Shown: piece by piece, positions 1 to 64,000 of the stretch
How the letters are laid out: the number at the start of each line of letters is the position of its first letter
Numbering within the stretch: the first letter of the stretch is position 1
Source of the DNA: Nitrospiraceae bacterium
GTDB taxonomy: Bacteria > Nitrospirota > Nitrospiria > Nitrospirales > UBA2166
Assembly (NCBI GenBank): GCA_002726235.1
Contig: PBSN01000008.1
Span: 160,659-224,658, forward strand
Length of the DNA: 64,000 nt
Reading direction: 5' to 3'
Made by a program: the position numbers and the translations under genes
Notes under the pieces: model-generated
Told to the model about the DNA's origin: nothing
The model's database searches: none
Seen by the model: the letters and a program-made list of their open reading frames with translations, nothing else

Positions 1-95
1 TCATACCCGGCTGCTTGGAGTACTTGGATTGGTTTATCACCCGCTTCGGTGAAGAGAGCTGGCAGAATGACAATTCTATTTGCGAGTGTGGTCAT
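1..95 (-). CDS. Partial N-terminus, possible D-2-hydroxyacid dehydrogenase
   Basis: A leftward gene whose first 31 codons lie in the window; the rest is off the left edge. It starts at an ATG read from position 95, preceded by GGAAAGGAG about 11 bases upstream, a good ribosome binding site. The peptide (IVILPALFTEAGDKP, then VLQAAGY) resembles the opening strand and helix of D-isomer-specific 2-hydroxyacid dehydrogenases such as phosphoglycerate dehydrogenase, where a beta strand leads into P-x-x-x-L-x-x-A-G-Y. That is a pattern judgement on a very short stretch; the catalytic and NAD-binding parts are not visible. It is divergent from hflK. Confidence 0.45.
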   Translation of the reverse strand, partial: MTTLANRIVILPALFTEAGDKPIQVLQAAGY

Positions 96-435
96 ACGAA
101 TTCAAACTCCTTTCCGATATACTCTAAGGCGCCACGGCAACGGCTTAGGACTGCCCATATGCGTTCTTTACACACCACACCGGCTCTAAGTCTATAACCG
201 CTTCCGACTAGTGAGCCTGTTAGTATGCCGGGGCTGTCTTCCTAAGCCGAAAACCAGTAAGAACAGCCTCTCAACACGTAATGGAGGGCGCGCAATGGCC
301 CAGTATAGAGCATTCCAGGGAGAACCTCAACGAAATCTTCCCAGTGCTAGGACCTCTTGCTTGTAAGAGGAACCGCATTTTGCTATGTTGAAGTCTCACT
401 AGAGCGTTAATACGCGGTGAAAAGGAGGATTCTGT
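96..435. other. Divergent intergenic region before hflK
   Basis: 340 bases between the leftward partial gene and hflK. I see no credible gene. It must carry promoters for both directions, but no clean -35/-10 pair could be assigned. A small stem-loop (CCTCTT/AAGAGG) lies at 353-370 without a following T-run. The hflK ribosome binding site AAAGGAGG is at its right end. Confidence 0.5.
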
Positions 436-1461
436 ATGGCGTGGCAGCAGGGTGATCAATGGGGACAGTCCGATAACCCATTACAGGACATTTTTAAGAA
501 AGTTGAACGTCTTTTTGGTGGTGGAGGTGGACCTGTTAAGGGGCTGAAAACCATCATTGCATTGGGGTTAATCATTCTATTTTTTGTGTCTGCTTTTTAT
601 ACCGTGGCACCAGACGAGCAAGGCGTTGTCAAGCGTTTTGGCAAGGTGGTACGAGTCACAAATCCTGGACCGCATTTCCGTGTGCCCGTCATCGAAACAG
701 TCTATAAACCGCAAGTGACCAAGGTTCATCCCGTTGCCATAGGGTTTCGTCGAGATCCTAGCGGGCGTGCACAGGTGCTGCCACGAGAAGCTTTGATGCT
801 CACCGGCGATGAAAATATTTTGCAGGTTGAAACGGTCGTCCAATATCGGATTCAGGATGCTGAAGCCTATCTGTTTAACGTTGCGAACGTTGAATCAACC
901 ATAAAAAAGGGGAGTGAAGCCGCAATTCGTGAAGTGTTAGGAAAAACTCACGTCGATGATGCTCTGACGACTGGGAAACAGGAGATCCAAACCAAAACTC
1001 AGGACATTGCCCAAAAGATCTTGGATAGTTATTCCGCTGGGGTTGAAATTACGACTGTTCAGTTGAAGGATGTCTCGCCGCCCAAGGAAGTTGTTGCAGC
1101 GTTTAAGGATGTAGCCAGCGCAAAGGAGGATCGTGAGCGGCTGATTCGTCAGGCGCAAAGTTATGAAAACGATATTATCCCAAAAGCGAAGGGCCAGGCA
1201 GCTCAAACGGTCAACGAGGCTGAGGCTTTTGCTCAGGCGAGGGTGCAGCGTGCCAAGGGCGAGGGGGATCGATTCGTAAAACAGCTTAAGGAGTACCGTC
1301 GTGGAAAGGATGTGATCCGAAAACGCATCTATATCGAAACGATGGAAGCAATATTACCGAGGATGGACAAAGTCATTATCGAAGGGAAAGTTGCGGATGG
1401 CATCCTTCCCTATCTTCCACTTGGACAAGGGGTGCGAGCGAAAGGTAATGTCGGACAATGA
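436..1461 (+). CDS. hflK: HflK, membrane protease FtsH modulator
   Basis: Band-7/SPFH protein that with HflC forms the periplasm-facing cage around the FtsH protease and modulates turnover of membrane proteins. The 341 residues show a Gly-rich N-terminus (GGGGG near residue 30), one transmembrane helix at about 37-57, the HflK-typical stretch APDEQGVVKRFGKV, the SPFH domain, then a long charged coiled coil rich in Ala, Glu and Arg. Length is normal for a HflK with a short N-terminal tail. AAAGGAGG sits 7 bases before the ATG. The stop overlaps the hflC start (ATGA), so the two are translationally coupled. The family assignment is firm. Confidence 0.93.
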   Translation: MAWQQGDQWGQSDNPLQDIFKKVERLFGGGGGPVKGLKTIIALGLIILFFVSAFYTVAPDEQGVVKRFGKVVRVTNPGPHFRVPVIETVYKPQVTKVHPVAIGFRRDPSGRAQVLPREALMLTGDENILQVETVVQYRIQDAEAYLFNVANVESTIKKGSEAAIREVLGKTHVDDALTTGKQEIQTKTQDIAQKILDSYSAGVEITTVQLKDVSPPKEVVAAFKDVASAKEDRERLIRQAQSYENDIIPKAKGQAAQTVNEAEAFAQARVQRAKGEGDRFVKQLKEYRRGKDVIRKRIYIETMEAILPRMDKVIIEGKVADGILPYLPLGQGVRAKGNVGQ

Positions 1462-2321
1462 GTGTGCAGAATATAATTCTTGGCGTTGTTGTAGCCGTCG
1501 TTGTGCTGTTGATGCTGGGAGCCTCACCGTTTTTCGTTGTGGATCTCACCGAGACTGCGATCGTCGTTCGTTTGGGAAAACCGGTCAATACGATCATCGA
1601 GCCTGGGTTAAAGTTTAAGATTCCGTTTGTTGAGGAGGTGCACTATTTTGATAAGCGTCTTCTTGATTACGATGTTCCTCCTCAAGATGTGATTACCCTC
1701 GATAAGAAGACAATTAGGATCGATAACTACGGGAAATGGACGATCCGTGATCCGTTGAAGGTGTATGAAGCATTTCGGACACAACGGAGAGCGCTCAATC
1801 GGCTTGATGATATTATCTATTCTGAGCTTCGCGTTGAGCTTGGGAAACATACGTTGACAGAGATTGTTTCGGAAAGCCGGACTGATCTTATGGCGAAAGT
1901 GACACATGCTGCAGGTGCGAAGGCCTCAGCATATGGCATTGACATTCTTGATGTGCGGATTAAGCGTGCTGATCTCCCAGATCAGAACGAAAAAGCAGTA
2001 TTTGCTCGGATGCAGGCGGAGCGTGAACGCGAGGCCAAGTTATACCGATCTCAGGGAGAAGAGGAGGCACAGAAAATTCGCTCATCTGCTGAAAAAGAGC
2101 GAGAAATTCTTCTTGCTGAAGCTGACAAGACCGCACAGGAATTGATGGGAGATGGGGATGCTGCGGCGTTTGCGATTTTCTCAGAGGCTTACAAAAAGGA
2201 TCCTGATTTCTTTGCCTTTATCCGCTCAATGGAGGCCTATAAAAAGACAATGAACGAGCAGTCTATGCTGGTGATTAGTCCAGATTCTGAGTTCTTCAAA
2301 TATCTCAAAAAATCAAAGTAA
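1458..2321 (+). CDS. hflC: HflC, membrane protease FtsH modulator
   Basis: Partner of HflK. 287 residues: an N-terminal transmembrane helix at about 5-25, the SPFH domain with the start TETAIVVRLGKPV, the conserved VEEVHYFDKRLLDYD region, and a C-terminal coiled coil (QAEREREAKLYRSQGEEEA) typical of HflC. Its start overlaps the hflK stop by four bases. The next gene begins 20 bases downstream and could be cotranscribed. Assignment is secure from both sequence and gene pair. Confidence 0.93.
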   Translation: MSVQNIILGVVVAVVVLLMLGASPFFVVDLTETAIVVRLGKPVNTIIEPGLKFKIPFVEEVHYFDKRLLDYDVPPQDVITLDKKTIRIDNYGKWTIRDPLKVYEAFRTQRRALNRLDDIIYSELRVELGKHTLTEIVSESRTDLMAKVTHAAGAKASAYGIDILDVRIKRADLPDQNEKAVFARMQAEREREAKLYRSQGEEEAQKIRSSAEKEREILLAEADKTAQELMGDGDAAAFAIFSEAYKKDPDFFAFIRSMEAYKKTMNEQSMLVISPDSEFFKYLKKSK

Positions 2322-2341
2322 CCAGAGTTCCGTCTCCTCAA

Positions 2342-3880
2342 ATGCGGAAGACTAAACATACCTCACATAGCTCCCATATTGTGCAGAACGTTGGGCGGTA
2401 TGGTGTTGTGTGGCTAGTTGTAGCGAGTGTGATTCTTGCTCCAAGTAGCTTTGTCTTTGCTGCTGCTGTTGCCTATATCACCAATGGACCCAATGTTGAG
2501 CTCACGGGTAATGCGCGGAATATCGAAGCGATCGATACGATTGTGCATCAGAATGTGGGGACCATTGATCAGCGGTTTGGCATTGGAAAGTTGCCACGTG
2601 CTGTGACATTTTCACCAAACGGGAAAAGGGCCTATGTGGCAAACTTTAGTGATGACTCGGTTTCGGTCGTAACCGTCCGTTTTAATGAGGTTATCAACCG
2701 TGATATTGGTCCCGGTAATGACATTATTCGTGTTGGGGATGGACCTTTTGGCGTTGCAGTGACCCCAAATGGGAAACGGGCCTATGTGTCTAATGAACTG
2801 GACAATACCATCTCTGTCATCAACGTGGATACAAAAAGTCCTACATTTCACACAGTTCTGGAGACTATCTCAGTTGGGGAATTGCCAACGGGTATTGCCG
2901 TAACACCGGATGGCACAAAGGTGTATGTTGGACATCTTACTCGACAAGGAAGCGAAGTTCCTGCAACGTTGACGATTATTGAGGTTGCGACGAACAAGGT
3001 GCTTAAGACCATAGAATTTCAGCCACAGGAGTTTTCACGTCCACCGGCGATTGGGATGGTGACAATTCTGAACCAGGCATACGTGACGGGTGTAGCACTT
3101 GATAATGAGGGTGGTCAGAGTGTCAGCGTTATTGATGTATTGACTGATGAGGTCATCACTACCATTGGTGTGGGTGCACGACCATCAGACGTGGCGTTTC
3201 ACCCCGATGGAGCCCGCGCGTTTGTCGCAAATAGTGGTTCTCATTCGTTCTCGGTCATCAATACATTGACTGGGCAGGTGACCAACGAGATCGTCACGGA
3301 CCGTAATCCATGGGCCGTCGCGGTTGCGCCTGACGGATTAACCATGTATGTCGTATTTGCGGCAATTGATGAAGCGGCTATCGGGATTGCTGCGGTATTC
3401 GACATCGAGAGCTTATCTGCTAATCCGCTGGTTCCATTTGTCGAGCATGACGGAGCGTCAACGGATATTGCGATTCAGCCAGTTCTGAGGCTGAAGTCCC
3501 CTAATGGGGGGGAGGTGTTTCGATCTGGAGATGAGCAGGTTATCAGGTGGCGAATGATACAAGGAGGGGCGCAAAACGCTAGGACAATTGTCGTCGCGGA
3601 TCATGTAGACGTGAGCTATTCGCTGGATAGTGGTCGAACATTTGGGAACATCATTGTTGAAGGAGCTCCAGCACCGTGTCGAAAAACACGAACCTCGATA
3701 GAAGACGGCGTCGAAAATTCTGAAATCGATGTGTGCGAGAAGTTTGGTGGAGACAATCTTTGGATTGTTCCACAAGCAGACTCAGCTTCAGTACGCGTTA
3801 AAATTGTTGTGAGAGATGCGTCAGGTCAGGCCATTGCCACGGATTTCAGCAACGCTGATTTTACGATCTTGGCAAATTAG
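2342..3880 (+). CDS. Secreted YVTN beta-propeller protein with C-terminal Ig-like domain
   Basis: 512 residues with an N-terminal signal sequence (hydrophobic run about 22-42, ending VFAAAVA). The body is a beta-propeller of YVTN-type repeats, seen as recurring blocks such as FSPNGKRAYVANFSDDSVSV, VTPNGKRAYVSNELDNTISV, VTPDGTKVYVGHL and FHPDGARAFVANSGSHSFSV, covering roughly residues 45-370. The last 130 residues contain SPNGGEVFRSGDEQVIRW and a VSYSLDSGRTF strand, the pattern of the Kre9/KNH-like extracellular domain. Such proteins are exported and usually bind surface ligands or partners; no enzyme activity is implied. It lies 20 bases after hflC, so it may ride on that transcript, although a functional link is not known. 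Specific function unknown. Confidence 0.8.
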   Translation: MRKTKHTSHSSHIVQNVGRYGVVWLVVASVILAPSSFVFAAAVAYITNGPNVELTGNARNIEAIDTIVHQNVGTIDQRFGIGKLPRAVTFSPNGKRAYVANFSDDSVSVVTVRFNEVINRDIGPGNDIIRVGDGPFGVAVTPNGKRAYVSNELDNTISVINVDTKSPTFHTVLETISVGELPTGIAVTPDGTKVYVGHLTRQGSEVPATLTIIEVATNKVLKTIEFQPQEFSRPPAIGMVTILNQAYVTGVALDNEGGQSVSVIDVLTDEVITTIGVGARPSDVAFHPDGARAFVANSGSHSFSVINTLTGQVTNEIVTDRNPWAVAVAPDGLTMYVVFAAIDEAAIGIAAVFDIESLSANPLVPFVEHDGASTDIAIQPVLRLKSPNGGEVFRSGDEQVIRWRMIQGGAQNARTIVVADHVDVSYSLDSGRTFGNIIVEGAPAPCRKTRTSIEDGVENSEIDVCEKFGGDNLWIVPQADSASVRVKIVVRDASGQAIATDFSNADFTILAN

Positions 3881-3887
3881 GAGAGTG

Positions 3888-4115
3888 CTAGTCACGCTGG
3901 CGAGACTTTCTCGGCAGACCAATACAGAGGCTAGAAACGAGACCTAACACCAATCCGGAAACGAAAACCAAAACGACGCCTGCTACGGCAATCCGGGTTG
4001 TGAGTGGAGGTAAGGTGCCTGTCCATCGTCGACGCGGAAGCCCTCCAATAATGGCTTCTCCTCCAAGCCACTCTGAGGCTGTAATGTCGGGGTGTGGTTT
4101 GAGATTCTGGCTCAC
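3888..4115 (-). CDS. Small single-pass membrane protein, unknown function
   Basis: 75 residues. A GTG start read from 4115 is the first possible one, since an in-frame TAG lies two codons upstream; only a weak GGTGG precedes it. A polar N-terminal half (TASEWLGGEAIIGGLPRRRW) is followed by one clear hydrophobic helix at about 43-66 and a basic tail RKSRQRD. It converges on the YVTN gene with 7 bases between them. I do not recognise the family. The start is weak and the gene short, so it may not be real, but the composition looks like a protein and not like out-of-frame sequence. Confidence 0.45.
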   Translation of the reverse strand: MSQNLKPHPDITASEWLGGEAIIGGLPRRRWTGTLPPLTTRIAVAGVVLVFVSGLVLGLVSSLCIGLPRKSRQRD

Positions 4116-4296
4116 GTACTAGCCACCATATTCCATTCTAGGCAAGAATGTGTCGGCGAGTCAAGTTACGACCATGTGTTTCGGAGTGAGTATAAAGTCT
4201 TTATGTGGATAGGAAACGTATTTTCTTTTGAACACACACTGACTGACACTGATGCTGTCGACAATAGCACAGTGCGCAATGTGAAAAGGGGGAAGT

Positions 4297-4452
4297 ATGG
4301 AAGTAGAGTCTGGAGGAAAAAGGCCTGTTCGGCGACGGGAACTACCCATTGTCTCAGATGACTCAGAAGACATGGAACAAGCCATGCGTGAGTTCTTCGA
4401 TGAAGAGAAAGTCACGCATCAGCATGGAGAAGCTAAACCGGAACGAGACTAA
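4297..4452 (+). CDS. Small acidic ORF in front of rsmI
   Basis: A 51-residue ORF, ATG at 4297, preceded by AAAAGGGGGAAGT, a strong ribosome binding site at good spacing. The product is highly charged: an Arg-rich start (KRPVRRRELPIV) then an acidic part (SDDSEDMEQAMREFFDEEK). No membrane segment or cysteine. It overlaps the start of rsmI in another frame by about 29 bases, so it could couple or tune rsmI translation. I do not recognise a family. The good ribosome binding site, better than the one available to rsmI, is the main support. Confidence 0.45.
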   Translation: MEVESGGKRPVRRRELPIVSDDSEDMEQAMREFFDEEKVTHQHGEAKPERD

Positions 4453-5158
4453 AGAAGACTGCAATCAGGACCCTTCTCTTGGTGTTCTTTATGTCGTCAG
4501 TACGCCGATTGGGAATCTCGAGGATATTACCATTCGGGCTCTTCGTGTTCTCAAGGAGGTCAGGATCGTTGCAGCGGAGGATACGCGGCATACTCAGAAG
4601 CTTTTAAGTCATTATCATATCCATACTACGCTTACTAGTTATCATGACTTCAACAAAGAGCATAAGACCCCACTTCTCCTTCAACGACTTCGAGAAGGGC
4701 AGGATATTGCTTTGGTCTCCGACGCTGGGACGCCTGTCATTTCTGATCCCGGCTATTTTCTCATCACTCGGTGTGTGCTGAGCGGTATCAAGGTTGTTCC
4801 TCTCCCCGGAGCGTCGGCAGTGCTGGCGGCTTTGTCGGTTTCCGGTTTGCCGAGTGATACGTTTCTCTTTGAAGGATTTCTTCCTAGGCGGAGTGTCGCA
4901 AGACTGAAACGATTGGCTGCACTTAAGACTGAAGGACATACACTTATTATTTTCGAGTCTCCGCATCGTGTGGGAAAAACACTCGCTGATATAAAAACTG
5001 TGATGGGTGCCCGACGCGCTGTGCTTGCGCGCGAGCTAACCAAAAAGTTCGAAGAGATCATTCGCGGGACGCTCGATGATCTTATCCATTGTACAGAAAC
5101 ACGTAATCTCAAAGGGGAGATGACGCTATTGGTGGCAGCAGAAAAAGTTGAATGCTAA
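4424..5158 (+). CDS. rsmI: RsmI, 16S rRNA 2'-O-ribose C1402 methyltransferase
   Basis: Tetrapyrrole-methylase-fold enzyme that methylates the 2'-O of C1402 in 16S rRNA using S-adenosylmethionine. The hallmark motifs are present: VVSTPIGNLEDITIRA, AEDTRHTQKLL, ALVSDAGTPVISDPG, VPLPGASAVLAALSVSGLP and FEGFLPR. With the ATG at 4424 the protein has 244 residues; frame-open sequence extends further upstream with other ATGs (4349, 4400), but the conserved fold begins around residue 20 of the chosen start. None of the starts has a convincing ribosome binding site, which supports coupling to the overlapping small ORF. The C-terminus overlaps the oppositely oriented TusA-like gene by four bases. Confidence 0.92.
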   Translation: MEKLNRNETKEDCNQDPSLGVLYVVSTPIGNLEDITIRALRVLKEVRIVAAEDTRHTQKLLSHYHIHTTLTSYHDFNKEHKTPLLLQRLREGQDIALVSDAGTPVISDPGYFLITRCVLSGIKVVPLPGASAVLAALSVSGLPSDTFLFEGFLPRRSVARLKRLAALKTEGHTLIIFESPHRVGKTLADIKTVMGARRAVLARELTKKFEEIIRGTLDDLIHCTETRNLKGEMTLLVAAEKVEC

Positions 5159-5430
5159 GAGGTGTGCTTTTGTATCCACAGTCGTGCGTAAGATTCCAGC
5201 GGCTCAATCCTAAGAATGGTATATCCCTCTATCTCTACGCTTGCTCGCACGTTTTTTAATGGTTCGCCATGGTCGATGGTAACGATGAGGATAGCTCCAT
5301 TCTCCATGTCTTCAAGCCGAAGCTTGGTTTTGACAAAATTGAACGGGCACATGATGCCTCTAAGGTCTAGCTCCTCATCGGCCGTGAGTGCGGTATCCTG
5401 CATGGTGAGATAGGGTAAATGTTCCATCAT
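5155..5430 (-). CDS. TusA/SirA-family sulfurtransferase-like protein
   Basis: 91 residues with the TusA-family core LDLRGIMCPFNFVKTKL; Cys28 is the expected persulfide-carrying residue. The region after the cysteine (N-F-V-K-T-K-L) differs from classical E. coli TusA, which has C-P-E-P, and matches a branch of the family common outside proteobacteria. A conserved tail follows (DHGEPLKNVRASVEIEGY). Family knowledge says it relays sulfur for tRNA thiolation or cofactors; its placement next to and divergent from the molybdopterin operon suggests a sulfur-supply role there, which is inference. AAGAGAG lies just upstream of two adjacent ATGs (5430 and 5427). Confidence 0.8.
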   Translation of the reverse strand: MMEHLPYLTMQDTALTADEELDLRGIMCPFNFVKTKLRLEDMENGAILIVTIDHGEPLKNVRASVEIEGYTILRIEPLESYARLWIQKHTS

Positions 5431-5496
5431 GCTCTCTTAACTTGCCCCGCAAGACTACGGATGCTGCTTTGTGTATGTCAAGGTGCTCTTCGTTGT

Positions 5497-5526
5497 TTGA
5501 CAGAAATTCTTACCCCATTTTATAAT
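5497..5526 (+). promoter_or_regulatory. Near-consensus sigma70 promoter of moa operon
   Basis: TTGACA at 5497-5502 and TATAAT at 5521-5526, both perfect hexamers, separated by 18 bases. It lies 28 bases before the moaC ATG, so the expected transcript has a very short leader with little room for a molybdopterin riboswitch. Confidence 0.8.
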
Positions 5527-5554
5527 GCTTCCTTCGTAATTTCACACGAAACCC

Positions 5555-6094
5555 ATGAAAATGGATGATTTAACACATTTTAACGCGGATGGTAGAGCTA
5601 GGATGGTGGATGTGGGTGCAAAGGCGATGACCAATCGCACTGCAATGGCTCAGGCACGCGTTCTCATGCAACCCGAGACGCTTGTCAGAATTAGGGAGGG
5701 CCAGATTGCCAAAGGCGATGTACTGGCCGTCGCGCAAGTCGCAGGGACGATGGGAGCAAAACGAACGCCTGACCTCGTTCCCATGTGTCATCCGCTACTG
5801 ATTACAAGCGTCAACATGGCATTTAAGCATGACGTGACACCAGATGTGGATGGGCTTGGTAATATCTTAATTACTGCAGAGGTCAAAACGACTGGTCAGA
5901 CTGGAGTAGAAATGGAAGCTCTGACCGCGGTTTCTATAGCGGCGCTTACAATCTATGACATGTGCAAGGCGATTGATCGAGGAATGACAGTTACTGATGT
6001 GTGCGTACAGTCCAAAGCTGGCGGGAAATCGGGGACCTATAGACGACCATTGATGCGAGAGCATGATGCGACAATTGCAGCAGGGGAATCGTGA
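5555..6094 (+). CDS. moaC: MoaC, cyclic pyranopterin monophosphate synthase
   Basis: Second enzyme of molybdenum cofactor synthesis: converts the MoaA product 3',8-cyclo-7,8-dihydro-GTP into cPMP. 179 residues, slightly longer than usual at the C-terminus. Family signatures are clear: [66 protein letters not shown] and KAGGKSG. The ATG at 5555 has no obvious ribosome binding site; a second ATG two codons on is equally possible. It is first in a moaC-moaDE-moaA operon with gaps of a few bases, driven by the promoter just upstream. Confidence 0.95.
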
Positions 6095-6103
6095 TGGGGA
6101 GTG

Positions 6104-6805
6104 ATGACGATTAAGTTATTTGGGATACTGAAAGACCTAGCTGGCGGTAGGGATGAAGTGGTATGGCATCCTAGCCAAAATAGCCATTTGGTCAAGGATT
6201 TTGTGTGTGAACTTACCGGTCAGTTTCCTCAACTAGGAGAACTGATTCAAGAGAACAAGGTGATGATTTCGGTGAATCACGAGATTGCAACAGATGAAAT
6301 GTCCATTCACGCTGATGATGAGGTTGCGCTCCTTCCTCCATTTGCAGGGGGGGCTGGTACTCTTTCTGTTGCAGAAGAAGAATCTGTCTTGGTTCGCGTA
6401 CAGCGGGAAACTTTTTCCGTTGATCAGGAGATTGACCGTGTTCGAAACAGTTCAAAGATGATTGGTGGAATTAATGTGTTTTTGGGAACCGCGAGGGAGC
6501 GTTCGCAGGGGCGGGATGTGTCTAGAATGACCTTTGAATACTATGAAGGGATGGCGCAGAAAACAATGAGAGAAATCCGTGAGCGAGCCCTCAAGCAGTT
6601 TGATATTCGTGAGGTTCTCCTCATCCACCGATATGGGGAAATTGATATTGGCGAGAACATTGTCCTGATTGTTGTCGGTGCCGAACACAGGGCTGATGCA
6701 TTCAAAGCCTGCCAATGGTGCATTGATGAGCTGAAACAAATCACTCCTATTTGGAAGCTCGAGACAACTCCGTCCGGCAAAGTATGGGTGGAGCAGCACC
6801 CTTGA
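6104..6805 (+). CDS. MoaD-MoaE fusion, molybdopterin synthase
   Basis: A single 233-residue protein holding both subunits of molybdopterin synthase, which adds two sulfurs to cPMP. Residues 1-85 are MoaD, a ubiquitin-fold sulfur carrier ending in the strand LLPPFAGG. Residues about 95-233 are MoaE, with the HRYGEIDIGENIVLIVVGA core, the acceptor region FKACQWCIDELK and the active-site lysine in SGKVWVE. In separate MoaD the Gly-Gly must be the free C-terminus to be adenylated and thiocarboxylated; here it is followed by AGTLSVAEEE. Mycobacterial MoaX has the same layout and is cut after Gly-Gly, so cleavage is likely here too. ATG at 6104 is preferred over the adjacent GTG because GGGGA then sits at usable spacing. 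The stop overlaps the moaA start. Confidence 0.9.
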   Translation: MTIKLFGILKDLAGGRDEVVWHPSQNSHLVKDFVCELTGQFPQLGELIQENKVMISVNHEIATDEMSIHADDEVALLPPFAGGAGTLSVAEEESVLVRVQRETFSVDQEIDRVRNSSKMIGGINVFLGTARERSQGRDVSRMTFEYYEGMAQKTMREIRERALKQFDIREVLLIHRYGEIDIGENIVLIVVGAEHRADAFKACQWCIDELKQITPIWKLETTPSGKVWVEQHP

Positions 6806-7818
6806 TGCTTGCAGATTTCTATCACAGGGAACTTCGCGATCTTAGGATTTCTGTCACAGATCGATGTAATTTTCGGTGTACGTATTGTATGCCCTTTGAT
6901 GAATACGTCTGGATTGACCGGGAGAAGCTTCTCACGTTTGAAGAAATTACTCGACTCACGCGCCTTTTTGTTCAGTTGGGTGTAACCAAGGTGAGGTTGA
7001 CGGGGGGGGAACCTCTCTTACGATCTCAACTTGAGGGCTTGATCACACAGCTTGGTGAGGTACCTGGGCTCTCCGATATTTGTCTCACCACGAATGCGTC
7101 TAGATTGGTTGAGAAGGCCACTTCCCTTCGTGCTGCGGGCCTGAGTCGTATCAACATTAGTTTGGATACGTTGGATGGAGAAAAGTTCAAACGAATAGCC
7201 AAACGAGATAAACTTTCAGAAGTCCTTGCGGGCATTTTCGCTGCAAAAGCAAGCGGGTTTAAACCAATTAAGATTAATATGGTTGTGGAGCGTGGTGTCA
7301 ACGATGACGAGATCATCTCGATGATAGAATTTTGCCGAGAGCATGAACTCTCGCTTCGGTTTATCGAGTACATGGATGTGGGCAATGCAAACACTTGGAG
7401 TTCGAGTAAGATTGTGTCTAAGAAGGAAATACTTGAGCGGATTAGCAACTTTTACCCGACTCAGGATGGAGGTCGGGAGAAGGCCAGCGATCCAGCCGTC
7501 CAGTATGCGTTTTCGGATCGTCGTGGAGATATTGGATTTATTGCATCAGTCACTGAACCGTTTTGCACTAACTGTACGCGCGCGCGCTTAACTGCCGATG
7601 GGAAGTTCGTAACGTGTTTGTTCTCAAACGATGGTCTTGATCTCAAGACGATTCTGCGAGGTGGTGCCACAGATGAAGTCGTGACTGAGCTCATCACATC
7701 GGCATGGCAAAAGCGATCGGATCGGTATTCGGATGAACGTTTCGAAGCGCTCAACTCTTCCGAAGGGTATGATCCTCGTCTGCAGAAGAAGATAGAAATG
7801 ATTACATTAGGTGGGTAG
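6805..7818 (+). CDS. moaA: MoaA, GTP 3',8-cyclase
   Basis: Radical-SAM enzyme for the first step of molybdenum cofactor synthesis, GTP to 3',8-cyclo-7,8-dihydro-GTP. With the ATG at 6805, which overlaps the previous stop (TGATG), the protein has 337 residues. The radical-SAM cluster is C21-x3-C25-x2-C28 (DRCNFRCTYCMP), followed by LTGGEPLLR. The second 4Fe-4S site is the CTNCTRARLTADGKFVTC region with its three cysteines. The C-terminus ends in Gly-Gly, as MoaA needs for activity. Complete and canonical. Confidence 0.95.
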   Translation: MLADFYHRELRDLRISVTDRCNFRCTYCMPFDEYVWIDREKLLTFEEITRLTRLFVQLGVTKVRLTGGEPLLRSQLEGLITQLGEVPGLSDICLTTNASRLVEKATSLRAAGLSRINISLDTLDGEKFKRIAKRDKLSEVLAGIFAAKASGFKPIKINMVVERGVNDDEIISMIEFCREHELSLRFIEYMDVGNANTWSSSKIVSKKEILERISNFYPTQDGGREKASDPAVQYAFSDRRGDIGFIASVTEPFCTNCTRARLTADGKFVTCLFSNDGLDLKTILRGGATDEVVTELITSAWQKRSDRYSDERFEALNSSEGYDPRLQKKIEMITLGG

Positions 7819-7890
7819 GCAATTAAAGAGGGTTTGATATTAAAGCAAAGTGCATGCATCGATAGCATGAGATAATGGAAAGGATGACCA

Positions 7891-8169
7891 ATGCCAGTAG
7901 TTCATACATCAACAATTAAACGTGCCAGGCAAGCCGAACAACGCCGTCTCCGAAACAAGGCTGTTCTTTCAAGGGTAAAGGGTGTTGTCAAAAAAACTCG
8001 TAGCGCTATTCAAGAGAAGGACAGTAACGCAACAAAAATACAGCTTCAGGCTGCTCAGGTTGCTTTGCACAAAGCAGCATCGAAAGGGGTCATTCACCGA
8101 AATACCGCATCGCGTCGATTATCTCGTCTCGCGCGGGCGGCGAATGCATTGGCATCCTCGTCGAGCTAG
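7891..8169 (+). CDS. rpsT: 30S ribosomal protein S20
   Basis: 92 residues, very basic and helical, with the S20 pattern HTSTIKRARQAEQRRLRNKA near the start, a middle KATRS-like helix (VVKKTRSAIQEKD) and the conserved KGVIHRNTASRRLSRL near the C-terminus. It binds the bottom of 16S rRNA. An AAAGGA lies upstream of the ATG. It converges on holA, with 26 bases between stops. Confidence 0.93.
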   Translation: MPVVHTSTIKRARQAEQRRLRNKAVLSRVKGVVKKTRSAIQEKDSNATKIQLQAAQVALHKAASKGVIHRNTASRRLSRLARAANALASSSS

Positions 8170-8195
8170 CTTCTCTTCTCGTATCATCATATTTC

Positions 8196-9236
8196 TTATG
8201 GCACTGTCGTTTCGCGACACAGTGCTATCACCAAGGCGTCGAGTACGATGACGGGAGGCTGTCCACCGAATCCCTTCAAGCGTGAGTCGGCCTCAGCAAT
8301 GCTTGCAAATGCAGCCCGCAAGTCATTGGTCGTAAATTGGCCCACCTGTGTCAGCAGCGATTTCACGCGAAATGATGAAAGCCCGGCAGTCTTTGCCAAC
8401 GCGTCAGGAGTAAGCCTCGTTCCATTTACATCCTGTGTTAATGATTTTACTTTCCAGAGTTGGCGAAACTGCGTGGTAAGGAGTGCAAGGAGTCGTAATG
8501 GGGGCTCACCCGCCTCGATGGTTGCTCGCATGGTGAGTAGCGCAGAAGCGAGGTCGCGACGCCCAATGGCGTTGCAGATTTCAAAGACAGAGTCGATTGA
8601 CTCTCCAGCAAGTAGCGCTTGGATATCTGCGAGGGTTGCGTGTGTGTGGGGTGTAAGGTAGGTTGCAAGCTTATCCAGTTCATGCTTCACAGTATAGAGG
8701 TCTCGTCCGCAAGCGCTTGTCAAAAGGACAATGCCAGGTTCATCAATACGTAGTCCGATGGTTGCGCTATATTGGCGAATCCAGCGAGGGATATCTCTGC
8801 TTAGCAGAGGTGCGCACTCAACTAGGACTGCGGATTTTTTGAGGGTCTGAGTAGCTTTGCTCCGACCATCGAGCTTGGTTCCGATTAGCGCTAAGCACGT
8901 GCTTGCTACTGGATCTATCACATAGGCCTGGAGGGCGTCTAAAGAACGGGGGCGAAGTTTGTCAATGTGTTTCACCGCTACAAGACGACGTGACGCGAAG
9001 ACAGGCAACGTCTCACAAAACGTGAGAATTTCTTGAGCATCGGAATCTTCTCCAAAAACGAGATCATAGTTGAATGCCTCGGCGGCATCTTTCAGCGTCG
9101 ATTTTTTGAGCGCAGCTAGGCACGAATCAAGCAAAAACTCCTCCTCTCCAAGAAAGAGATAGACCGGCGCTGGTATGACTTTGTTTATCTGGGCAAGAAA
9201 GGCGTTTGGTGTTGTCGTTTGTCGCGGTGTGGCCAC
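8196..9236 (-). CDS. holA: DNA polymerase III delta subunit
   Basis: Clamp-loader delta subunit that opens the beta clamp. 346 residues from a GTG start. It shows the HolA N-terminus PVYLFLGEEEFLLDSCL, a region FCETLPVFASRRLVAVKHID matching the LPLFSERRLV-type motif used to bind the clamp, and the C-terminal collar domain (RPLRLLALLTTQFRQLWKVK-like segment, here EPPLRLLALLTTQFRQLWKV). It begins nine bases after lptE on the same strand, as in many genomes, and ends facing rpsT. Identification rests on motifs plus the leuS-lptE-holA order. Confidence 0.9.
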   Translation of the reverse strand: MATPRQTTTPNAFLAQINKVIPAPVYLFLGEEEFLLDSCLAALKKSTLKDAAEAFNYDLVFGEDSDAQEILTFCETLPVFASRRLVAVKHIDKLRPRSLDALQAYVIDPVASTCLALIGTKLDGRSKATQTLKKSAVLVECAPLLSRDIPRWIRQYSATIGLRIDEPGIVLLTSACGRDLYTVKHELDKLATYLTPHTHATLADIQALLAGESIDSVFEICNAIGRRDLASALLTMRATIEAGEPPLRLLALLTTQFRQLWKVKSLTQDVNGTRLTPDALAKTAGLSSFRVKSLLTQVGQFTTNDLRAAFASIAEADSRLKGFGGQPPVIVLDALVIALCRETTVP

Positions 9237-9245
9237 GAGAATATC

Positions 9246-9887
9246 TTATTTCTTGGAATTATTCTTCTTATCTTTGCGTTGTTGGGCTTCGTATCGGCCA
9301 AGAAGCTGGCCGATCAGAATATTTGCAAATGACGCACTGGCTTCCTCTATCGCTCGGTCTTGTGCCGATCGATTCAAAGTGAGGTCTGGACCCAAGTAAA
9401 ACGCCGCGCTAGCCTTGATCGTCTCGCGCCAAAGAGGTTGTTGCTTCCCGGGGTTCTCTGCTTGGACGACGATCGAAAGTTCGACATCCTCTTCAGTGGC
9501 AGCACGCTGATCAAACGCTGTGGTTCTTGTACGGTACCGGATGATGCTCCCTCTGACGATAATATCTGCGCTCTGCGCATTGTTCACCACTTGAATGCCT
9601 GGAGTTTTCAACATTGCGTCTTTGATGCCTCTGGTAACCAACAATCCAAGTTTAGGCTCACTGGTTTTATTCTGAAACATGGGTATGTCGACATGCAACG
9701 TTGATCCTGTCGGATTCCCTGCTCCGTGGCCAAGGTGGTATCCGCATCCAGAGGTGATGAGCACGAAGAAGGCAGAGAACACGATGACCAATGCTCTTGA
9801 GCGAGACTGGTGCCGAACGTTTTGAGGTTCTGGAGAAACGAGGCTACTGGACCATTCAAAAAAACTCAAGGCATGCTTTTTCAGCAT
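9246..9887 (-). CDS. lptE: LptE, LPS-assembly lipoprotein
   Basis: Outer-membrane lipoprotein that plugs the LptD barrel during LPS export. The protein has a hydrophobic signal ending in a lipobox, VLITSGCGYHLG, with Cys as the lipidated residue; the C-G-Y-x-L start of the mature chain is typical of LptE. A Lys-rich tail (RKDKKNNSKK) closes it. The ATG at 9887 gives 213 residues with an unusually long stretch (about 45 residues) before the lipobox; a TTG close to the hydrophobic core would give a normal signal length, so the start is uncertain. It sits between leuS and holA. Confidence 0.85.
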   Translation of the reverse strand: MLKKHALSFFEWSSSLVSPEPQNVRHQSRSRALVIVFSAFFVLITSGCGYHLGHGAGNPTGSTLHVDIPMFQNKTSEPKLGLLVTRGIKDAMLKTPGIQVVNNAQSADIIVRGSIIRYRTRTTAFDQRAATEEDVELSIVVQAENPGKQQPLWRETIKASAAFYLGPDLTLNRSAQDRAIEEASASFANILIGQLLGRYEAQQRKDKKNNSKK

Positions 9888-9891
9888 CCTG

Positions 9892-12507
9892 CTATACAAC
9901 GAAATTGACGAGCCGCTGTTCCACATAAATCACCTTGCGGGTTGTCTTGCCCTGTAACCATGAAGACATTTTTGGTTCCTTCCGTGCCTTTTCGACAACT
10001 TGTTCTTCTGTCCAATCAGGGGGGATGCCTTCAACTTTGCCTCGAGTTTTACCGTTGATTTGAATAATGATTGTCAAAGGCTCTTCCTGAAGGAGTGCGG
10101 GATCATGCTGTGGCCATGAAGAGTGAAGAACATGTGAGTCATTGCCCAATGCGTCCCACATTTCTTCAGCGATATGTGGGGCAAATGGTGACAAGAGCAT
10201 CACCAGTGCATCAAGCGCTTCTTTCATGACCCCAAGTGTTTTTGAGTCGTTCTTGATCGCGTCGGTTATCGGGAATCCAAATGCATACAGCACATTCACG
10301 AGTTCCATGATTGCACTAATGGCGGTGTTGAATTGGAATTCACGTTTGATGTCTTGCGTCACCTTGCGGATGCGATGATGGACCTGACGGCGTAAGTCTC
10401 GTGATGTTTGAGGGATCTCAGTTACAGTGTTCTGCACTGGACTAGGATCGAGAGTTTTGAGGATCTCTACATACTCAGCAACAAGGCGCCAGACACGATT
10501 GAGGAATCTCGCTGCTCCCTCGACTCCGTCATCACTCCATTCCAAGTCTTTTTCTGGTGGTGCGGCAAAGAGTGAAAAGAGCCGGGCCGTATCGGCGCCA
10601 TATCGTTTGATCAACTCTTCAGGATCGACAACATTATTTTTTGACTTGGACATCTTCTCGATTCGACCAATTGAAATAGTATTGCCACAGTGTGTGCAAT
10701 GGTGGGTGTCTGTCGCATCACTTGGTAGGATAAATCCGTGTTTTGGACAGTGATATGTCTCTTTGCACACCATGCCCTGTGTGAGCAAATTCGTAAATGG
10801 TTCACTGACTGTGGTCAATCCGAGATCTCGAAGGACCTTGGTAAAAAATCGTGCATATAGGAGATGTAGGACGGCGTGTTCAATTCCTCCGATATATTGA
10901 TCAACCGCCATCCAGCGTTGACTTGCGTCAGGTTCGATCGGAAGATCGGTTTGGTGTGGTGAGGTATAGCGCAAAAAATACCATGAGGAATCCACGAAGG
11001 TATCCATCGTATCAGATTCTCGTGTGGCTTGATTTCCGCAATCTGGACAGGTGGTATGGGCAAATTCAGCAACATTTTTGAGCGGCGATCCTCTCTTTCC
11101 AGTGAACGGAACATCTGGGGGGAGGATTATGGGTAAGTCTTGTTCCGGCACAGGAACTAGTCCGCATGTTGGGCAGATAATCATTGGGATCGGGGTGCCC
11201 CAATAGCGTTGTCGTGACACTCCCCAATCACGGAGTCGGTAGTGTACCGTTCGGGTTCCATGTTGTTTTTCTTCGATCCACCGCGCGATCTGAGTCCTTC
11301 CGTCCTTGATTGGAAGGGTGGAAAAATTATCTGAGTTGACGAGATATCCGTCTTCTTGCGTGTATGCCTCGTTGAGATTGTTTTGGTCGAGAGTGCAAGT
11401 TGGGTTTTGGATGACAAGTCTGATGGGGAGTCCATATTGCTGCGCAAACTCGAAATCCCGTTGGTCATGTGCTGGAACGGCCATAATTGCGCCCGTCCCA
11501 TATTCATAAAGTACGAAATTGGCAACCCAAATTGGAATCGCATCACCGGTCAATGGATTTCTGGCATAACATCCGGTAAACAGCCCCTCTTTCGCTGAAC
11601 TGGCATCGGTGCGGGTGTTTCGATCCTGCCGGCTGATGCGGGTCACAAATTCATGAACCGCCTGTTCTTCTTTCCTGCCCTTGACCAACAGATCGACTGC
11701 GGGTGATTCAGGTGCTACGCTCATAAATGTTGCACCGAAAATCGTATCTGGGCGTGTGGTGAAAATTCGGATCGATGGGAGTTCAGGGGGACTATCAATA
11801 ACTTGGAAATCGACCTCGACGCCATCGCTTTTGCCGATCCAATGCCGTTGCATGCTCAAGACACGTTGTGGCCATCCTGTAAGAGTGTCGCAGGATGCGA
11901 GGAGTTCTTCGGCATAGGCGGTGATTTTAAAAAACCATTGATCCATTTCCTTGGGAAACACCTCGGAATCACAACGCCAGCAACGGTTGTCGATCACCTG
12001 TTCGTTGGCAAGGACGGTCTCGCATGATTCGCACCAGTTGACAGGAGAACGCTTTTTATAGGCCAGGCCGCGTTGATACATCTTGAGAAATATCCACTGG
12101 TTCCATCGGTAATAGGATGGATTGCAGGTCGCGATTTCCCTAGTCCAGTCATACGAGAGACCAATGCGCTTCAATTGGTCGCGCATCGAGGCAATATTGG
12201 CCTGAGTCCATTCGGCTGGGTGGATGCCTTTTTCGATCGCGGTATTTTCAGCTGGCAGCCCAAAGGCATCCCACCCCATTGGGTGGAGAACGTTAAAGCC
12301 ACGCATGCGATGGAACCTGGCAAGGACGTCTCCGATGGTATAATTTCTGACGTGGCCCATGTGGATACGACCCGATGGGTAGGGGAACATCTCAAGGCAG
12401 TAGTATTTCGGCTGACTCGGATCGTCCTCAACATTGAACGTGCCTTGTTCGGCCCAGTGTGTCTGCCACCGTGCTTCTATTGTCTGCGGATCGTATTTCG
12501 TTTTCAT
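9892..12507 (-). CDS. leuS: Leucyl-tRNA synthetase
   Basis: Class I aminoacyl-tRNA synthetase charging tRNA-Leu. Starting at the ATG read from 12507 ([15 protein letters not shown]) it has 871 residues, the normal bacterial length. The HIGH-type motif is [11 protein letters not shown] at about 42-52 and KMSKS ([13 protein letters not shown]) lies near residue 617. The zinc cysteines in [14 protein letters not shown] and the CP1 editing domain ([11 protein letters not shown] and the D-x-R-D-F-E-F region) are present. An in-frame extension of 24 codons upstream looks non-conserved and is left out. First gene of the leuS-lptE-holA set. Confidence 0.95.
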
Positions 12508-12798
12508 GATGGGGTAAATTCCGGACTTCCCAACAAATCCCTTTCCCGTGGCAGGATATGGGCGAAGAATGGGAACCACGGTTCGCTTCTCAGTATGGCG
12601 TTGTTTGTTGTGGAGGCCTTTCTCCCGAATCTACGCCAGAGCGCAATCTAGCATAGGTTTTTACAACGGACAAGCTCACGATGGACATGAAAACATAGCA
12701 AATCTTGCGCGGTCTAGGATGACGGTGGAAGGATGCATTTGGTACTATCGGCGTTATGAATTTTCTGTCACAGGCATGTCACAATGGGGGGGCTTAAA

Positions 12799-13803
12799 AT
12801 GGGCATCCCATTAATCCAAATGGTGCGAGTCGGTTCGTACATTATGAAGCAAAAATTGGTCGGGAAGAAACGTTTCCCACTTGTGCTGATGCTTGAGCCG
12901 CTTTTCAAGTGCAACCTCGAGTGTCTGGGGTGTGGCAAGATTCAATTTCCAAAAGAAATTCTCGACAAGCAACTTAGCCCACAGCAGTGTTTTGATGCGG
13001 TTGAGGAGTGTAGAGCTCCAATAGTCTCTATTTCAGGTGGCGAACCATTGATTCATCCTGAAATCTATGAGATTGTCGCGGGGCTGGTGGACCGAAAGAA
13101 GTTTGTCTATCTCTGCACCAATGCCAAGCTTGTTATGAAAAGGATCAACGAGTTTACAGCAACCAAGTATCTCACGTTCAGTATTCACCTCGATGGCCTT
13201 GAAGTAGAACACGACGCTGCTGTACGTGAGCCCGGTGCCTACAAGAAAGCCATTGAGGCGATCAAAGTATTGTTGAAGCGTGGGTTTCGAGTCACCACCA
13301 ACTCAACCTTTTTCAACACGGATACCAGTGAGCATATCCGAGCGTTTTTCGATGTTGCGATGGAACTTGGGGTTGAGGGTTTGAGCATTTCGCCAGGGTA
13401 CCCCTATGAAAAGGCACCTGATCAAGGAATTTTCCTTGAACGAAAGAAAACTAGATCACTGTTTAAGGAGGTACTCTCCAACCCGAAGAGTTCGTGGCGG
13501 TTTAATCAAACTCCTTTGTTTCTTGATTTCCTCCAAGGAAGGGTCGAATACCAGTGCACTCCGTGGGGCAATCCGACATACAATGTATTCGGGTGGCAGC
13601 GTCCCTGCTACCTTATGAGTGAAGGTGACTATGCCTCGTCGTTTAAGGAATTGATGGAAGAGACTCCGTGGGGGAAATATGGACATGATAACCATCCCAA
13701 ATGCGACAATTGCATGGTTCATTCTGGCTATGAGGTGTCTGCCGTGCTTGACTCTGTCTCTTCTTCCTCAAAGATATGGCGTGCGACTATCGCGTCGCTG
13801 TAG
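12799..13803 (+). CDS. hpnH: HpnH, adenosylhopene-forming radical-SAM enzyme
   Basis: Radical-SAM enzyme that adds the 5'-deoxyadenosyl group to diploptene/diplopterol, the first step to extended (C35) hopanoids. 334 residues starting MGIPLIQ, a typical HpnH opening; GGGGGG eight bases upstream supports the ATG at 12799 over one 15 bases earlier. The radical-SAM cluster is C38-x3-C42-x2-C45 (FKCNLECLGCGKIQFP), followed by SISGGEPLIHPEI and FSIHLDGLEVEHD. The C-terminal part has CTPWGNPTYNVFGWQRPCY and CDNCMVHSGYE, which are HpnH-specific. It stands alone here: no squalene-hopene cyclase or other hpn genes nearby, so the rest of the pathway must be elsewhere. Confidence 0.92.
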   Translation: MGIPLIQMVRVGSYIMKQKLVGKKRFPLVLMLEPLFKCNLECLGCGKIQFPKEILDKQLSPQQCFDAVEECRAPIVSISGGEPLIHPEIYEIVAGLVDRKKFVYLCTNAKLVMKRINEFTATKYLTFSIHLDGLEVEHDAAVREPGAYKKAIEAIKVLLKRGFRVTTNSTFFNTDTSEHIRAFFDVAMELGVEGLSISPGYPYEKAPDQGIFLERKKTRSLFKEVLSNPKSSWRFNQTPLFLDFLQGRVEYQCTPWGNPTYNVFGWQRPCYLMSEGDYASSFKELMEETPWGKYGHDNHPKCDNCMVHSGYEVSAVLDSVSSSSKIWRATIASL

Positions 13804-13840
13804 ATATGTCATCTAGGCTGGGACCCAGTTTTCGTGCAAT

Positions 13841-14608
13841 GTGGCTGCTGAGTTCTTATGCCACGCACGCTACCGCATCTCTTCACTTTCTGGGATTCTG
13901 ATTGTGGCTGAGGAATATGGTCTTTCGGTACGTGAATTTAAACGTCGTGTATTGGAAGGTGTAGCCAGGGCGGTACGAGAAGGTGTTGGCGTGTACTACT
14001 CTACTACGGAAGATGAGTTTGCGACACGTGAATATAGTAAGTCTGCTGTGTTGATTGTTCACGATGATTCTGCTGGACAACGGCATTTTAGGTCTATGAC
14101 GTTGCGACAACAGCCTCTGACTTCACAGTATGTTGAATTTATGGCCACAGGATTGCTTCGACTGAGCACGAGGCTTCTTAGTCTGAAGGATGAAAAGATA
14201 GAAGGTCCGCAGATACGGGCTAAGGCACGGCAACTGGAGGCACTCGCCATTCGTATTCGCAAAGTCTTTGGTGAGGTACAGCGCGAGCATGGTGAGGAAA
14301 GTCTCTATTTGAACGCACTGTCTCTTGTAAACGTGGGTGAGTTTGACGTCTCGGTTCCAGTGACTCGGCAGAAAATAGAAGTACCGTTGATGGAATTGGT
14401 CATGAAGCTCATGGGCGGCGCACCTGATGTGATGGAATTTGTGAAACGAGTGGTCGATGCTCTTCCCGAAGGTTCTCTCACCGAGGAGGTTGTGCTTGGG
14501 ACCGTCGAAAATGTTGCCGTTGACCATGATCCGCCAGAAATTGTCGATGAAACGCGCTGTGCTGCACAAGTGGTGTATGGGGGGTTGGCACGGTGGGAGG
14601 CTTCTTGA
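13841..14608 (+). CDS. Unrecognised soluble protein next to hpnH
   Basis: Up to 255 residues from a GTG at 13841; a second GTG at 13904 (then VAEEYGLSVREFKRRV) would give 234 and starts nearer the structured part. No signal peptide or transmembrane helix. It appears mostly helical, with a basic helix GVARAVREG, a strand SAVLIVHDD, and a central leucine-rich helix TGLLRLSTRLLSLKDEKIEG. Only two cysteines, no metal motif or Walker box. It follows hpnH by 37 bases on the same strand, so cotranscription is plausible. I do not recognise the family, and no function is proposed. Confidence 0.6.
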   Translation: MAAEFLCHARYRISSLSGILIVAEEYGLSVREFKRRVLEGVARAVREGVGVYYSTTEDEFATREYSKSAVLIVHDDSAGQRHFRSMTLRQQPLTSQYVEFMATGLLRLSTRLLSLKDEKIEGPQIRAKARQLEALAIRIRKVFGEVQREHGEESLYLNALSLVNVGEFDVSVPVTRQKIEVPLMELVMKLMGGAPDVMEFVKRVVDALPEGSLTEEVVLGTVENVAVDHDPPEIVDETRCAAQVVYGGLARWEAS

Positions 14609-14708
14609 GTCTCTGGTTATTTCTCCCTTTCGCTAACCTACGTGCGGTGTAGTGTTGAGGAATCGGACTCTAATGCCGACACTGTGTGTTTCCATTGATG
14701 TGGCTTTG

Positions 14709-14737
14709 TTGCTTTTCTGGAGACGCTGACTTATACT
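14709..14737 (+). promoter_or_regulatory. Probable sigma70 promoter of tatA
   Basis: TTGCTT at 14709-14714 and TATACT at 14732-14737, 17 bases apart, ending 47 bases before the tatA ATG. Four of six and five of six matches to consensus. Confidence 0.45.
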
Positions 14738-14784
14738 AAAACGCCGTTGTACTTACCCCTTACAGTCAAACAGGGAGATCTACC

Positions 14785-15039
14785 ATGTTCGGAAGTTTAG
14801 GATTTACAGAGCTTATTCTCATTCTTTTCATCGTCCTTGTCATTTTCGGTGCTGGAAAGCTTCCCCAACTTGGTGAAGGGATTGGAAAAGCGATTAAGGG
14901 CTTTAAACGGTCTGTCCATGATGAACCAGCGATTGATGTGAATGCTGACGCATCGAGTGCAGATCAAGGTGAGAGCACGCAATCCGATACGGCGGCTCCG
15001 CAGCAAGAGACTTCTCGTCCCACCTCATCGAATACTTGA
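14785..15039 (+). CDS. tatA: TatA/E, twin-arginine translocase subunit
   Basis: Pore-forming subunit of the Tat pathway for folded proteins. 84 residues: a short N-terminal transmembrane helix (MFGSLGFTELILILFIVLVI), the conserved hinge FGAGKLPQLGEGIGKAIKGFK forming the amphipathic helix, and an acidic, disordered tail rich in Ser, Thr, Gln and Asp. GGGAGA precedes the ATG. No tatB or tatC is next to it, so it is an isolated tatA gene with its own promoter. Confidence 0.93.
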   Translation: MFGSLGFTELILILFIVLVIFGAGKLPQLGEGIGKAIKGFKRSVHDEPAIDVNADASSADQGESTQSDTAAPQQETSRPTSSNT

Positions 15040-15051
15040 TCTTCTTTACCA

Positions 15052-15084
15052 CTTGACCCATCTGATGTGATGTCTGGGGTCAAG
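15052..15084 (+). terminator. Stem-loop downstream of tatA, terminator-like
   Basis: CTTGACCC at 15052-15059 pairs with GGGTCAAG at 15077-15084; an inner CATC/GATG pairing can extend it. It starts 12 bases after the tatA stop, the right place for a terminator, but the sequence after it (TTCCTGTCTC) is not a proper T-run. Confidence 0.4.
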
Positions 15085-15236
15085 TTCCTGTCTCACCAAA
15101 GTCTTACCCCAATGCAGTGATTGCGGTTGCGGCATGCTCGCTTGGTCTCTATCTAGGGTCGTTCTGGCATCAGTGTTCCGAGAAGGATATTTGTTGGAAA
15201 CAGCAGACTACATGATAAGTCCGGTATATCGGTATA

Positions 15237-16334
15237 ATGGTGACTGTGAGCGTGATGACCAATAGCCTACGTATTGCCGTAGCGATCATTCTCCTTCCTC
15301 TCTTCAGTAGTGGTTGTCAACAAGAGGAAGCTGAGGAGTCTCCTCGGCGGTCACATTCTTCGCCTGTCAAAGTTGCATCGGTAGTTGTCAAAGAGGTTCA
15401 ACAGTCTGTTACGCTTGTCGGAACAGTTGAACCTTGGAAGCGAAGTCTTGTCGCAAGCGAGATTGAGGGTTTGGTTGAAGAATACCCGCTGAATGAAGGC
15501 GATGTTGTTCAAGAGGGTGAACTGCTTGCACGCCTTCGGACCGACACGATTGACATTCAGATGAAGGAAGCATTGGCTCGACGCCGGGAAGGGATTGCGC
15601 GATATCGAAAGGCAAAGTTTCAGCTCAACCGTACGAAAGCATTGTTGCGAACGGGTACGGCATCCCGGCAACAGTTTGAGGACGATGAAGCGGAAGAGCT
15701 TGCTCTTCATGAGCGATTGACTCAACTAGAATCACAGATCCGGGAATATCAAGATCAATTGCGGATGGCGAAGATTCTTGCTCCGTTTGCTGGGTGGATT
15801 ATCGAAGAACATTCTGAACTTGGACAATGGGTTGAGAAAGGCGGACCTGTGGTGGAGATGCTGGATCTGTCGCATGTGCAAGTTGAGGTGCCACTTCCGG
15901 AACGCTATGTGAACGGAGTGAAGCTTGGAGATTCCGTCATCGTGCATTTTGATGCCGTGCCGTTGATAGAGTTTTCCGGGACGATTTTTTCTATCGTTGC
16001 ACAGGCTGATCCAGAGACGAGAACTTTTCCGATTAGAATTGATGTTCCGAACCCAGAGGGACGAATCAAAAGCGGTATGTTCTCCCGAATTACGCTGGCA
16101 GTTGGCCGGCCTTATCAGGCGATGCTGGTTCCAAAGGATGCGGTGGTTCTGCGAGGTGGAACGGAGTTTGTTGTTGTCGTCAACGAAGGAACGGTCACTC
16201 AGGTGCCTGTTCAATTAGGCCAACATGTTGATCACTCAGTCGAAGTCACTGGTAATCTAAGTGAAGGAATGAATGTTGTCGTTCAAGGCAACGAACGTCT
16301 ATTGACCGGGCAACAGGTTACAATTCTTCAGTAG
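15237..16334 (+). CDS. RND efflux periplasmic adaptor lipoprotein
   Basis: Membrane-fusion protein joining an inner-membrane RND pump to an outer-membrane channel. Up to 365 residues. A lipobox LFSSGCQQEE near residue 26 marks it as a lipoprotein; a second ATG at 15255 gives a more usual signal length. The biotinyl-lipoyl hairpin is seen in EIEGLVEEYPLNEGDVVQEG and ILAPFAGWIIEEHSELGQWV, flanking an alpha-helical hairpin of charged residues at about 100-180, followed by beta-barrel segments ending GQQVTILQ. It precedes the RND permease by 80 bases; no TolC-type channel is present. Substrate cannot be told from sequence. Confidence 0.88.
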   Translation: MVTVSVMTNSLRIAVAIILLPLFSSGCQQEEAEESPRRSHSSPVKVASVVVKEVQQSVTLVGTVEPWKRSLVASEIEGLVEEYPLNEGDVVQEGELLARLRTDTIDIQMKEALARRREGIARYRKAKFQLNRTKALLRTGTASRQQFEDDEAEELALHERLTQLESQIREYQDQLRMAKILAPFAGWIIEEHSELGQWVEKGGPVVEMLDLSHVQVEVPLPERYVNGVKLGDSVIVHFDAVPLIEFSGTIFSIVAQADPETRTFPIRIDVPNPEGRIKSGMFSRITLAVGRPYQAMLVPKDAVVLRGGTEFVVVVNEGTVTQVPVQLGQHVDHSVEVTGNLSEGMNVVVQGNERLLTGQQVTILQ

Positions 16335-16414
16335 CGATCAGGGTACGATTCTCGAATTGGCATCACGCTGTGGAAAAATAAGTGTGAGGCTGCATTGCTG
16401 CTCACTATTTATTC

Positions 16415-19400
16415 ATGAAACTCGTTAATTTCGCGATCCGAAATCCGGTGAGTGTCACCGTGTGGGTGCTCTTCATCGCGCTGTTCGCGATCGTCTCCAT
16501 TTTTCGCCTTCCGATCCAACTTGCGCCTGACGTCGAAAAGCCAGAGATTACGGTGGAGACGGATTGGTTTGGGGCGAGTCCGCAGGAAGTTGAACGAGAA
16601 ATTATCGATGAACAAGAGGAAGAACTTCGAGGGGTTGAAGGCCTAGAGAAAATGTTTAGTGAAAGTTCGGATGGAGGGGGGCGCATTATTTTGCGGTTTC
16701 CGGCCGGCACGGATATGGATACAGCGCTTCTTCGGGTCGATAATCGCTTGAATCAGGTCGAAGAGTATCCGATCGACGTGGATAAGCCCGTTATTACGAG
16801 TGCTGATGTCAGGGGTAGTGCGATTGCATGGTTTATTGTAGAGCCGGTCCAAGGGAATCCAGTTGATATTCAGACCATGCGCAATTTTATTGAAGATATG
16901 GTGAAGCCGCGATTCGAGCGCGTACCTGGCGTTGCAATTTCCAATGTTTATGGAGGACAAGAGCGCGAGATACAGGTTCTTGTTGATCCCGCCAAGCTTG
17001 CGGCTCGCTCAATTACCATGTTGCAGCTTGCGCAGGCCGTCGATCGCGAAAATCGCAACTATAGCGGCGGTGATTTCGATGAAGGGAAACGCAGCTACGT
17101 AGTGCGAACGGTCGGGGAGTATCCGAATCCGAAAGCGGTTGAGAATGTAGTGATTGCGCAAATGGATGGGGCACCTGTTTATGTTCGTGACGTTGGGACT
17201 GTCCACGTTGGATACAAAGATCCTCAGACCGTGGTGCGAGAGATGGGCAGAACCGCGATCGCTGTTAACGCCATTCGCGAAATCGGGGCCAATATTCTTG
17301 ACACAATGGATGGATTGAAAGAGGCGTTGCATGAGTTGAACGAGGGTGCATTAAATACTCGAGGGCTGCACATCTACCAAGTCTACGATGAAACAATTTA
17401 TGTCAACAGTTCTCTTGATCTTGTCAAGCAGAACTTGGTGATTGGAAGTCTTCTCGCGGTTATGGTGTTGTTCCTATTTTTGCGAACCGGAAGCAGTACC
17501 TTGGTGGTGGGAGTTGCGATTCCGATTAGCATTATGGGGACGTTTATCATGTTATGGGTGCTGGGACGTAACTTGAACGTGGTGAGTTTAGCGGGCATGA
17601 CGTTTGCCGCAGGGATGCTCGTCGACAACGCTATCGTGGTACTGGAAAACATCTACCGCCACCGAGAATCGGGAAAGTCGCTGTTCCAAGCGGCCTATGA
17701 TGGGACAGTTGAAGTATGGGGAGCGGTACTGGCGAGTACGCTGACCACGATTGCGGTGTTTGTGCCGATCATTTTCGTTGAGGAACAGGCAGGGCAACTT
17801 TTTCGAGATATTGCCATTGCTATTAGTGCAGGTGTGGGTCTCAGCCTCCTGGTATCAATCCTAGTCGTCCCGACGCTTTCGGCGCGTGTTCTTACGACGG
17901 CAAGTGTGCGGGAAGACAGCAAATCGCAGGGTTCAAAATTGGACCGTGGAGGGCTACGCCAGAAGATGCCATCCATTCCTGATCAGTTAGCGTACTTGGT
18001 GCACTGGTTGTGTGGTGGAGTTGTCCGGCGTGTGGTACTCGTTGGTGGGCTTACTGCACTGGCGATTAGTATGGGTTGGGCATTGCTTCCGAAGGCGGAA
18101 TATCTTCCGGAAGGGAATCGAAATTTGGTGATGGGTGTACTTCTTCCACCGCCAGGCTATAACACGGATGAATTTATCGAAATGGGTAAAACAATTGAGG
18201 CGGTTCTTATGCCACATTGGGAGGTCAAGCCGGGTTCTCCTGAGGAAGCTGCGCTAGACGGACCAAGTATCTTAAACTTTTTCTATGTTGCGCGAGGGCG
18301 ACAGGTATTTCTTGGGGGGAGAACAAACGATCCTTCAAAAATACGGGACTTAATTCCATTATATCGAAAAGCAACACGTGATCTTCCAGGCGTTATTCCG
18401 ATTATCAAGCAACGTGGGTTGTTTGAACGTGGCCTTGCCGGTGGAAGAACGATCGAGCTTGAAATCACTGGTCCTGACTTGAACATTCTTTTGATGCATG
18501 GAGGCAATATCTTTCGGCAGGTGAAGGCACTTATTCCAAGCGCTCAGGTTCAGCCAGTGCCAAGCCTTGATCTTGGAAGTCCAGAAGTTCAAGTGGTGTT
18601 AAAGCGTGATCGTGCCGCGGATGTGCAGATGACGAACCAGGAGTTGGGTTTTACGGTTGATGCGTTGGTGGATGGTGCGAGAGCGAGCGACTTTCAGTTT
18701 GAAGGTGATGAAATCGACCTCACCATACGGGGAGAAGATCAGTATGCAACCAGAACGCAAGATCTCGCCCACCTCCCACTGTATGCGCCAGGAGGGCAAC
18801 TAACAACACTTGGCGCGATTGCGGAGATCGATGTGGTGGCCGGACCAGAACAAATCAACCATATCGAGCAAAAACGATCGATCATGATTCGAGTCGTTCC
18901 CCCAGATGAAATGCCAATTGAAGAAGCCATGGACTTAATTGATGAGCAGGTAATTGTCCCGTTAGAGACCAGTGGGACGTTAGGGCGATTATACGCATTG
19001 ACGATTTCGGGAACTGCCGACGACCTTACATTGACCTACCAAGCCTTAAAGTGGAATTTTCTTCTTGCACTTATCATCACCTATCTTCTCATGGCCTCTC
19101 TTTTTGAGAGTTTTCTGTATCCATTTGTCATCATCTTTAGTGTGCCGCTAGCTGCGGCTGGCGGTTTGCTTGGATTGTTCTTGGTGAGCAATTTGGTAAC
19201 GTATCAAGCACTCGACGTTCTTACCATGCTTGGTTTTATTATTCTCATCGGGGTGGTGGTGAATAATGCCATTCTCATTGTCCATCAAGCGCTCAATCTT
19301 ATGTATCCTGATCGATTGCAGAATGCATCAGACGGCATCGAATCCACAAAAAAAGGCCTTTCTATCCGTGATGCCATCAGTGAGTCTGTTCGCATTCGCG

Positions 19401-19618
19401 TCCGGCCTATTTTTATGAGCATGATGACGACGGTGTTTGGATTGTTGCCGCTGATTCTGGCAACTGGGCCAGGCTCGGAACTTTACCGTGGCATTGGCAG
19501 CGTGGTGCTTGGAGGATTGGTGGTTTCGACAATATTTACGCTACTGCTTGTTCCTTCTTTGTTTAGCCTCGCTATGGATGTGCGGAGAAAGTGGTCTGAC
19601 GCTCCGGCTCATTCGTGA
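16415..19618 (+). CDS. RND efflux transporter permease (AcrB/HAE-type)
   Basis: Proton-driven inner-membrane pump, 1067 residues, the family's usual length. It has the RND layout: TM1, a large periplasmic porter domain, TM2-6, a second periplasmic domain, TM7-12. The TM4 proton-relay motif reads GMLVDNAIVVLENIYRH, with one Asp followed by Asn where AcrB has Asp-Asp, common in HAE-type pumps outside the AcrB branch. TM10-11 contain LTMLGFIILIGVVVNNAILIVHQALN. The linker after TM6 is somewhat long and polar (VREDSKSQGSKLDRGG). Forms a two-gene unit with the adaptor upstream. Drug, lipid or hopanoid export are all possible; the sequence does not decide. Confidence 0.9.
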   Translation: MKLVNFAIRNPVSVTVWVLFIALFAIVSIFRLPIQLAPDVEKPEITVETDWFGASPQEVEREIIDEQEEELRGVEGLEKMFSESSDGGGRIILRFPAGTDMDTALLRVDNRLNQVEEYPIDVDKPVITSADVRGSAIAWFIVEPVQGNPVDIQTMRNFIEDMVKPRFERVPGVAISNVYGGQEREIQVLVDPAKLAARSITMLQLAQAVDRENRNYSGGDFDEGKRSYVVRTVGEYPNPKAVENVVIAQMDGAPVYVRDVGTVHVGYKDPQTVVREMGRTAIAVNAIREIGANILDTMDGLKEALHELNEGALNTRGLHIYQVYDETIYVNSSLDLVKQNLVIGSLLAVMVLFLFLRTGSSTLVVGVAIPISIMGTFIMLWVLGRNLNVVSLAGMTFAAGMLVDNAIVVLENIYRHRESGKSLFQAAYDGTVEVWGAVLASTLTTIAVFVPIIFVEEQAGQLFRDIAIAISAGVGLSLLVSILVVPTLSARVLTTASVREDSKSQGSKLDRGGLRQKMPSIPDQLAYLVHWLCGGVVRRVVLVGGLTALAISMGWALLPKAEYLPEGNRNLVMGVLLPPPGYNTDEFIEMGKTIEAVLMPHWEVKPGSPEEAALDGPSILNFFYVARGRQVFLGGRTNDPSKIRDLIPLYRKATRDLPGVIPIIKQRGLFERGLAGGRTIELEITGPDLNILLMHGGNIFRQVKALIPSAQVQPVPSLDLGSPEVQVVLKRDRAADVQMTNQELGFTVDALVDGARASDFQFEGDEIDLTIRGEDQYATRTQDLAHLPLYAPGGQLTTLGAIAEIDVVAGPEQINHIEQKRSIMIRVVPPDEMPIEEAMDLIDEQVIVPLETSGTLGRLYALTISGTADDLTLTYQALKWNFLLALIITYLLMASLFESFLYPFVIIFSVPLAAAGGLLGLFLVSNLVTYQALDVLTMLGFIILIGVVVNNAILIVHQALNLMYPDRLQNASDGIESTKKGLSIRDAISESVRIRVRPIFMSMMTTVFGLLPLILATGPGSELYRGIGSVVLGGLVVSTIFTLLLVPSLFSLAMDVRRKWSDAPAHS

Positions 19619-19640
19619 GAACCTACGGAGAATAGAAATT

Positions 19641-20288
19641 TTACGAAGACGTATGAAGTGAAGAGTGTAAGTTTATGTCTTTTCCGTTGCGACACATGAA
19701 CGTCGCCTGCCACTTCAATCGTCCTCTCTGTTTTTTTAATACACCGTTCACCGAATACGAATGTGTTTGCTCTTGCCCGTGAGGTTTGATTGTCACTTCA
19801 AATCTGTGGATCACTGCATACCCATTGTGGGCTTCATAGTCATCGATGAATGCCTGGACGAGGAATGCTCGTTCCTGTGGACTTTTAAAAAACGGAGCTG
19901 GCAGAACAGGCATCTTGAGAAGCTCTTCAAGTGGGTGATTAAAATGGCGGGACGCACTGTTGCTGATCATATCAGGTTTGGCGATTAGTAACGCTTCCAC
20001 GGTGGGTTGTTCTGGATATGCGACGAAAATATAGGGTACGGCATCTTTGATAAAGTCGTGTTCGGCAACCCGTTGATTGATGCGCATTGCTGTTCGGGAA
20101 ATGAAAAATGGTGGAATGAACGGCACGAGAAAAACCAGGTATTTAAACGGAGGCCAGATCTCCATGAGGGCCTGGACCACTTGCAGTAACATGATGATGC
20201 TTGTTCCCACAACAAGAGTTGCTCTTATGGGTTTGGATACGATCTGCTCGAGTGTGTGTTGAACGATTCCTGATGATTGTGTAGCCAT
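19641..20288 (-). CDS. Unknown protein with two N-terminal membrane helices
   Basis: 215 residues from the ATG read at 20288 (MATQSSGIVQHTLEQIV). Two hydrophobic segments at about 24-44 and 49-69 (ATLVVGTSIIMLLQVVQ and the FLVPFIPPFF region) anchor a soluble C-terminal part of about 140 residues with short strands (YAVIHRFEVTIKPHG, LKWQATFMCRNG). It follows the NSS symporter by 19 bases on the same strand, so the two probably form an operon and it may act with the symporter, which is inference. No family recognised. Confidence 0.65.
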   Translation of the reverse strand: MATQSSGIVQHTLEQIVSKPIRATLVVGTSIIMLLQVVQALMEIWPPFKYLVFLVPFIPPFFISRTAMRINQRVAEHDFIKDAVPYIFVAYPEQPTVEALLIAKPDMISNSASRHFNHPLEELLKMPVLPAPFFKSPQERAFLVQAFIDDYEAHNGYAVIHRFEVTIKPHGQEQTHSYSVNGVLKKQRGRLKWQATFMCRNGKDINLHSSLHTSS

Positions 20289-20307
20289 GAGGTCTCGTTT
20301 CTGCGGC

Positions 20308-21684
20308 TTATGAGTCGAATTCCAAGAGGCCAACCGCGTTGAGGAAGATCAGGGCTACGAACACTGGTGCGATATACCGCAGGGTTATCTGCCATGCTGA
20401 ATATAAAGTTCCATCGCCGAGAGCAAGTTCATCAACGGTTGATTTATGCGACATCAACCATGATGCAAACACTGCCATCAACAATCCACCGAGGGGAAGC
20501 AGAATGTTCGCGGTAAACCCTTCCACGATATCAAAAAACGTTAGTCCGAAAATGGTAATTCCGGCCCAGACATTAAGTGAAAGTAGGCAGCCTATTCCGA
20601 TAAACCACGCAAGCATGCCGGAACTTAGTGTTGCCATGATACGGGTCATGCCGTGGTTTTCTACCAACCACGTTACTGCTGGTTCAAGAAGCGAAATTGC
20701 CGATGTCAGTGCAGCAAACACAAGCAAGATGAAGAAGAGGGTTCCGACAAGCTGACCGAATGGCATTTGGCCAAAGGCAATGGGTAATGTTTTGAAAATC
20801 AATCCGGAGCCTTCGGATGGCTCTAATGCATAGGTAAACACGATGGGGAAAATTGCCATGCCGGCGAGAATCGCAATGAATGTATCAATGAACGCGATAG
20901 TACAGGAGGTGTTTGCGATCGACGTTTGTTGGGGCAGGTATGCCCCATAAATCATGATGGCTCCCATGCCAAGACTGAGACTGAAGAATGCCTGTCCGAG
21001 AGCGATGAACACACCTGCCGCACTGATTTTGCTAAAATCTGGGGTGAATAGGTACACGAGTCCATCGATGAATTTTTCTGTAGTCATGGCATAGCCGACC
21101 AACACGATGAGGATGATGAACAGTGTCGGCATCAAAAATCGTACTGTTCGCTCGAGGCCTCCGGTTACGCCGCGGGATACCACCATAATTGTCAACGCCA
21201 TAAAAACAGTATGCCAGGCGAGAAGTTGTTTTGGGTCTGATATTAACTGTGTGAATATGGTTCTCGCACCTTCAGTGGTTGTGCCGTTGAAGGTTCCGGT
21301 TGCGGCGTGTACAACGTATGCAAGCGTCCAACCTGCGACTACGCTGTAAAAGGTTAAAACGAGGAATCCTGCTACGATACCCATCCACCCAATACATTGC
21401 CACCATTCGCTTCGTCCTTCTTCTCGAGCCAGGGTTAGCATGGTGTTAATTGGCGTTTGTCTGCCGCGACGGCCAAGCATGACTTCTGCCATCATGATCG
21501 GAATTCCTACCACGAGAACACAGAGAACGTAGATGAAAAGAAATGCTCCGCCGCCGTTTTCTCCGGTGATATAGGGGAATCGCCAAATGTTTCCTAATCC
21601 TACAGCTGAACCGGTTGCCGCAAGAATAAATGTCCAGCGGGATGACCACTGTCCATGTATGGATTCTCGTCTTTCAGTCAGCAT
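20308..21684 (-). CDS. Sodium:neurotransmitter symporter family (NSS) transporter
   Basis: Sodium-coupled transporter of the NSS/SNF family, which in bacteria usually imports amino acids (LeuT, MhsT). 458 residues with 11-12 predicted helices. The N-terminus carries the family signature WTFILAATGSAVGLGNIWRFPY with the G-x-G-N-x-W-R-F-P stretch that binds sodium and substrate, followed by NGGGAFLFIYVL. TM6 has the unwound region ALGQAFFSLSLGMGA, and TM8 the sodium-site segment VFAALTSAISLLEP. Substrate is not predictable by eye. Followed by the two-helix unknown protein. Confidence 0.9.
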   Translation of the reverse strand: MLTERRESIHGQWSSRWTFILAATGSAVGLGNIWRFPYITGENGGGAFLFIYVLCVLVVGIPIMMAEVMLGRRGRQTPINTMLTLAREEGRSEWWQCIGWMGIVAGFLVLTFYSVVAGWTLAYVVHAATGTFNGTTTEGARTIFTQLISDPKQLLAWHTVFMALTIMVVSRGVTGGLERTVRFLMPTLFIILIVLVGYAMTTEKFIDGLVYLFTPDFSKISAAGVFIALGQAFFSLSLGMGAIMIYGAYLPQQTSIANTSCTIAFIDTFIAILAGMAIFPIVFTYALEPSEGSGLIFKTLPIAFGQMPFGQLVGTLFFILLVFAALTSAISLLEPAVTWLVENHGMTRIMATLSSGMLAWFIGIGCLLSLNVWAGITIFGLTFFDIVEGFTANILLPLGGLLMAVFASWLMSHKSTVDELALGDGTLYSAWQITLRYIAPVFVALIFLNAVGLLEFDS

Positions 21685-21774
21685 GATTATTTTGTTGGTG
21701 TGCGCTCAATGAGGGCTGTGGAGCACAGTATTCAATTATGTTGAAGATAGCAAGATAGGCCATTGCCATGAACG

Positions 21775-22659
21775 ATGCCTGAACTTCCAGAAGCAGAATG
21801 TGTCGTACGCTGTCTGCGTGGGCGTATTCTCGGGTCAACCATCACGTCAATCTGGGTTGGGAGATGTGATATTGTACGCCATGGTATTGACTCATTGGAC
21901 TGGTACACCGGGGCGCAGATTGTGGAGATTGAACGTAAGGGAAAATGCGTGGTGTTTGCGGCGTGTCGTGGGGGCAATACGAGGTATGTGGTTGCGGAAC
22001 TTGGCATGAGTGGTCTATTGCTATTCAGCAAAACAGCTCAACCGCTTCCGCAACATACTCACCTTATTCTGAAGTTAGGTGGGGCAGAACCTGAAGTTCG
22101 CTACTGGAACGCACGTCGGTTTGGACGTGTTCATCTGTATGATCGTTCGGGAGTTGACCATTTTCTTAACTCAAGGTATGGCCCGGACCCGCTCTCCCTC
22201 TCGTTTGATTTGTTTGCCTCCATTCTTCGCGGTCGGAGGGGACGATTGAAGGCGTTGCTTATGCATCAGAAGGTCATTGCTGGGATAGGGAATATTTATG
22301 CGAATGAAATTTTGTTTGACGCACGACTGCATCCACAGTGCCAGGCGGACCAATTGAGTTTTCATGAACAACGTCGTCTTTTCGCTTCAATGAACGTGGT
22401 ATTGCGTGGTGCGATCGCAGAAGGTGGATCTTCGGTCCAGAATTTTAAGATTCCTGATGGTAGGCGCGGAATGTTTCAAATGCATCATTTAGTGTATCGC
22501 AAAGAAGGCTTTGCGTGCCCCTCGGGATGTGGGAGCATAATTCGTCGTTTCACTACGGAGCGAAGCTCGTTTGTATGCGTGAAATGTCAGCGCCTTCCTC
22601 GGCGAAGGCGCGATGGTACTCGGAAGCTATCTCGGATTGTGAAATCAAGTAATCAATAA
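21775..22659 (+). CDS. mutM: Formamidopyrimidine-DNA glycosylase
   Basis: Base-excision repair enzyme removing 8-oxoguanine and formamidopyrimidines, with AP-lyase activity. 294 residues. Begins MPELPEAE, with catalytic Pro after Met removal and the essential Glu; RKGK holds the beta-hairpin lysine; GIGNIYANEILFDARLHP is the helix-two-turn-helix; KIPDGRRGMFQMHHLVYRKEG precedes the zinc finger C-P-S-G-C ... C-V-K-C. A basic tail of about 20 residues (RLPRRRRDGTRKLSRIVK) extends past the finger. The last 107 bases of the gene overlap the oppositely oriented cytochrome c gene. Confidence 0.93.
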   Translation: MPELPEAECVVRCLRGRILGSTITSIWVGRCDIVRHGIDSLDWYTGAQIVEIERKGKCVVFAACRGGNTRYVVAELGMSGLLLFSKTAQPLPQHTHLILKLGGAEPEVRYWNARRFGRVHLYDRSGVDHFLNSRYGPDPLSLSFDLFASILRGRRGRLKALLMHQKVIAGIGNIYANEILFDARLHPQCQADQLSFHEQRRLFASMNVVLRGAIAEGGSSVQNFKIPDGRRGMFQMHHLVYRKEGFACPSGCGSIIRRFTTERSSFVCVKCQRLPRRRRDGTRKLSRIVKSSNQ

Positions 22660-22933
22660 TCGCCTCTTCGGTTACTCGATTTTGGATTTCCGCTCCGTAC
22701 GATTGCACCATTTTTCTGACCGTTTTTGCCCAGAGAGTCTGTGTCTGTTCCCGGGTGAGGCGTGGTTGCATCGCAACGTAATCCAAGTTATGGCAGGTGG
22801 TGCAATAAGTCTCGATGAGCCGTTGTCCCTGGGGAGGTACATCCTCAAGCGTTTGCGCACCCACGTGTAGCGGCAAAAGCATCCATAGGGATACAAACAT
22901 GCAAAGTCTTGTTCTCTTCAGCTGGTGTTTCAT
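22553..22933 (-). CDS. Monoheme c-type cytochrome, SorB-like
   Basis: 126 residues from the ATG at 22933 with a signal peptide (MKHQLKRTRL then a hydrophobic core ending HVGAQ). The single heme site is C44-T-T-C47-H48, followed by NLDYVAMQPRLT with Met55 as a likely distal ligand. That spacing and the following helix resemble the cytochrome subunit of sulfite dehydrogenase (SorB). No molybdenum SorA subunit is nearby. The chain runs on about 20-25 residues beyond the usual end (EYHRAFAEEGADISRIQ), and this tail is encoded on the opposite strand of the mutM zinc-finger region. Electron-transfer role in the periplasm; partner unknown. Confidence 0.75.
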   Translation of the reverse strand: MKHQLKRTRLCMFVSLWMLLPLHVGAQTLEDVPPQGQRLIETYCTTCHNLDYVAMQPRLTREQTQTLWAKTVRKMVQSYGAEIQNRVTEEAIIDYLISQSEIASEYHRAFAEEGADISRIQTSFAP

Positions 22934-23013
22934 GGCCACAGCGTTACCTGTCAAGTGAAGTTGATCAGTCATGGCTCTGGTGGTAGAGTGCCTCAATTGG
23001 TGCGGGTTTGGCA

Positions 23014-23610
23014 ATGTTCTGTGGAATTGTTGAAGAAATAGGTGTCATAAGTGGGAGCACTGGTGGACCGCAAGGTGCTCGGTTGACCATTCAAGGAACG
23101 GCGGTGCACGAGGGGCTTCGTGAAGGCGAGAGTGTTGCGGTGAGCGGCGTTTGTTTAACAGTGACCACTGTCAATACGGATCGGTTTGCTGTCGATGTCT
23201 CTCCGGAAACCTTAAGGGTGACAACCTTTGGCACTTTAAGTATTGGGGCTTTGGTCAATCTTGAGCGTTCAATGACGCTTGATCAGCGTATTGATGGACA
23301 TCTTGTCAGTGGACACGTTGATGGTATCGGAACCATTGTAGAGCGCAATGATGTTGGCAATTCCATTGTATTCCAGATCTCTGTGGATAAGGGAATTATG
23401 CGGCATTGTATCGTCAAGGGTTCAGTGGCGGTGGATGGAGTCAGCCTGACAATCAATCAGATCTTAAGGAGTGCCTTTGAGGTTGCGATTATCCCGCATA
23501 CGGCAGAGATGACCACGTTCGGGTCGAAAAACGTTGGGGATTCAGTCAATATCGAAACTGATATGATCGGAAAATATATCGAGCGTTTGTACATCTCCTC
23601 GAGGTATTGA
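23014..23610 (+). CDS. ribE: Riboflavin synthase alpha subunit
   Basis: Makes riboflavin by dismutation of two 6,7-dimethyl-8-ribityllumazine molecules. 198 residues from the ATG at 23014, giving the standard start MFCGIVEEIG. The two lumazine-binding barrel repeats are visible: ESVAVSGVCLTVT in the first half and GSVAVDGVSLTIN in the second, plus DGHLVSGHVDGIGTI. Stands apart from other riboflavin genes in the window. Confidence 0.92.
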   Translation: MFCGIVEEIGVISGSTGGPQGARLTIQGTAVHEGLREGESVAVSGVCLTVTTVNTDRFAVDVSPETLRVTTFGTLSIGALVNLERSMTLDQRIDGHLVSGHVDGIGTIVERNDVGNSIVFQISVDKGIMRHCIVKGSVAVDGVSLTINQILRSAFEVAIIPHTAEMTTFGSKNVGDSVNIETDMIGKYIERLYISSRY

Positions 23611-23950
23611 GCGATAGGTTTGTTCAGTAACAACTCAGCTTACTCCATTTTTGCTCAGGACGGTGTTGGTGTGTTGTTCGCCTCACGCACTTTCTGATGC
23701 ACTTCTCGTGCCTTGTACTCGACCACGCATAATTGAGGCAATCTGAGTTGCTACCTTAAACCGTTTTCTCCTCTGCCTTCTGGTCGAGACTTTTCGATTG
23801 CAGGTGCAGAGCCTCGTAGCACAACTTGCTTTTCCTAGCATATTATTGACCATGGAAGATGCTCGTGCGATAATCGCTGTTAATTTTTGGCAGAATTCAA
23901 AAGGAGTTACGTGTAAATTGTTCAAGGCCGGGAGGTAGGTTCGAGCAGTG
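23611..23950. other. Leader and promoter region upstream of ilvB
   Basis: About 340 bases without a convincing gene. It should hold the promoter of the ilv-leu operon, but no strong -35/-10 pair stands out. A 28-codon rightward frame from 23852 to 23938 ends just before ilvB and contains Ile-Ile-Ala-Val; it has no ribosome binding site. GGGAGG at 23929-23934 lies rather far from the ilvB start. Confidence 0.4.
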
Positions 23951-25726
23951 ATGATGAATGGCTCTAAAATCTTTATTGAGGCCCTCAAATGCGAAGGGGT
24001 TGATGTCATCTTTGGTCTCCCTGGGGGAGTTGTGTTAAAGATTTTTGATGAGTTGCATCAACAGAGTGACATTCAGGTAGTTGTTACCCGCCACGAACAA
24101 GGAGCTGGCCATATGGCTGAAGGTTATGCCAAAGCGACGGGACGACCTGGTATCGTGCTGGTAACCTCCGGTCCGGGGATGACTAACATTGTCACTCCAC
24201 TTGCCGATGCCTATATGGATTCTGTGCCCATCATTGTTTTTACTGGTCAGGTGTCAACACAGTTGATAGGGAACGATGCCTTCCAAGAAGCGGATAATCT
24301 TGGCATTAGCCGTCCGTGCACAAAACATAATTTCCTCGTGCGGGATGTCAAAGATCTCGCTCGAACGATTCGAGAAGCTTTCCATATCGCGACCACAGGT
24401 CGTCCGGGTCCTGTGCTTGTTGATATCCCGAAAGACGTGTCGATTAACACGGCGGAGTTTAAATATCCAAAGAAGGTCAATCTTCGCGGCTATAACCCTA
24501 ATCATTGTGGTGATAAAACGCAGGTGACACGCGCGGCCGAAGCGATTTCTCAGGCGAAACGCCCAATTATTTACGTGGGTGGGGGCGCAGTATTCTCAAA
24601 TGCTGCCGATGAAGTTAAAGCACTCGCGGAGATTGGGAATATTCCGGTTGACATGACCCTCATGGGATTGGGAGTGTTTCCAGCAACTCATCCACTCTCG
24701 CTTGGGATGTTGGGGATGCACGGTTCGTATACCGCGAATATGGCAATTCATCATGCCGATTTGGTCATTGCGGTTGGATCGCGATTTGATGACCGAGTCA
24801 CCGGTAAAACGTCTGAGTTTTGTCCTAAGGCGAAAATCATTCATATCGATATTGATCCAACCTCTATCCGTAAGGTTCGGGATATTGAGGTCCATATTCC
24901 CATCCTCGGAGATGTCAAGGCCGTCCTGATGGAACTGACTCAGGCGTTAAAAGTCAGCATTGATGGGCGTAAAAAAGATCTTCGTGAACCTTGGTGGAAT
25001 CAGTTGCGTGACTGGATGGACCGATATCCGCTGACCTATGCGCAATCTGACGATGAGGCAATCAAGCCACAGTATGTTATTGATCGACTCTACCGACTGA
25101 CCACGGATAACGATCCTATCGTCTCAACTGATGTTGGCCAGCATCAAATGTGGGCGGCACAGTATTTTAAACTAGAGCATCCGCGGCGATGGTTGACCTC
25201 TGGAGGATTAGGAACTATGGGATTCGGATTTCCTGCGGCCATGGGGGCGCAGCGGGCGTATCCTGGCCGTCTTGTTTTGTGCGTTTCTGGCGATGGAAGT
25301 TTCCAGATGAATCTCCAAGAGCTCGCTACGGCTGTTCTGTACAAGCTTCCCGTGAAAGTCGCGATCATCAATAACCACTATCATGGTATGGTGCGCCAAT
25401 GGCAGGATCTTTTTTATGAGGGAAGATATGCCTCCAGCTATCTTTCCGGTCTCCCTGATTATGTGAAGCTTGCGGAGGCATATGGTGCGCTTGGTCTGCG
25501 GGCAACCTCTCCGTCAGATGTTGATGCGGTGATTCAGGAGGCGGTACATATGGATGGTCCAGTCCTGATGGACTTTGAGGTCAGTCGGTCAGAGAATTGC
25601 TACCCGATGATTCCTGCTGGAGGGGCAAACAATGAAATGCTTCTTCAAGATCCGCCACATCTTTCTCCGGCTACAAAGTCGCTGGTGGGAGTGTCGGATG
25701 ACAGTGATTCAGTCTTGACAGCTTGA
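23951..25726 (+). CDS. ilvB: Acetolactate synthase large subunit
   Basis: ThDP-dependent catalytic subunit that condenses pyruvate into acetolactate, the first step to valine and leucine. 591 residues. N-terminal domain IFGLPGGVVLKIFDEL with the catalytic Glu in RHEQGAGHMAEGYAKATG; middle FAD domain (GSRFDDRVTGKT); C-terminal ThDP motif GDGSFQMNLQELATA ... NNHYHGMVRQWQ. Start GTG-ATG-ATG at 23948-23956; the first ATG is taken. A perfect hairpin, TGAGCC/GGCTCA, covers its stop codon (25724-25738). First gene of the ilvBNC-psd-pssA-leuAB-asd series. Confidence 0.95.
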   Translation: MMNGSKIFIEALKCEGVDVIFGLPGGVVLKIFDELHQQSDIQVVVTRHEQGAGHMAEGYAKATGRPGIVLVTSGPGMTNIVTPLADAYMDSVPIIVFTGQVSTQLIGNDAFQEADNLGISRPCTKHNFLVRDVKDLARTIREAFHIATTGRPGPVLVDIPKDVSINTAEFKYPKKVNLRGYNPNHCGDKTQVTRAAEAISQAKRPIIYVGGGAVFSNAADEVKALAEIGNIPVDMTLMGLGVFPATHPLSLGMLGMHGSYTANMAIHHADLVIAVGSRFDDRVTGKTSEFCPKAKIIHIDIDPTSIRKVRDIEVHIPILGDVKAVLMELTQALKVSIDGRKKDLREPWWNQLRDWMDRYPLTYAQSDDEAIKPQYVIDRLYRLTTDNDPIVSTDVGQHQMWAAQYFKLEHPRRWLTSGGLGTMGFGFPAAMGAQRAYPGRLVLCVSGDGSFQMNLQELATAVLYKLPVKVAIINNHYHGMVRQWQDLFYEGRYASSYLSGLPDYVKLAEAYGALGLRATSPSDVDAVIQEAVHMDGPVLMDFEVSRSENCYPMIPAGGANNEMLLQDPPHLSPATKSLVGVSDDSDSVLTA

Positions 25727-25769
25727 GCCTGAGGCTCACCACATTACATCAATAATAAGAGGAGAGGTT

Positions 25770-26297
25770 GTGAGCGTCGAGAGCGTTGAGCGGGAACATA
25801 TTGTTTCTATGCGAGTTGAAAATCGCTCTGGTGTTCTTGCGCGTGTCGCAGGTTTATTCAGTGGACGTGGGTATAACATTGAGAGTTTGACCGTAGCTCC
25901 AACATTGGACCCAACGATTTCGATGATGACGATCGTTACCAAAGGGGATGACCTAATCATCGAGCAGATTCTTAAACAACTGAACAAGCTGGTCGAAGCT
26001 ATTTCTGTTGTTGACCTGACGGAGCGCGCGTATATTGATCGTGATATGGCCATCATAAAAGTGAAAACCACGCTCGAAACTCGCGCGGAGGTGTTTCGAA
26101 TCGCAGAGATTTTTAGGGCTCGTGTGATCGATTCGACTAACACGATGTACACTTTGGAGGTGACAGGGACGGGACGGAAAATTGAAGCGATGATCTATCA
26201 ATTGGAATCTCTTGGTATTGAGGAACTCGTTCGTGCAGGTCACATTGCCGTTGCGCGGGAACCTTATGGGGCAGACACCGATAGAAGGAGTGAATAA
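25770..26297 (+). CDS. ilvN: Acetolactate synthase small (regulatory) subunit
   Basis: Valine-sensing ACT-domain subunit of acetolactate synthase. 175 residues from a GTG start, with GGAGAGG just upstream. The ACT core is SMRVENRSGVLARVAGLFSGRGYNIESLTVAPT, followed by the second domain starting VKTTLETRAEVFRIAEIFRARVID and ending with the family's EELVRAGHIAVAREP. Located between ilvB and ilvC with short gaps. Confidence 0.95.
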   Translation: MSVESVEREHIVSMRVENRSGVLARVAGLFSGRGYNIESLTVAPTLDPTISMMTIVTKGDDLIIEQILKQLNKLVEAISVVDLTERAYIDRDMAIIKVKTTLETRAEVFRIAEIFRARVIDSTNTMYTLEVTGTGRKIEAMIYQLESLGIEELVRAGHIAVAREPYGADTDRRSE

Positions 26298-26300
26298 ATC

Positions 26301-27314
26301 ATGGAAGTCTTCTATGACAAAGACGCCGACCTACAGAATTTACGCGGAAAAACCATCGCGGTTCTTGGCTATGGTAGTCAAGGACATGCGCACGCTCTCA
26401 ATTTGAAAGACAGCGGTATGGATGTGATTGTCGGTATACGCCCTGGCACTTCCTGGGACAAGGCGGAGAAATGTGGACTCAAAGCCATGCCAACAGCAGA
26501 CGCCGTTGGTGCGGCAAGTATTGTGATGGTGTTAGTTCCTGACGAAGTGCAGTCGAAGTTGTATTTAGACGCAATTGCTCCGAACATTCAATCTGGTAGC
26601 TACCTTGCGTTTGGGCATGGATTTAACATTCACTTTGGACAGATTGTTCCTCCTTCCCATGTGAACGTGTTCATGGTTGCACCGAAGGCTCCGGGTCATC
26701 TGGTTCGCTCCTCATACACCAAAGGTGGTGGAGTTCCGATGTTATTGGCAGTGCATCAGGATCCAAATGGTGATACTGAAGCAATCGGCTTGGCCTATGC
26801 ATCAGCGATTGGTGGAGGGCGTGCAGGGATTCTGAAGACGGATTTTCGTGAAGAGACGGAAACTGATCTCTTTGGTGAACAGGTTGTACTTTGCGGCGGC
26901 TTGACGGCTCTTATTCAGCAAGCCTTTGAGACTTTAGTTGAAGCTGGATACGCTCCTGAGATGGCTTATTTTGAATGTCTGCATGAAGTAAAACTTATCG
27001 TCGATCTTATTTACGAAGGCGGCATCTCAAATATGCGCTATTCCGTTAGTACGACTGCTAAGTACGGCGATATCACTCGCGGCCCACGAATTGTGACGGA
27101 AAAAACACGCAAAGAGATGCGTGCAATTCTTCGAGAAATTCAAAGTGGTGCGTTTGCTCGCGAGTGGATTCTTGAGAATCAGGCGAATCGACCAGTGTAT
27201 AACGCTCTTCTCAAAAAGGGTGAACGTCATCCGATTGAAGAAGTTGGAACGAAGCTCCGAGGGATGATGCCTTGGCTACAGCAGGGAGCGCTTGTCGATC
27301 GTACGAAAAATTAG
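26301..27314 (+). CDS. ilvC: Ketol-acid reductoisomerase
   Basis: Class I KARI, converts acetolactate to dihydroxyisovalerate with NADPH and magnesium. 337 residues, the short-form length. N-terminal Rossmann motif [15 protein letters not shown], the KAPGHLVR segment, and the C-terminal metal site [14 protein letters not shown] with E[16 protein letters not shown]. It starts only three bases after the ilvN stop. Confidence 0.96.
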
Positions 27315-27350
27315 CCAAAGCAAACGATTGATCTTTGCAATAGCCGGCTG

Positions 27351-27989
27351 ATGCGGAACTTTCCTATAGCACCCGAGGCCTCTCCATTTGTTCTGCTCCT
27401 AGGGACTCTTGCTATAGGAGCATGGTTTCTTGGTTTTAAGATTGCGAGCCTCATTCTCACAATTCTCGGAGGCTGGGTGTTGTGGTTTTTTCGCAATCCT
27501 ACACGAACGATTCCTGACGCTCCACGTTCAATTGTTTCACCGGCTGATGGGAGAGTGATGGAAATTCACGAGGAGGAGGAGAGGGAATATTGTAAAGAAC
27601 GTGTAATACGCGTGAGCATCTTTTTAAATATTTTCAATGTGCATATTAATCGGATCCCTTTTACCGGGGAGATAATGAAAACTGGATTTATCCCCGGCCG
27701 ATATTTACCTGCAATGAAACCAGCGGCATCTCAGCTGAATCATCGACACGCCATTCTCATTCGAACCTCAACAGGGCGACAGATGCTGGTTGTTCAGATT
27801 GTGGGATTGATTGCACGACGTATTCGCTGTTGGGTCAAAATAGGAGATCAGGTGACGCGCGGGGATCGATTTGGCCTTATCCAATTTGGGTCTCGCGTGG
27901 ATATTTTTTTGCCGTTGGATGTGAATCTTCGGGTGCAGGTTGGAGATCACGTCAAGGGGGGCAGTTCAATTCTTGGAGAATTTTCATGA
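27351..27989 (+). CDS. psd: Phosphatidylserine decarboxylase proenzyme, short type
   Basis: Pyruvoyl enzyme that decarboxylates phosphatidylserine to phosphatidylethanolamine. 212 residues: two N-terminal hydrophobic helices (about 10-45), SPADGRVMEI, VSIFLNIFNVHINRIP with the conserved histidine, and the self-cleavage site KGGSSILGEF at the C-terminus, where Ser becomes the pyruvoyl group. Short, archaeal-type class, as in many non-enterobacterial species. Overlaps pssA by four bases (ATGA). Confidence 0.93.
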   Translation: MRNFPIAPEASPFVLLLGTLAIGAWFLGFKIASLILTILGGWVLWFFRNPTRTIPDAPRSIVSPADGRVMEIHEEEEREYCKERVIRVSIFLNIFNVHINRIPFTGEIMKTGFIPGRYLPAMKPAASQLNHRHAILIRTSTGRQMLVVQIVGLIARRIRCWVKIGDQVTRGDRFGLIQFGSRVDIFLPLDVNLRVQVGDHVKGGSSILGEFS

Positions 27990-28744
27990 GAGCAAGGGGT
28001 AGTATTCTGTATCTTCTTCCAAGCCTTTTGACAACAGGCAATTTGTTTGCCGGTCTCTACGCCATTATTGCGGTCATGAATGCCAACTATATGTTTGCAG
28101 CCATCGCTCTCCTCATTGCCCTGATCTTTGATGGACTTGATGGAAAATTTGCGCGGATGACCAACACCACGAGTCGGTTTGGTCTGGAATATGATTCCTT
28201 GGTTGATGTGGTGTCATTTGGTGTTGCGCCTGGTATTTTGATCTATTCGTGGGCCCTCAGTGCACGAGGAATGTTTGGGTCTGCTGTTGTCTTTGCGTTT
28301 GTTGCCTGTGCGGCGCTGAGGCTTGCACGATTTAACGCACAGAGTAGCGGTGATGATAACCGGTTTTTCGTTGGCCTCCCAGTGCCGGCAGCCGCTGGGG
28401 TGATTGCTACTTTGGTGATCTTTGATCACCATATTTTACGATTGGGGAGGGAAGTGAAGCCACTTCTCATTTTGAGTATTACGCTTATCCTCGCATTTCT
28501 GATGGTGAGTGTAATTCGATATCGTAGCTTTAAAGAGTTTGATTTTAAAAAAGGACGTCAATTTAACTATCTCGTGATCGCTGTCTTAGTGTTGATGCTT
28601 GTGTCTGCGGCACCTCAACTAACATTGTTTGTATTGTTTGTTGGATATGCGCTTTCTGGCCCGCTAGAACCGTTAGTTCGCGTGTTGATGAAAAAGCTAA
28701 TCGTGCAACCGGTTACACATGATATGGGAGATCCAAAGGAATAG
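27986..28744 (+). CDS. pssA: CDP-diacylglycerol-serine O-phosphatidyltransferase
   Basis: Membrane enzyme making phosphatidylserine from CDP-diacylglycerol and serine, the substrate of the preceding Psd. 252 residues with about eight hydrophobic segments. The CDP-alcohol phosphatidyltransferase motif is seen as DGLDGKFARMTNTTSRFG followed by YDSLVD, i.e. D-G-x2-A-R-x8-G-x3-D-x3-D. ATG at 27986 overlaps the psd stop, which fixes the start despite a longer open frame upstream. Confidence 0.93.
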   Translation: MRARGSILYLLPSLLTTGNLFAGLYAIIAVMNANYMFAAIALLIALIFDGLDGKFARMTNTTSRFGLEYDSLVDVVSFGVAPGILIYSWALSARGMFGSAVVFAFVACAALRLARFNAQSSGDDNRFFVGLPVPAAAGVIATLVIFDHHILRLGREVKPLLILSITLILAFLMVSVIRYRSFKEFDFKKGRQFNYLVIAVLVLMLVSAAPQLTLFVLFVGYALSGPLEPLVRVLMKKLIVQPVTHDMGDPKE

Positions 28745-28759
28745 TGCGACTACTCGATG

Positions 28760-28781
28760 TTCAGCAAAAACTGAAGTTTTT
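28760..28781 (+). terminator. Stem-loop between pssA and leuA
   Basis: TTCAG pairs with CTGAA around a CAAAAA loop and is followed by GTTTTT, like a small intrinsic terminator. The loop A-run plus C can alternatively pair with GTTTTT (AAAAAC-TGAA-GTTTTT), so two mutually exclusive hairpins are possible. The stems are short. Confidence 0.3.
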
Positions 28782-28827
28782 AGGTTGCTGATCCCCGCTC
28801 CCTGATCGCTGACCGGCTGGTTGAATT

Positions 28828-30369
28828 ATGCCGCGCCTCATTACAATTTTTGATACTACTTTAAGAGACGGAGAGCAGTCCCCGGGTGCAAGTATGACCT
28901 CTGATGAGAAGTTGATGCTTGCACGGCAACTCGCACGGTTAAATGTTGATGTCATCGAAGCTGGATTTGCGTTTAGTTCACAAAGTGATTTTGAAGCGCT
29001 ACAACGGATTGCTGAGGAAGTTGAAGGACCGACGATTTGTAGTTTGGCGCGTGCAAAGCCGGGTGACATTGATCGAGCCTGGGAAGCAATCAAGGGGGCG
29101 CCAAAGCGCAGAATTCATACCTTTCTATCGACTTCTGACATCCATCTGAAGCATCAGTTTAGACTTACAAGGGATGAGGCGCTCAAGCAGTCTGTGGAAA
29201 TGGTGCAACGTGCGAAAGGATATATCGATGACGTTGAGTTCTCACCCATGGACGCTACTAGGTCAGACCCTCAATATCTGTATGATGTATTGACTGCCGT
29301 GGTCGAGGCTGGAGCGACAACTCTCAATATTCCTGATACCGTCGGCTATATCAATCCACAGGAATTTGGAGCGTTAATTCGCGGGATTCGTGAGAATGTG
29401 GATGGGATTGCGGGTGTCGTAATCTCTGTCCACTGCCATAACGATCTTGGTTTGGCGGTTGCAAATTCTCTTGCCGCGGTTGCTGAGGGTGCTGGGCAGG
29501 TGGAATGCACGATCAATGGGATTGGCGAGCGTGCCGGCAATGCTTCTCTTGAGGAAGTCGTAATGGGACTCCGTGTGCGGAGACAGTTGTATGATGCAGA
29601 TACTGCCATAGTCACTGAGGAAATTATGAAGACCAGTAGGCTAGTCAGCAAAACAACGGGGTTGCCAGTTCAGCCAAACAAAGCCATCGTTGGGGCAAAT
29701 GCATTTGCCCATACTTCCGGCATTCATCAAGATGGACTGCTGAAAGATGGAACGACCTATGAGATCATGCGACCGCAATCGGTTGGTCTGCTCCAGAGCC
29801 AAATGGTGATGGGAAAGCTCTCTGGCCGGCATGCATTTCGAAACCAGCTCGAGGTGATGGGCTACAGACTTTCGGACGACGAGTTGTACGCTGCATTTCA
29901 AAGGTTTAAGCGTCTTGCAGAGCAGAAGAAAGAAGTTTTTGAGGAGGATATCGAAGCTATTATTTCGGAGGAAGTTCAGAATATGCCTTGTTCCTATACG
30001 CTGAAGCACCTACGCGTAGAGAGTGGAACCGATATGACACCAACAGCCACAATTGAAATGGAAATCAATGGGACACTTCAGAAGCATACGGATACAGGGG
30101 ATGGACCGGTTGATGCTGTGTACCGTACGATTGCGGCGATGGTCAAAACAACGAGTACCTTGACATCCTATGCAGTAAAAGCCATTACGGGTGGGATGGA
30201 CGCGCAGGGTGAAGTGACAGTGAAAATTGAATCTGAGGGGAGAACCGTGACTGGAAATGGGGCCTCAACTGATATTATCATCGCATCCGCGCGGGCTTAT
30301 TTGAATGCCATTAATAAACTTGCCTACTGGAAAGGCAAAACACTCCACGATTTAGAATCCACTGTTTGA
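28828..30369 (+). CDS. leuA: 2-isopropylmalate synthase
   Basis: First committed step to leucine: condenses acetyl-CoA with 2-oxoisovalerate. 513 residues. N-terminal TIM barrel with FDTTLRDGEQSPGASM, the metal-binding HxH in SVHCHNDLGLAVANS and GIGERAGNASLEEVVM; middle segment HTSGIHQDGLLKD; C-terminal leucine-binding regulatory domain from about residue 390. Length matches the long LeuA class with feedback domain. Confidence 0.95.
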   Translation: MPRLITIFDTTLRDGEQSPGASMTSDEKLMLARQLARLNVDVIEAGFAFSSQSDFEALQRIAEEVEGPTICSLARAKPGDIDRAWEAIKGAPKRRIHTFLSTSDIHLKHQFRLTRDEALKQSVEMVQRAKGYIDDVEFSPMDATRSDPQYLYDVLTAVVEAGATTLNIPDTVGYINPQEFGALIRGIRENVDGIAGVVISVHCHNDLGLAVANSLAAVAEGAGQVECTINGIGERAGNASLEEVVMGLRVRRQLYDADTAIVTEEIMKTSRLVSKTTGLPVQPNKAIVGANAFAHTSGIHQDGLLKDGTTYEIMRPQSVGLLQSQMVMGKLSGRHAFRNQLEVMGYRLSDDELYAAFQRFKRLAEQKKEVFEEDIEAIISEEVQNMPCSYTLKHLRVESGTDMTPTATIEMEINGTLQKHTDTGDGPVDAVYRTIAAMVKTTSTLTSYAVKAITGGMDAQGEVTVKIESEGRTVTGNGASTDIIIASARAYLNAINKLAYWKGKTLHDLESTV

Positions 30370-30393
30370 CGGAGCGGGAGGAAGAACAAACGA

Positions 30394-31470
30394 GTGAAAG
30401 CCACGATTGCGACCTTACCTGGTGATGGTGTTGGGCAGGAGATTCTTCCTGCAGCCATCAATGTTTTAGAAGCTATTGCGAAACGCTTTGGACATTCATT
30501 CGAGTTTGTGCCAGCAATTGTTGGGGGTGCAGCGATTGATGCGACGGGACAACCTCTTCCTGAGGAAACTCTCAACATTGCAAAGTGCTGTGATTCCGTA
30601 TTGCTTGGTGCAGTTGGAGGACCAAAGTGGGAGGGCCTTGACTACAGCATACGGCCAGAGCGGGCATTATTGGGGTTGCGAAAAGAATTAGGCATGTACG
30701 GGAATCTCCGGCCCGCGAAACTCTTTCCGATGCTTGCCGATGCGTCGACGATCAAACTTGAGGTCCTCAAGGATCTTGATCTTCTGGTGGTCAGAGAACT
30801 GACAGGGGGAATTTACTTTGGTGAGCCTCGAGGAATCCAAACAACCGAGACAGGCAAGCGAGGAATCAACACAGAAGTCTATACAACGGAAGAAATTGTT
30901 CGGGTTGCTCGGATTGCTTTTGAAGCTGCACAAAAGAGAAATCAGCATGTGACGTCTGTTGACAAGGCCAATGTTCTTGAATCATCAGAGCTATGGAGAT
31001 CGGTTATTATTGAAGTTCATAAGGACTATTCCGATGTTCGATTGGATCATATGTATGTTGATAATTGCGCAATGCAACTTATACGAAATCCACGGCAATT
31101 CGATGTCATCGTGACGACAAACCTGTTTGGAGATATTCTGAGCGATGAGGCTGCGATGCTCACGGGGTCTATTGGAATGTTGCCTTCTGCAAGTCTTGGT
31201 GACAAACATGCCATGTATGAACCTGTGCATGGAAGTGCTCCTGATATTGCCGGGCGTGACATCGCAAATCCAATTGCGATGATCGCATCTTCCGTGATGA
31301 TGTTGACACATTCGTTTCACCTCGATGCTGAAGCGCAAGCGATTGACGCTGGAATATATAAGGCGCTTGAGCAAGGGTATCGAACAAAGGATTTGGAATC
31401 ACCTAGCTGTATCACAGTTGGGACAAAGGAGATGAGTGGACATATTGTGGCGGCGATTCTGACCTCATAA
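30394..31470 (+). CDS. leuB: 3-isopropylmalate dehydrogenase
   Basis: NAD-dependent oxidative decarboxylation of 3-isopropylmalate. 358 residues from a GTG start with GGGAGGAAG upstream. Motifs: TLPGDGVGQEILPAA, LLGAVGGPKW, RPERALLGLRKELGMYGNLRPAK, the DNCAMQLIRNP segment, TNLFGDILSDEAAMLTGSIG and the NAD site EPVHGSAPDIAGRDIANP. The leuCD isomerase genes are not in the operon. Confidence 0.95.
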   Translation: MKATIATLPGDGVGQEILPAAINVLEAIAKRFGHSFEFVPAIVGGAAIDATGQPLPEETLNIAKCCDSVLLGAVGGPKWEGLDYSIRPERALLGLRKELGMYGNLRPAKLFPMLADASTIKLEVLKDLDLLVVRELTGGIYFGEPRGIQTTETGKRGINTEVYTTEEIVRVARIAFEAAQKRNQHVTSVDKANVLESSELWRSVIIEVHKDYSDVRLDHMYVDNCAMQLIRNPRQFDVIVTTNLFGDILSDEAAMLTGSIGMLPSASLGDKHAMYEPVHGSAPDIAGRDIANPIAMIASSVMMLTHSFHLDAEAQAIDAGIYKALEQGYRTKDLESPSCITVGTKEMSGHIVAAILTS

Positions 31471-31510
31471 TGGGTCAAGTAGCAAAGCAGGAGAACGTGG
31501 GCTATATCGC

Positions 31511-32533
31511 ATGAAGAAGAAAACTGCGTACGCAGTTGCCGTTGTAGGAGCGACGGGTGCTGTGGGCAAGGAGATGATTTCTATTCTTGAAGAACGTAGG
31601 TTCCCGGTTGATACTCTGCAGTTGTTTGCGTCATCGCGATCTGCAGGTACTAATGTGAGTTTTAACGGTCAGAGTATGACGGTGATGGCGTTGGAAGAGA
31701 ACTCGTTTGCTGGGGTAGATATCGCATTGTTTTCGGCAGGAGCTAGTGTGAGCCGTGAATACGCGTCTAGTGCCGTAAATGCTGGAGCGGTTGTGATTGA
31801 CAACAGCTCGGCGTTTCGAATGGATCCAGATATTCCCTTGGTCGTACCTGAGGTGAATCCGGGGCATTTATCTCGCCATCATGGGATTATCGCGAATCCA
31901 AACTGCTCCACTATTCAGATGGTGTGTGTCTTGAAGCCACTGCATGATGTGGCGAGGATTAAGCGAGTTGTCGTAACCACATTTCAGTCGGTTTCGGGGA
32001 CTGGTAGCGATGCTATGGCGGAATTGCTTGAGCAATGTAAACATCTGCTTGCATTCCAAGAGGTGAAACCAATCGTTTATCCCCATCAGATTGCGTTCAA
32101 TGTGATTCCGCACATTGAGGATTTTCTGCCAGATGGATATTCCAAGGAAGAGATGAAGCTGGTGAATGAAACGAAAAAGATTATGGGCGATGATTCTATT
32201 CGCATTGCGGCAACAGCGGCGCGAGTTCCAGTCTATGTTGGACATGCGGAATCGGTTAATGTTGAAACTGATCTCAAAATGACACCGGAAGTAGTCCGAT
32301 CTACCCTTTCAGAGTTTCCTGGAATCCAAGTCTTTGATGATCCTCAGCGAAAAGTCTATCCCATGCCGCTACACGTTGCTGGAACCGACAACGTGTTCGT
32401 CGGGAGAATTCGAGAAGACCCATCAATAGAGAATGGATTCCATCTCTGGGTTGTCGCTGATAACCTTCGAAAGGGCGCAGCGTTGAACGCAGTGCAAATT
32501 GCAGAGAAGCTTATCGACATACCTGAATCGTAA
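31511..32533 (+). CDS. asd: Aspartate-semialdehyde dehydrogenase
   Basis: Reduces aspartyl phosphate to the semialdehyde, the branch point to lysine, methionine and threonine. 340 residues. NADP motif VVGATGAVGKEMISILEER, the catalytic cysteine in NPNCSTIQMV, the QSVSGTG loop, and the C-terminal RIREDPSIENGFHLWVVADNLRKGAA. Last of the ilv-leu series. Confidence 0.95.
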   Translation: MKKKTAYAVAVVGATGAVGKEMISILEERRFPVDTLQLFASSRSAGTNVSFNGQSMTVMALEENSFAGVDIALFSAGASVSREYASSAVNAGAVVIDNSSAFRMDPDIPLVVPEVNPGHLSRHHGIIANPNCSTIQMVCVLKPLHDVARIKRVVVTTFQSVSGTGSDAMAELLEQCKHLLAFQEVKPIVYPHQIAFNVIPHIEDFLPDGYSKEEMKLVNETKKIMGDDSIRIAATAARVPVYVGHAESVNVETDLKMTPEVVRSTLSEFPGIQVFDDPQRKVYPMPLHVAGTDNVFVGRIREDPSIENGFHLWVVADNLRKGAALNAVQIAEKLIDIPES

Positions 32534-32607
32534 GTTGACTGTAATTGCCTAGAACGCTTCGATCGACCGAAATCACCTTGAACGCAAATCGTCATCGTGG
32601 CCTTGCC

Positions 32608-33801
32608 ATGCGACTACCTTTGATGAAATTCAAACGAGCTTTTGGCTCTAAATGTTTTTTTGCGTTCATTGTAAGGACTGCTGTCCTTATTTTTGTGAGC
32701 CTTCTCTCGCCAACAGTAGGTTACGCCGAATCAATTCGCGTAGCGATCTTCGAACGGCAGTTAGGGGTGACCATCTTTGCACCAGGTGGGGTTCTCCTCA
32801 AGGAGCCAGGAGGTCCGTCGTGGCGACAATACACCTCCGAGGCAAAAATCTCCCCCATATCAGGGGGAATCCGGGTTAATACACACCAGTATTCAGTGCA
32901 AGTGCTTACGATTAGAGGTAAAACAGGAACGCTGAAAGTCAATGACCTTTGGGTTCGTGGATCGGTCAAAATAATCAAGCGACATGGACGCTTTCTTGTC
33001 GTTAACAACCTAGACATTGAGGAGTATCTCGTCGGAGTTCTCTTGGGAGAAATTCCATCGGCATGGCCTCTTGAATCTTTGAAAGTGCAGGCAATTGCAT
33101 CAAGGACATATGCGCTCTACCAGAGATCAAGAGAGCGATATGAGCATTACGATCTTGTTGCCACGACACTGGATCAAGTTTTTACGGGTGCATTATCACC
33201 AAACCCGACGGCATTTGAGCGTCGTTCACGAGCAAAAGTTGTCAGAGCTGTGAACGCAACACGAGGACAATTTATGACCTTTAACGGACAGCCAATTTTA
33301 GCGGCGTTTCACTCAACTGCCGCTGGTCAAACCGAGGATGCCTTGCAGGTATGGTTGGAAGATATTCCTTATCTCACAGGGGTGGCGTGTCCGTGGGATT
33401 ATCAGTCGAAGTTCTATGACTGGACACGAGAAATTCAAATTACGACATTAGAACAGCGACTACGAAACCATGGCCATCGGGTTGGGGTTGTCGCTTCGAT
33501 TACCCCAATGGTGATGACTAGGTCGGATCGTGTTGGATCACTCAGGATTCTGCACTCAAATGGGGAACTCATAATCCGCGGAGAATCATTTCGAAAAGCC
33601 GTTGGCTACACCGCGTTATTGAGTACTAACTTTGAGATTGAGCATTTCGGTAAGAACATTGTATTTCGTGGAAAAGGTGCGGGACATGGGGTTGGCCTAT
33701 GCCAATGGGGCGCAAAAGAACTTGCTGAATCCGGCTTCAACATGCATTCCATCCTGCAGTACTACTATCCAGGAGTTAGCATCCAGCGTCTGCGTCGCTG
33801 A
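32608..33801 (+). CDS. SpoIID/LytB-domain secreted protein
   Basis: 397 residues from the ATG at 32608 with a signal peptide (basic MKFKRAFGSKCF, then a hydrophobic run to VGYAES). Central to C-terminal SpoIID domain: RFLVVNNLDIEEYLVGVLLGEIPSAWPLESLKVQAIASRTYAL, the HSTAAGQTEDALQVW segment, and the closing GKGAGHGVGLCQWGAKELAESG. SpoIID proteins strip or cut glycan strands in denuded peptidoglycan; in non-sporulating Gram-negatives the homologues act in cell-wall remodelling or division. An upstream in-frame extension of 21 codons is not needed for the signal. Confidence 0.88.
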   Translation: MRLPLMKFKRAFGSKCFFAFIVRTAVLIFVSLLSPTVGYAESIRVAIFERQLGVTIFAPGGVLLKEPGGPSWRQYTSEAKISPISGGIRVNTHQYSVQVLTIRGKTGTLKVNDLWVRGSVKIIKRHGRFLVVNNLDIEEYLVGVLLGEIPSAWPLESLKVQAIASRTYALYQRSRERYEHYDLVATTLDQVFTGALSPNPTAFERRSRAKVVRAVNATRGQFMTFNGQPILAAFHSTAAGQTEDALQVWLEDIPYLTGVACPWDYQSKFYDWTREIQITTLEQRLRNHGHRVGVVASITPMVMTRSDRVGSLRILHSNGELIIRGESFRKAVGYTALLSTNFEIEHFGKNIVFRGKGAGHGVGLCQWGAKELAESGFNMHSILQYYYPGVSIQRLRR

Positions 33802-33828
33802 TCGAGTTTTTTCGAGTTGCGACCTCCT

Positions 33829-34464
33829 TTATTCACGCGGAAGCGCGACTACCACGGAGAAATCAATTTCGACTCCTGGTGAGACGAGAAACCCTATTCC
33901 ATAGGGTTTCTCGTCAGGGTCCATGTTAAAGAAACGAGAGTAATCTTCTGAAGCATCGACGTACTCTGTGATCCATTCGTTTGTGGGTATTGCTTTGCTT
34001 TGGACGACGACTTCATGGGGTCGGAAGAATCCTTCATTGAGTTCTGTTCCTTCTGGATGAGTATTACTCCAAAGATATTTCACGATTTTTGGGATGCCGA
34101 TAATGTCAGTTCCAAGTGATACATACACGGCAACAGTTTTTTCATTGTCGGTGGGCATTGCATGTAGGCGCCATTTCCATGTGAGGATTGGGTGGGTAAA
34201 TGGATCCCAAACAGTTTTTTTGAAAATGCGCTGAGGGCGTTGGCCAATCTTGGCTTTGAGATATGGACCGTTTTCATCGTGATGGACCGCATAGAGGTCT
34301 TCTATTGCCGGGTGATCATTGCGACTCTTCCAGGCGTGAGGAAACTCCGAATAGTTCGCAATAACAATGGGTCCGACTTTCGAAAGTTCATGTTCTGCAG
34401 ATACCGTTCCTTCTATCGCAAACCAGACAATCAATCCTAAAACAAAAATGCGCATAAGGGTCAT
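33829..34464 (-). CDS. DUF3047 periplasmic protein
   Basis: 211 residues with a signal peptide (MRIFVLGLIVWFAIEGTVSA-EHE). The mature part matches the DUF3047 pattern: a sandwich fold with LTWKWRLHAMPT, VAVYVSLGTD, IKYLWSN-like VKYLWSNTHPEG, and near the end a GIGFLVSPGVEIDFSVV strand. Function of the family is unknown. Its ATG overlaps the pdxA stop by four bases, so it is the last gene of the gpsA-larB-larC-pdxA operon. Confidence 0.78.
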   Translation of the reverse strand: MTLMRIFVLGLIVWFAIEGTVSAEHELSKVGPIVIANYSEFPHAWKSRNDHPAIEDLYAVHHDENGPYLKAKIGQRPQRIFKKTVWDPFTHPILTWKWRLHAMPTDNEKTVAVYVSLGTDIIGIPKIVKYLWSNTHPEGTELNEGFFRPHEVVVQSKAIPTNEWITEYVDASEDYSRFFNMDPDEKPYGIGFLVSPGVEIDFSVVVALPRE

Positions 34465-35498
34465 TGTGTGTCTCCTGCTGTTTGTCGCTCCAAAATTTGT
34501 GATGCAGTATGGATGGCTTGGATCAAGCTTCCAGGGGAAGCAATTCCTTTGCCGGCGATGTCGTAGGCCGTTCCGTGATCGACCGATGTTCGCAGGATGG
34601 GTAAGCCCACGGTGATGTTGACTGCTTGTCCAAACGATAACAATTTCAAAGGAATGAGTCCTTGATCGTGATACATGGCCACTAGGACATCAAACTCACC
34701 CTTGGAGGTTCGTTGAAACAGTGTGTCGGCTGGGAAGGGTCCTGAGCAGTCCATCCCTGCGGTGTTCGCTTGCTCTACAGCAGGTGCAATAACTTGGATT
34801 TCTTCCATGCCAAATAACCCCTCTTCTCCAGCGTGCGGATTCAATCCGGCAACACCGATTCGTGGGCGTAGAATGCCAAAAAAGTCTCGGCATGCCAAAT
34901 GTGCCAACCGAATAGCTTTCATTACGTTTGGAATCTGAATCAAGGATGGAAGATTTCGCAGGGCAGTGTGCGTGGTGACGAACATGATGCGTAGTGGGCC
35001 ACCCATCAGCATCATGCCAGATTCTCCACCGGTTGAAATGACTCCAGTGAGTTTGGCCAGTAACTCGGTGTGGCCAGGGTAGTCATGCCCGGCCATGGCC
35101 ATGGTTGCTTTGGTGATGGGAGCTGTAACGATAGCGTCGAGGTCTCCCTTCATCGCGAGCCTGACAGCCTCTTCAATAAAGGTGACCTGAGCATGTCCGT
35201 TTGCGATAGATGGTTTACCATGTATGACGGGTGGCAATGGGTCAGGGAGGGGATCGAGTACGTTGATGACATTGTCGCTTGTATTGTGAGGGCCGAGATG
35301 ATCAAGTCTCTGAACGTGACATGGGAGTTGAAGAGTCAGGCACATCTGTTTCATGACGGGATATGATCCGAGGACGAATGTCCGCGTTTGGGATCTCACA
35401 TTTTTGCCATTGTCTCCAGTTAAGGTTTTTGCAATAACCTCGGGACCGATACCGGCAGGGTCGCCCATGGTAATTCCAATGAGGGGCCGTTCAGGCAT
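34461..35498 (-). CDS. pdxA: 4-hydroxythreonine-4-phosphate dehydrogenase
   Basis: NAD-dependent step of the DXP-dependent route to vitamin B6. 345 residues from the ATG at 35498 (MPERPLIGITMGDPAGIGPE), which overlaps the larC stop by eight bases. Diagnostic segments: TAPITKATMAMAGHDYPGHTELLA with the metal His, LNPHAGEEGLFG, GPFPADTLF, and the C-terminal VAMYHDQGLIPLKLLSFGQAVN and TSVDHGTAYDIAGKG. A longer open frame upstream would run into larC and is rejected. Confidence 0.94.
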   Translation of the reverse strand: MPERPLIGITMGDPAGIGPEVIAKTLTGDNGKNVRSQTRTFVLGSYPVMKQMCLTLQLPCHVQRLDHLGPHNTSDNVINVLDPLPDPLPPVIHGKPSIANGHAQVTFIEEAVRLAMKGDLDAIVTAPITKATMAMAGHDYPGHTELLAKLTGVISTGGESGMMLMGGPLRIMFVTTHTALRNLPSLIQIPNVMKAIRLAHLACRDFFGILRPRIGVAGLNPHAGEEGLFGMEEIQVIAPAVEQANTAGMDCSGPFPADTLFQRTSKGEFDVLVAMYHDQGLIPLKLLSFGQAVNITVGLPILRTSVDHGTAYDIAGKGIASPGSLIQAIHTASQILERQTAGDTQ

Positions 35499-36723
35499 GT
35501 TTCTTAGGTTTTCCCTTTGATGCGATTGTGCTCTCTGCGCAATCGATTGCGCGGCGCACTTCGTCCATAACATCGCGGACTGGCGTTCCAGTTTGTTGTG
35601 CTATCTGTCTACAGTCTCGATATTCAGGCGATCGTCGCTGTGTCCCATCGTTCAGCATTGCAACCTTCACGGATATTTCACCATATTTTGTTTTCACTTT
35701 TGTCTCAGTACGTGACAGGATCGTACGGGCGACGTCATGAAAGCGTATTCCTAATGTCGTTGTTTCTCGAAATATCATCTCAGTAACGGCATTGATGTGA
35801 TTGCGTGTTGTGAGAATCCCGAGGATAATTCCTGGCCGGCCCTGTTTCATAATGACTGGCGTGAGTGTGACATCCAATGCTCCGCCACTTAATAATCGTT
35901 CAATGAATAAATCGTAGACCTGAGGATTCATATCATCAAGATTAGTTTCAATCATCACCGCATGCTCATCGGTGCTTCTGAATGGCTGTAAGTTATTCAT
36001 TCTCGCATCTTCTCCGATAAAGATGCGGAGGAAGTTCGGGTGGCCATGGATTTGCCATGTTCCAGCTCCGTGCCCGATTGACTGCACTCTCATTGCAGGC
36101 ATTAATCCGAAGTCATTAGCAAGTGAAGTCAAAATCGCTGCCCCTGTTGGTGTTGTAAGTTCAGCTTGGATTTCCGAGGTATATATAGGCACACCTTTGA
36201 GAAGGTGAGCTGTGGCTGGGACTGGTATTGGTAGGGTCCCATGGGAAGTTTTGACTAGGCCAGATCCAAGATTCAAAGGTGATGCAGTTACTCGTTCGAT
36301 GCCGAGGAGAGTGCATCCCAATAGTCCTCCTACGACGTCGACAATGGTGTCGATCACGCCGATTTCATGGAATACAACTTTTGCAGGGGTGACTCTGTGG
36401 GCGCGGGCTTCTGCGCGAGCCATACGAGAGAATACGTCGAGGCTTTGTTTGATAACAGGTGGTGGAAGGGCTGCTTTGTTGATCATCCTGACCATGTCCT
36501 CAAGGGTTCGTGGAGCCTTGGGATTGCCCTGTATAACCACATCAACCTTTGTGGCGGCAATTGTTGATCGTCGAACGTTCTTTGCTTTGAGCGAAAACCC
36601 TTTGATTGGGAGGGTCCGCAATCCCGTGGAGAGTTTTGAAAGTGGAAGACCGGCGTCAACAAGGGCTCCGAGAATCATGTCTCCGCTGACACCGGAGGAA
36701 CATTCAAAGTGGGCGGTTTTCAT
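35491..36723 (-). CDS. larC: LarC, nickel insertase for nickel-pincer nucleotide
   Basis: CTP-dependent cyclometallase that inserts nickel into the pyridinium-bis-thiocarboxylic acid mononucleotide to finish the nickel-pincer cofactor of lactate racemase and related enzymes. 410 residues in one uninterrupted frame. Family features: start HFECSSGVSGDMILGALVDAG, HRVTPAKVVFHEIGVIDTIVDVVG, TPTGAAIL, IGHGAGT, and ETNLDDMNPQVYDLFIERLLSGGALDVTLTPV. In Lactobacillus plantarum the gene is split into larC1 and larC2 and read by frameshifting; here it is not. Overlaps larB and pdxA. Confidence 0.93.
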   Translation of the reverse strand: MKTAHFECSSGVSGDMILGALVDAGLPLSKLSTGLRTLPIKGFSLKAKNVRRSTIAATKVDVVIQGNPKAPRTLEDMVRMINKAALPPPVIKQSLDVFSRMARAEARAHRVTPAKVVFHEIGVIDTIVDVVGGLLGCTLLGIERVTASPLNLGSGLVKTSHGTLPIPVPATAHLLKGVPIYTSEIQAELTTPTGAAILTSLANDFGLMPAMRVQSIGHGAGTWQIHGHPNFLRIFIGEDARMNNLQPFRSTDEHAVMIETNLDDMNPQVYDLFIERLLSGGALDVTLTPVIMKQGRPGIILGILTTRNHINAVTEMIFRETTTLGIRFHDVARTILSRTETKVKTKYGEISVKVAMLNDGTQRRSPEYRDCRQIAQQTGTPVRDVMDEVRRAIDCAESTIASKGKPKKHA

Positions 36724-37475
36724 CTCTTCTTTCCAAGCTGGTTAATCTTATGAGCAAGACATCCAGCTCCGAAACCGTTGTCAATGTTCATTACGCCAAT
36801 ACCTGGAGAGCAGGAGTTTAGCATTGTATGGAGTGCCGCAATTCCATCTTTTCCGGTCCCGTACCCTCGGCTTGTTGGAATGGCAACGATGGGTTGACTA
36901 ACGAGTCCCCCGATTACGCTTGGCAATACACCATCCATTCCGGCGACGACGACGAAGACACGAGCTTTGACAAGTTCTGGTAAGCGATCAAGGAGACGAT
37001 GGATTCCCGCAACTCCAACATCATATATCGTTGTCACCGCGCTTCCAAGTACTTCTGCTGTGACTTTGGCTTCTTCAGCAATGGGAATATCAGAGGTGCC
37101 GGCGGTGACAATGATGATCCGTCCAGTTTTTCGCGTTGGGGGACGTCCAATGACCACAGTACGACTCTGTTCATCGTACCGTGTATTGGCGTTTACTGTG
37201 AGTAATGCGCGGGCAATGGTGGGGTTCGCTCGCGTCGCTAAAACCGGTCCCCCGTGCTGATGTAAGCGTGATGCAATTTCGACGATCTGTTCTATTGTTT
37301 TTCCCGGGCAAAAAATGACCTCGGGGATGTGTTGACGGATGTCGCGATGATGGTCGATTGATGCGAACCCGGTATTTTCATATGGGAGGAACTGCAACTG
37401 TGCTAATAGGACATCAATCGTGGAATGACCACGCTGAAAATCCCGAAGCAGTCGTCGGAGTTTCTTTCGATCCAT
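36720..37475 (-). CDS. larB: LarB, NaAD carboxylase/hydrolase for nickel-pincer nucleotide
   Basis: AIR-carboxylase-like enzyme that carboxylates the pyridine ring of nicotinic acid adenine dinucleotide and splits off AMP, the first step to the nickel-pincer nucleotide. 251 residues from the ATG at 37475 (MDRKKLRRLLRDFQRG). Signatures: LPYENTGFASIDHHRDIRQ, PEVIFCPGKTIEQI, VTAGTSDIPIAEEAKVTAE, VVAGMDGVLPSVIGGLVSQP and PTSRGYGTGKDGIAALHTML. Overlaps larC by four bases. A longer frame to 37508 is possible but not conserved. Confidence 0.93.
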   Translation of the reverse strand: MDRKKLRRLLRDFQRGHSTIDVLLAQLQFLPYENTGFASIDHHRDIRQHIPEVIFCPGKTIEQIVEIASRLHQHGGPVLATRANPTIARALLTVNANTRYDEQSRTVVIGRPPTRKTGRIIIVTAGTSDIPIAEEAKVTAEVLGSAVTTIYDVGVAGIHRLLDRLPELVKARVFVVVAGMDGVLPSVIGGLVSQPIVAIPTSRGYGTGKDGIAALHTMLNSCSPGIGVMNIDNGFGAGCLAHKINQLGKKR

Positions 37476-37531
37476 AGCGTTCCGAACAGCCTCTTTTCGA
37501 GGCATCATGAGGGGTAACCGGGAGGGAAAGA

Positions 37532-38623
37532 TCAGGAGGTGCGATCGGCCGTGGCAAGTTCTACGTGATCTGGAATTAGGCGCTCCAACAGTGTCAGAAG
37601 AGTTTGCCGTGGGTCTTCGTCGTCATACATGATTGCGTTCATTGCCGTGACAATTGGCATATCGACGGAATGACGTTTGGCAAGTTCGGCCACAGCCTTT
37701 GCCGTATTTACACCCTCCGCGACCGACATCCGTTCTTCCATGATCTTTTCGAGTGATCGACCGCGTGCAAGTCGCACCCCAATGTCTCTGTTACGGCTGA
37801 TAGCTCCGGTTCCAGTGAGGATTAAGTCACCCAATCCCGCCAAGCCGATAAATGTCTTGGAGTCGGCGCCCATGGCTTCTCCCAGTCGAATAATTTCAGC
37901 CATCCCGTGGGTCAGGAATGCCGCTTTGGTATTCTCGCCGAATTCAAGTCCCTCAAGCATGCCAGTGCCAAGAGCAATAATATTCTTTATGGCACCACTA
38001 AGCTGGACACCAAGAACGTCAGTGGATATTTCCGGTCGGAAATAATGTGTCATAAGTTTCTTCTGCCATTCTGTCGCCATGGCAGGGTTTTCGGACGCGA
38101 GTATGACATGAGTTGGTTGCCGCCTCCGAACGTCTTGGGCAAAGCTTGGCCCAGAGAGAACAGCGAACTGATCATGCATGGATGCAGGAAGAACATCCTT
38201 CATGATCTCGGTCATTAGCATAAGTGTGTTAACTTCAATTCCTTTGGATACGCTGAGGATTGGACGAGGCTCAATAAGGAACTCGACCATCTGAGTCAGC
38301 ACCGAGCGTGCTGCATGTGATGGGACGGCAAAGACGATCGTGTTTGCATCCTCTAAGGCAATTTCCATCGAAGAGGAGGCCAACACGTTGTTCGGGAGAA
38401 GTACGCCGGGCAGATACCCTAAATTCTCACGGGAATTTCGGATTGCCATGACCAAGTCAGGTTCATAGCACCATAGGTTAACCTGGTACCCGTGTTCGGC
38501 TAGAAGCCAAGAGAGGACGGTTCCCCAAGCACCCGCTCCTATGACGGCGACGACATCAGCATCTGCACTGAGGTCTTTCGAATCGCCTGCAAGTGTACTT
38601 TCCTGAATGTCTTGTTCTTCCAT
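37532..38623 (-). CDS. gpsA: Glycerol-3-phosphate dehydrogenase [NAD(P)+]
   Basis: Makes sn-glycerol-3-phosphate for phospholipids from dihydroxyacetone phosphate. 363 residues; a 20-residue acidic start precedes the Rossmann motif VAVIGAGAWGTVLSWLLAEHG. Further motifs: VLSGPSFAQDV, GAIKNIIALGTGMLEG, FLTHGMAEIIRLGEAMG, GLAGLGDLILT and R-N-R-D-I-G. AGGA six bases before the ATG. First gene of a five-gene leftward operon under a near-perfect promoter. Confidence 0.94.
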   Translation of the reverse strand: MEEQDIQESTLAGDSKDLSADADVVAVIGAGAWGTVLSWLLAEHGYQVNLWCYEPDLVMAIRNSRENLGYLPGVLLPNNVLASSSMEIALEDANTIVFAVPSHAARSVLTQMVEFLIEPRPILSVSKGIEVNTLMLMTEIMKDVLPASMHDQFAVLSGPSFAQDVRRRQPTHVILASENPAMATEWQKKLMTHYFRPEISTDVLGVQLSGAIKNIIALGTGMLEGLEFGENTKAAFLTHGMAEIIRLGEAMGADSKTFIGLAGLGDLILTGTGAISRNRDIGVRLARGRSLEKIMEERMSVAEGVNTAKAVAELAKRHSVDMPIVTAMNAIMYDDEDPRQTLLTLLERLIPDHVELATADRTS

Positions 38624-38648
38624 TGTTTTCCTAGGCTCAGGGTGGCGG

Positions 38649-38678
38649 ATTATATGTTTGCACTATAAAGCCTGTCAA
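38649..38678 (-). promoter_or_regulatory. Near-consensus sigma70 promoter of gpsA-lar operon
   Basis: Reading leftward, TTGACA (38678-38673) and TATAAT (38654-38649), both perfect, 18 bases apart, the same architecture as the moa promoter. The -10 ends 25 bases before the gpsA ATG, so the leader is very short. Confidence 0.8.
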
Positions 38679-38869
38679 GGCGGGCTAGCGGCTTCGCGAT
38701 GATGTTATATTGCTCTGTTAGGAGATGATAGCGAGACCGGTTCGTAGTCAAATGCCATTGGAAAAGGACAACTTTCTTGCGCATAGGCTTAATCAACCGC
38801 TTGTTCGTTTCTGCTAAAATGAAATGTAATGTTATTTATGCGATAGGTATCGTTAAGTTGTTAATATAG

Positions 38870-40441
38870 ATGATTATTTATCATAGAAATAGATGGAGGT
38901 GTCACGGTTTCAACTGTGCGGTAACCCTTGTTGTTTTGGCTGTACTGCCGGTTGTAGTATTCGCCACGGAGCCACCACGCTTGTTGGATGTGGTCGTTGA
39001 GCCAGCGATCCTGACGCTTGGGACGGGTGAGCGACAGGTGACTGTTTCTGTCATGGTGGTCGATGGGGATGCCGATTTAGATCCTCAGAGCGTGAAGTTA
39101 AAGAAAGTTAAAATTGGAAAGAAAAACCCTACGATTTCGGTTTTTGCTGATGATGGGCAGAATGCTGATGCCGTTGCCGGTGATGGACGTTTTACAACAC
39201 AGGTTTTCCTCGATACTAGTATGCCTCGGCAGAGGGTCTTTCGAATTAGGGCAAAGGATCAACTGGGAAACAAAGCAGTCTCCGTTTCCTTGACGGTTTC
39301 CGTTGGGCCTCCGCTTGGACTCTCTTCCCTGCCGCTCAGAGATACACTAAATCTTAGATTGGAGCGCGTATTTGCTGGATTGACATTTACAGATCCTGTT
39401 GCCTTGCTTCAGGCTTCAGGTGATGCCGATCGATGGTATCTTGTCGAGCGAACGGGTGTTATTCAAACGTTTTTTAATCATCCCGATGTAAGCGAATTCA
39501 CAACGGTTCTTGATCTTCGCTCCATCGTCGAGCCCCTCAGTGAACTTGACCTTGAACTTGGAATGCTCGCGTTGGCCTTTCATCCTGATTTTTTGGAGAA
39601 CGGGAAAGCCTATGTTTATTACACCGCTGAAACAGACAATGGCATTGAATCTCGTCTTTCCCGTTTTGTCAGATCTGATGAAGATATAACTTTCGACCCT
39701 GACTCTGAGGAAGTTTTGATTCGCGTAGAGCAACCGCGGACGCGTCATAATGGGGGGCAAATTGCGTTTGGGTCTGACGGCTTGCTCTATTTTGGTCTAG
39801 GTGATGGTGGGGATCGTTTCCAGAGTCAGACTATAAATAGTTTTCTTGGAAAGATGCTCAGAATAGATGTAGACGGTGGGTTTCCATATGTTATTCCACC
39901 GAATAATCCATTTCTTGGAGAAAATGGTCCTTCCGAAGTCTATGCGACCGGATTACGCAATCCATGGAGATGGAGCTTCGATACACAGACGGGAGTCTTA
40001 TGGTTAGGAGATGTTGGCAATCGTCGTTGGGAGGAAATCGATATTGTTGTTCCTGGAGCTAATTACGGATGGCCTATCCTTGAAGGAGAAGAGTGCGCCG
40101 GTTTTCTTCCATGTGATACTTTCACACTCGTAAATCCACTTTTTACCTATGACCATGACGACGGCTGCTCGGTTATTGGTGGGTACGTGTATCGTGGGAT
40201 CGGAATTCCAGAGCTCGATGGCGTCTATCTGTTCTCGGACTTTTGTAGTGGGGCCATCATGGGGCTCTCAACCGACCCCGCAGGGACACTTGTGAAAAAT
40301 GTATTTGTTCAAGGAGGTCATGACCCCGTGACTGGGGAATTCGGTTTGCTTGTTCGATCGCTGTCTGTTGATCAGGAAGGAGAGATCTACGTCATTGAGA
40401 ATGGTGGGAGCATCTTCCGCTTGGTGCCGGCGAGTCATTAG
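38870..40441 (+). CDS. Secreted PQQ-type sugar/sorbosone dehydrogenase-like protein
   Basis: 523 residues with a signal peptide (hydrophobic VTLVVLAVLPVVVFA). Residues about 30-150 form an Ig-like extra domain (EPAILTLGTGERQVTVSVMV ... DDGQNADAVAGDGRFTTQVF). The rest is the six-bladed propeller of soluble glucose/sorbosone dehydrogenases: QPRTRHNGGQIAFGSDGLLYFGLGDGGD, EVYATGLRNPWRWSFD, LWLGDVGNRRWEEID, GANYGWP and a closing YVIENGGSIFRL. Family enzymes use PQQ to oxidise sugars in the periplasm, but many homologues have no known activity. No good ribosome binding site; the ATG at 38870 is the only early one. Confidence 0.82.
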   Translation: MIIYHRNRWRCHGFNCAVTLVVLAVLPVVVFATEPPRLLDVVVEPAILTLGTGERQVTVSVMVVDGDADLDPQSVKLKKVKIGKKNPTISVFADDGQNADAVAGDGRFTTQVFLDTSMPRQRVFRIRAKDQLGNKAVSVSLTVSVGPPLGLSSLPLRDTLNLRLERVFAGLTFTDPVALLQASGDADRWYLVERTGVIQTFFNHPDVSEFTTVLDLRSIVEPLSELDLELGMLALAFHPDFLENGKAYVYYTAETDNGIESRLSRFVRSDEDITFDPDSEEVLIRVEQPRTRHNGGQIAFGSDGLLYFGLGDGGDRFQSQTINSFLGKMLRIDVDGGFPYVIPPNNPFLGENGPSEVYATGLRNPWRWSFDTQTGVLWLGDVGNRRWEEIDIVVPGANYGWPILEGEECAGFLPCDTFTLVNPLFTYDHDDGCSVIGGYVYRGIGIPELDGVYLFSDFCSGAIMGLSTDPAGTLVKNVFVQGGHDPVTGEFGLLVRSLSVDQEGEIYVIENGGSIFRLVPASH

Positions 40442-40623
40442 TGCCGTAGAAATTCTTTATGGTTTTTACCACCAAAAAGTGACTACACAAATAATTGCAG
40501 TATGAGCAAGTATCCATTTCCAGTTTGTTGGCCTACCTCTCAATTTTTTTAAATCAATGATTTACGCAACAGTAACCAATATGGTGTGGGGATATCTTTA
40601 CACGTGGTTTTACAGAAAGAGTA

Positions 40624-41337
40624 TTAGAAATTCCATTCAAACCAGATCTCATGGTTGGTACTCAACGGTTTTTCGGTTTCTGGATCTAACTGGCCACCTG
40701 GGACTAGGCCATGCCCAACATTATCCTCACAGTGACTGACAATTCGAAGCGTAAAGGGAACGACTGGGTCCGTTCCAATCGCGACCGGGCTGAGATCTTC
40801 TTGAAAGAGATGAAATGGGATTGCGCCTTTGATCAACGGATAATCTAGGCCGATTTTCAGCCGTCCATTGCCATCGGAGTCAGTAAAGAATCCGTTGATA
40901 AGATTGTCGGATCCTGTTCCATCATCCCCAACACCCAATGCAAATATGTCACGCTCAAGATTTCCATCCGGAGTTGCCTGTGCTAGGTCGCGCATTGCTG
41001 AGACAGGAGCTAGGGGTATTGCTCCCATCTGAGCCATTCCAGAAACGGCAAGAGGAGTGGTTCCAGCAAGTCGAATCCAGATTGTCCAGAAAACATCAGG
41101 TACGGTATTTCTAACTTTAACGGTAATTTTTGTCTGTCCATCACGTTGTCTAATATTTGCCTTTGCGCTTGAATTTGACCACGCTGATGACAGCCCACAG
41201 GCCGTTTCCTCGGCAACGACATTTTCAAACTCCGCTACAATCTTCATTTGAGCGTGGGAGATGGAGACACCTGATACGCAAAGGCTAACCGCAAGACATC
41301 CAAACACCAATCTCGTTTGTCTAAGTAATGCTGTCAT
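40624..41337 (-). CDS. Secreted protein of unknown function
   Basis: 237 residues with a clear signal peptide (MTALLRQTRLVFGCLAVSLC, cleavage after SHA). The mature chain is beta-rich: AKANIRQRDGQTKITVKVRN and VPFTLRIVSHC strands, a loop GVGDDGTGSDNLINGFFTDSD and a C-terminus ending EIWFEWNF. Three cysteines remain after cleavage. No lipobox, no anchor. GGGGGAGA lies upstream of the ATG. I do not recognise a family; it sits convergent to the sugar-dehydrogenase-like gene. Confidence 0.7.
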   Translation of the reverse strand: MTALLRQTRLVFGCLAVSLCVSGVSISHAQMKIVAEFENVVAEETACGLSSAWSNSSAKANIRQRDGQTKITVKVRNTVPDVFWTIWIRLAGTTPLAVSGMAQMGAIPLAPVSAMRDLAQATPDGNLERDIFALGVGDDGTGSDNLINGFFTDSDGNGRLKIGLDYPLIKGAIPFHLFQEDLSPVAIGTDPVVPFTLRIVSHCEDNVGHGLVPGGQLDPETEKPLSTNHEIWFEWNF

Positions 41338-41682
41338 GATATCTCCCCCTCATCGCGGCAGCCGTAGGAATTATTAATCCCCGTCGTATGCAGCGGGGTA
41401 TTCAGGAAAAGAATTAATTAAAAACTTCCTTAGCCAGTTTTCCAAAAGGCGGACTCTGATGGTGACTCCGTCAAAGAGTCCTAAAGCATAACAATATCAA
41501 CTCATTCATATGGTATGTAAAGGCGGCAGCATGGGGTCTTCGGAAGTCGTCTGTTTAGCATGTTCCTCCAGTGTAGAGGACATATCATGCCTTATTGGGA
41601 AGCAGAAATTCCACTTATTGTTGTGTTGGCTAGATTCCCCAGTCACTCCCCCTTGATCAGGGCTGTAAATAGTGAGATTCGC
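41338..41682. other. Intergenic region with two stem-loops
   Basis: 345 bases with no convincing gene. Two inverted repeats: CCCCG/CGGGG at 41379-41398 with AAT/ATT flanks, and GGACTCT/AGAGTCC at 41451-41481. Read leftward, both would lie in the 5' leader of the secreted protein gene ending at 40624, within 150 bases of its start. No match to a riboswitch class I know. Confidence 0.4.
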
Positions 41683-42024
41683 TTAGTGTCCTACCAGTAG
41701 GTTTACGAGCATTCCGCCAATGGTAAGGGAGAGGGTCCCGATTGCGAGTGCTCCAAGGTTGGTGATTTCAAAACTGTCTAGGATTTTGTCGGTCACCCAG
41801 AGGAGAAAAGCATTCAAGATAAGGTGAAATAGACCAAATGTCACCAATATAAGCGGAAAGGAGAGAAAAACTAGAATGCCCTTAAAGAGCCATGAAAGCA
41901 CTGAATACGTAAATGCGACCGCGACAGCTGCGCCGTAGTTTTTGACGTTGATTCCGGGCGTAAGTTTCGCAATGATGAAAACTAATAACGCGTTGAGAAA
42001 AAGTCCGATAAGAATTAGAAGCAT
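41683..42024 (-). CDS. Small four-helix membrane protein, phage holin 4 superfamily type
   Basis: 113 residues, nearly all hydrophobic, with four helices separated by short loops: MLLILIGLFLNALLVFIIAK, VAFTYSVLSWLFKGILVF, LVTFGLFHLILNAFLLWVTD and IGTLSLTIGGMLVNLL. This pattern and the I-x-V-K-N-Y-G and F-G-L-F-H-L-I-L-N-A segments match the 'phage holin family' membrane proteins (PF04020), which are chromosomal and of unknown function despite the name. Lies just upstream of the broken oxidoreductase but is the downstream-reading gene's neighbour on the same strand. Confidence 0.82.
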   Translation of the reverse strand: MLLILIGLFLNALLVFIIAKLTPGINVKNYGAAVAVAFTYSVLSWLFKGILVFLSFPLILVTFGLFHLILNAFLLWVTDKILDSFEITNLGALAIGTLSLTIGGMLVNLLVGH

Positions 42025-42057
42025 GTGTTGTCGTGTAGAGGATTCTAGTGGGTGAGT

Positions 42058-43042
42058 TTAATCCCGGACCATTTCACGTTTTCCGCTTTGAGCCGATCGG
42101 TAGCATGCTTGTGCGATTGCCAATGAGGCAAGGCCATCATCGACTGTAATCTTCAGTGGCTGTTTTCCTCGAAACGCTTGAGTGGCATCTCTTAACACGT
42201 TTATGACGGTCATCGCGGGCTCTCCAACGTTGATTGGCCGTGATCCTTTCTGGTCGAGGAATTCTAACGCATTGCGCATGTGATCGCCTAGGAGCATGCC
42301 CTTTGGGCCGATAAGATCAACGCGTCCATGGCGGCCTTGAACGTATTTCGACCCTTCAAGGGTAATCTGTACTCCATTACGGGTTTCCATGATTGCAGTG
42401 AATCTATCTTCTACCTCTCTTTCTAACACATGGCCATAGATGCACGACACGTGCCTGACTTCGTCTTTTGTGATAAATCGTGCCAGATCCAAAGATATGA
42501 ACGCCCGTCTGAATGATATTCCCTCCACCTGCCGTTGCTTTCTTATGTTCCCAGTGAAGGGGCTTATGCTCAAGACGTTGTGACAGAATGAGGCCGACAA
42601 GATTCCCAATCCGAGTTTTATGTTTTGTGATTGCAGTGATGACATTTGAGTATCGCAGGGTGTGGGCGAAAAACAATTTTACGCCTTTGCGTGCTGCTTT
42701 TGAAACAGACTTCGCAATAGCTTTCCCTTCTGTGAGGGTAGGGGCAAGGGGTTTTTCCAGAATGACGTGCTTGAACGCTTCTAATGCCGCAATTGCAATC
42801 GGTCGATGTAACGAACATGGAACACAGATAACGACCGCATCAACATCTGGGTTTTGAAGTAGTGTTTGCCATGTTGGTTCCCAATGAACTCCGAGAGCGC
42901 CTGCTTCTTTTTTGCCTTTGCGCTGGTCCACCCGGGTTACTGCAACGAGTGCCGCGTGGTTTGTGTCATTGCGGATGTGTCGGATGTACCGTTCTCCTTG
43001 ACGACCCATGCCGATGACGCCATATCTGATTTGATCTCTATT
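42058..43042 (-). pseudogene. Gfo/Idh/MocA-family oxidoreductase with a single-base frameshift
   Basis: NAD(P)-dependent oxidoreductase family gene split into two frames. The N-terminal part (from ATG at 43042, MNRDQIRYGVIGMGRQGERY) has the Rossmann motif and the E-K-P signature in ILEKPLAPTLTEGKAI. After GGGNIIQTGVHIF the frame drifts into nonsense, while the next frame continues with DLARFITKDEVRHVSCIYGH and a normal C-terminal domain to the stop at 42058. The whole span is 985 bases, which is 328 codons plus one base, so one extra base near 42489-42490 (GG in TTTGGATC) explains it. A restored protein of about 327 residues is full length. Either a recent inactivation or a sequencing or assembly error. 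Confidence 0.85.
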
Positions 43043-43056
43043 CATCGGATATGCAC

Positions 43057-43106
43057 AAAACCCATGAGAGCCTTCCGCATAATAGTGAAAGGCCCTCATG
43101 GGTTTT
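43057..43106 (-). terminator. Terminator downstream of ahcY
   Basis: A long hairpin, AAAACCCATGAG...CTCATGGGTTTT, with an inner GCCTT/AAGGC pairing around an AT-rich loop. Read leftward it begins 26 bases after the ahcY stop and ends with TTTT. Being symmetric at its ends it could work in both directions, but only ahcY needs it. Confidence 0.65.
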
Positions 43107-43131
43107 AATGATGGTGCGTTGGCTGTGCTGA

Positions 43132-44439
43132 CTAATAGCGATAGTAATCGGGTTTAAATGGTCCTGAGACTGGCAGTCCTAAGTACTTTGATTGCTCGTC
43201 TGAAAGTACGGTCAGTTTCACGCCTAGTTGGTCAAGGTGTAGTCTCGCAACTTCTTCATCGAGGCTTTTGGGAAGGACGTGAACACCAACAGGATATTTT
43301 TCTGTCTCGCTCCACAGGGCGATTTGCGCAAGAACTTGGTTGGAGAAACTATTGCTCATGACAAACGATGGATGCCCGGTGGCACATCCTAGATTCACTA
43401 ACCGGCCTCTGGCGAGTACGATGATGGTCTTTCCGTCTGGAAAGATGAATTTGTCAACCTGAGGCTTAATTTCTATCTCGCTCACGTCCGAACGATTTAC
43501 GAGGTAGGCAATGTCGATTTCTGAATCAAAATGGCCGATGTTGCATACGATTGCATTATCTTTCATGGCATCCAAATGACGGCCATCAATGGCTTTCATG
43601 CAGCCTGTCGCGGTGACAAAAATATCTCCGATCGATGCGGCCTCATCCATTGTTACGACTTCAAACCCTTCCATCGCGGCCTGAAGGGCGCAAATTGGAT
43701 CGATTTCAGTAACGAGCGCACGGGCACCAAATCCTCGTATCGATTGGGCACAACCTTTTCCAACCCCTCCGTATCCTGCCACAACCACAATTTTTCCAGC
43801 GACCATGACGTCTGTGGCACGCTTTAGGCCGTCGACCAATGATTCACGGCATCCATAGAGATTGTCAAACTTGGACTTAGTGACGGAATCATTCACGTTC
43901 ATGGCTGGGACCTTGAGATCGCCCCGCTCATGCATTTGGTACAGGCGGGCGACACCGGTTGTGGTCTCCTCACTCAATCCTCGCATGGTTTCCAGAATTT
44001 CAGGGTGTTTCTGGTGAACGATGGCCGTCAGATCTCCGCCATCATCGAGGATCATGTTCAAGGGTTTTCCGTCGTCCCAATATAACGTTTGGTCAATGCA
44101 CCATTCATATTCTTCCTCGGTTTCACCCTTCCAGGCAAAGACTGGAATTCCCGCAGTTGCCATGGCAGCCGCGGCATGATCCTGGGTTGAGAAAATGTTG
44201 CAGGAGGACCAACGGACGGTAGCGCCTAATGCAACCAAGGTCTCCATGAGCACTGCGGTTTGGATGGTCATGTGGAGACAGCCGGCAATGCGGGCACCCT
44301 TTAACGGTTGCTCTTTCTTGTGTTTGCGGCGGATTGCCATGAGGCCTGGCATTTCTTTTTCGGCAATTTCAATTTCTTTCCGGCCCCAGTCGGCAAGCGT
44401 AATATCAGCGACTTTATAATCCTGTGTAGCTGTCGTCAT
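43132..44439 (-). CDS. ahcY: S-adenosylhomocysteine hydrolase
   Basis: Hydrolyses S-adenosylhomocysteine to adenosine and homocysteine, keeping the methylation cycle running. 435 residues. Signatures: KPLKGARI-type start (here [25 protein letters not shown]), [36 protein letters not shown], the NAD motif [21 protein letters not shown], and the C-terminal FKPDYYRY with the conserved Lys and Tyr. AAGGGGG lies upstream of the ATG. Followed by a strong terminator and preceded by a 367-base gap. Confidence 0.96.
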
Positions 44440-44806
44440 TACGAAACGAACCCCCTTTCTGTACTTTGTTTGTCCTCATCTTGATCTCGGTGATCAAAAC
44501 CACCCGCACACTCTGCCGTTTACGTGGCGGCCACGTCAACAAAGGCACGATTACATAGAAGAGGCTCTTGGCAAGTGGACTATGGACCATTGTAACAGGA
44601 AAACCTATTAAACCAACCCCTGGCGCGGATGAATCACGTTGTGCATGGTGTCAGTACGCGACAATCTCCTATTAATAGGGCCTAGGACTCCTCTACATCT
44701 GAATATCTGGCATGCTCCGTTGTATGGCAGATAGGCAGTAAGGTATGATTGGCATCCGCTAGTCCTATTGCATGCTGCTTTTATTCCATGAGTCCACGAG
44801 GGGAAG
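44440..44806. other. Divergent intergenic region, ahcY / cupredoxin-like gene
   Basis: 367 bases controlling two divergent units. No gene seen. It holds two perfect or near-perfect palindromes: ACGTGGCGGCCACGT at 44522-44536 (14 of 15 bases symmetric around one centre base) and CCTATTAATAGG at 44668-44679, plus GATC-TCGGT-GATC at 44483-44495. I looked for an SAH riboswitch in front of ahcY and could not match one. Confidence 0.45.
44522..44536. promoter_or_regulatory. 15-base palindrome upstream of ahcY, possible operator
   Basis: ACGTGGC-G-GCCACGT, seven perfect base pairs on each side of one centre base, 83-97 bases before the ahcY ATG. It could be a dimeric repressor site or, in RNA, the base of a tight hairpin (the one-base centre makes a stable hairpin less likely). 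No regulator is identified. Confidence 0.35.
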
Positions 44807-45559
44807 ATGAAAGAGAAAAACATCCTGTTGGTCTTCATTCTGATCACACTACTGCTTGGAGGAGGTTCTGCAGCAGCATACAATGCAATATTGATTGACC
44901 ATGGAGCCACCGTCCGTGGCTATGTTACGTATACGGGTGTAGTTCCTGAATCCGATATTTACTATATGCAGAAAAATCCTCGGGTGTGCGGTCAAGCACG
45001 TGATGCAAAAGATGGAACGCGTTCCGTGTCAATGGTTCGTGTTGATGAGAGAATGCTTAAGGATGTGGTGTTGTATTTGGATGGTGTTACTGCAGGCAAG
45101 CCGTTTTCCAAAGACTTCTCAGATTTTTCTACATTTCGGTCTCGATGGTGCACCTGGGAACCACGGATAGGGGTTTTTGTAAATGGAGAGCCTATTACAA
45201 TCGTCAATCTTGATTCTGTCGTCCACAATCCAATTGGATATGAAACTATTGGGCGTGCACGCCTGAATCACTTTAATGTTCCATTGCATATGGAAGAGTC
45301 GCAATTTCACATGCCGGTGGTGTTACGTAAGGGGAAGGTGCTGAAACTTGAGTGCCTGCAGCACCAATTTATGCACAGTTGGATCTTTGCAGTTGATAAT
45401 CCGTATTTCGCAATCGCTGGTGATCATGGCGATTTTAGAATAGGGGACATTCCTCCTGGCAACTATTCGTTAAACGCATGGCATCCTACGTTAGGCCACA
45501 AAAGCAAATCTGTAACGGTTGTGGCTAACCAGACCCTAGAGGTGACGTTTGAATTTTGA
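44807..45559 (+). CDS. Secreted cupredoxin-like protein with carboxypeptidase-regulatory-like end
   Basis: 250 residues with an N-terminal signal sequence (ILLVFILITLLLGGGSAAA). The middle holds a plausible type-1 copper site in plastocyanin order: His140 in SVVHNPIGYE, then Cys183, His186 and Met189 in LECLQHQFMHSW. The C-terminus (PYFAIAGDHGDFRIGDIPPG then YSLNAWHPTLGH) is the beta-sandwich seen in carboxypeptidase-regulatory and methylamine-utilisation-type proteins. An extra Cys pair occurs near residues 66 and 110. Electron transfer or copper binding in the periplasm is inferred. It overlaps the following transporter gene by 11 bases. Confidence 0.75.
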   Translation: MKEKNILLVFILITLLLGGGSAAAYNAILIDHGATVRGYVTYTGVVPESDIYYMQKNPRVCGQARDAKDGTRSVSMVRVDERMLKDVVLYLDGVTAGKPFSKDFSDFSTFRSRWCTWEPRIGVFVNGEPITIVNLDSVVHNPIGYETIGRARLNHFNVPLHMEESQFHMPVVLRKGKVLKLECLQHQFMHSWIFAVDNPYFAIAGDHGDFRIGDIPPGNYSLNAWHPTLGHKSKSVTVVANQTLEVTFEF

Positions 45560-46835
45560 TGACTCTCATCTGATTATTGCAACAACGATTTTTGCATTGA
45601 CCTACGCTCTGATTGTTTGGGAGCGCTTTAACCGAGCAGTGGTGGCGTTATCTGGTGCGGTGTTGATGATTCTTTTTGGGATGATTACCCAAGAAGCGGC
45701 GATTCAAGGAGTAGATTTTAATACCATCGGCCTACTTGTCGGAATGATGGCCATGGTGACTATTTCTCGCCAGACGGGGATGTTTGAGTACGTCGCTATC
45801 TTGAGTGCAAAGATGATGAAAGGAGATCCATGGGGATGTTTGGTGATGCTCTCTGTGGTGACGGCGGTGTTTTCCGCCCTTCTCGATAACGTGACCACCG
45901 TGATGTTAATTGTTCCAATTACATTGCTGGTCACAGAGGAACTGAAAGTATCGCCATATCCGTTTCTTGCCGTAGAAATTCTCGCTTCGAATATTGGTGG
46001 TGCTGCAACGCTTATCGGAGATCCCCCTAATATTATGATTGGAAGCGCTGCTCATCTGACATTTATGGACTTTATCATTAATGTCGCGCCGCTCATGCCG
46101 TTTGTGTTTATTGCAACCCTTATCCCTGTTTGGTTTATCTTTGGGCGGAAGATGGCGGCCGATCCGAAGGATCGGGCGAAAATCATGCAGTTCAATGAGC
46201 GCGATGCCATCCGGGATATCGTGCTACTTCGCAAGTGTTTATGGGTCCTCGGATTGGTTGGGGCTGGGTTTATCTTTCAGCACCCTCTCCATCTTGAAGC
46301 GGCAACGATTGCACTAACTGGAGCTGCGTTACTGTTCCTAATTAGCGGGGCAGATTTTCATGAAAATATTGAAAAGATCGAGTGGACGACGATTTTCTTT
46401 TTTATTGGACTTTTTATTGTGGTAGCTGGCATTGAACATGCCGGTTTACTTACCATCATGGCGCAGTGGGTATTGGATGTGACGGAAGGGAGTCCTTCTG
46501 CAACCGTTCTCATGATCCTTTGGGTTTCGGCCGTCCTCTCGGCGCTCGTGGACAATATTCCATTTGTGGCAACTATGATTCCAATGATTAAGGAAATGGA
46601 AGGACCTTTTGGTGGAGAAGAAGCCCTTTTGCCGCTGTGGTGGGCATTGTCTATCGGGGCATGTTTGGGCGGCAATGGTAGTCTGATTGGGGCATCTGCA
46701 AATGTCATCGTGGCGGGATTTGCCGATCGCGCTGGTCATCCCATCGGCTTTATCCGCTTCTTACGGATTGGATTTCCACTTATGCTGCTGTCTATTGTAA
46801 TCAGTACGGGTTATGTGTATTGGCGGTTTATTTGA
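45549..46835 (+). CDS. ArsB/NhaD-type ion transporter
   Basis: 428 residues, about 11-12 membrane helices, ion-transporter superfamily (ArsB/NhaD/P-protein). The two inverted halves each carry the family's paired motifs: SALLDNVTTVMLIVP and IGGAATLIGDPPNIMIGSAA in the first, SALVDNIPFVATMIP and LGGNGSLIGASANVIVAG in the second. Homologues exchange sodium for protons or move arsenite; sequence alone does not choose. It begins at a TTG (45549) inside the end of the previous gene, with AGAGGTGA at correct spacing, so the two are translationally coupled. A CBS-domain gene follows after 54 bases. Confidence 0.87.
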   Translation: MNFDDSHLIIATTIFALTYALIVWERFNRAVVALSGAVLMILFGMITQEAAIQGVDFNTIGLLVGMMAMVTISRQTGMFEYVAILSAKMMKGDPWGCLVMLSVVTAVFSALLDNVTTVMLIVPITLLVTEELKVSPYPFLAVEILASNIGGAATLIGDPPNIMIGSAAHLTFMDFIINVAPLMPFVFIATLIPVWFIFGRKMAADPKDRAKIMQFNERDAIRDIVLLRKCLWVLGLVGAGFIFQHPLHLEAATIALTGAALLFLISGADFHENIEKIEWTTIFFFIGLFIVVAGIEHAGLLTIMAQWVLDVTEGSPSATVLMILWVSAVLSALVDNIPFVATMIPMIKEMEGPFGGEEALLPLWWALSIGACLGGNGSLIGASANVIVAGFADRAGHPIGFIRFLRIGFPLMLLSIVISTGYVYWRFI

Positions 46836-46889
46836 TTGGAGCGTTGGGATGGTGTTTCGATATGTACGAGGTTTGAAGGTGAGGACGAT

Positions 46890-47339
46890 ATGATTGTACG
46901 AGAAATCATGACAACCGATGTGCGTTTTGTGACTGGTGATATGACGATTGAAGATGCGGTCGGTATGATGCGAAAAGCGAAAGTACAAACGATCCCCGTG
47001 GTTGGGCCGGATGGTCTTTTCGCGGGGATGTTTACTGTGAGAATGTTCTTAAAGAAAGCATTGCCCGCGTATATTCGAAGTGGAGATTTACCGGATGTTC
47101 GATTTGCGCCAGACTTGCCGCAATTTCATGAAACTTTGAATCAAATGAGGACGGCGGCGGTTTCGACTGTCATGGACGTAAACCATCCCACTGTGGTCGC
47201 GGAAAATTCTGCGCTGGAATGTGCTGCGTTGTTGATTAACACGAAGCGGCGTATCCGAAGTGTCCCTGTGGTCAACGCAGCGAATCAGTTGATCGGGCTC
47301 GTCACAGGGTGGGATATCATCAAAAACCTCTATCAATAA
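46890..47339 (+). CDS. CBS-domain pair protein
   Basis: 149 residues made of two CBS motifs: VREIMTTDVRFVTGDMTIEDA ... IPVVGPDGLFAGMFT and VSTVMDVNHPTVVAENSALE ... VPVVNAANQLIGLVTGWDI. Such pairs bind adenine nucleotides and act as sensors. Located directly after the transporter on the same strand; a gate or regulator of that transporter is a reasonable inference, since CBS pairs often control ion transporters. GAGG lies five bases before the chosen ATG; an upstream open frame is not conserved-looking. Confidence 0.88.
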   Translation: MIVREIMTTDVRFVTGDMTIEDAVGMMRKAKVQTIPVVGPDGLFAGMFTVRMFLKKALPAYIRSGDLPDVRFAPDLPQFHETLNQMRTAAVSTVMDVNHPTVVAENSALECAALLINTKRRIRSVPVVNAANQLIGLVTGWDIIKNLYQ

Positions 47340-47408
47340 AAAATGGCTTCAGGATTCCTGACTTAATTCTGGGAGTGGAACTCAAGAAGTGGTGGTGGGG
47401 AATGAGAT

Positions 47409-47444
47409 GTGACTGCCCCTCAATTATTCATGAGAGGCAGTCAC
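47409..47444. terminator. Convergent stem-loop between CBS gene and CHRD gene
   Basis: GTGACTGCC-C-CTCA pairs with TGAG-A-GGCAGTCAC around an AT-rich loop: 13 base pairs with one mismatch. Sits between two converging genes, 69 bases from one stop and 22 from the other. There is no T-run on either side, so termination would be imperfect or Rho-aided. Confidence 0.45.
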
Positions 47445-47466
47445 GCTTGGTGTGTGTACAAACGAT

Positions 47467-48408
47467 CTAGAATCCTCCTGCCAACGTTTCCACGACTGTG
47501 ATTTGGCCTCTGACTTCACCTGGAGGATGAGACTCGGTGTGTACGACGAGGTAGGCTTGGTCGATTCGCATACGTTCAACCAAGACAGAGACTGGTCCAC
47601 CGCTCAGTTCATTCAGCAACTGGTCTTCGCGCAAAGTCCCCGCACTCTTATCCCCGTTGTCTCTCCTAATGATCCCGTTAACAGGTCCTGTAGGGTCACC
47701 TATCGGAAACAGGAAGGCGCCAACTGGTCCGCCCGACTGTGCGAATCCAAGATGGAGATGGACTTGAGTAATTCCCTCGATATTAAAGCATTTGACTTTG
47801 TATTTGAGATTCTTTCCCTTGGCTCTAAGCGACCCAATGCACGAGGCATCTGTTGATACCGTATCAGGCCGCATTTGGCCGCCGCTTAATGTCGCGATGA
47901 AGAACTCGTCAACGATGTTGGCGTCGCCAATTTCGACTATTTGGCCACGAACTTCCCCTGGCCGATTTCCCTCTGTGTGTACGTTAAGATAGACCTCACC
48001 GTTTTTCATACTGTCTGTGAGGTCGTCGATGGTCCCAGTGAGCACTATATCTTCACTGATCGTTCCTTTTGCGACAAGTCCATCAAAATCTTGTCCTTCA
48101 ACCGGGCCGAAAATAAAAGCGGCGAGGTCCCCTACGTTATCTGCATCTCCAAGATGAAGATGAGCTGCGGTGACTCCAAGAATATTAAAACATTGAAGTT
48201 TATATGGTAATTCACCGTCAGCATTTGCGTCACTCACATTGAGGATACATTTGGCATCAGTGAGGACACCTTCAATATCATCAAAACCTTCCCCAACCTG
48301 TTGAGAGCCTGTTGCTGAGGCAATGAAGATCGCTGAGGCCTGACTTGTCATGCCAAAGACGATCAGTATGGACGCGAGCAACGCGGAGATGACTGTTTTC
48401 TTCATCAT
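47467..48408 (-). CDS. Secreted protein with two CHRD domains
   Basis: 313 residues, signal peptide ending SQASA. Two CHRD (chordin-like) domains: the first about 27-165 with AAHLHLGDADNVGDLAAFIF and YLNVHTEGNRPGEVRGQI, the second about 170-310 with QVHLHLGFAQSGGPVGAFLF and YLVVHTESHPPGEVRGQI. The paired HLHLG and VHTE-x-x-P-G-E-V-R-G-Q-I elements are the family signature. Each domain also has a Cys near its start and another before the HLHLG strand. CHRD proteins are exported; their ligand is not known in bacteria. A perfect AAGGAGG precedes the ATG-ATG start, implying high expression. Confidence 0.85.
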   Translation of the reverse strand: MMKKTVISALLASILIVFGMTSQASAIFIASATGSQQVGEGFDDIEGVLTDAKCILNVSDANADGELPYKLQCFNILGVTAAHLHLGDADNVGDLAAFIFGPVEGQDFDGLVAKGTISEDIVLTGTIDDLTDSMKNGEVYLNVHTEGNRPGEVRGQIVEIGDANIVDEFFIATLSGGQMRPDTVSTDASCIGSLRAKGKNLKYKVKCFNIEGITQVHLHLGFAQSGGPVGAFLFPIGDPTGPVNGIIRRDNGDKSAGTLREDQLLNELSGGPVSVLVERMRIDQAYLVVHTESHPPGEVRGQITVVETLAGGF

Positions 48409-48686
48409 AGCTACAACCTCCTTAACTTACCTGATTTCTTGTCACCATGCAGCCTGTTTGTTCGTCATGCTAGAGTATGCAATCCTTTATCCTGCCGTCA
48501 AGGAAAAGATGCTCGGTGAAGACGCACGGGAGACTTTACCCGACGGTAGATCCTCTAGTAGTAGAAGCACTTTGCTTTGGTTTGTGGGTACGAAACTGTG
48601 ATGCGCATTACAGTCAATTGTAGTGGCGTTCTCGGTCGATGTGACAAATTTTGGTGCTGCTGTTATCCAGCTTGTGACACAGGCGG
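48409..48686. other. Intergenic region without recognised gene
   Basis: 278 bases between two leftward genes, containing the strong ribosome binding site of the CHRD gene at its left end and presumably that gene's promoter. Nothing else supported. Confidence 0.4.
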
Positions 48687-49415
48687 TTAGGGGATGCTGT
48701 TTTCGGTCCCGATAGTGGGAGGGGTGCTTATCCAAGAGTCGGGGCTGTCACCGTTGCCGCGGAACGAGAGTGATTGCCCAGCAGGTGGAGAGGGCACAAA
48801 GGCCTCTTCCGGCCAAATGTTAGCTCCGACGGCTACACCTTGGCGAAAATGATTAGGTTCTCCCCACTGCATATAGTCAGTGATGAGATCACTGTTTGCA
48901 AAATTATCATCCGCAAACCCGAATGGAACATAAAGGCCCATTTCCCCATGGGGAACGTTCATTGGGATTGGTACTTCAGGAAATGCGAAAATTTCGTTTT
49001 CAGAATTTGTGCCACTGATTCCCCAGTTTACGATCAAGAAGGCGCCAGGTTCAATGATTGTGTTATCGGGTATCTGCGCGTAGATGAGAGCAGGAGTAGT
49101 ATGGCACAGCCAAAATCCACTGATATCAGCGGATGCACGTGTTGGGTTGTGTAGCTCAATCTGTGAAGTCTCTGGGAAAATTTCGTTGATGATGATGATT
49201 TCTGGATTTCCGGTGGCTTCGGTAGCCCCAGTATTACTAGTAGGGTTAGGAGCGCCGGTAGACTCTGTGCTGTTCGTTTGTCCGCTCACCCCGGTATCTG
49301 GCGAATTCAGATCAATATTTCCAGCATCACCGCATCCGGATCCAAACACGATAAGGGGTAGAAAAACGAGAATGGAGAACCGAGTGTGGCGTGTGGTTAG
49401 TGGAGATGCAGACAT
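48687..49415 (-). CDS. Lamin-tail-domain lipoprotein
   Basis: 242 residues. Signal with lipobox VFGSGCGDAG (Cys near residue 28), followed by a 40-residue Ser/Thr/Asn/Gly linker (SGQTNSTESTGAPNPTSNTG), then a lamin tail (LTD) domain: IIINEIFPETSQIELHNPTRASADISG and a closing SLSFRGNGDSPDSWI. The linker and lipid anchor suggest a surface-displayed domain. Bacterial LTD domains are found on exported nucleases and adhesins; no catalytic domain is fused here. Function unknown. Confidence 0.8.
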   Translation of the reverse strand: MSASPLTTRHTRFSILVFLPLIVFGSGCGDAGNIDLNSPDTGVSGQTNSTESTGAPNPTSNTGATEATGNPEIIIINEIFPETSQIELHNPTRASADISGFWLCHTTPALIYAQIPDNTIIEPGAFLIVNWGISGTNSENEIFAFPEVPIPMNVPHGEMGLYVPFGFADDNFANSDLITDYMQWGEPNHFRQGVAVGANIWPEEAFVPSPPAGQSLSFRGNGDSPDSWISTPPTIGTENSIP

Positions 49416-49537
49416 GCCGTCTTTTTCAAATTAATCTTTTGAAAAGTGGTCCTGGGAAAGTATACTATGATGGTAGTCTGGCAATGGCGTGAGTACTCAC
49501 TCCTACTCTATCAGGAAGTCTACGATACTACGACATT

Positions 49538-50179
49538 ATGAAAAGTACAAACTCTAATGCATCTTCGATAACACTTACGTTGGGTATATATACTGCGTGT
49601 ATCGGCTTTTCCTTGGTCATTTCTGGAGGGAGTGTAGCGATTGGATATCTTCAACACGATGAAGATATCTTGATAAAGGCTGGTCAATCTATGCCAGTTG
49701 CTGGGGCAGAGCCTCTTCCGGATCTTCCGGATGTAACCCTGACTACTCAGGATGGTCAAGCGGTTCGTTTTCACGATCTGTTGGATAACCAGCTTTCAAT
49801 CATTAACTTTATCTATACTTCGTGCAGTAATGTATGTCCTCTTACCACTGCAAATTTTGTCCAACTAAAACACCTAGCGAGTGATCTGGATTTCCAAATG
49901 ATTTCCATTTCCATCGATCCGAAACGAGATACCCCAGCGCGTTTGCAAAAGTTTATGCAAGTCCAGGGTGCTCTGTCACCACGTTGGACATTTCTCACTG
50001 GGTCGTCCCGTGCAATTATGCCGTTGCTTGGAGGCTTTGGGTTTTACGATGTTGCAGTTGATGATCACTCGCCCGGTGTGGTGATCTGGGATGGGAGGAA
50101 TATGCAGTGGACTCGCCTCGTGAGTCTTCCGCCTCCCCACATTTTACTTGAGGCATTGCAAAAGTTTTTTCCGGGGTGA
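49538..50179 (+). CDS. Sco1/SenC-family copper chaperone
   Basis: Thioredoxin-fold protein that helps deliver copper to the CuA site of cytochrome oxidase or to other copper enzymes. 213 residues with one N-terminal transmembrane helix (about 12-37). The copper ligands are C96-x3-C100 (YTSCSNVCPLT) and His177 in DDHSPGVVIW; the stretch SISIDPKRDTPARL is family-typical. The stop lies within a 12-base tandem repeat shared with the start of the next gene. Confidence 0.88.
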   Translation: MKSTNSNASSITLTLGIYTACIGFSLVISGGSVAIGYLQHDEDILIKAGQSMPVAGAEPLPDLPDVTLTTQDGQAVRFHDLLDNQLSIINFIYTSCSNVCPLTTANFVQLKHLASDLDFQMISISIDPKRDTPARLQKFMQVQGALSPRWTFLTGSSRAIMPLLGGFGFYDVAVDDHSPGVVIWDGRNMQWTRLVSLPPPHILLEALQKFFPG

Positions 50180-50196
50180 CATTGGGGGTGACATTG
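50173..50196 (+). repeat. Perfect tandem 12-base duplication at sco1/HEAT junction
   Basis: GGGGTGACATTG occurs twice in direct succession (50173-50184 and 50185-50196). The first copy contains the sco1 stop TGA; the second supplies the ribosome binding site just before the ATG at 50197. Confidence 0.9.
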
Positions 50197-51480
50197 ATGA
50201 GTAGGCTGATGGCAGTGGGGATCGTTATGATGTTAATGGGGTCTGTTTGCTTGGCTCATGCCGATCAGATGGATGACGTTGTCCAGACTCTAATTCGTGA
50301 AGCGAGTGAAGAATCTTTAGAGGACGTTGAATCTACACTGCTGAGGCTTGGTCCCATGGCTGTCGATTCATTAGTTCGCCTGCTCGCATCAGATGATAAC
50401 GCGTTGCGGATGACTGCGGTTCGTGTGCTCGGAAGTATGGACCATACCATTGATGAGAAACTATTTCAGGCACTTCGGGATGATAGATGGAAGGTGCGAG
50501 TTGCTGCAGTGAGCGCATTAGCACATCATCAATCCGAGATGGTTGTAAAACACCTCCTCACCAAACTGCACGATTTGCACCCTTCGGTTCGTTCCGCTTC
50601 CGCTAGAGCACTTGGACGGATTGGAAATGCTGAGGCGATTGACAGTCTTATCCTGGCGCTACAGGACGCGCAACGGATAGTGCGCAAGAGTGCTGCAAAA
50701 GCTCTCGGACGAATTGGGGATCCTCGTGCAATAGTGCCGCTGATAGCGATTCTTCAAGAGGGTGGTGTCGTACAGAGGGAGTCAATGCGTGCATTGGCAC
50801 ACATCGGTCCACCTGCAATTCAGCCGCTCTCGGCAATTGTTTCCGATGGGAATCAAAACGCTTCTGTTCGACAGATAGCAGCGTTGGTATTGAGGGAAAT
50901 CGCTTTACTGGAGCGTGTGACTTCGATAGCGGACAGTGTTCCTGCTCTTGGTGTTGGGTTGAGGGATAACGATGCTGGCGTCCGTCAGGCCTCTGCTGAT
51001 GCGCTCGTCATTATTGGCCAGCCCGCCGCCGATCTTCTGCGTACTGCGTTGCTGAACGATCTAGATCCAGGAGTGCGCGCTGAAGCTGCAACCATCTTTG
51101 GACGTAGTGGTTCTGCCACAGCTTGGTATGCGGAAGCTGTGGACGCGCTAATTCTTGCACTTGCTGACCAAGAGGAGCATGTTCGTGTTGCTGTACGAAC
51201 GGCGCTTATTCGGATTCATGTCATTGCGCATGGGCAACTTGTTGCTGCATTGAATGATAAAAACCCCGTTCGCCGGATGGGGGTAAGTGAGGTGCTTGGT
51301 GCCATTGGGCACCGTGGGTCAATTCAGCCACTTGAGACGCTTCGCAAGATCGAGTTAGATCCTGCCGTTCGAACGTCTATTGAGTCGGCTTTGGAGGTGT
51401 TGCATGCGAAACCAAGCGCCAAAATGCCATCTCTCCCCTCTCCATCAACCTTGAAAGGTTCTCGTTCAAGCGGGTTTTGA
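50197..51480 (+). CDS. Secreted HEAT-repeat protein
   Basis: 427 residues with a signal peptide (MSRLMAVGIVMMLMGSVCLA, cleavage near AHA). The mature part is an array of about ten HEAT/PBS-lyase-type repeats of roughly 31 residues, each with the A-x-x-A-L-G-R-I-G or similar helix pattern (for example SASARALGRIGNAEAIDSL, SAAKALGRIGDPRAIVPL). Acts as a protein-binding scaffold in the periplasm; partner unknown. GGGGGTGA at correct distance selects the ATG at 50197. Follows the Sco1 gene by 17 bases on the same strand, so one transcript is likely. Confidence 0.85.
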   Translation: MSRLMAVGIVMMLMGSVCLAHADQMDDVVQTLIREASEESLEDVESTLLRLGPMAVDSLVRLLASDDNALRMTAVRVLGSMDHTIDEKLFQALRDDRWKVRVAAVSALAHHQSEMVVKHLLTKLHDLHPSVRSASARALGRIGNAEAIDSLILALQDAQRIVRKSAAKALGRIGDPRAIVPLIAILQEGGVVQRESMRALAHIGPPAIQPLSAIVSDGNQNASVRQIAALVLREIALLERVTSIADSVPALGVGLRDNDAGVRQASADALVIIGQPAADLLRTALLNDLDPGVRAEAATIFGRSGSATAWYAEAVDALILALADQEEHVRVAVRTALIRIHVIAHGQLVAALNDKNPVRRMGVSEVLGAIGHRGSIQPLETLRKIELDPAVRTSIESALEVLHAKPSAKMPSLPSPSTLKGSRSSGF

Positions 51481-51579
51481 AGGTAAGGTAGTTATTACGA
51501 AGGCGGTAGCGCTTTCGTGTGTGACGTGCGCAGGATGTGTTCGGCACGTGGGTGGTCATACGGCACTCTGACTGTACGA

Positions 51580-52290
51580 TTAAAGCAGTTCGTGTCGAAT
51601 GGTGATGTCGGTCTCTGCTTTCAGTGACTCTTGGAAGGCAAGGACGGCACGTTGCTGTTTTCTGAACAGGGCGGCAAGGACAAGCTGTTCCGGTGTTGGG
51701 TTTTTTGCGGGGTCGATATCCTCATCCGAGGTTTCAGGGATCTCAATGGCGCGTACCATGTCAGCTTCTCGTGTGGTAAGTACGATCGAATCTCTGACAA
51801 CGGCCTTCACTTTCTGTCGGAGAATCTCATTCATCTGCTCAGCTTCGAATTCAAGAGGGGTGATGTACATAGTACGAAGGATCTGCTGGTAACGTCGTGA
51901 GTCAAAACTGCCATTCGTCCTAAATGCTTCCGTCCCCGTGATGAGTGTCTGAAGTTCATCTGCTGTTGCCGTGACACCAATCGTTTTTGCGGCTTGAAGC
52001 CACACGGCATCCTCAATCAGAGTGTTAAGAACTAACTGACGAACAGTTTCTTCTTTGACGTCTGGGCTAACTTGACGATATTGCCGATGAAGGTTGCGGT
52101 AAGCGCGGCGGTATTCGTCCAGCGTGACGGTGTTGCTCCCTGCGATAATAACGGCATCGCGAATATCAGCTCCTTCTTCCCCAAATCCCCACCAACCCAT
52201 ACCGCCGATAAATGCGATTGCGATTGCAAACATCAAGGATCGAAAGAACCACACTCGTGCCATGGCGCCTTCTCGAATTAGCTTAATCAT
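51580..52290 (-). CDS. PpiD-like membrane chaperone lacking the isomerase domain
   Basis: 236 residues. Begins MIKLIREGAMARVWFFRSLM with one transmembrane helix, as in PpiD, then a SurA_N-type chaperone region (NTVTLDEYRRAYRNLHRQYRQ ... VRQLVLNTLIEDAVWLQAAKTIGVTATADEL ... FRTNGSFDSRRYQQIL). PpiD and SurA normally continue with one or more parvulin domains; this protein stops after the helical region, with no rotamase sequence. Probably a periplasm-facing holdase tethered to the inner membrane. Divergent from mreB. Confidence 0.8.
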   Translation of the reverse strand: MIKLIREGAMARVWFFRSLMFAIAIAFIGGMGWWGFGEEGADIRDAVIIAGSNTVTLDEYRRAYRNLHRQYRQVSPDVKEETVRQLVLNTLIEDAVWLQAAKTIGVTATADELQTLITGTEAFRTNGSFDSRRYQQILRTMYITPLEFEAEQMNEILRQKVKAVVRDSIVLTTREADMVRAIEIPETSDEDIDPAKNPTPEQLVLAALFRKQQRAVLAFQESLKAETDITIRHELL

Positions 52291-52557
52291 CGTGCCTCCA
52301 GCAGATTGCGATGGTTGGTCCGAGAGTAAATCCAGATGATAACCATTATCCTAGTATTTTAGGCTGTGTGTGTAGAAAAAGGCAATGCGTCGGGATAAGA
52401 AAGCCTAGAAGCTTGTTTTCTTACCGGGGTATCACCGATTCCGAAATGCAGATTAAAGAAGAATGTGTAATGAATAAAGGTTTTTGATATATTGTGGATG
52501 GCAATGTGGCGATGAAATCGGCGAGTCGACTGTGGCATGAGAGGGTATTAATTTGAG

Positions 52558-53616
52558 ATGAATCTCTTTGGATGGCGTGCAGACATGAATATTCTGGGAT
52601 TGGTGTCAAATGATCTCGCTATTGATCTTGGCACGGCGACGACCCTTGTGTATGTCAGCGGAGCAGGGATTGTCATCAATGAACCTTCAGTGGTGGCTGT
52701 CGAAGAGAAGAGTAAAAAGGTGGTGGCAGTTGGACTTGAAGCCAAGAGAATGCTTGGGAGAACACCCGGCTCGATTGAAGCCATTCGTCCGATGAAAGAC
52801 GGGGTAATCAGCGATTTTGAAATCGCTGAATTGATGTTACGCCATTTTATTTGCAAGGCCAGCGGGCGTAAGATCTTTGTGCATCCGAGGGTTGTGATTG
52901 GGGTGCCGTCTCGAATCACGAAAGTTGAACAACGTGCTGTTATGGAGTCCGCTGAGTCCGCCGGTGCTCGAAATGTGTACTTGATTCCGGAGCCAGTTGC
53001 CGCGGCGATCGGGGTTGGGCTTCCCATCACAGAACCGTGTGGAAATATGGTGGTTGACATTGGAGGGGGGACCACAGATATCGCGGTGATTTCGCTTGGA
53101 GGTATTGTTACTAGTGAATCCGTAAAGGTTGCAGGTCATCGTATGGACGAAGTGATTGTAAATCATATGCGACGAAAACACGGTCTTCTGATTGGTGATC
53201 ACATGGCTGAGAAAGTGAAACACGAAGTAGGTTCGGCATATCCGTTAGGCGAGAAGAAAACCATGAAGGTGAGGGGGAGGGATCTTGTATCCGGAATTCC
53301 TCAGACGGTGGCCATTGATGACACTGAAATTTATGAGGCGCTATCAGAGCCGATTGGCGTGATCGTTGACACCATTAAGCAGTCTTTAGAAAAGACGCCT
53401 CCGGAACTTGCAGGCGATATTATTGACCGAGGGGTTGTTTTAGCTGGCGGAGGATCAATGATCTCAGGGCTGGATACGCGACTTAAGGAGGAGACAGGAC
53501 TTCCGATCATTACTGTTGCTGACCCTCTCACAGCTGTCGTTGCTGGGGTTGGCAGGGTGCTTGAAGACAATGACCTTCTCAAGCAGGTTTCGAATCTATC
53601 TGCATTTGCGGTGTGA
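52558..53616 (+). CDS. mreB: MreB, rod-shape actin homologue
   Basis: Actin-like ATPase that guides lateral cell-wall synthesis. 352 residues; the phosphate-1 loop DLAIDLGTATTLVYV is near residue 20, VVDIGGGTTDIAVISLGG is phosphate-2, and the adenosine region LAGGGSMISGLDTRL lies near the end. A second ATG nine codons in is an alternative start. First gene of mreB-mreC-mreD-pbp2-rodA. Confidence 0.96.
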   Translation: MNLFGWRADMNILGLVSNDLAIDLGTATTLVYVSGAGIVINEPSVVAVEEKSKKVVAVGLEAKRMLGRTPGSIEAIRPMKDGVISDFEIAELMLRHFICKASGRKIFVHPRVVIGVPSRITKVEQRAVMESAESAGARNVYLIPEPVAAAIGVGLPITEPCGNMVVDIGGGTTDIAVISLGGIVTSESVKVAGHRMDEVIVNHMRRKHGLLIGDHMAEKVKHEVGSAYPLGEKKTMKVRGRDLVSGIPQTVAIDDTEIYEALSEPIGVIVDTIKQSLEKTPPELAGDIIDRGVVLAGGGSMISGLDTRLKEETGLPIITVADPLTAVVAGVGRVLEDNDLLKQVSNLSAFAV

Positions 53617-53801
53617 CGTTAAGGCGTGACTGCATCTCACAACCTTCACCATCATTAGGAACAGGTTGGACCCCGTTAGAGTGTTATTTGTGGGGGTGCT
53701 GTTGTCAGCGCATCATGCTAATGTTCGATTTACCGTTTTCCAAATTGGGCGCCTGACGCTTTGGCAAGATGATTTTCCTGCAGGCTAGCTGAGGCTACAG
53801 A

Positions 53802-54680
53802 ATGCTCCGTTCCCGGTCGCGTGCAAAAAAAACGTGGAATGTTTTTCTTGTCCTTCTTGTGGCCGGACTCATTTTTTTTCCATTCTCAGCAGAAGAATCA
53901 CTCAACGCCGTTGCTGTTCCCCTTGCTGAGGTCATCAAGGTTCCTTTGACCGTTGTCTCACTTATCAAGCAAAAGCTGGACGCAGGGAGGGAAGTTGTGC
54001 AGGGGTTAATTAATCTTCATGACCAAAATCAGGCTCTGGCTGACGAACTAATAAGAGTGAAGATTGAAGAGAATAGACTGAAGGAAATCGCAGCTTCGGT
54101 TGACCGCTATCGCGTGCTTTTCGACTTTCAGCAGCAGTGCCCGTATTCCACTATTGTGGCGCAAGTGATTGGACGAGCCCCAACTAATTGGCACCGGAGT
54201 GTTGTCATTGCAAAAGGTAAACGAGATGGCGTCATTGCCGGCATGGGGGTGATCACACCTTCAGGGGTGGTTGGACGAGTGTTGAAGGTTAATCGTACGT
54301 TCTCCGTCATCCAGTTGATTCTTGACCGGAACAATGCAATTACCGCGGTCGTTCAGCGCACACGTGACGAGGGTATCATACAAGGAACTGACACTGGCCA
54401 AGTGGTCATGAAATATCTTCCTCCGCTATCATCGGTGGAAACGGGGGATGTTGTTGTCACATCAGGTCTCGATAATAGATTCCCAAAAGGTATGATAATT
54501 GGGATTATCAATCAGGTCGAGAAGAAGACAGTCACACCGTTCAAGTCTGCTACTCTCACTCCTCATGCAGATTTCTCAAAGCTTGAGGAGGTGGTCGTCT
54601 TGTTAGAAACAACCTCATCCGATGAACGTGACGGAGAGTGTTTTATGCAGTACAAGGACGAACGCGAAAGAGGCACGTGA
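53802..54680 (+). CDS. mreC: MreC, rod shape-determining protein
   Basis: Bitopic periplasmic scaffold of the elongation machinery. 292 residues: basic start (MLRSRSRAKKTW), one transmembrane helix (about 13-30), a coiled coil (LHDQNQALADELIRVKIEENRLKE), then the MreC beta domain (AQVIGRAPTNWHRSVVIAKG, GVITPSGVVGRVLKVN, VVTSGLDNRFPKGMIIG). Normal length and order. Confidence 0.94.
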   Translation: MLRSRSRAKKTWNVFLVLLVAGLIFFPFSAEESLNAVAVPLAEVIKVPLTVVSLIKQKLDAGREVVQGLINLHDQNQALADELIRVKIEENRLKEIAASVDRYRVLFDFQQQCPYSTIVAQVIGRAPTNWHRSVVIAKGKRDGVIAGMGVITPSGVVGRVLKVNRTFSVIQLILDRNNAITAVVQRTRDEGIIQGTDTGQVVMKYLPPLSSVETGDVVVTSGLDNRFPKGMIIGIINQVEKKTVTPFKSATLTPHADFSKLEEVVVLLETTSSDERDGECFMQYKDERERGT

Positions 54681-54690
54681 GGCATAGAGA

Positions 54691-55191
54691 ATGAAGTTCC
54701 TTGTGTATGGGGGAGTGGCTCTATTGATCATCCCTCTCCAGGTTGTTGTTATTCACCAGTTTGCCATCATGGGCATTATTCCTGATGCCATTCTCCTGAT
54801 GGTATGTTTAGTCGGATTGTGGCGAGGGAAATTAGAAGCCGTTGTGTTTGGTCTTGTCCTCGGGTTTTTGCAGGATCTCTTATCCGGGACCTTGGTGTGG
54901 GTAAATCTTGTGACTAAGCCACTCGTTGGATTGGCGGGAGGAGTTTTGGGGCGTACAGCAATATCTCTGACGAGTTGGATGATTCCAATTCTTATCACGG
55001 GAATTTCGCTTGTATCTGGCTTACTTGTGTTCCTGCTTTTGCAAACAACCTCTTCTGAGATGGATGGGGCGCAAGTTTTTCTTGGAACTATTCTGCCTCA
55101 AGCGTTGTATGATGGAGCGTTTGGGGCAATTGTTCTCCTAACTGCCTTTCGCTTCTTCCCCACCTTGCATCGTAGCGTATGGAATCCGTAG
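54691..55191 (+). CDS. mreD: MreD, rod shape-determining membrane protein
   Basis: 166 residues with five to six membrane helices; the segment GLVLGFLQDLLSG in the middle is the usual MreD hallmark (G-F-x-Q-D-x-x-S-G). Starts ten bases after mreC and overlaps the next gene, pbp2, by 13 bases. Confidence 0.9.
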   Translation: MKFLVYGGVALLIIPLQVVVIHQFAIMGIIPDAILLMVCLVGLWRGKLEAVVFGLVLGFLQDLLSGTLVWVNLVTKPLVGLAGGVLGRTAISLTSWMIPILITGISLVSGLLVFLLLQTTSSEMDGAQVFLGTILPQALYDGAFGAIVLLTAFRFFPTLHRSVWNP

Positions 55192-57002
55192 TGAAGCAGA
55201 GTGAGAATCTCCGTCGAATCCAACGGCGGCTTATTTTTCTTCGATTGGGTGTTGTCGTAGTGCTTGCGATTTTGTTGATTCGTATGTGGTATATCCAAAT
55301 CGTCAAAGGTGAAGAGTATGCCATCTTGTCAGAGCAAAACCGTGTTCGCATGGTTTATCTCAAACCACCCAGAGGGCTGATTTATGATCGCCATCATAAT
55401 CTTCTCGCCAACAACATTCCGAGTTTTAATCTCTATGTTGTGTTAGACGATGTTGATGATAGACAGCGCCTCCAAGAGGATCTTTCAGCCCTGATTAGGG
55501 TGAGCGCGGATGACATTCGTGTGGCGATGGCAAAGCATAATACTCCTCGGTTGCCGCTCAAAGTAAAAGAGAATCTCACGCTCAAGGAGGCAGCAGCTAT
55601 TGAGTCTAACCTCCCACAGCTTCCGGGGGTGGTACTTCAAGCAGAAACCGAGCGGTCGTATCCGCAGGGTAGTGCGGCCGCTCACATTATTGGGTACGTT
55701 GGGGAAATATCGGCGCAAGGTCTGAAAGAAGAACAGTTTCAGGGTCTTAATCTCGGCAGTGCCGTGGGCAAGTACGGTGTTGAATTAGAATATGATCAAA
55801 TTCTTCGCGGGCGTGTGGGACATAAAACAATTGAGGTGGATGCACGCGGTCATGAACAGAGAGTTATTCAAATCAAAGAGCCTGTTCCAGGCGATGATCT
55901 GCATCTGACGATCGACTTACCTCTTCAACGCCTTGCTGAGGGCTTATTGGAAGATGCGGCGGGGGCTATTGTTGCCCTCGACCCGCGCAATGGTGATGTT
56001 TTGGTTCTTGCTAGTCACCCAACATTCGATCCCAACGTCCTTACACGTGGATTGACCGTGTCACATTGGAATCAAATTAGGCATGATCTGAGGAAACCGA
56101 TGACGAATCGGGCAACCCAAGGCCAATATCCTCCAGGGTCGGTGTTCAAGTTAGTCGTGGCGGCAGGTGGGCTTGAGTCAGGCAGCATTTCAAGATCTAC
56201 GCCGATTGAATGTCGTGGGAGGTTTCAAATGGGAAGTCGCGTGTTTAAGGATTGGAGAAAAGAGGGACATGGCCTCGTCAATCTGCATGAGGGACTAGTG
56301 CATTCCTGTGACATCTATTTTTACACCCTCGGTCGCCAATTGGGGATTGATAAGCTCGCACACTATGCGGCGCAGTTTGGGTTGGGACGTCGGACAGGGA
56401 TTGATCTACCTGCGGAAAGTCCTGGCATCGTGCCTTCCAGCAAATGGAAGGCACGCGTGCTTGGTGAACGCTGGTATCCCGGAGAAACAATTTTGGTTGC
56501 GATTGGCCAAAGCTATGTCACCGTAACTCCTTTGCAGATGGCTACTCTCATTGGAACTATCGCTAACAATGGGTTGCAATATCGACCACGTGTTGTTAGG
56601 AAATTTGAAAAACGTCAAGATGATACGCTTGTCGATATTGAGCCGTTTCTATTGGATACGGTGCCTATCCATCACGAGACGCTAACCGCACTACATGAGG
56701 CACTTCGAGATGTTGTCGTTAGTGGCACTGGAAGACGTGCTCAATCACGGGATATCGCTATTTCTGGAAAAACAGGAACAGCGCAGGTGGTGAGTTTGGA
56801 TAAAGTTGAGTCCGAGGACAATGTTCCGCATGGGTTGCGTGACCATGCTTGGTTTGTTGCCTATGCCCCTTCAGACGATCCGGAAATAGCAGTTTCTGTT
56901 ATTCTTGAGCACATGGGACATGGGGGTACTGTTGCCGCGCCGATTGCGCGGGCGATCATTGATGAATATCTACAGCCTGATCGTGTCCTCATGGTTCCAT
57001 AG
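55179..57002 (+). CDS. mrdA: Penicillin-binding protein 2
   Basis: Transpeptidase of the cell-elongation complex, paired with RodA. 607 residues: a cytoplasmic basic start, one transmembrane helix (about 18-38), pedestal domain (EERSYP-like TERSYPQGSAAAHIIGYVGEI), and the transpeptidase domain with the catalytic S321-x2-K (YPPGSVFKLV), S-x-N-type YFYTLGRQLG region and SGKTGTAQVV. Complete and canonical. Confidence 0.95.
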   Translation: MESVVKQSENLRRIQRRLIFLRLGVVVVLAILLIRMWYIQIVKGEEYAILSEQNRVRMVYLKPPRGLIYDRHHNLLANNIPSFNLYVVLDDVDDRQRLQEDLSALIRVSADDIRVAMAKHNTPRLPLKVKENLTLKEAAAIESNLPQLPGVVLQAETERSYPQGSAAAHIIGYVGEISAQGLKEEQFQGLNLGSAVGKYGVELEYDQILRGRVGHKTIEVDARGHEQRVIQIKEPVPGDDLHLTIDLPLQRLAEGLLEDAAGAIVALDPRNGDVLVLASHPTFDPNVLTRGLTVSHWNQIRHDLRKPMTNRATQGQYPPGSVFKLVVAAGGLESGSISRSTPIECRGRFQMGSRVFKDWRKEGHGLVNLHEGLVHSCDIYFYTLGRQLGIDKLAHYAAQFGLGRRTGIDLPAESPGIVPSSKWKARVLGERWYPGETILVAIGQSYVTVTPLQMATLIGTIANNGLQYRPRVVRKFEKRQDDTLVDIEPFLLDTVPIHHETLTALHEALRDVVVSGTGRRAQSRDIAISGKTGTAQVVSLDKVESEDNVPHGLRDHAWFVAYAPSDDPEIAVSVILEHMGHGGTVAAPIARAIIDEYLQPDRVLMVP

Positions 57003-57018
57003 TGGGAGGTTTCACAGC

Positions 57019-58146
57019 ATGAATGGTGAGGGTGAAAAATTCAGTTTGGGGGGTGTGCATGAATGGCAGTTTGGTCTTCCAGTCCTCATTTTGACTATTT
57101 CAAGCTTAGGGATTTTATCCATTTATAGTGCTTCACAGAATGTGGCACACAACTTCGAGTGGGCGCCGTTGTATCTGAAGCAGATTACGTGGGTTGTGAT
57201 TGGAGGGGTAGCGTTTCTGGTTATGTCCGCGTACGACTATCATCGACTTTCGCGATACGCCTATGTGTTGTACGTCCTCAGCCTCCTTCTTCTCGTTTTG
57301 GTCTCATTTGCGGGCCGAAGTACTCGAGGTGCTCAGCGCTGGTTAGAGATTGGCTCCTTTTCGTTCCAACCGTCGGAGGTTGCCAAAGTAATGTTGGTGG
57401 TGATGTTGGCTCGTTATTTTTCCACTTGGCCCTCTACGGGAGTGTTGCATAGAATTATTATTCCAGTGATTTTGATGTTTCCTGGGTTTTTGCTCATCCT
57501 GCTTCAGCCAGATTTAGGGACTGCAATCACATATCTCTTCGTGTTTCTTACGATCATTCTGTTCGTTGGTCCGTGGACTCGTAGTCTGATCTTTGGATTT
57601 TTTGGCATCCTAATGGTTCTGCCATTTTTGTGGAAGGGATTATGGATGCCTTTGCGGGCCTACCAAAAGGAAAGAATTCTCGCTTTTTTGGATCCAACGT
57701 TGGATCCAATGGGACAAGGATACCAAGCACTACAATCAAAGATTGCGATTGGATCTGGTCAGCTTTCAGGGCAAGGGCTTTATGGTGCTACCCAGAGTCA
57801 ACTGCAGTTTCTTCCAGATGGGTATACGGATTTTGCGTTTGCAGTATTTGCAGAGCAGTGGGGGTTTCTTGGCGTTGTTATCTTGTTGTTCCTATACTAT
57901 CTCCTGTTCATGATGATGATTGGAATTGGAGAACGTGCCAAGGATCTATTCGGTGTCATTTTGGTGATTGGAATTACCGCGATGCTTAGTTTTTGCCTGA
58001 TGGTTAATATTGGCATGACGGTGGGGCTGCTTCCCATTGTTGGGATTCCACTACCGTTGATGAGCTATGGGGGAACGACATTGGTTATGACCTTTGCTGT
58101 GCTTGGGCTATTGCTGAATATTAAACGCCGGCGCTTTTCCAGTTAA
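57019..58146 (+). CDS. rodA: RodA, peptidoglycan glycosyltransferase
   Basis: SEDS-family polymerase working with PBP2. 375 residues with about ten helices. Conserved RodA stretches: LSIYSASQN, GRSTRGAQRWLEIGSFSFQPSEVAKVMLV with the catalytic-region residues, LQPDLGTAITYLFV and the closing GIPLPLMSYGGTTLV. GGGAGG before the ATG at 57019 fixes the start, 16 bases after mrdA. Confidence 0.95.
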   Translation: MNGEGEKFSLGGVHEWQFGLPVLILTISSLGILSIYSASQNVAHNFEWAPLYLKQITWVVIGGVAFLVMSAYDYHRLSRYAYVLYVLSLLLLVLVSFAGRSTRGAQRWLEIGSFSFQPSEVAKVMLVVMLARYFSTWPSTGVLHRIIIPVILMFPGFLLILLQPDLGTAITYLFVFLTIILFVGPWTRSLIFGFFGILMVLPFLWKGLWMPLRAYQKERILAFLDPTLDPMGQGYQALQSKIAIGSGQLSGQGLYGATQSQLQFLPDGYTDFAFAVFAEQWGFLGVVILLFLYYLLFMMMIGIGERAKDLFGVILVIGITAMLSFCLMVNIGMTVGLLPIVGIPLPLMSYGGTTLVMTFAVLGLLLNIKRRRFSS

Positions 58147-58266
58147 ATTGCTACGGGTTTTATCTCTCCTGCCTGTGGAGTGGATTTTTATTGAGCCGTT
58201 CGTGTGAGTATCGATATGACGTGGTATAGCGGTATGGAATCTAGATTATTCTGAAAGGAGAATACG

Positions 58267-59856
58267 ATGAGTGTGCGAAGCACTCATCGTGGTCGTATGG
58301 CAATTGAGATCTTAATCAATGTGATGTCTGAAGAAACGCGAGTTGCGTTGCTTGAAAATAAAGTTGTGACTGAAGTGTATATTGATCGCAAAAAACGGCG
58401 TGACTTGGTTGGAAATATTTATCTTGGAAAGGTTGTCAAGACGTTGCCGGGTATGCAAGCAGCCTTTATCGATATTGGGCTTGATCGTGCGGCCTTTCTT
58501 CACGCATCCGACATTCTTCCACCTAACAATACTGAGACCACCATGGAGATAGGAGGGGATATCGAGCCCGATCATGATTCTGCCCATGGTGAGGAAGATG
58601 TGGGCGAGGGGGGGGAAGAATCAGAAAAGGCATCTCGACTCCGTCAACGAAGTCATATGCCTATTGAGGAGTTGTTGCATCAGGGACAAGAGATTACGGT
58701 GCAAGTATCCAAAGGCCCGCTGGGGACAAAAGGTCCGCGTGTCACATCATATATTTCGCTTCCCGGGCGGCATCTGGTTTTGATGCCTGGGGTCAATCAC
58801 ATCGGAATTTCGCGCCGAATCGAAGGAGAAGAAGAACGGAGCCGATTAAAAAACATCATGACATGCCGGCGAGAACCGAGTGTAGGATACATTGTTCGGA
58901 CTGTGAGTGAGGGCACTAGTGAGGATGATCTGATAGCGGATATGCAGTTTTTACGTCTTTTGTGGAAGGATATTCTTCGCCGAACGACGCGAGCCACACC
59001 GCCATGTCTGCTTCATACTGATCTTGATCTTTCATTTCGTATCGTGCGAGATCTGTTCAGTAAGGCAGTGAACCGATTGCTTGTTGACTCGAAGAAGGAA
59101 TATTCTGCAATTAAAGAATTTGCACGACGCTATCTTCCTGATCTGGCAACTCGGATACAGTTCTATGAGAAAAGCAACATGATCTTTGATCACTTTGGTG
59201 TCGAAGCAGAAATTTCTAAGGCGCTTGGGCGCAAGGTGTGGCTCAAATCTGGTGGAACAATCATCATTGATCATTCCGAGGCATTGACGGTCATCGATGT
59301 TAATACCGGACGGTTTGTTGGGAAGCGGGATATTGAAGAGACCATCTTTAAAACGAATATGGAGGCGGCGAAAGAGGTGGCTTCTCAGCTTCGATTCCGC
59401 AATATTGGCGGCATTATCGTGATCGACTTTATTGACATGGAGCGTGAGAAGAACCGTGAAAAGGTCTATCAGACATTAGTTGATGCTCTTGCTCGTGATC
59501 GCGCGAGAGTGAGAGTATTGCGCATCTCCGAACTTGGTGTGATCGAAATGTCTCGGGAGCGTGTTCGCGAAGGGCTATTGCGGACGATGTGTGAGCCGTG
59601 CGTATCGTGTGAAGGCAAGGGGGTGTTGAAGTCGCGTACGACAATCTGTTATGAAATCTTTCGCGAAATTCGACGACTTGGACTTGGGCCGAAAGAGAAA
59701 TGTGTGATCATTGGTGCGCATGATTCGATCGTAGAGATGTTGTCAGATGAAGAGCGTCAGGGCATCGAAGACATCGAGCGGGATCTGCAGAAACAAGTTT
59801 TGGTTAAGGCCGATCCGACGTTGCATTGGGAACAGTATGACATTGTAGTGATCTAA
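58267..59856 (+). CDS. rng: Ribonuclease G (RNase E/G family)
   Basis: Endoribonuclease for 16S rRNA 5' maturation and mRNA decay. 529 residues; AAAGGAGA directly precedes the ATG. N-terminal S1 domain (GNIYLGKVVKTLPGMQAAFIDIGLDRAAFLHASD), the 5'-sensor and DNase-I-like catalytic region with TVIDVNTGRFVGKRDIEETIFKTN and IGGIIVIDFIDME (catalytic aspartates), and the zinc-link C-x2-C in CEPCVSCEGKG. The S1 domain carries an acidic insertion of about 30 residues (GGDIEPDHDSAHGEEDVGEG) relative to E. coli RNase G. No long RNase E-type C-terminal tail. Confidence 0.93.
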   Translation: MSVRSTHRGRMAIEILINVMSEETRVALLENKVVTEVYIDRKKRRDLVGNIYLGKVVKTLPGMQAAFIDIGLDRAAFLHASDILPPNNTETTMEIGGDIEPDHDSAHGEEDVGEGGEESEKASRLRQRSHMPIEELLHQGQEITVQVSKGPLGTKGPRVTSYISLPGRHLVLMPGVNHIGISRRIEGEEERSRLKNIMTCRREPSVGYIVRTVSEGTSEDDLIADMQFLRLLWKDILRRTTRATPPCLLHTDLDLSFRIVRDLFSKAVNRLLVDSKKEYSAIKEFARRYLPDLATRIQFYEKSNMIFDHFGVEAEISKALGRKVWLKSGGTIIIDHSEALTVIDVNTGRFVGKRDIEETIFKTNMEAAKEVASQLRFRNIGGIIVIDFIDMEREKNREKVYQTLVDALARDRARVRVLRISELGVIEMSRERVREGLLRTMCEPCVSCEGKGVLKSRTTICYEIFREIRRLGLGPKEKCVIIGAHDSIVEMLSDEERQGIEDIERDLQKQVLVKADPTLHWEQYDIVVI

Positions 59857-59876
59857 GTGAATATTGTGATATATCC

Positions 59877-60062
59877 GTGGGTGGTGAAAATTCTAGGATG
59901 TTCGAGGGGGGAGATGTTGCCTTTCGATATCTCGGTGGAGTCTTTGCATTGATTCAGGGCACTGTGCTACACGTCTTGGCTGTCGCAGGACGGCTTCTTG
60001 AAATGGAATTGAATAGGCCTGTCAAGCAATTCATGGGGCGGTGGTATCAACGTGTTCGATAG
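59877..60062 (+). CDS. Possible small protein between rng and topA
   Basis: A 61-residue frame from a GTG, or 54 from the ATG at 59898. The composition is protein-like: a hydrophobic stretch GVFALIQGTVLHVLAVAG followed by LLEMELNRPVKQFMGRWY. It fills the gap between two cotranscribed genes but has no clear ribosome binding site, and I do not recognise it. It may be non-coding. Confidence 0.25.
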   Translation: MGGENSRMFEGGDVAFRYLGGVFALIQGTVLHVLAVAGRLLEMELNRPVKQFMGRWYQRVR

Positions 60063-60076
60063 CGGCGAAAGTCATT

Positions 60077-62380
60077 ATGGCTAAATCTCTTATCATTGTT
60101 GAGTCCCCAGCGAAAGCAAAAACGATTGCTAAATACCTTGGTCGATCCTATCAAGTTGTCGCGTCTGTGGGGCATGTCAAGGATCTTCCCAAATCCAAAA
60201 TTGGAGTTGATGTCAACAACGATTTCGAACCCACTTATGTCGTCATTCGAGGAAAAGCTGCTGTGCTTAAGGAGATCAAAGCGAAGGCAAAGACTGCAGA
60301 GAAAGTCTATCTCGCGACCGATCCGGATCGAGAAGGTGAGGCAGTGGCGGGGCATATCGCAGAGGAATTACGTGGTCTCAAAACTGGTCAAGTATTTCGT
60401 GTTCTCTTCAACGAGATTACAAAATTAAGTATCAAGAAGGCCTTGGAGTCTCCAGGTAACATTGACAAGCAAAAAGTTAATGCGCAGCAAGCTCGGCGTG
60501 TGTTGGATCGCGTCGTTGGCTATCACCTCAGTCCGTTGTTGTGGGAGAAGGTGCGTCGTGGACTAAGTGGAGGACGTGTTCAGTCAGTGGTCGTTCGTCT
60601 TATCTGCGAACGAGAGCGTGAGCGGGAAGCATTTCAGATCAAAGAATATTGGACGATTGCGACTATGCTTAAAGGTGCGCAAGAGGCTCCGTTTTTTGCA
60701 AAGTTGCATTCTGTCAATGGTAAATCGGTCGAGATTGGCAAACCGGGCGAGATTACCACAGGTGAACAAGCGGCTGGTATTGTTGAAGCGCTCAAGACAA
60801 AACAGCTTGTGGTCTCGGACATTGAACAGAAAGAGAGGAAGAATAACCCGCTTCCGCCGTTTATTACGAGCCGTCTTCAGCAGGATGCTTCCAGAAGACT
60901 TCGTTTTTCACCGAAACAAACGATGATGTTTGCCCAACAACTGTATGCAGGTGTGAACATTGGGGAGGAAGGGCCGGTTGGACTGATCACATATATGCGG
61001 ACGGATTCGACGCGAATTGCCGGTGAAGCGACAGCCGAAGTCAGAACATTGATCAGCGAAAAATTTGGACCGGAATATGTTCCGGGAAAGGCTCCGATCT
61101 ACAAGACGCAAAAAGCTGCCCAAGAAGCGCATGAAGCCATTCGTCCAACCTCGGTGACGCGGACACCTGAAACCCTGAAAGAGGTATTGAGTCCAGAACA
61201 TTATCGGCTGTACGAACTGATTTGGAAGCGGTTTGTCGCCTCGCAGATGATGCCAGCAAGACTTGCCATTACTTGCGTGGATATCACGGCGGGGGAGTAT
61301 CTCTTCCGTGCTACGGGTACGCAAGTGATCTTTGCTGGCCACCGGCAGGTGTATCAGGAGGGGAAAGACAGTGACCCTCAAGGGACGATTCACTCAAGGA
61401 CGGATGATGCCGCAGAGAATATCCTTCCTGCATTGGCTATTGACGATCAGCTTCGTGTCGATGGAGAGGGATTTAGTCCAAAGCAACATTTTACGCAGCC
61501 ACCTCCGCGGTATACCGAAGCGACATTGATTCGTGATCTTGAGGATAAGGGGATCGGGCGGCCATCCACCTATGCCTCGGTTGTATCGGCGGTCCAAGAT
61601 CGTGGCTATGTTAAAAAAGAGGAAGGTCGATTATACCCGGAGGAGGTGGGTACGATCGTGAACGATCAGCTTGTGAAGTTCTTTCCAAGCGTTCTTGATG
61701 TGGCGTTTACCGCCACGATGGAAGAAAAGTTAGATCAGATTGAGGAAGGGAATTGCGAATGGGTTGAAACTGTTCGAGAATTCTATCAGCCTTTTGCCGC
61801 ACAGCTGGAAGTGGCGCGAGAGAAGATGCCGAACGTAAAGCGAGAGGAAGTTGCTACGGATATTTCTTGTGAGAAATGCGGAGCATTAATGGTAATAAAA
61901 TGGGGAAGATTTGGACGATTTCTTGCCTGCCCTTCCTATCCGGAGTGCAAAAGTACGAAGGAGTTTAAAGAGAATGCTTCGGGTGGTATTGCAGTTCTTG
62001 AGAAGCCGGAAATTACAACCAATGAGGCTTGTGAGCAATGTGGAAGTGCCATGGTTGTCAAGACAGGTCGCTTCGGACAGTTTATGGCATGCACTGCGTA
62101 TCCAAAATGTAAAACAACCAAGGCCATTGGCATTGGAGTCAAATGCCCTGAATCGGAATGTGGTGGCGACATTGTAAAGAAGCGAAGCAAAAAGGGTGGT
62201 CGTACGTTCTACGGTTGCAACCGCTACCCAAAATGCGGGTTTTTGTCGTGGTTTTTGCCGGTAAACAAACCCTGTCCGTCCTGTGGAGCGGCGTTTTTAA
62301 TCGAAAAGGCCCGCAAGCAAGTTGGGCCTCAAGTCGTGTGCCGTGATACAGACTGCGGATATGCAGAGCCTGACACCTAG
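60077..62380 (+). CDS. topA: DNA topoisomerase I
   Basis: Type IA topoisomerase that relaxes negative supercoils. 767 residues from the ATG at 60077 (MAKSLIIVESPAKAKTI). Toprim domain with VYLATDPDREGEAVAGHI, the catalytic Tyr306 in GLITYMRTDSTR, then four C-terminal zinc ribbons: three of C4 type (CEKCGALMVIKWGRFGRFLAC, CEQCGSAMVVKTGRFGQFMAC and CPESECGGDIVKKRSKKGGR-FYGC in order) and a last one around CPSCGAAFLIEKARK. An upstream extension of 12 codons is not conserved. Confidence 0.95.
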   Translation: MAKSLIIVESPAKAKTIAKYLGRSYQVVASVGHVKDLPKSKIGVDVNNDFEPTYVVIRGKAAVLKEIKAKAKTAEKVYLATDPDREGEAVAGHIAEELRGLKTGQVFRVLFNEITKLSIKKALESPGNIDKQKVNAQQARRVLDRVVGYHLSPLLWEKVRRGLSGGRVQSVVVRLICEREREREAFQIKEYWTIATMLKGAQEAPFFAKLHSVNGKSVEIGKPGEITTGEQAAGIVEALKTKQLVVSDIEQKERKNNPLPPFITSRLQQDASRRLRFSPKQTMMFAQQLYAGVNIGEEGPVGLITYMRTDSTRIAGEATAEVRTLISEKFGPEYVPGKAPIYKTQKAAQEAHEAIRPTSVTRTPETLKEVLSPEHYRLYELIWKRFVASQMMPARLAITCVDITAGEYLFRATGTQVIFAGHRQVYQEGKDSDPQGTIHSRTDDAAENILPALAIDDQLRVDGEGFSPKQHFTQPPPRYTEATLIRDLEDKGIGRPSTYASVVSAVQDRGYVKKEEGRLYPEEVGTIVNDQLVKFFPSVLDVAFTATMEEKLDQIEEGNCEWVETVREFYQPFAAQLEVAREKMPNVKREEVATDISCEKCGALMVIKWGRFGRFLACPSYPECKSTKEFKENASGGIAVLEKPEITTNEACEQCGSAMVVKTGRFGQFMACTAYPKCKTTKAIGIGVKCPESECGGDIVKKRSKKGGRTFYGCNRYPKCGFLSWFLPVNKPCPSCGAAFLIEKARKQVGPQVVCRDTDCGYAEPDT

Positions 62381-62429
62381 TCTGCTTGATGCTCCTTGCC
62401 GTTTGTTTGTTGTTTCTCTTCAAGCCTAC

Positions 62430-62660
62430 ATGAAAGAGGGGTTGGTGTCTCACAGTTTGACAGCGTTTGTAAAGGGAGTTGCCGTCGCTACCCGTTTGGG
62501 TTTGGCATTGGTGGCTACTGTCATTGTTGGTGCGGTTCTTGGGTATGGGATTGATCTGTGGCTTGGATCTGCGCCGTGGGCAATGATTGTTGGTGTGTTC
62601 TTCGGTGGAATTGGAGGCATGCTGAACGTATATCGCAGAGTAATGCGCACTGGTGTGTGA
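62430..62660 (+). CDS. AtpZ/AtpI-type small membrane protein
   Basis: 76 residues from the ATG at 62430, two transmembrane helices. The pattern ATVIVGAVLGYGIDLWLGSAPWAMIVGVFFGGIGGMLNVYR matches F0F1 ATP synthase-associated protein AtpZ (PF09527), which usually lies just before the atp operon and is involved in ion transport for or regulation of the synthase. Here it follows topA and faces larE, with no atp genes in view, so it is an orphan. The ribosome binding site is weak and the start is uncertain; the second helix and its loop are the evidence. Confidence 0.7.
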   Translation: MKEGLVSHSLTAFVKGVAVATRLGLALVATVIVGAVLGYGIDLWLGSAPWAMIVGVFFGGIGGMLNVYRRVMRTGV

Positions 62661-62684
62661 GCTAGAGAGTCCTTCTCAACAAGT

Positions 62685-63488
62685 TTAGTATGCCTTGCCT
62701 TGGCGGTACCCCTCAATGTCCATTGTTACATGACGAAAACCAAGTGTTTTGAGTTGTGTCAACACTCGGTTGCGAGTCTCCTCTTTTAATAGGCGTGGAA
62801 AATCATTCACATCTAGTTCGATTCGAGCAGCATCGTGGTACCAACGAACTCTGACGTGGTGGAAGCCCTCATTCAACAGTACTGCCTCTGCAGCAGCGAC
62901 ATTGTCTAATCGTTCATAGGTGACTGGAATTCCGCGGGGAATTCGTGATGAAAGGCACGGAGATGCCGGCTTGTTCCAATTCGGAAGGTTGGTGGATTGT
63001 GCGAGTATTCGCACATCATTTTTCGTTAATTTTGTCTCCATGAGCGGGCTTCTGACGCTGAAAAATTGTGCCGCAACGATCCCAGGTCGGTCGTCGTGGA
63101 GGTCATCATAGTTTGTCCCATCAACGATGGTCGCAATGCCTAATTGATCGGCAAGTTTCTGGAGTTTTGTGTACAGGTCATTTTTGCAATGATAGCATCG
63201 CTGTCCGTCATTCTTTACGAAGTTCGAATCAAGAAGCTGATCGGTCGTGATGACGTGATGTTGAGCTCCAATGACGTCGGAACAAATGCGGATAGCGTCT
63301 CTGAGTTCGTGTTCCGAGAGAGTGGGGGATAGGGCTGTGGCTGCAATCGCGTGGTTTCCTAAACAATCGTAGGCGGCTTTGAGGACAAGAGTGCTGTCGA
63401 TTCCTCCTGAAAATGCCACGAGCACCGATTGCATTTTTTTAATAACATTTTGAAGTTCCTGGTACTTTACTATTTTGGCATTGTGCAT
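62685..63488 (-). CDS. larE: LarE, sacrificial sulfur transferase for nickel-pincer nucleotide
   Basis: ATP-pyrophosphatase-fold enzyme that adds the two sulfurs to the LarB product to form pyridinium-3,5-bisthiocarboxylic acid mononucleotide. 267 residues from the ATG at 63488. The PP-loop SGGIDS is at 27-32; QRCYHCKND (Cys98, Cys101) and KPASPCLSSRIPRG with Cys178 are family-typical. Cys178 aligns with the cysteine that in Lactobacillus LarE gives up its sulfur; some relatives instead hold a 4Fe-4S cluster. It is 26 kb away from larB and larC. Its start overlaps the end of rlmN by 19 bases. Confidence 0.92.
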   Translation of the reverse strand: MHNAKIVKYQELQNVIKKMQSVLVAFSGGIDSTLVLKAAYDCLGNHAIAATALSPTLSEHELRDAIRICSDVIGAQHHVITTDQLLDSNFVKNDGQRCYHCKNDLYTKLQKLADQLGIATIVDGTNYDDLHDDRPGIVAAQFFSVRSPLMETKLTKNDVRILAQSTNLPNWNKPASPCLSSRIPRGIPVTYERLDNVAAAEAVLLNEGFHHVRVRWYHDAARIELDVNDFPRLLKEETRNRVLTQLKTLGFRHVTMDIEGYRQGKAY

Positions 63489-64000
63489 AATAACTCTCTT
63501 GTACTGGCGCCTAGTTGCCCACATGCTCCGAAGACATCTGGACCCTTGCTTTTTCTGAGATAGGTGTCGATATTTTGCCGGATAAGAATATTTTGGAATG
63601 CAAGGACGGTGGCTTCATCGGGTTTGGCATAGGATGATCGTGGAATTTCATTAAAAGGGATCAAATTCACCATGCAAGGAATGCCTCGTATGGAACGGGC
63701 AAGCCGGACTGCATCCTGTGGAGAGTCGTTCACCCCTCGCAGAAGAACATATTCAAACGTGAGGCGGCGCCGATGTGGGAGAGGGAGACTGCGGCACACA
63801 TCAAGTAACTCGGGAAGAGGACAGATCTTGTTTGCCGCAGGCATGATTGTACGTCGTTGCTCGTTGGTACTTGCATTCAACGACACGGCAAGGTTGACAC
63901 CGAGTTCAACAATATCGCGAAACTTATTGGGTATTCCTGCAGTAGAGATAGTAATCCGCCTTGGTGAGAGGCCTAGTCCACATCGTCCATGAATCATGTT
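63470..64000 (-). CDS. rlmN: RlmN, 23S rRNA/tRNA adenine-C2 methyltransferase, C-terminal part
   Basis: Radical-SAM enzyme that methylates A2503 of 23S rRNA and A37 of some tRNAs. Only the last 176 codons are inside the window; the gene continues past the right edge. Seen are GLGLSPRRITISTAGIPNKF, LAVSLNASTNEQRRTIMPA, LTFEYVLLRGVNDSPQDA, NLIPFNEIPRSSYAKP and the C-terminal GPDVFGACGQLGA with the methyl-carrying cysteine. The frame is open through the edge, so the ATG near 63997 is internal. Overlaps larE. Confidence 0.93.
   Translation of the reverse strand, partial: NMIHGRCGLGLSPRRITISTAGIPNKFRDIVELGVNLAVSLNASTNEQRRTIMPAANKICPLPELLDVCRSLPLPHRRRLTFEYVLLRGVNDSPQDAVRLARSIRGIPCMVNLIPFNEIPRSSYAKPDEATVLAFQNILIRQNIDTYLRKSKGPDVFGACGQLGASTRELLCTMPK

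Follow-up and report, generated by a model that had tools for sequence, protein, structure and literature searches.

The window analysed here is the whole 64,000-nucleotide stretch of a Nitrospiraceae genome (G000; 1.87 Mb, 90.65% complete). Three consecutive genes, here called A, B and C, had been predicted within it in one direction, with an 11-base overlap followed by a 54-base gap, and the open reading frame listing reproduces this arrangement exactly. All three frames lie on the forward strand, A and B sharing bases 45549–45559 and C being separated from B by bases 46836–46889 (Table 1). A further open start for C, a TTG, is present at 46836. Sequences resembling Shine-Dalgarno elements precede both B and C. 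A scan for promoters and terminators returned no more sites than were found in shuffled sequence. Between C and a convergent CHRD gene, an inverted repeat (GTGACTGCC / GGCAGTCAC) occupies positions 47409–47444; it was not called by the terminator scan and may be a terminator that lacks a T run.

Table 1. Features of the A-B-C cluster, in window coordinates
Feature	Position	Strand	Remarks
Gene A	44807-45559	+	250 aa, ATG start
Product of A	44807-45559	+	predicted secreted two-domain protein: cupredoxin within carboxypeptidase-regulatory (transthyretin-like) domain
Predicted signal peptide of A	44807-44878	+	residues 1-24, ..SAAA before Y25; putative cleavage site read from sequence
Cupredoxin domain of A	45113-45394	+	residues 103-196; VIA matches
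His140 of A, first putative copper ligand	45224-45226	+	invariant in 59
Cys183-x2-His186-x2-Met189 loop of A, putative copper ligands	45353-45373	+	invariant in 59
Shine-Dalgarno-like AGAGG ahead of B	45538-45542	+	inside A; from sequence
Gene B	45549-46835	+	428 aa, TTG start
First S-x3-D-N site of B	45873-45890	+	Ser109, Asp113, Asn114; alignment with NhaD-like and ArsB rows
GDPPN loop of B	46017-46031	+	residues 157-161, Asp158; no variation at D158 or N161 among B-like rows
Second S-x3-D-N site of B	46539-46556	+	Ser331, Asp335, Asn336; invariant in B-like rows
Shine-Dalgarno-like AAGGTGAGG ahead of C	46876-46884	+	from sequence
Gene C	46890-47339	+	149 aa, best start ATG 46890

The cupredoxin encoded by gene A and its family

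The four residues proposed as type-1 copper ligands of A are found at the positions claimed for them, the loop codons lying at 45353–45355 (C183), 45362–45364 (H186) and 45371–45373 (M189). In a 59-row alignment of the A family all four are invariant, as are C61, C115, D136 and H226. An AlphaFold (AF2) model of A (pLDDT 91, pTM 0.84) starts with a helix at residues 3–17, followed by low pLDDT at residues 18–22. Its best Foldseek match is a blue copper protein of Nitrosopumilus (5fc9, E 1.9e-5), which the A-family profile also matches weakly (E 0.019). In VIA comparisons, A was superimposed on amicyanin (1mda; Z 10.5, rmsd 2.2 over 85) and on plastocyanin (7pcy; Z 11.2). Residues 103–196 of A aligned to amicyanin 18–105, the last aligned residue, 196, pairing with amicyanin 105. 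If the end of this alignment is ungapped, C183, H186 and M189 of the model fall on amicyanin C92, H95 and M98; these three are copper ligands of amicyanin, M98 being named in structure entry titles. The Greek-key cupredoxin fold of the model and the invariant ligand residues thus support the prediction of a cupredoxin-type protein. By analogy with amicyanin, A is most likely a one-electron carrier on a type-1 copper site.

A shares with amicyanin and plastocyanin the fold and the His...Cys-x2-His-x2-Met ligand set, with a loop of amicyanin length, but differs from them in its low identity (about 16%), in lying within a carboxypeptidase-regulatory-like domain and in being invisible to the Pfam cupredoxin models. 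A further match, from residues 35–250, is to the carboxypeptidase N C-terminal domain (2nsm; Z 10.4 over 75 aligned residues); the cupredoxin of A is therefore nested within a transthyretin-like domain. At E ≤ 0.01, Pfam CarboxypepD_reg matched 59 of the 59 A-family members, with the window protein below the curated cut-off, and the cupredoxin models of Pfam and NCBIfam matched none. In the literature searched, we found no paper joining the terms 'carboxypeptidase regulatory-like' and 'cupredoxin'.

Of 196 genomes of the order, 194 encode members of the A family, and a single genome can carry as many as 15. It is thus a large multicopy cupredoxin family of the Nitrospira order to which standard libraries give just the label 'carboxypeptidase regulatory-like', and part of the copper electron-transfer equipment has therefore probably been overlooked. 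Neighbours of A relatives at about 100 loci are for the most part multicopper oxidases (25), a LolA-like protein (38), SmbP-like proteins (11) and further A genes; the first three labels are our own reading of the sequences rather than the outcome of a family search. The multicopper oxidase, LolA-like and SmbP-like neighbours point to copper and periplasmic redox chemistry. Ion carriers adjoin an A-family gene at approximately three of these roughly 100 loci, and the idea that A generally accompanies ion carriers was accordingly rejected.

Several individual loci deserve mention. An A-family gene from the same genus lies 58 bases upstream of a calcium/sodium antiporter gene (L080, G012:C414), and another A-family gene lies 57 bases upstream of a ClC-like channel gene (L121). 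A further family member occurs in the source genome, in an arsenite-oxidase/iodate-reductase-like cluster (L217, G000:C13:55000-74500, positions 3479–11411) composed of a MauG-type protein, a Rieske subunit, a molybdopterin subunit, the A-family cupredoxin, a second MauG-type protein and a cytochrome c. Both the Rieske and the molybdopterin subunits score over the NCBIfam arsenite-oxidase cut-offs, and the layout resembles that of idrABP1P2. The source genome has four PF00384 molybdopterin genes (one formate-dehydrogenase-like, two NuoG-like and one arsenite-oxidase-like). No NarG-type nitrite oxidoreductase is among these four in the 90.65% complete genome, so this member of the Nitrospirales may not oxidise nitrite. 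Near the A-B-C cluster, at 49538–51480 on the forward strand of the window, a SCO1-family gene overlaps a gene for a HEAT-repeat protein by four bases; SCO1 proteins function in copper insertion in oxidases.

The carrier encoded by gene B

Gene B had been proposed to encode an ArsB/NhaD carrier with paired LDN/GDPPN motifs. Both motifs are present, LDN at D113-N114 and GDPPN in the loop, together with a VDN at D335-N336. B matches Pfam CitMHS with an E value of 3.9e-95 and Pfam ArsB with 81.6 bits, and its assignment to the ion-transporter superfamily stands. The two triads S109/D113/N114 and S331/D335/N336, which are 96–100% conserved among B-like rows, align with S162/D166/N167 and S401/D405/N406 of HhNhaD1, residues of its Na1 and Na2 sites whose mutation kills or impairs the protein (PMC9408914). 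The ion site of B is thus NhaD-like. Distant similarity to VcINDY was also seen, with the SNT substrate motifs of VcINDY being DN pairs in B.

The ArsB part of the proposal did not hold. The LfArsB structure gives the arsenite-contacting and proton-coupling residues of that carrier (PMC13381914); D112, D148, D370, K374, N158 and S380 of LfArsB correspond to V, N, C, N, D and A in B. LfArsB and B have in common the superfamily and the hairpin Asn residues N111 and N337, but the arsenite-site Ser, Asn158 and the proton-coupling residues are not kept in B, and the two fall in separate tree groups. In this tree, a quick maximum-likelihood search over B-like, NhaD-like and ArsB rows, ArsB stood apart (support 100) from B and the NhaD-like rows, and the NhaD-like rows formed a group of their own on a long branch. 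Residue mapping, tree grouping and a score of 91.4 bits against a cut-off of 415 for the ArsB model TIGR00935 led us to reject B as an ArsB.

Membership of NhaD, NhaB or MamN was likewise rejected by model cut-offs, and NhaD-like action was retained. B scored 52 bits with the NhaD model TIGR00775 (cut-off 577) and 34.8 bits with the NhaB model TIGR00774 (cut-off 826); the best-scoring NCBIfam model, that of MamN (NF040989), reached 206 bits, yet this is under its 500-bit cut-off. With NhaD and NhaB (PMC9408914), B shares the superfamily, the paired S-x3-D-N hairpin sites and the GD loop; it differs from them in its scores far below the cut-offs, its grouping apart from NhaD, the GDPPN form of the loop and the adjacent CBS protein. 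From these sequence features, B is most likely an elevator-type Na+/H+ (monovalent cation/proton) antiporter that is NhaD-like but outside NhaD. At three loci of families f22 and f27 (L171, L172 and L173), B homologues are extended at the N-terminus by a fused exported domain some 130 residues long, which in L173 gives a weak CarboxypepD_reg match (E 1.9e-4).

Gene C and conservation of the gene order

C is a stand-alone CBS pair, as predicted, with two CBS domains over the Pfam cut-off (75.7 bits). The nucleotide motif of CBS domains is G-h-h-T/S-x-x-D. It is kept in the second domain of C (GLVTGWD), and the first domain is without the Asp (GMFTVRM), which is lost in C of this order and retained by relatives elsewhere. 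An adenine nucleotide is the most likely ligand of C, bound between the two CBS domains. An inter-domain stretch, SGDL-x-x-V-x-x-APDL, is common to C and its relatives in G088, in family f13 and, nearly, in family f4, which argues that these CBS genes are one family.

The A-B-C order is not unique to the source genome. It recurs, on one strand, in two further genomes of the same genus, G008 and G004 (UBA2166, UWMA-0026), whose proteins are 84/81% (A), 94/91% (B) and 87/79% (C) identical to those of the window and whose A and B genes overlap by 14 bases. The gene content 3' of C differs in G004, and the G008 contig ends at that point; an upstream SAHH gene also lies within the synteny of the three close genomes. 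Among the other loci examined, none beyond the genus has the A-B-C order, and A is absent from every inspected B-C locus outside the genus. Named relatives were mostly Nitrospirales and Nitrospira records.

B and C, by contrast, keep company well beyond the genus. A CBS-pair gene adjoins B in 24 of 50 inspected loci and in 11 of 15 Nitrospirota families, a fraction that is indicative since the 50 loci were picked from best matches; two f22 loci within the 24 were counted from the open reading frame listing, the automatic count having missed them. In G088 and at each of the nine f4 loci the CBS-pair gene follows B, whereas elsewhere in the phylum it usually lies upstream (f9, f10, f11, f12, f13, f17, f25 and, with a divergent CBS gene, f22). 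The B and CBS genes often overlap or nearly touch. As the source genome has fewer than 10 CBS-domain genes, about two of them stand-alone pairs, the probability of a chance adjacency to B is well under 1%. In the supported tree group that holds B (SH-aLRT 98), 11 of 11 rows have an adjacent CBS gene; many other B genes are without a CBS neighbour, including 17 of 18 in family f3. The adjacency across loci and families makes B-C the conserved unit. A-B-C is therefore a genus-level arrangement atop a phylum-wide antiporter/CBS pair, with the copper-protein gene a local, lineage-specific addition ahead of it. The proposed three-gene order exists in three genomes of one genus; at the loci inspected outside it, only the B-C part is kept.

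In other genomes, B neighbours include SulP genes with STAS domains, DabA with Mrp-type genes, ND4/ND5-type antiporter genes, Na/Ca exchangers, Trk genes and Usp, all related to Na+, H+, K+, Ca2+ or bicarbonate. At L065 (G061:C52, 3957–10817), DabA (E 2.5e-270) and Mrp-type genes are divergent from a B-C pair, an arrangement that links B-C to inorganic carbon uptake. In several Nitrospirota families (L177, L187, L189), a divergent gene for a Na/Ca exchanger (about 340 aa) lies close to B-C, and L181 (G283:C11, 3694–9707) has a tandem CBS-B-B-CBS array beside TrkA- and TrkH-like genes.

The original prediction knew of no described system of this kind. This needs qualification, since carriers named NhaB have been reported beside BicA-like genes in Nitrospira marina and Ca. 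Nitrospira alkalitolerans, as Na+/H+ antiporters whose Na+ extrusion was proposed to drive bicarbonate uptake (PMC8115632, PMC7784846). The two layouts match, with carriers beside SulP/BicA and Mrp-/Nuo-like genes as at L064–L070 and L075, and we infer, from layout and with the sequences unaligned, that the published 'nhaB' genes are B-type genes. The passages on NhaB and BicA contain no occurrence of 'CBS' in PMC7784846 and none of 'cupredoxin' in PMC8115632, so that in these passages the partners of B go unmentioned; in the source genome, the one SulP gene is on a different contig (G000:C15) and a cupredoxin gene stands ahead of B.

Possible roles of the cluster

We consider it probable, with moderate confidence, that the cluster combines a conserved B-C ion-homeostasis module, a CBS-regulated Na+/H+ antiporter, with a lineage-specific, co-expressed electron-transfer cupredoxin. 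B would exchange Na+ (or another monovalent cation) for H+ through its two hairpin sites, as NhaD does, and C would sense an adenine nucleotide and adjust B to the cell's energy state. A would be exported to the periplasm and act, like amicyanin, as a one-electron carrier with type-1 copper; in this genus it would be made alongside B, probably since both work for the respiratory membrane. In favour of this explanation, A-B-C is found in three genomes of the genus with the frames of A and B overlapping; the B-C adjacency, the NhaD-like sites of B, the ion-related neighbours of B-type genes, the published NhaB carriers and the fold and ligands of A also speak for it. Against it, C retains the canonical nucleotide Asp in just one of two CBS domains, many B genes are without a CBS neighbour, A is missing from B-C loci outside the genus, and B groups apart from NhaD and scores far under the NhaD, NhaB and MamN cut-offs. 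The antiporter–CBS pair turns up repeatedly in a phylum that includes major nitrifiers and other chemolithotrophs, and this suggests that adenine nucleotides set Na+/pH homeostasis, and perhaps bicarbonate uptake, in those Nitrospirota with B-C.

A could instead be a passenger, one paralogue that landed upstream of B-C and is co-transcribed with it without a shared function. The multicopy nature of the A family, its varying neighbours and the restriction of A-B adjacency to this genus are consistent with this. Since A is missing beyond the genus and SAHH shares the synteny, the A-B linkage argues only weakly for a shared function. However, the frame overlap and the gene order have been kept at 81–94% protein identity while the downstream gene changed, and we regard a mere passenger as rather unlikely.

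It is improbable that B is a Na+-coupled carrier of an anion, bicarbonate or an organic acid, a role hinted at by its Pfam family name, CitMHS. The strong CitMHS match, the distant similarity to VcINDY and the inorganic-carbon genes near B-type genes are compatible with such a role, but the replacement of the VcINDY SNT motifs by DN pairs is as in Na+/H+ exchangers.

Direct redox or metal control of B by A, the exchanger originally suggested, is speculation. A would dock on B in the periplasm, the redox state of its copper would gate the carrier and C would provide an energetic input. The A/B gene overlap kept in three genomes, the N-terminal domain fused to f22 and f27 B homologues (in L173 weakly CarboxypepD_reg-like, a type of domain found in A too) and the A relatives at L080 and L121 would fit. 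But A is missing from the B-C loci of all other families, the few A-family loci that adjoin ion carriers could be due to chance, and no cupredoxin is known to us to gate a carrier; we hold this reading very doubtful. We give still less credence to the idea that a blue-copper protein in the periplasm and a nucleotide sensor in the cytoplasm jointly gate one Na+/H+ antiporter, tying ion exchange to cellular energy charge as well as to the redox state of the respiratory chain. Least probable of all is that B exports arsenite and A serves arsenite oxidation: the Pfam ArsB score and the A paralogue in the L217 cluster are in its favour, but the residues replaced relative to LfArsB (Asn111 and Asn337 aside), the separate tree group of true ArsB and the low TIGR00935 score speak against it.

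Elsewhere in the window, a Gfo/Idh/MocA-type gene on the reverse strand (42058–43099) is split into two overlapping frames of 231 and 195 aa. Its G004 counterpart is a single 328-aa frame (L062:7710-8696), and the split is either a frameshift or an assembly error.
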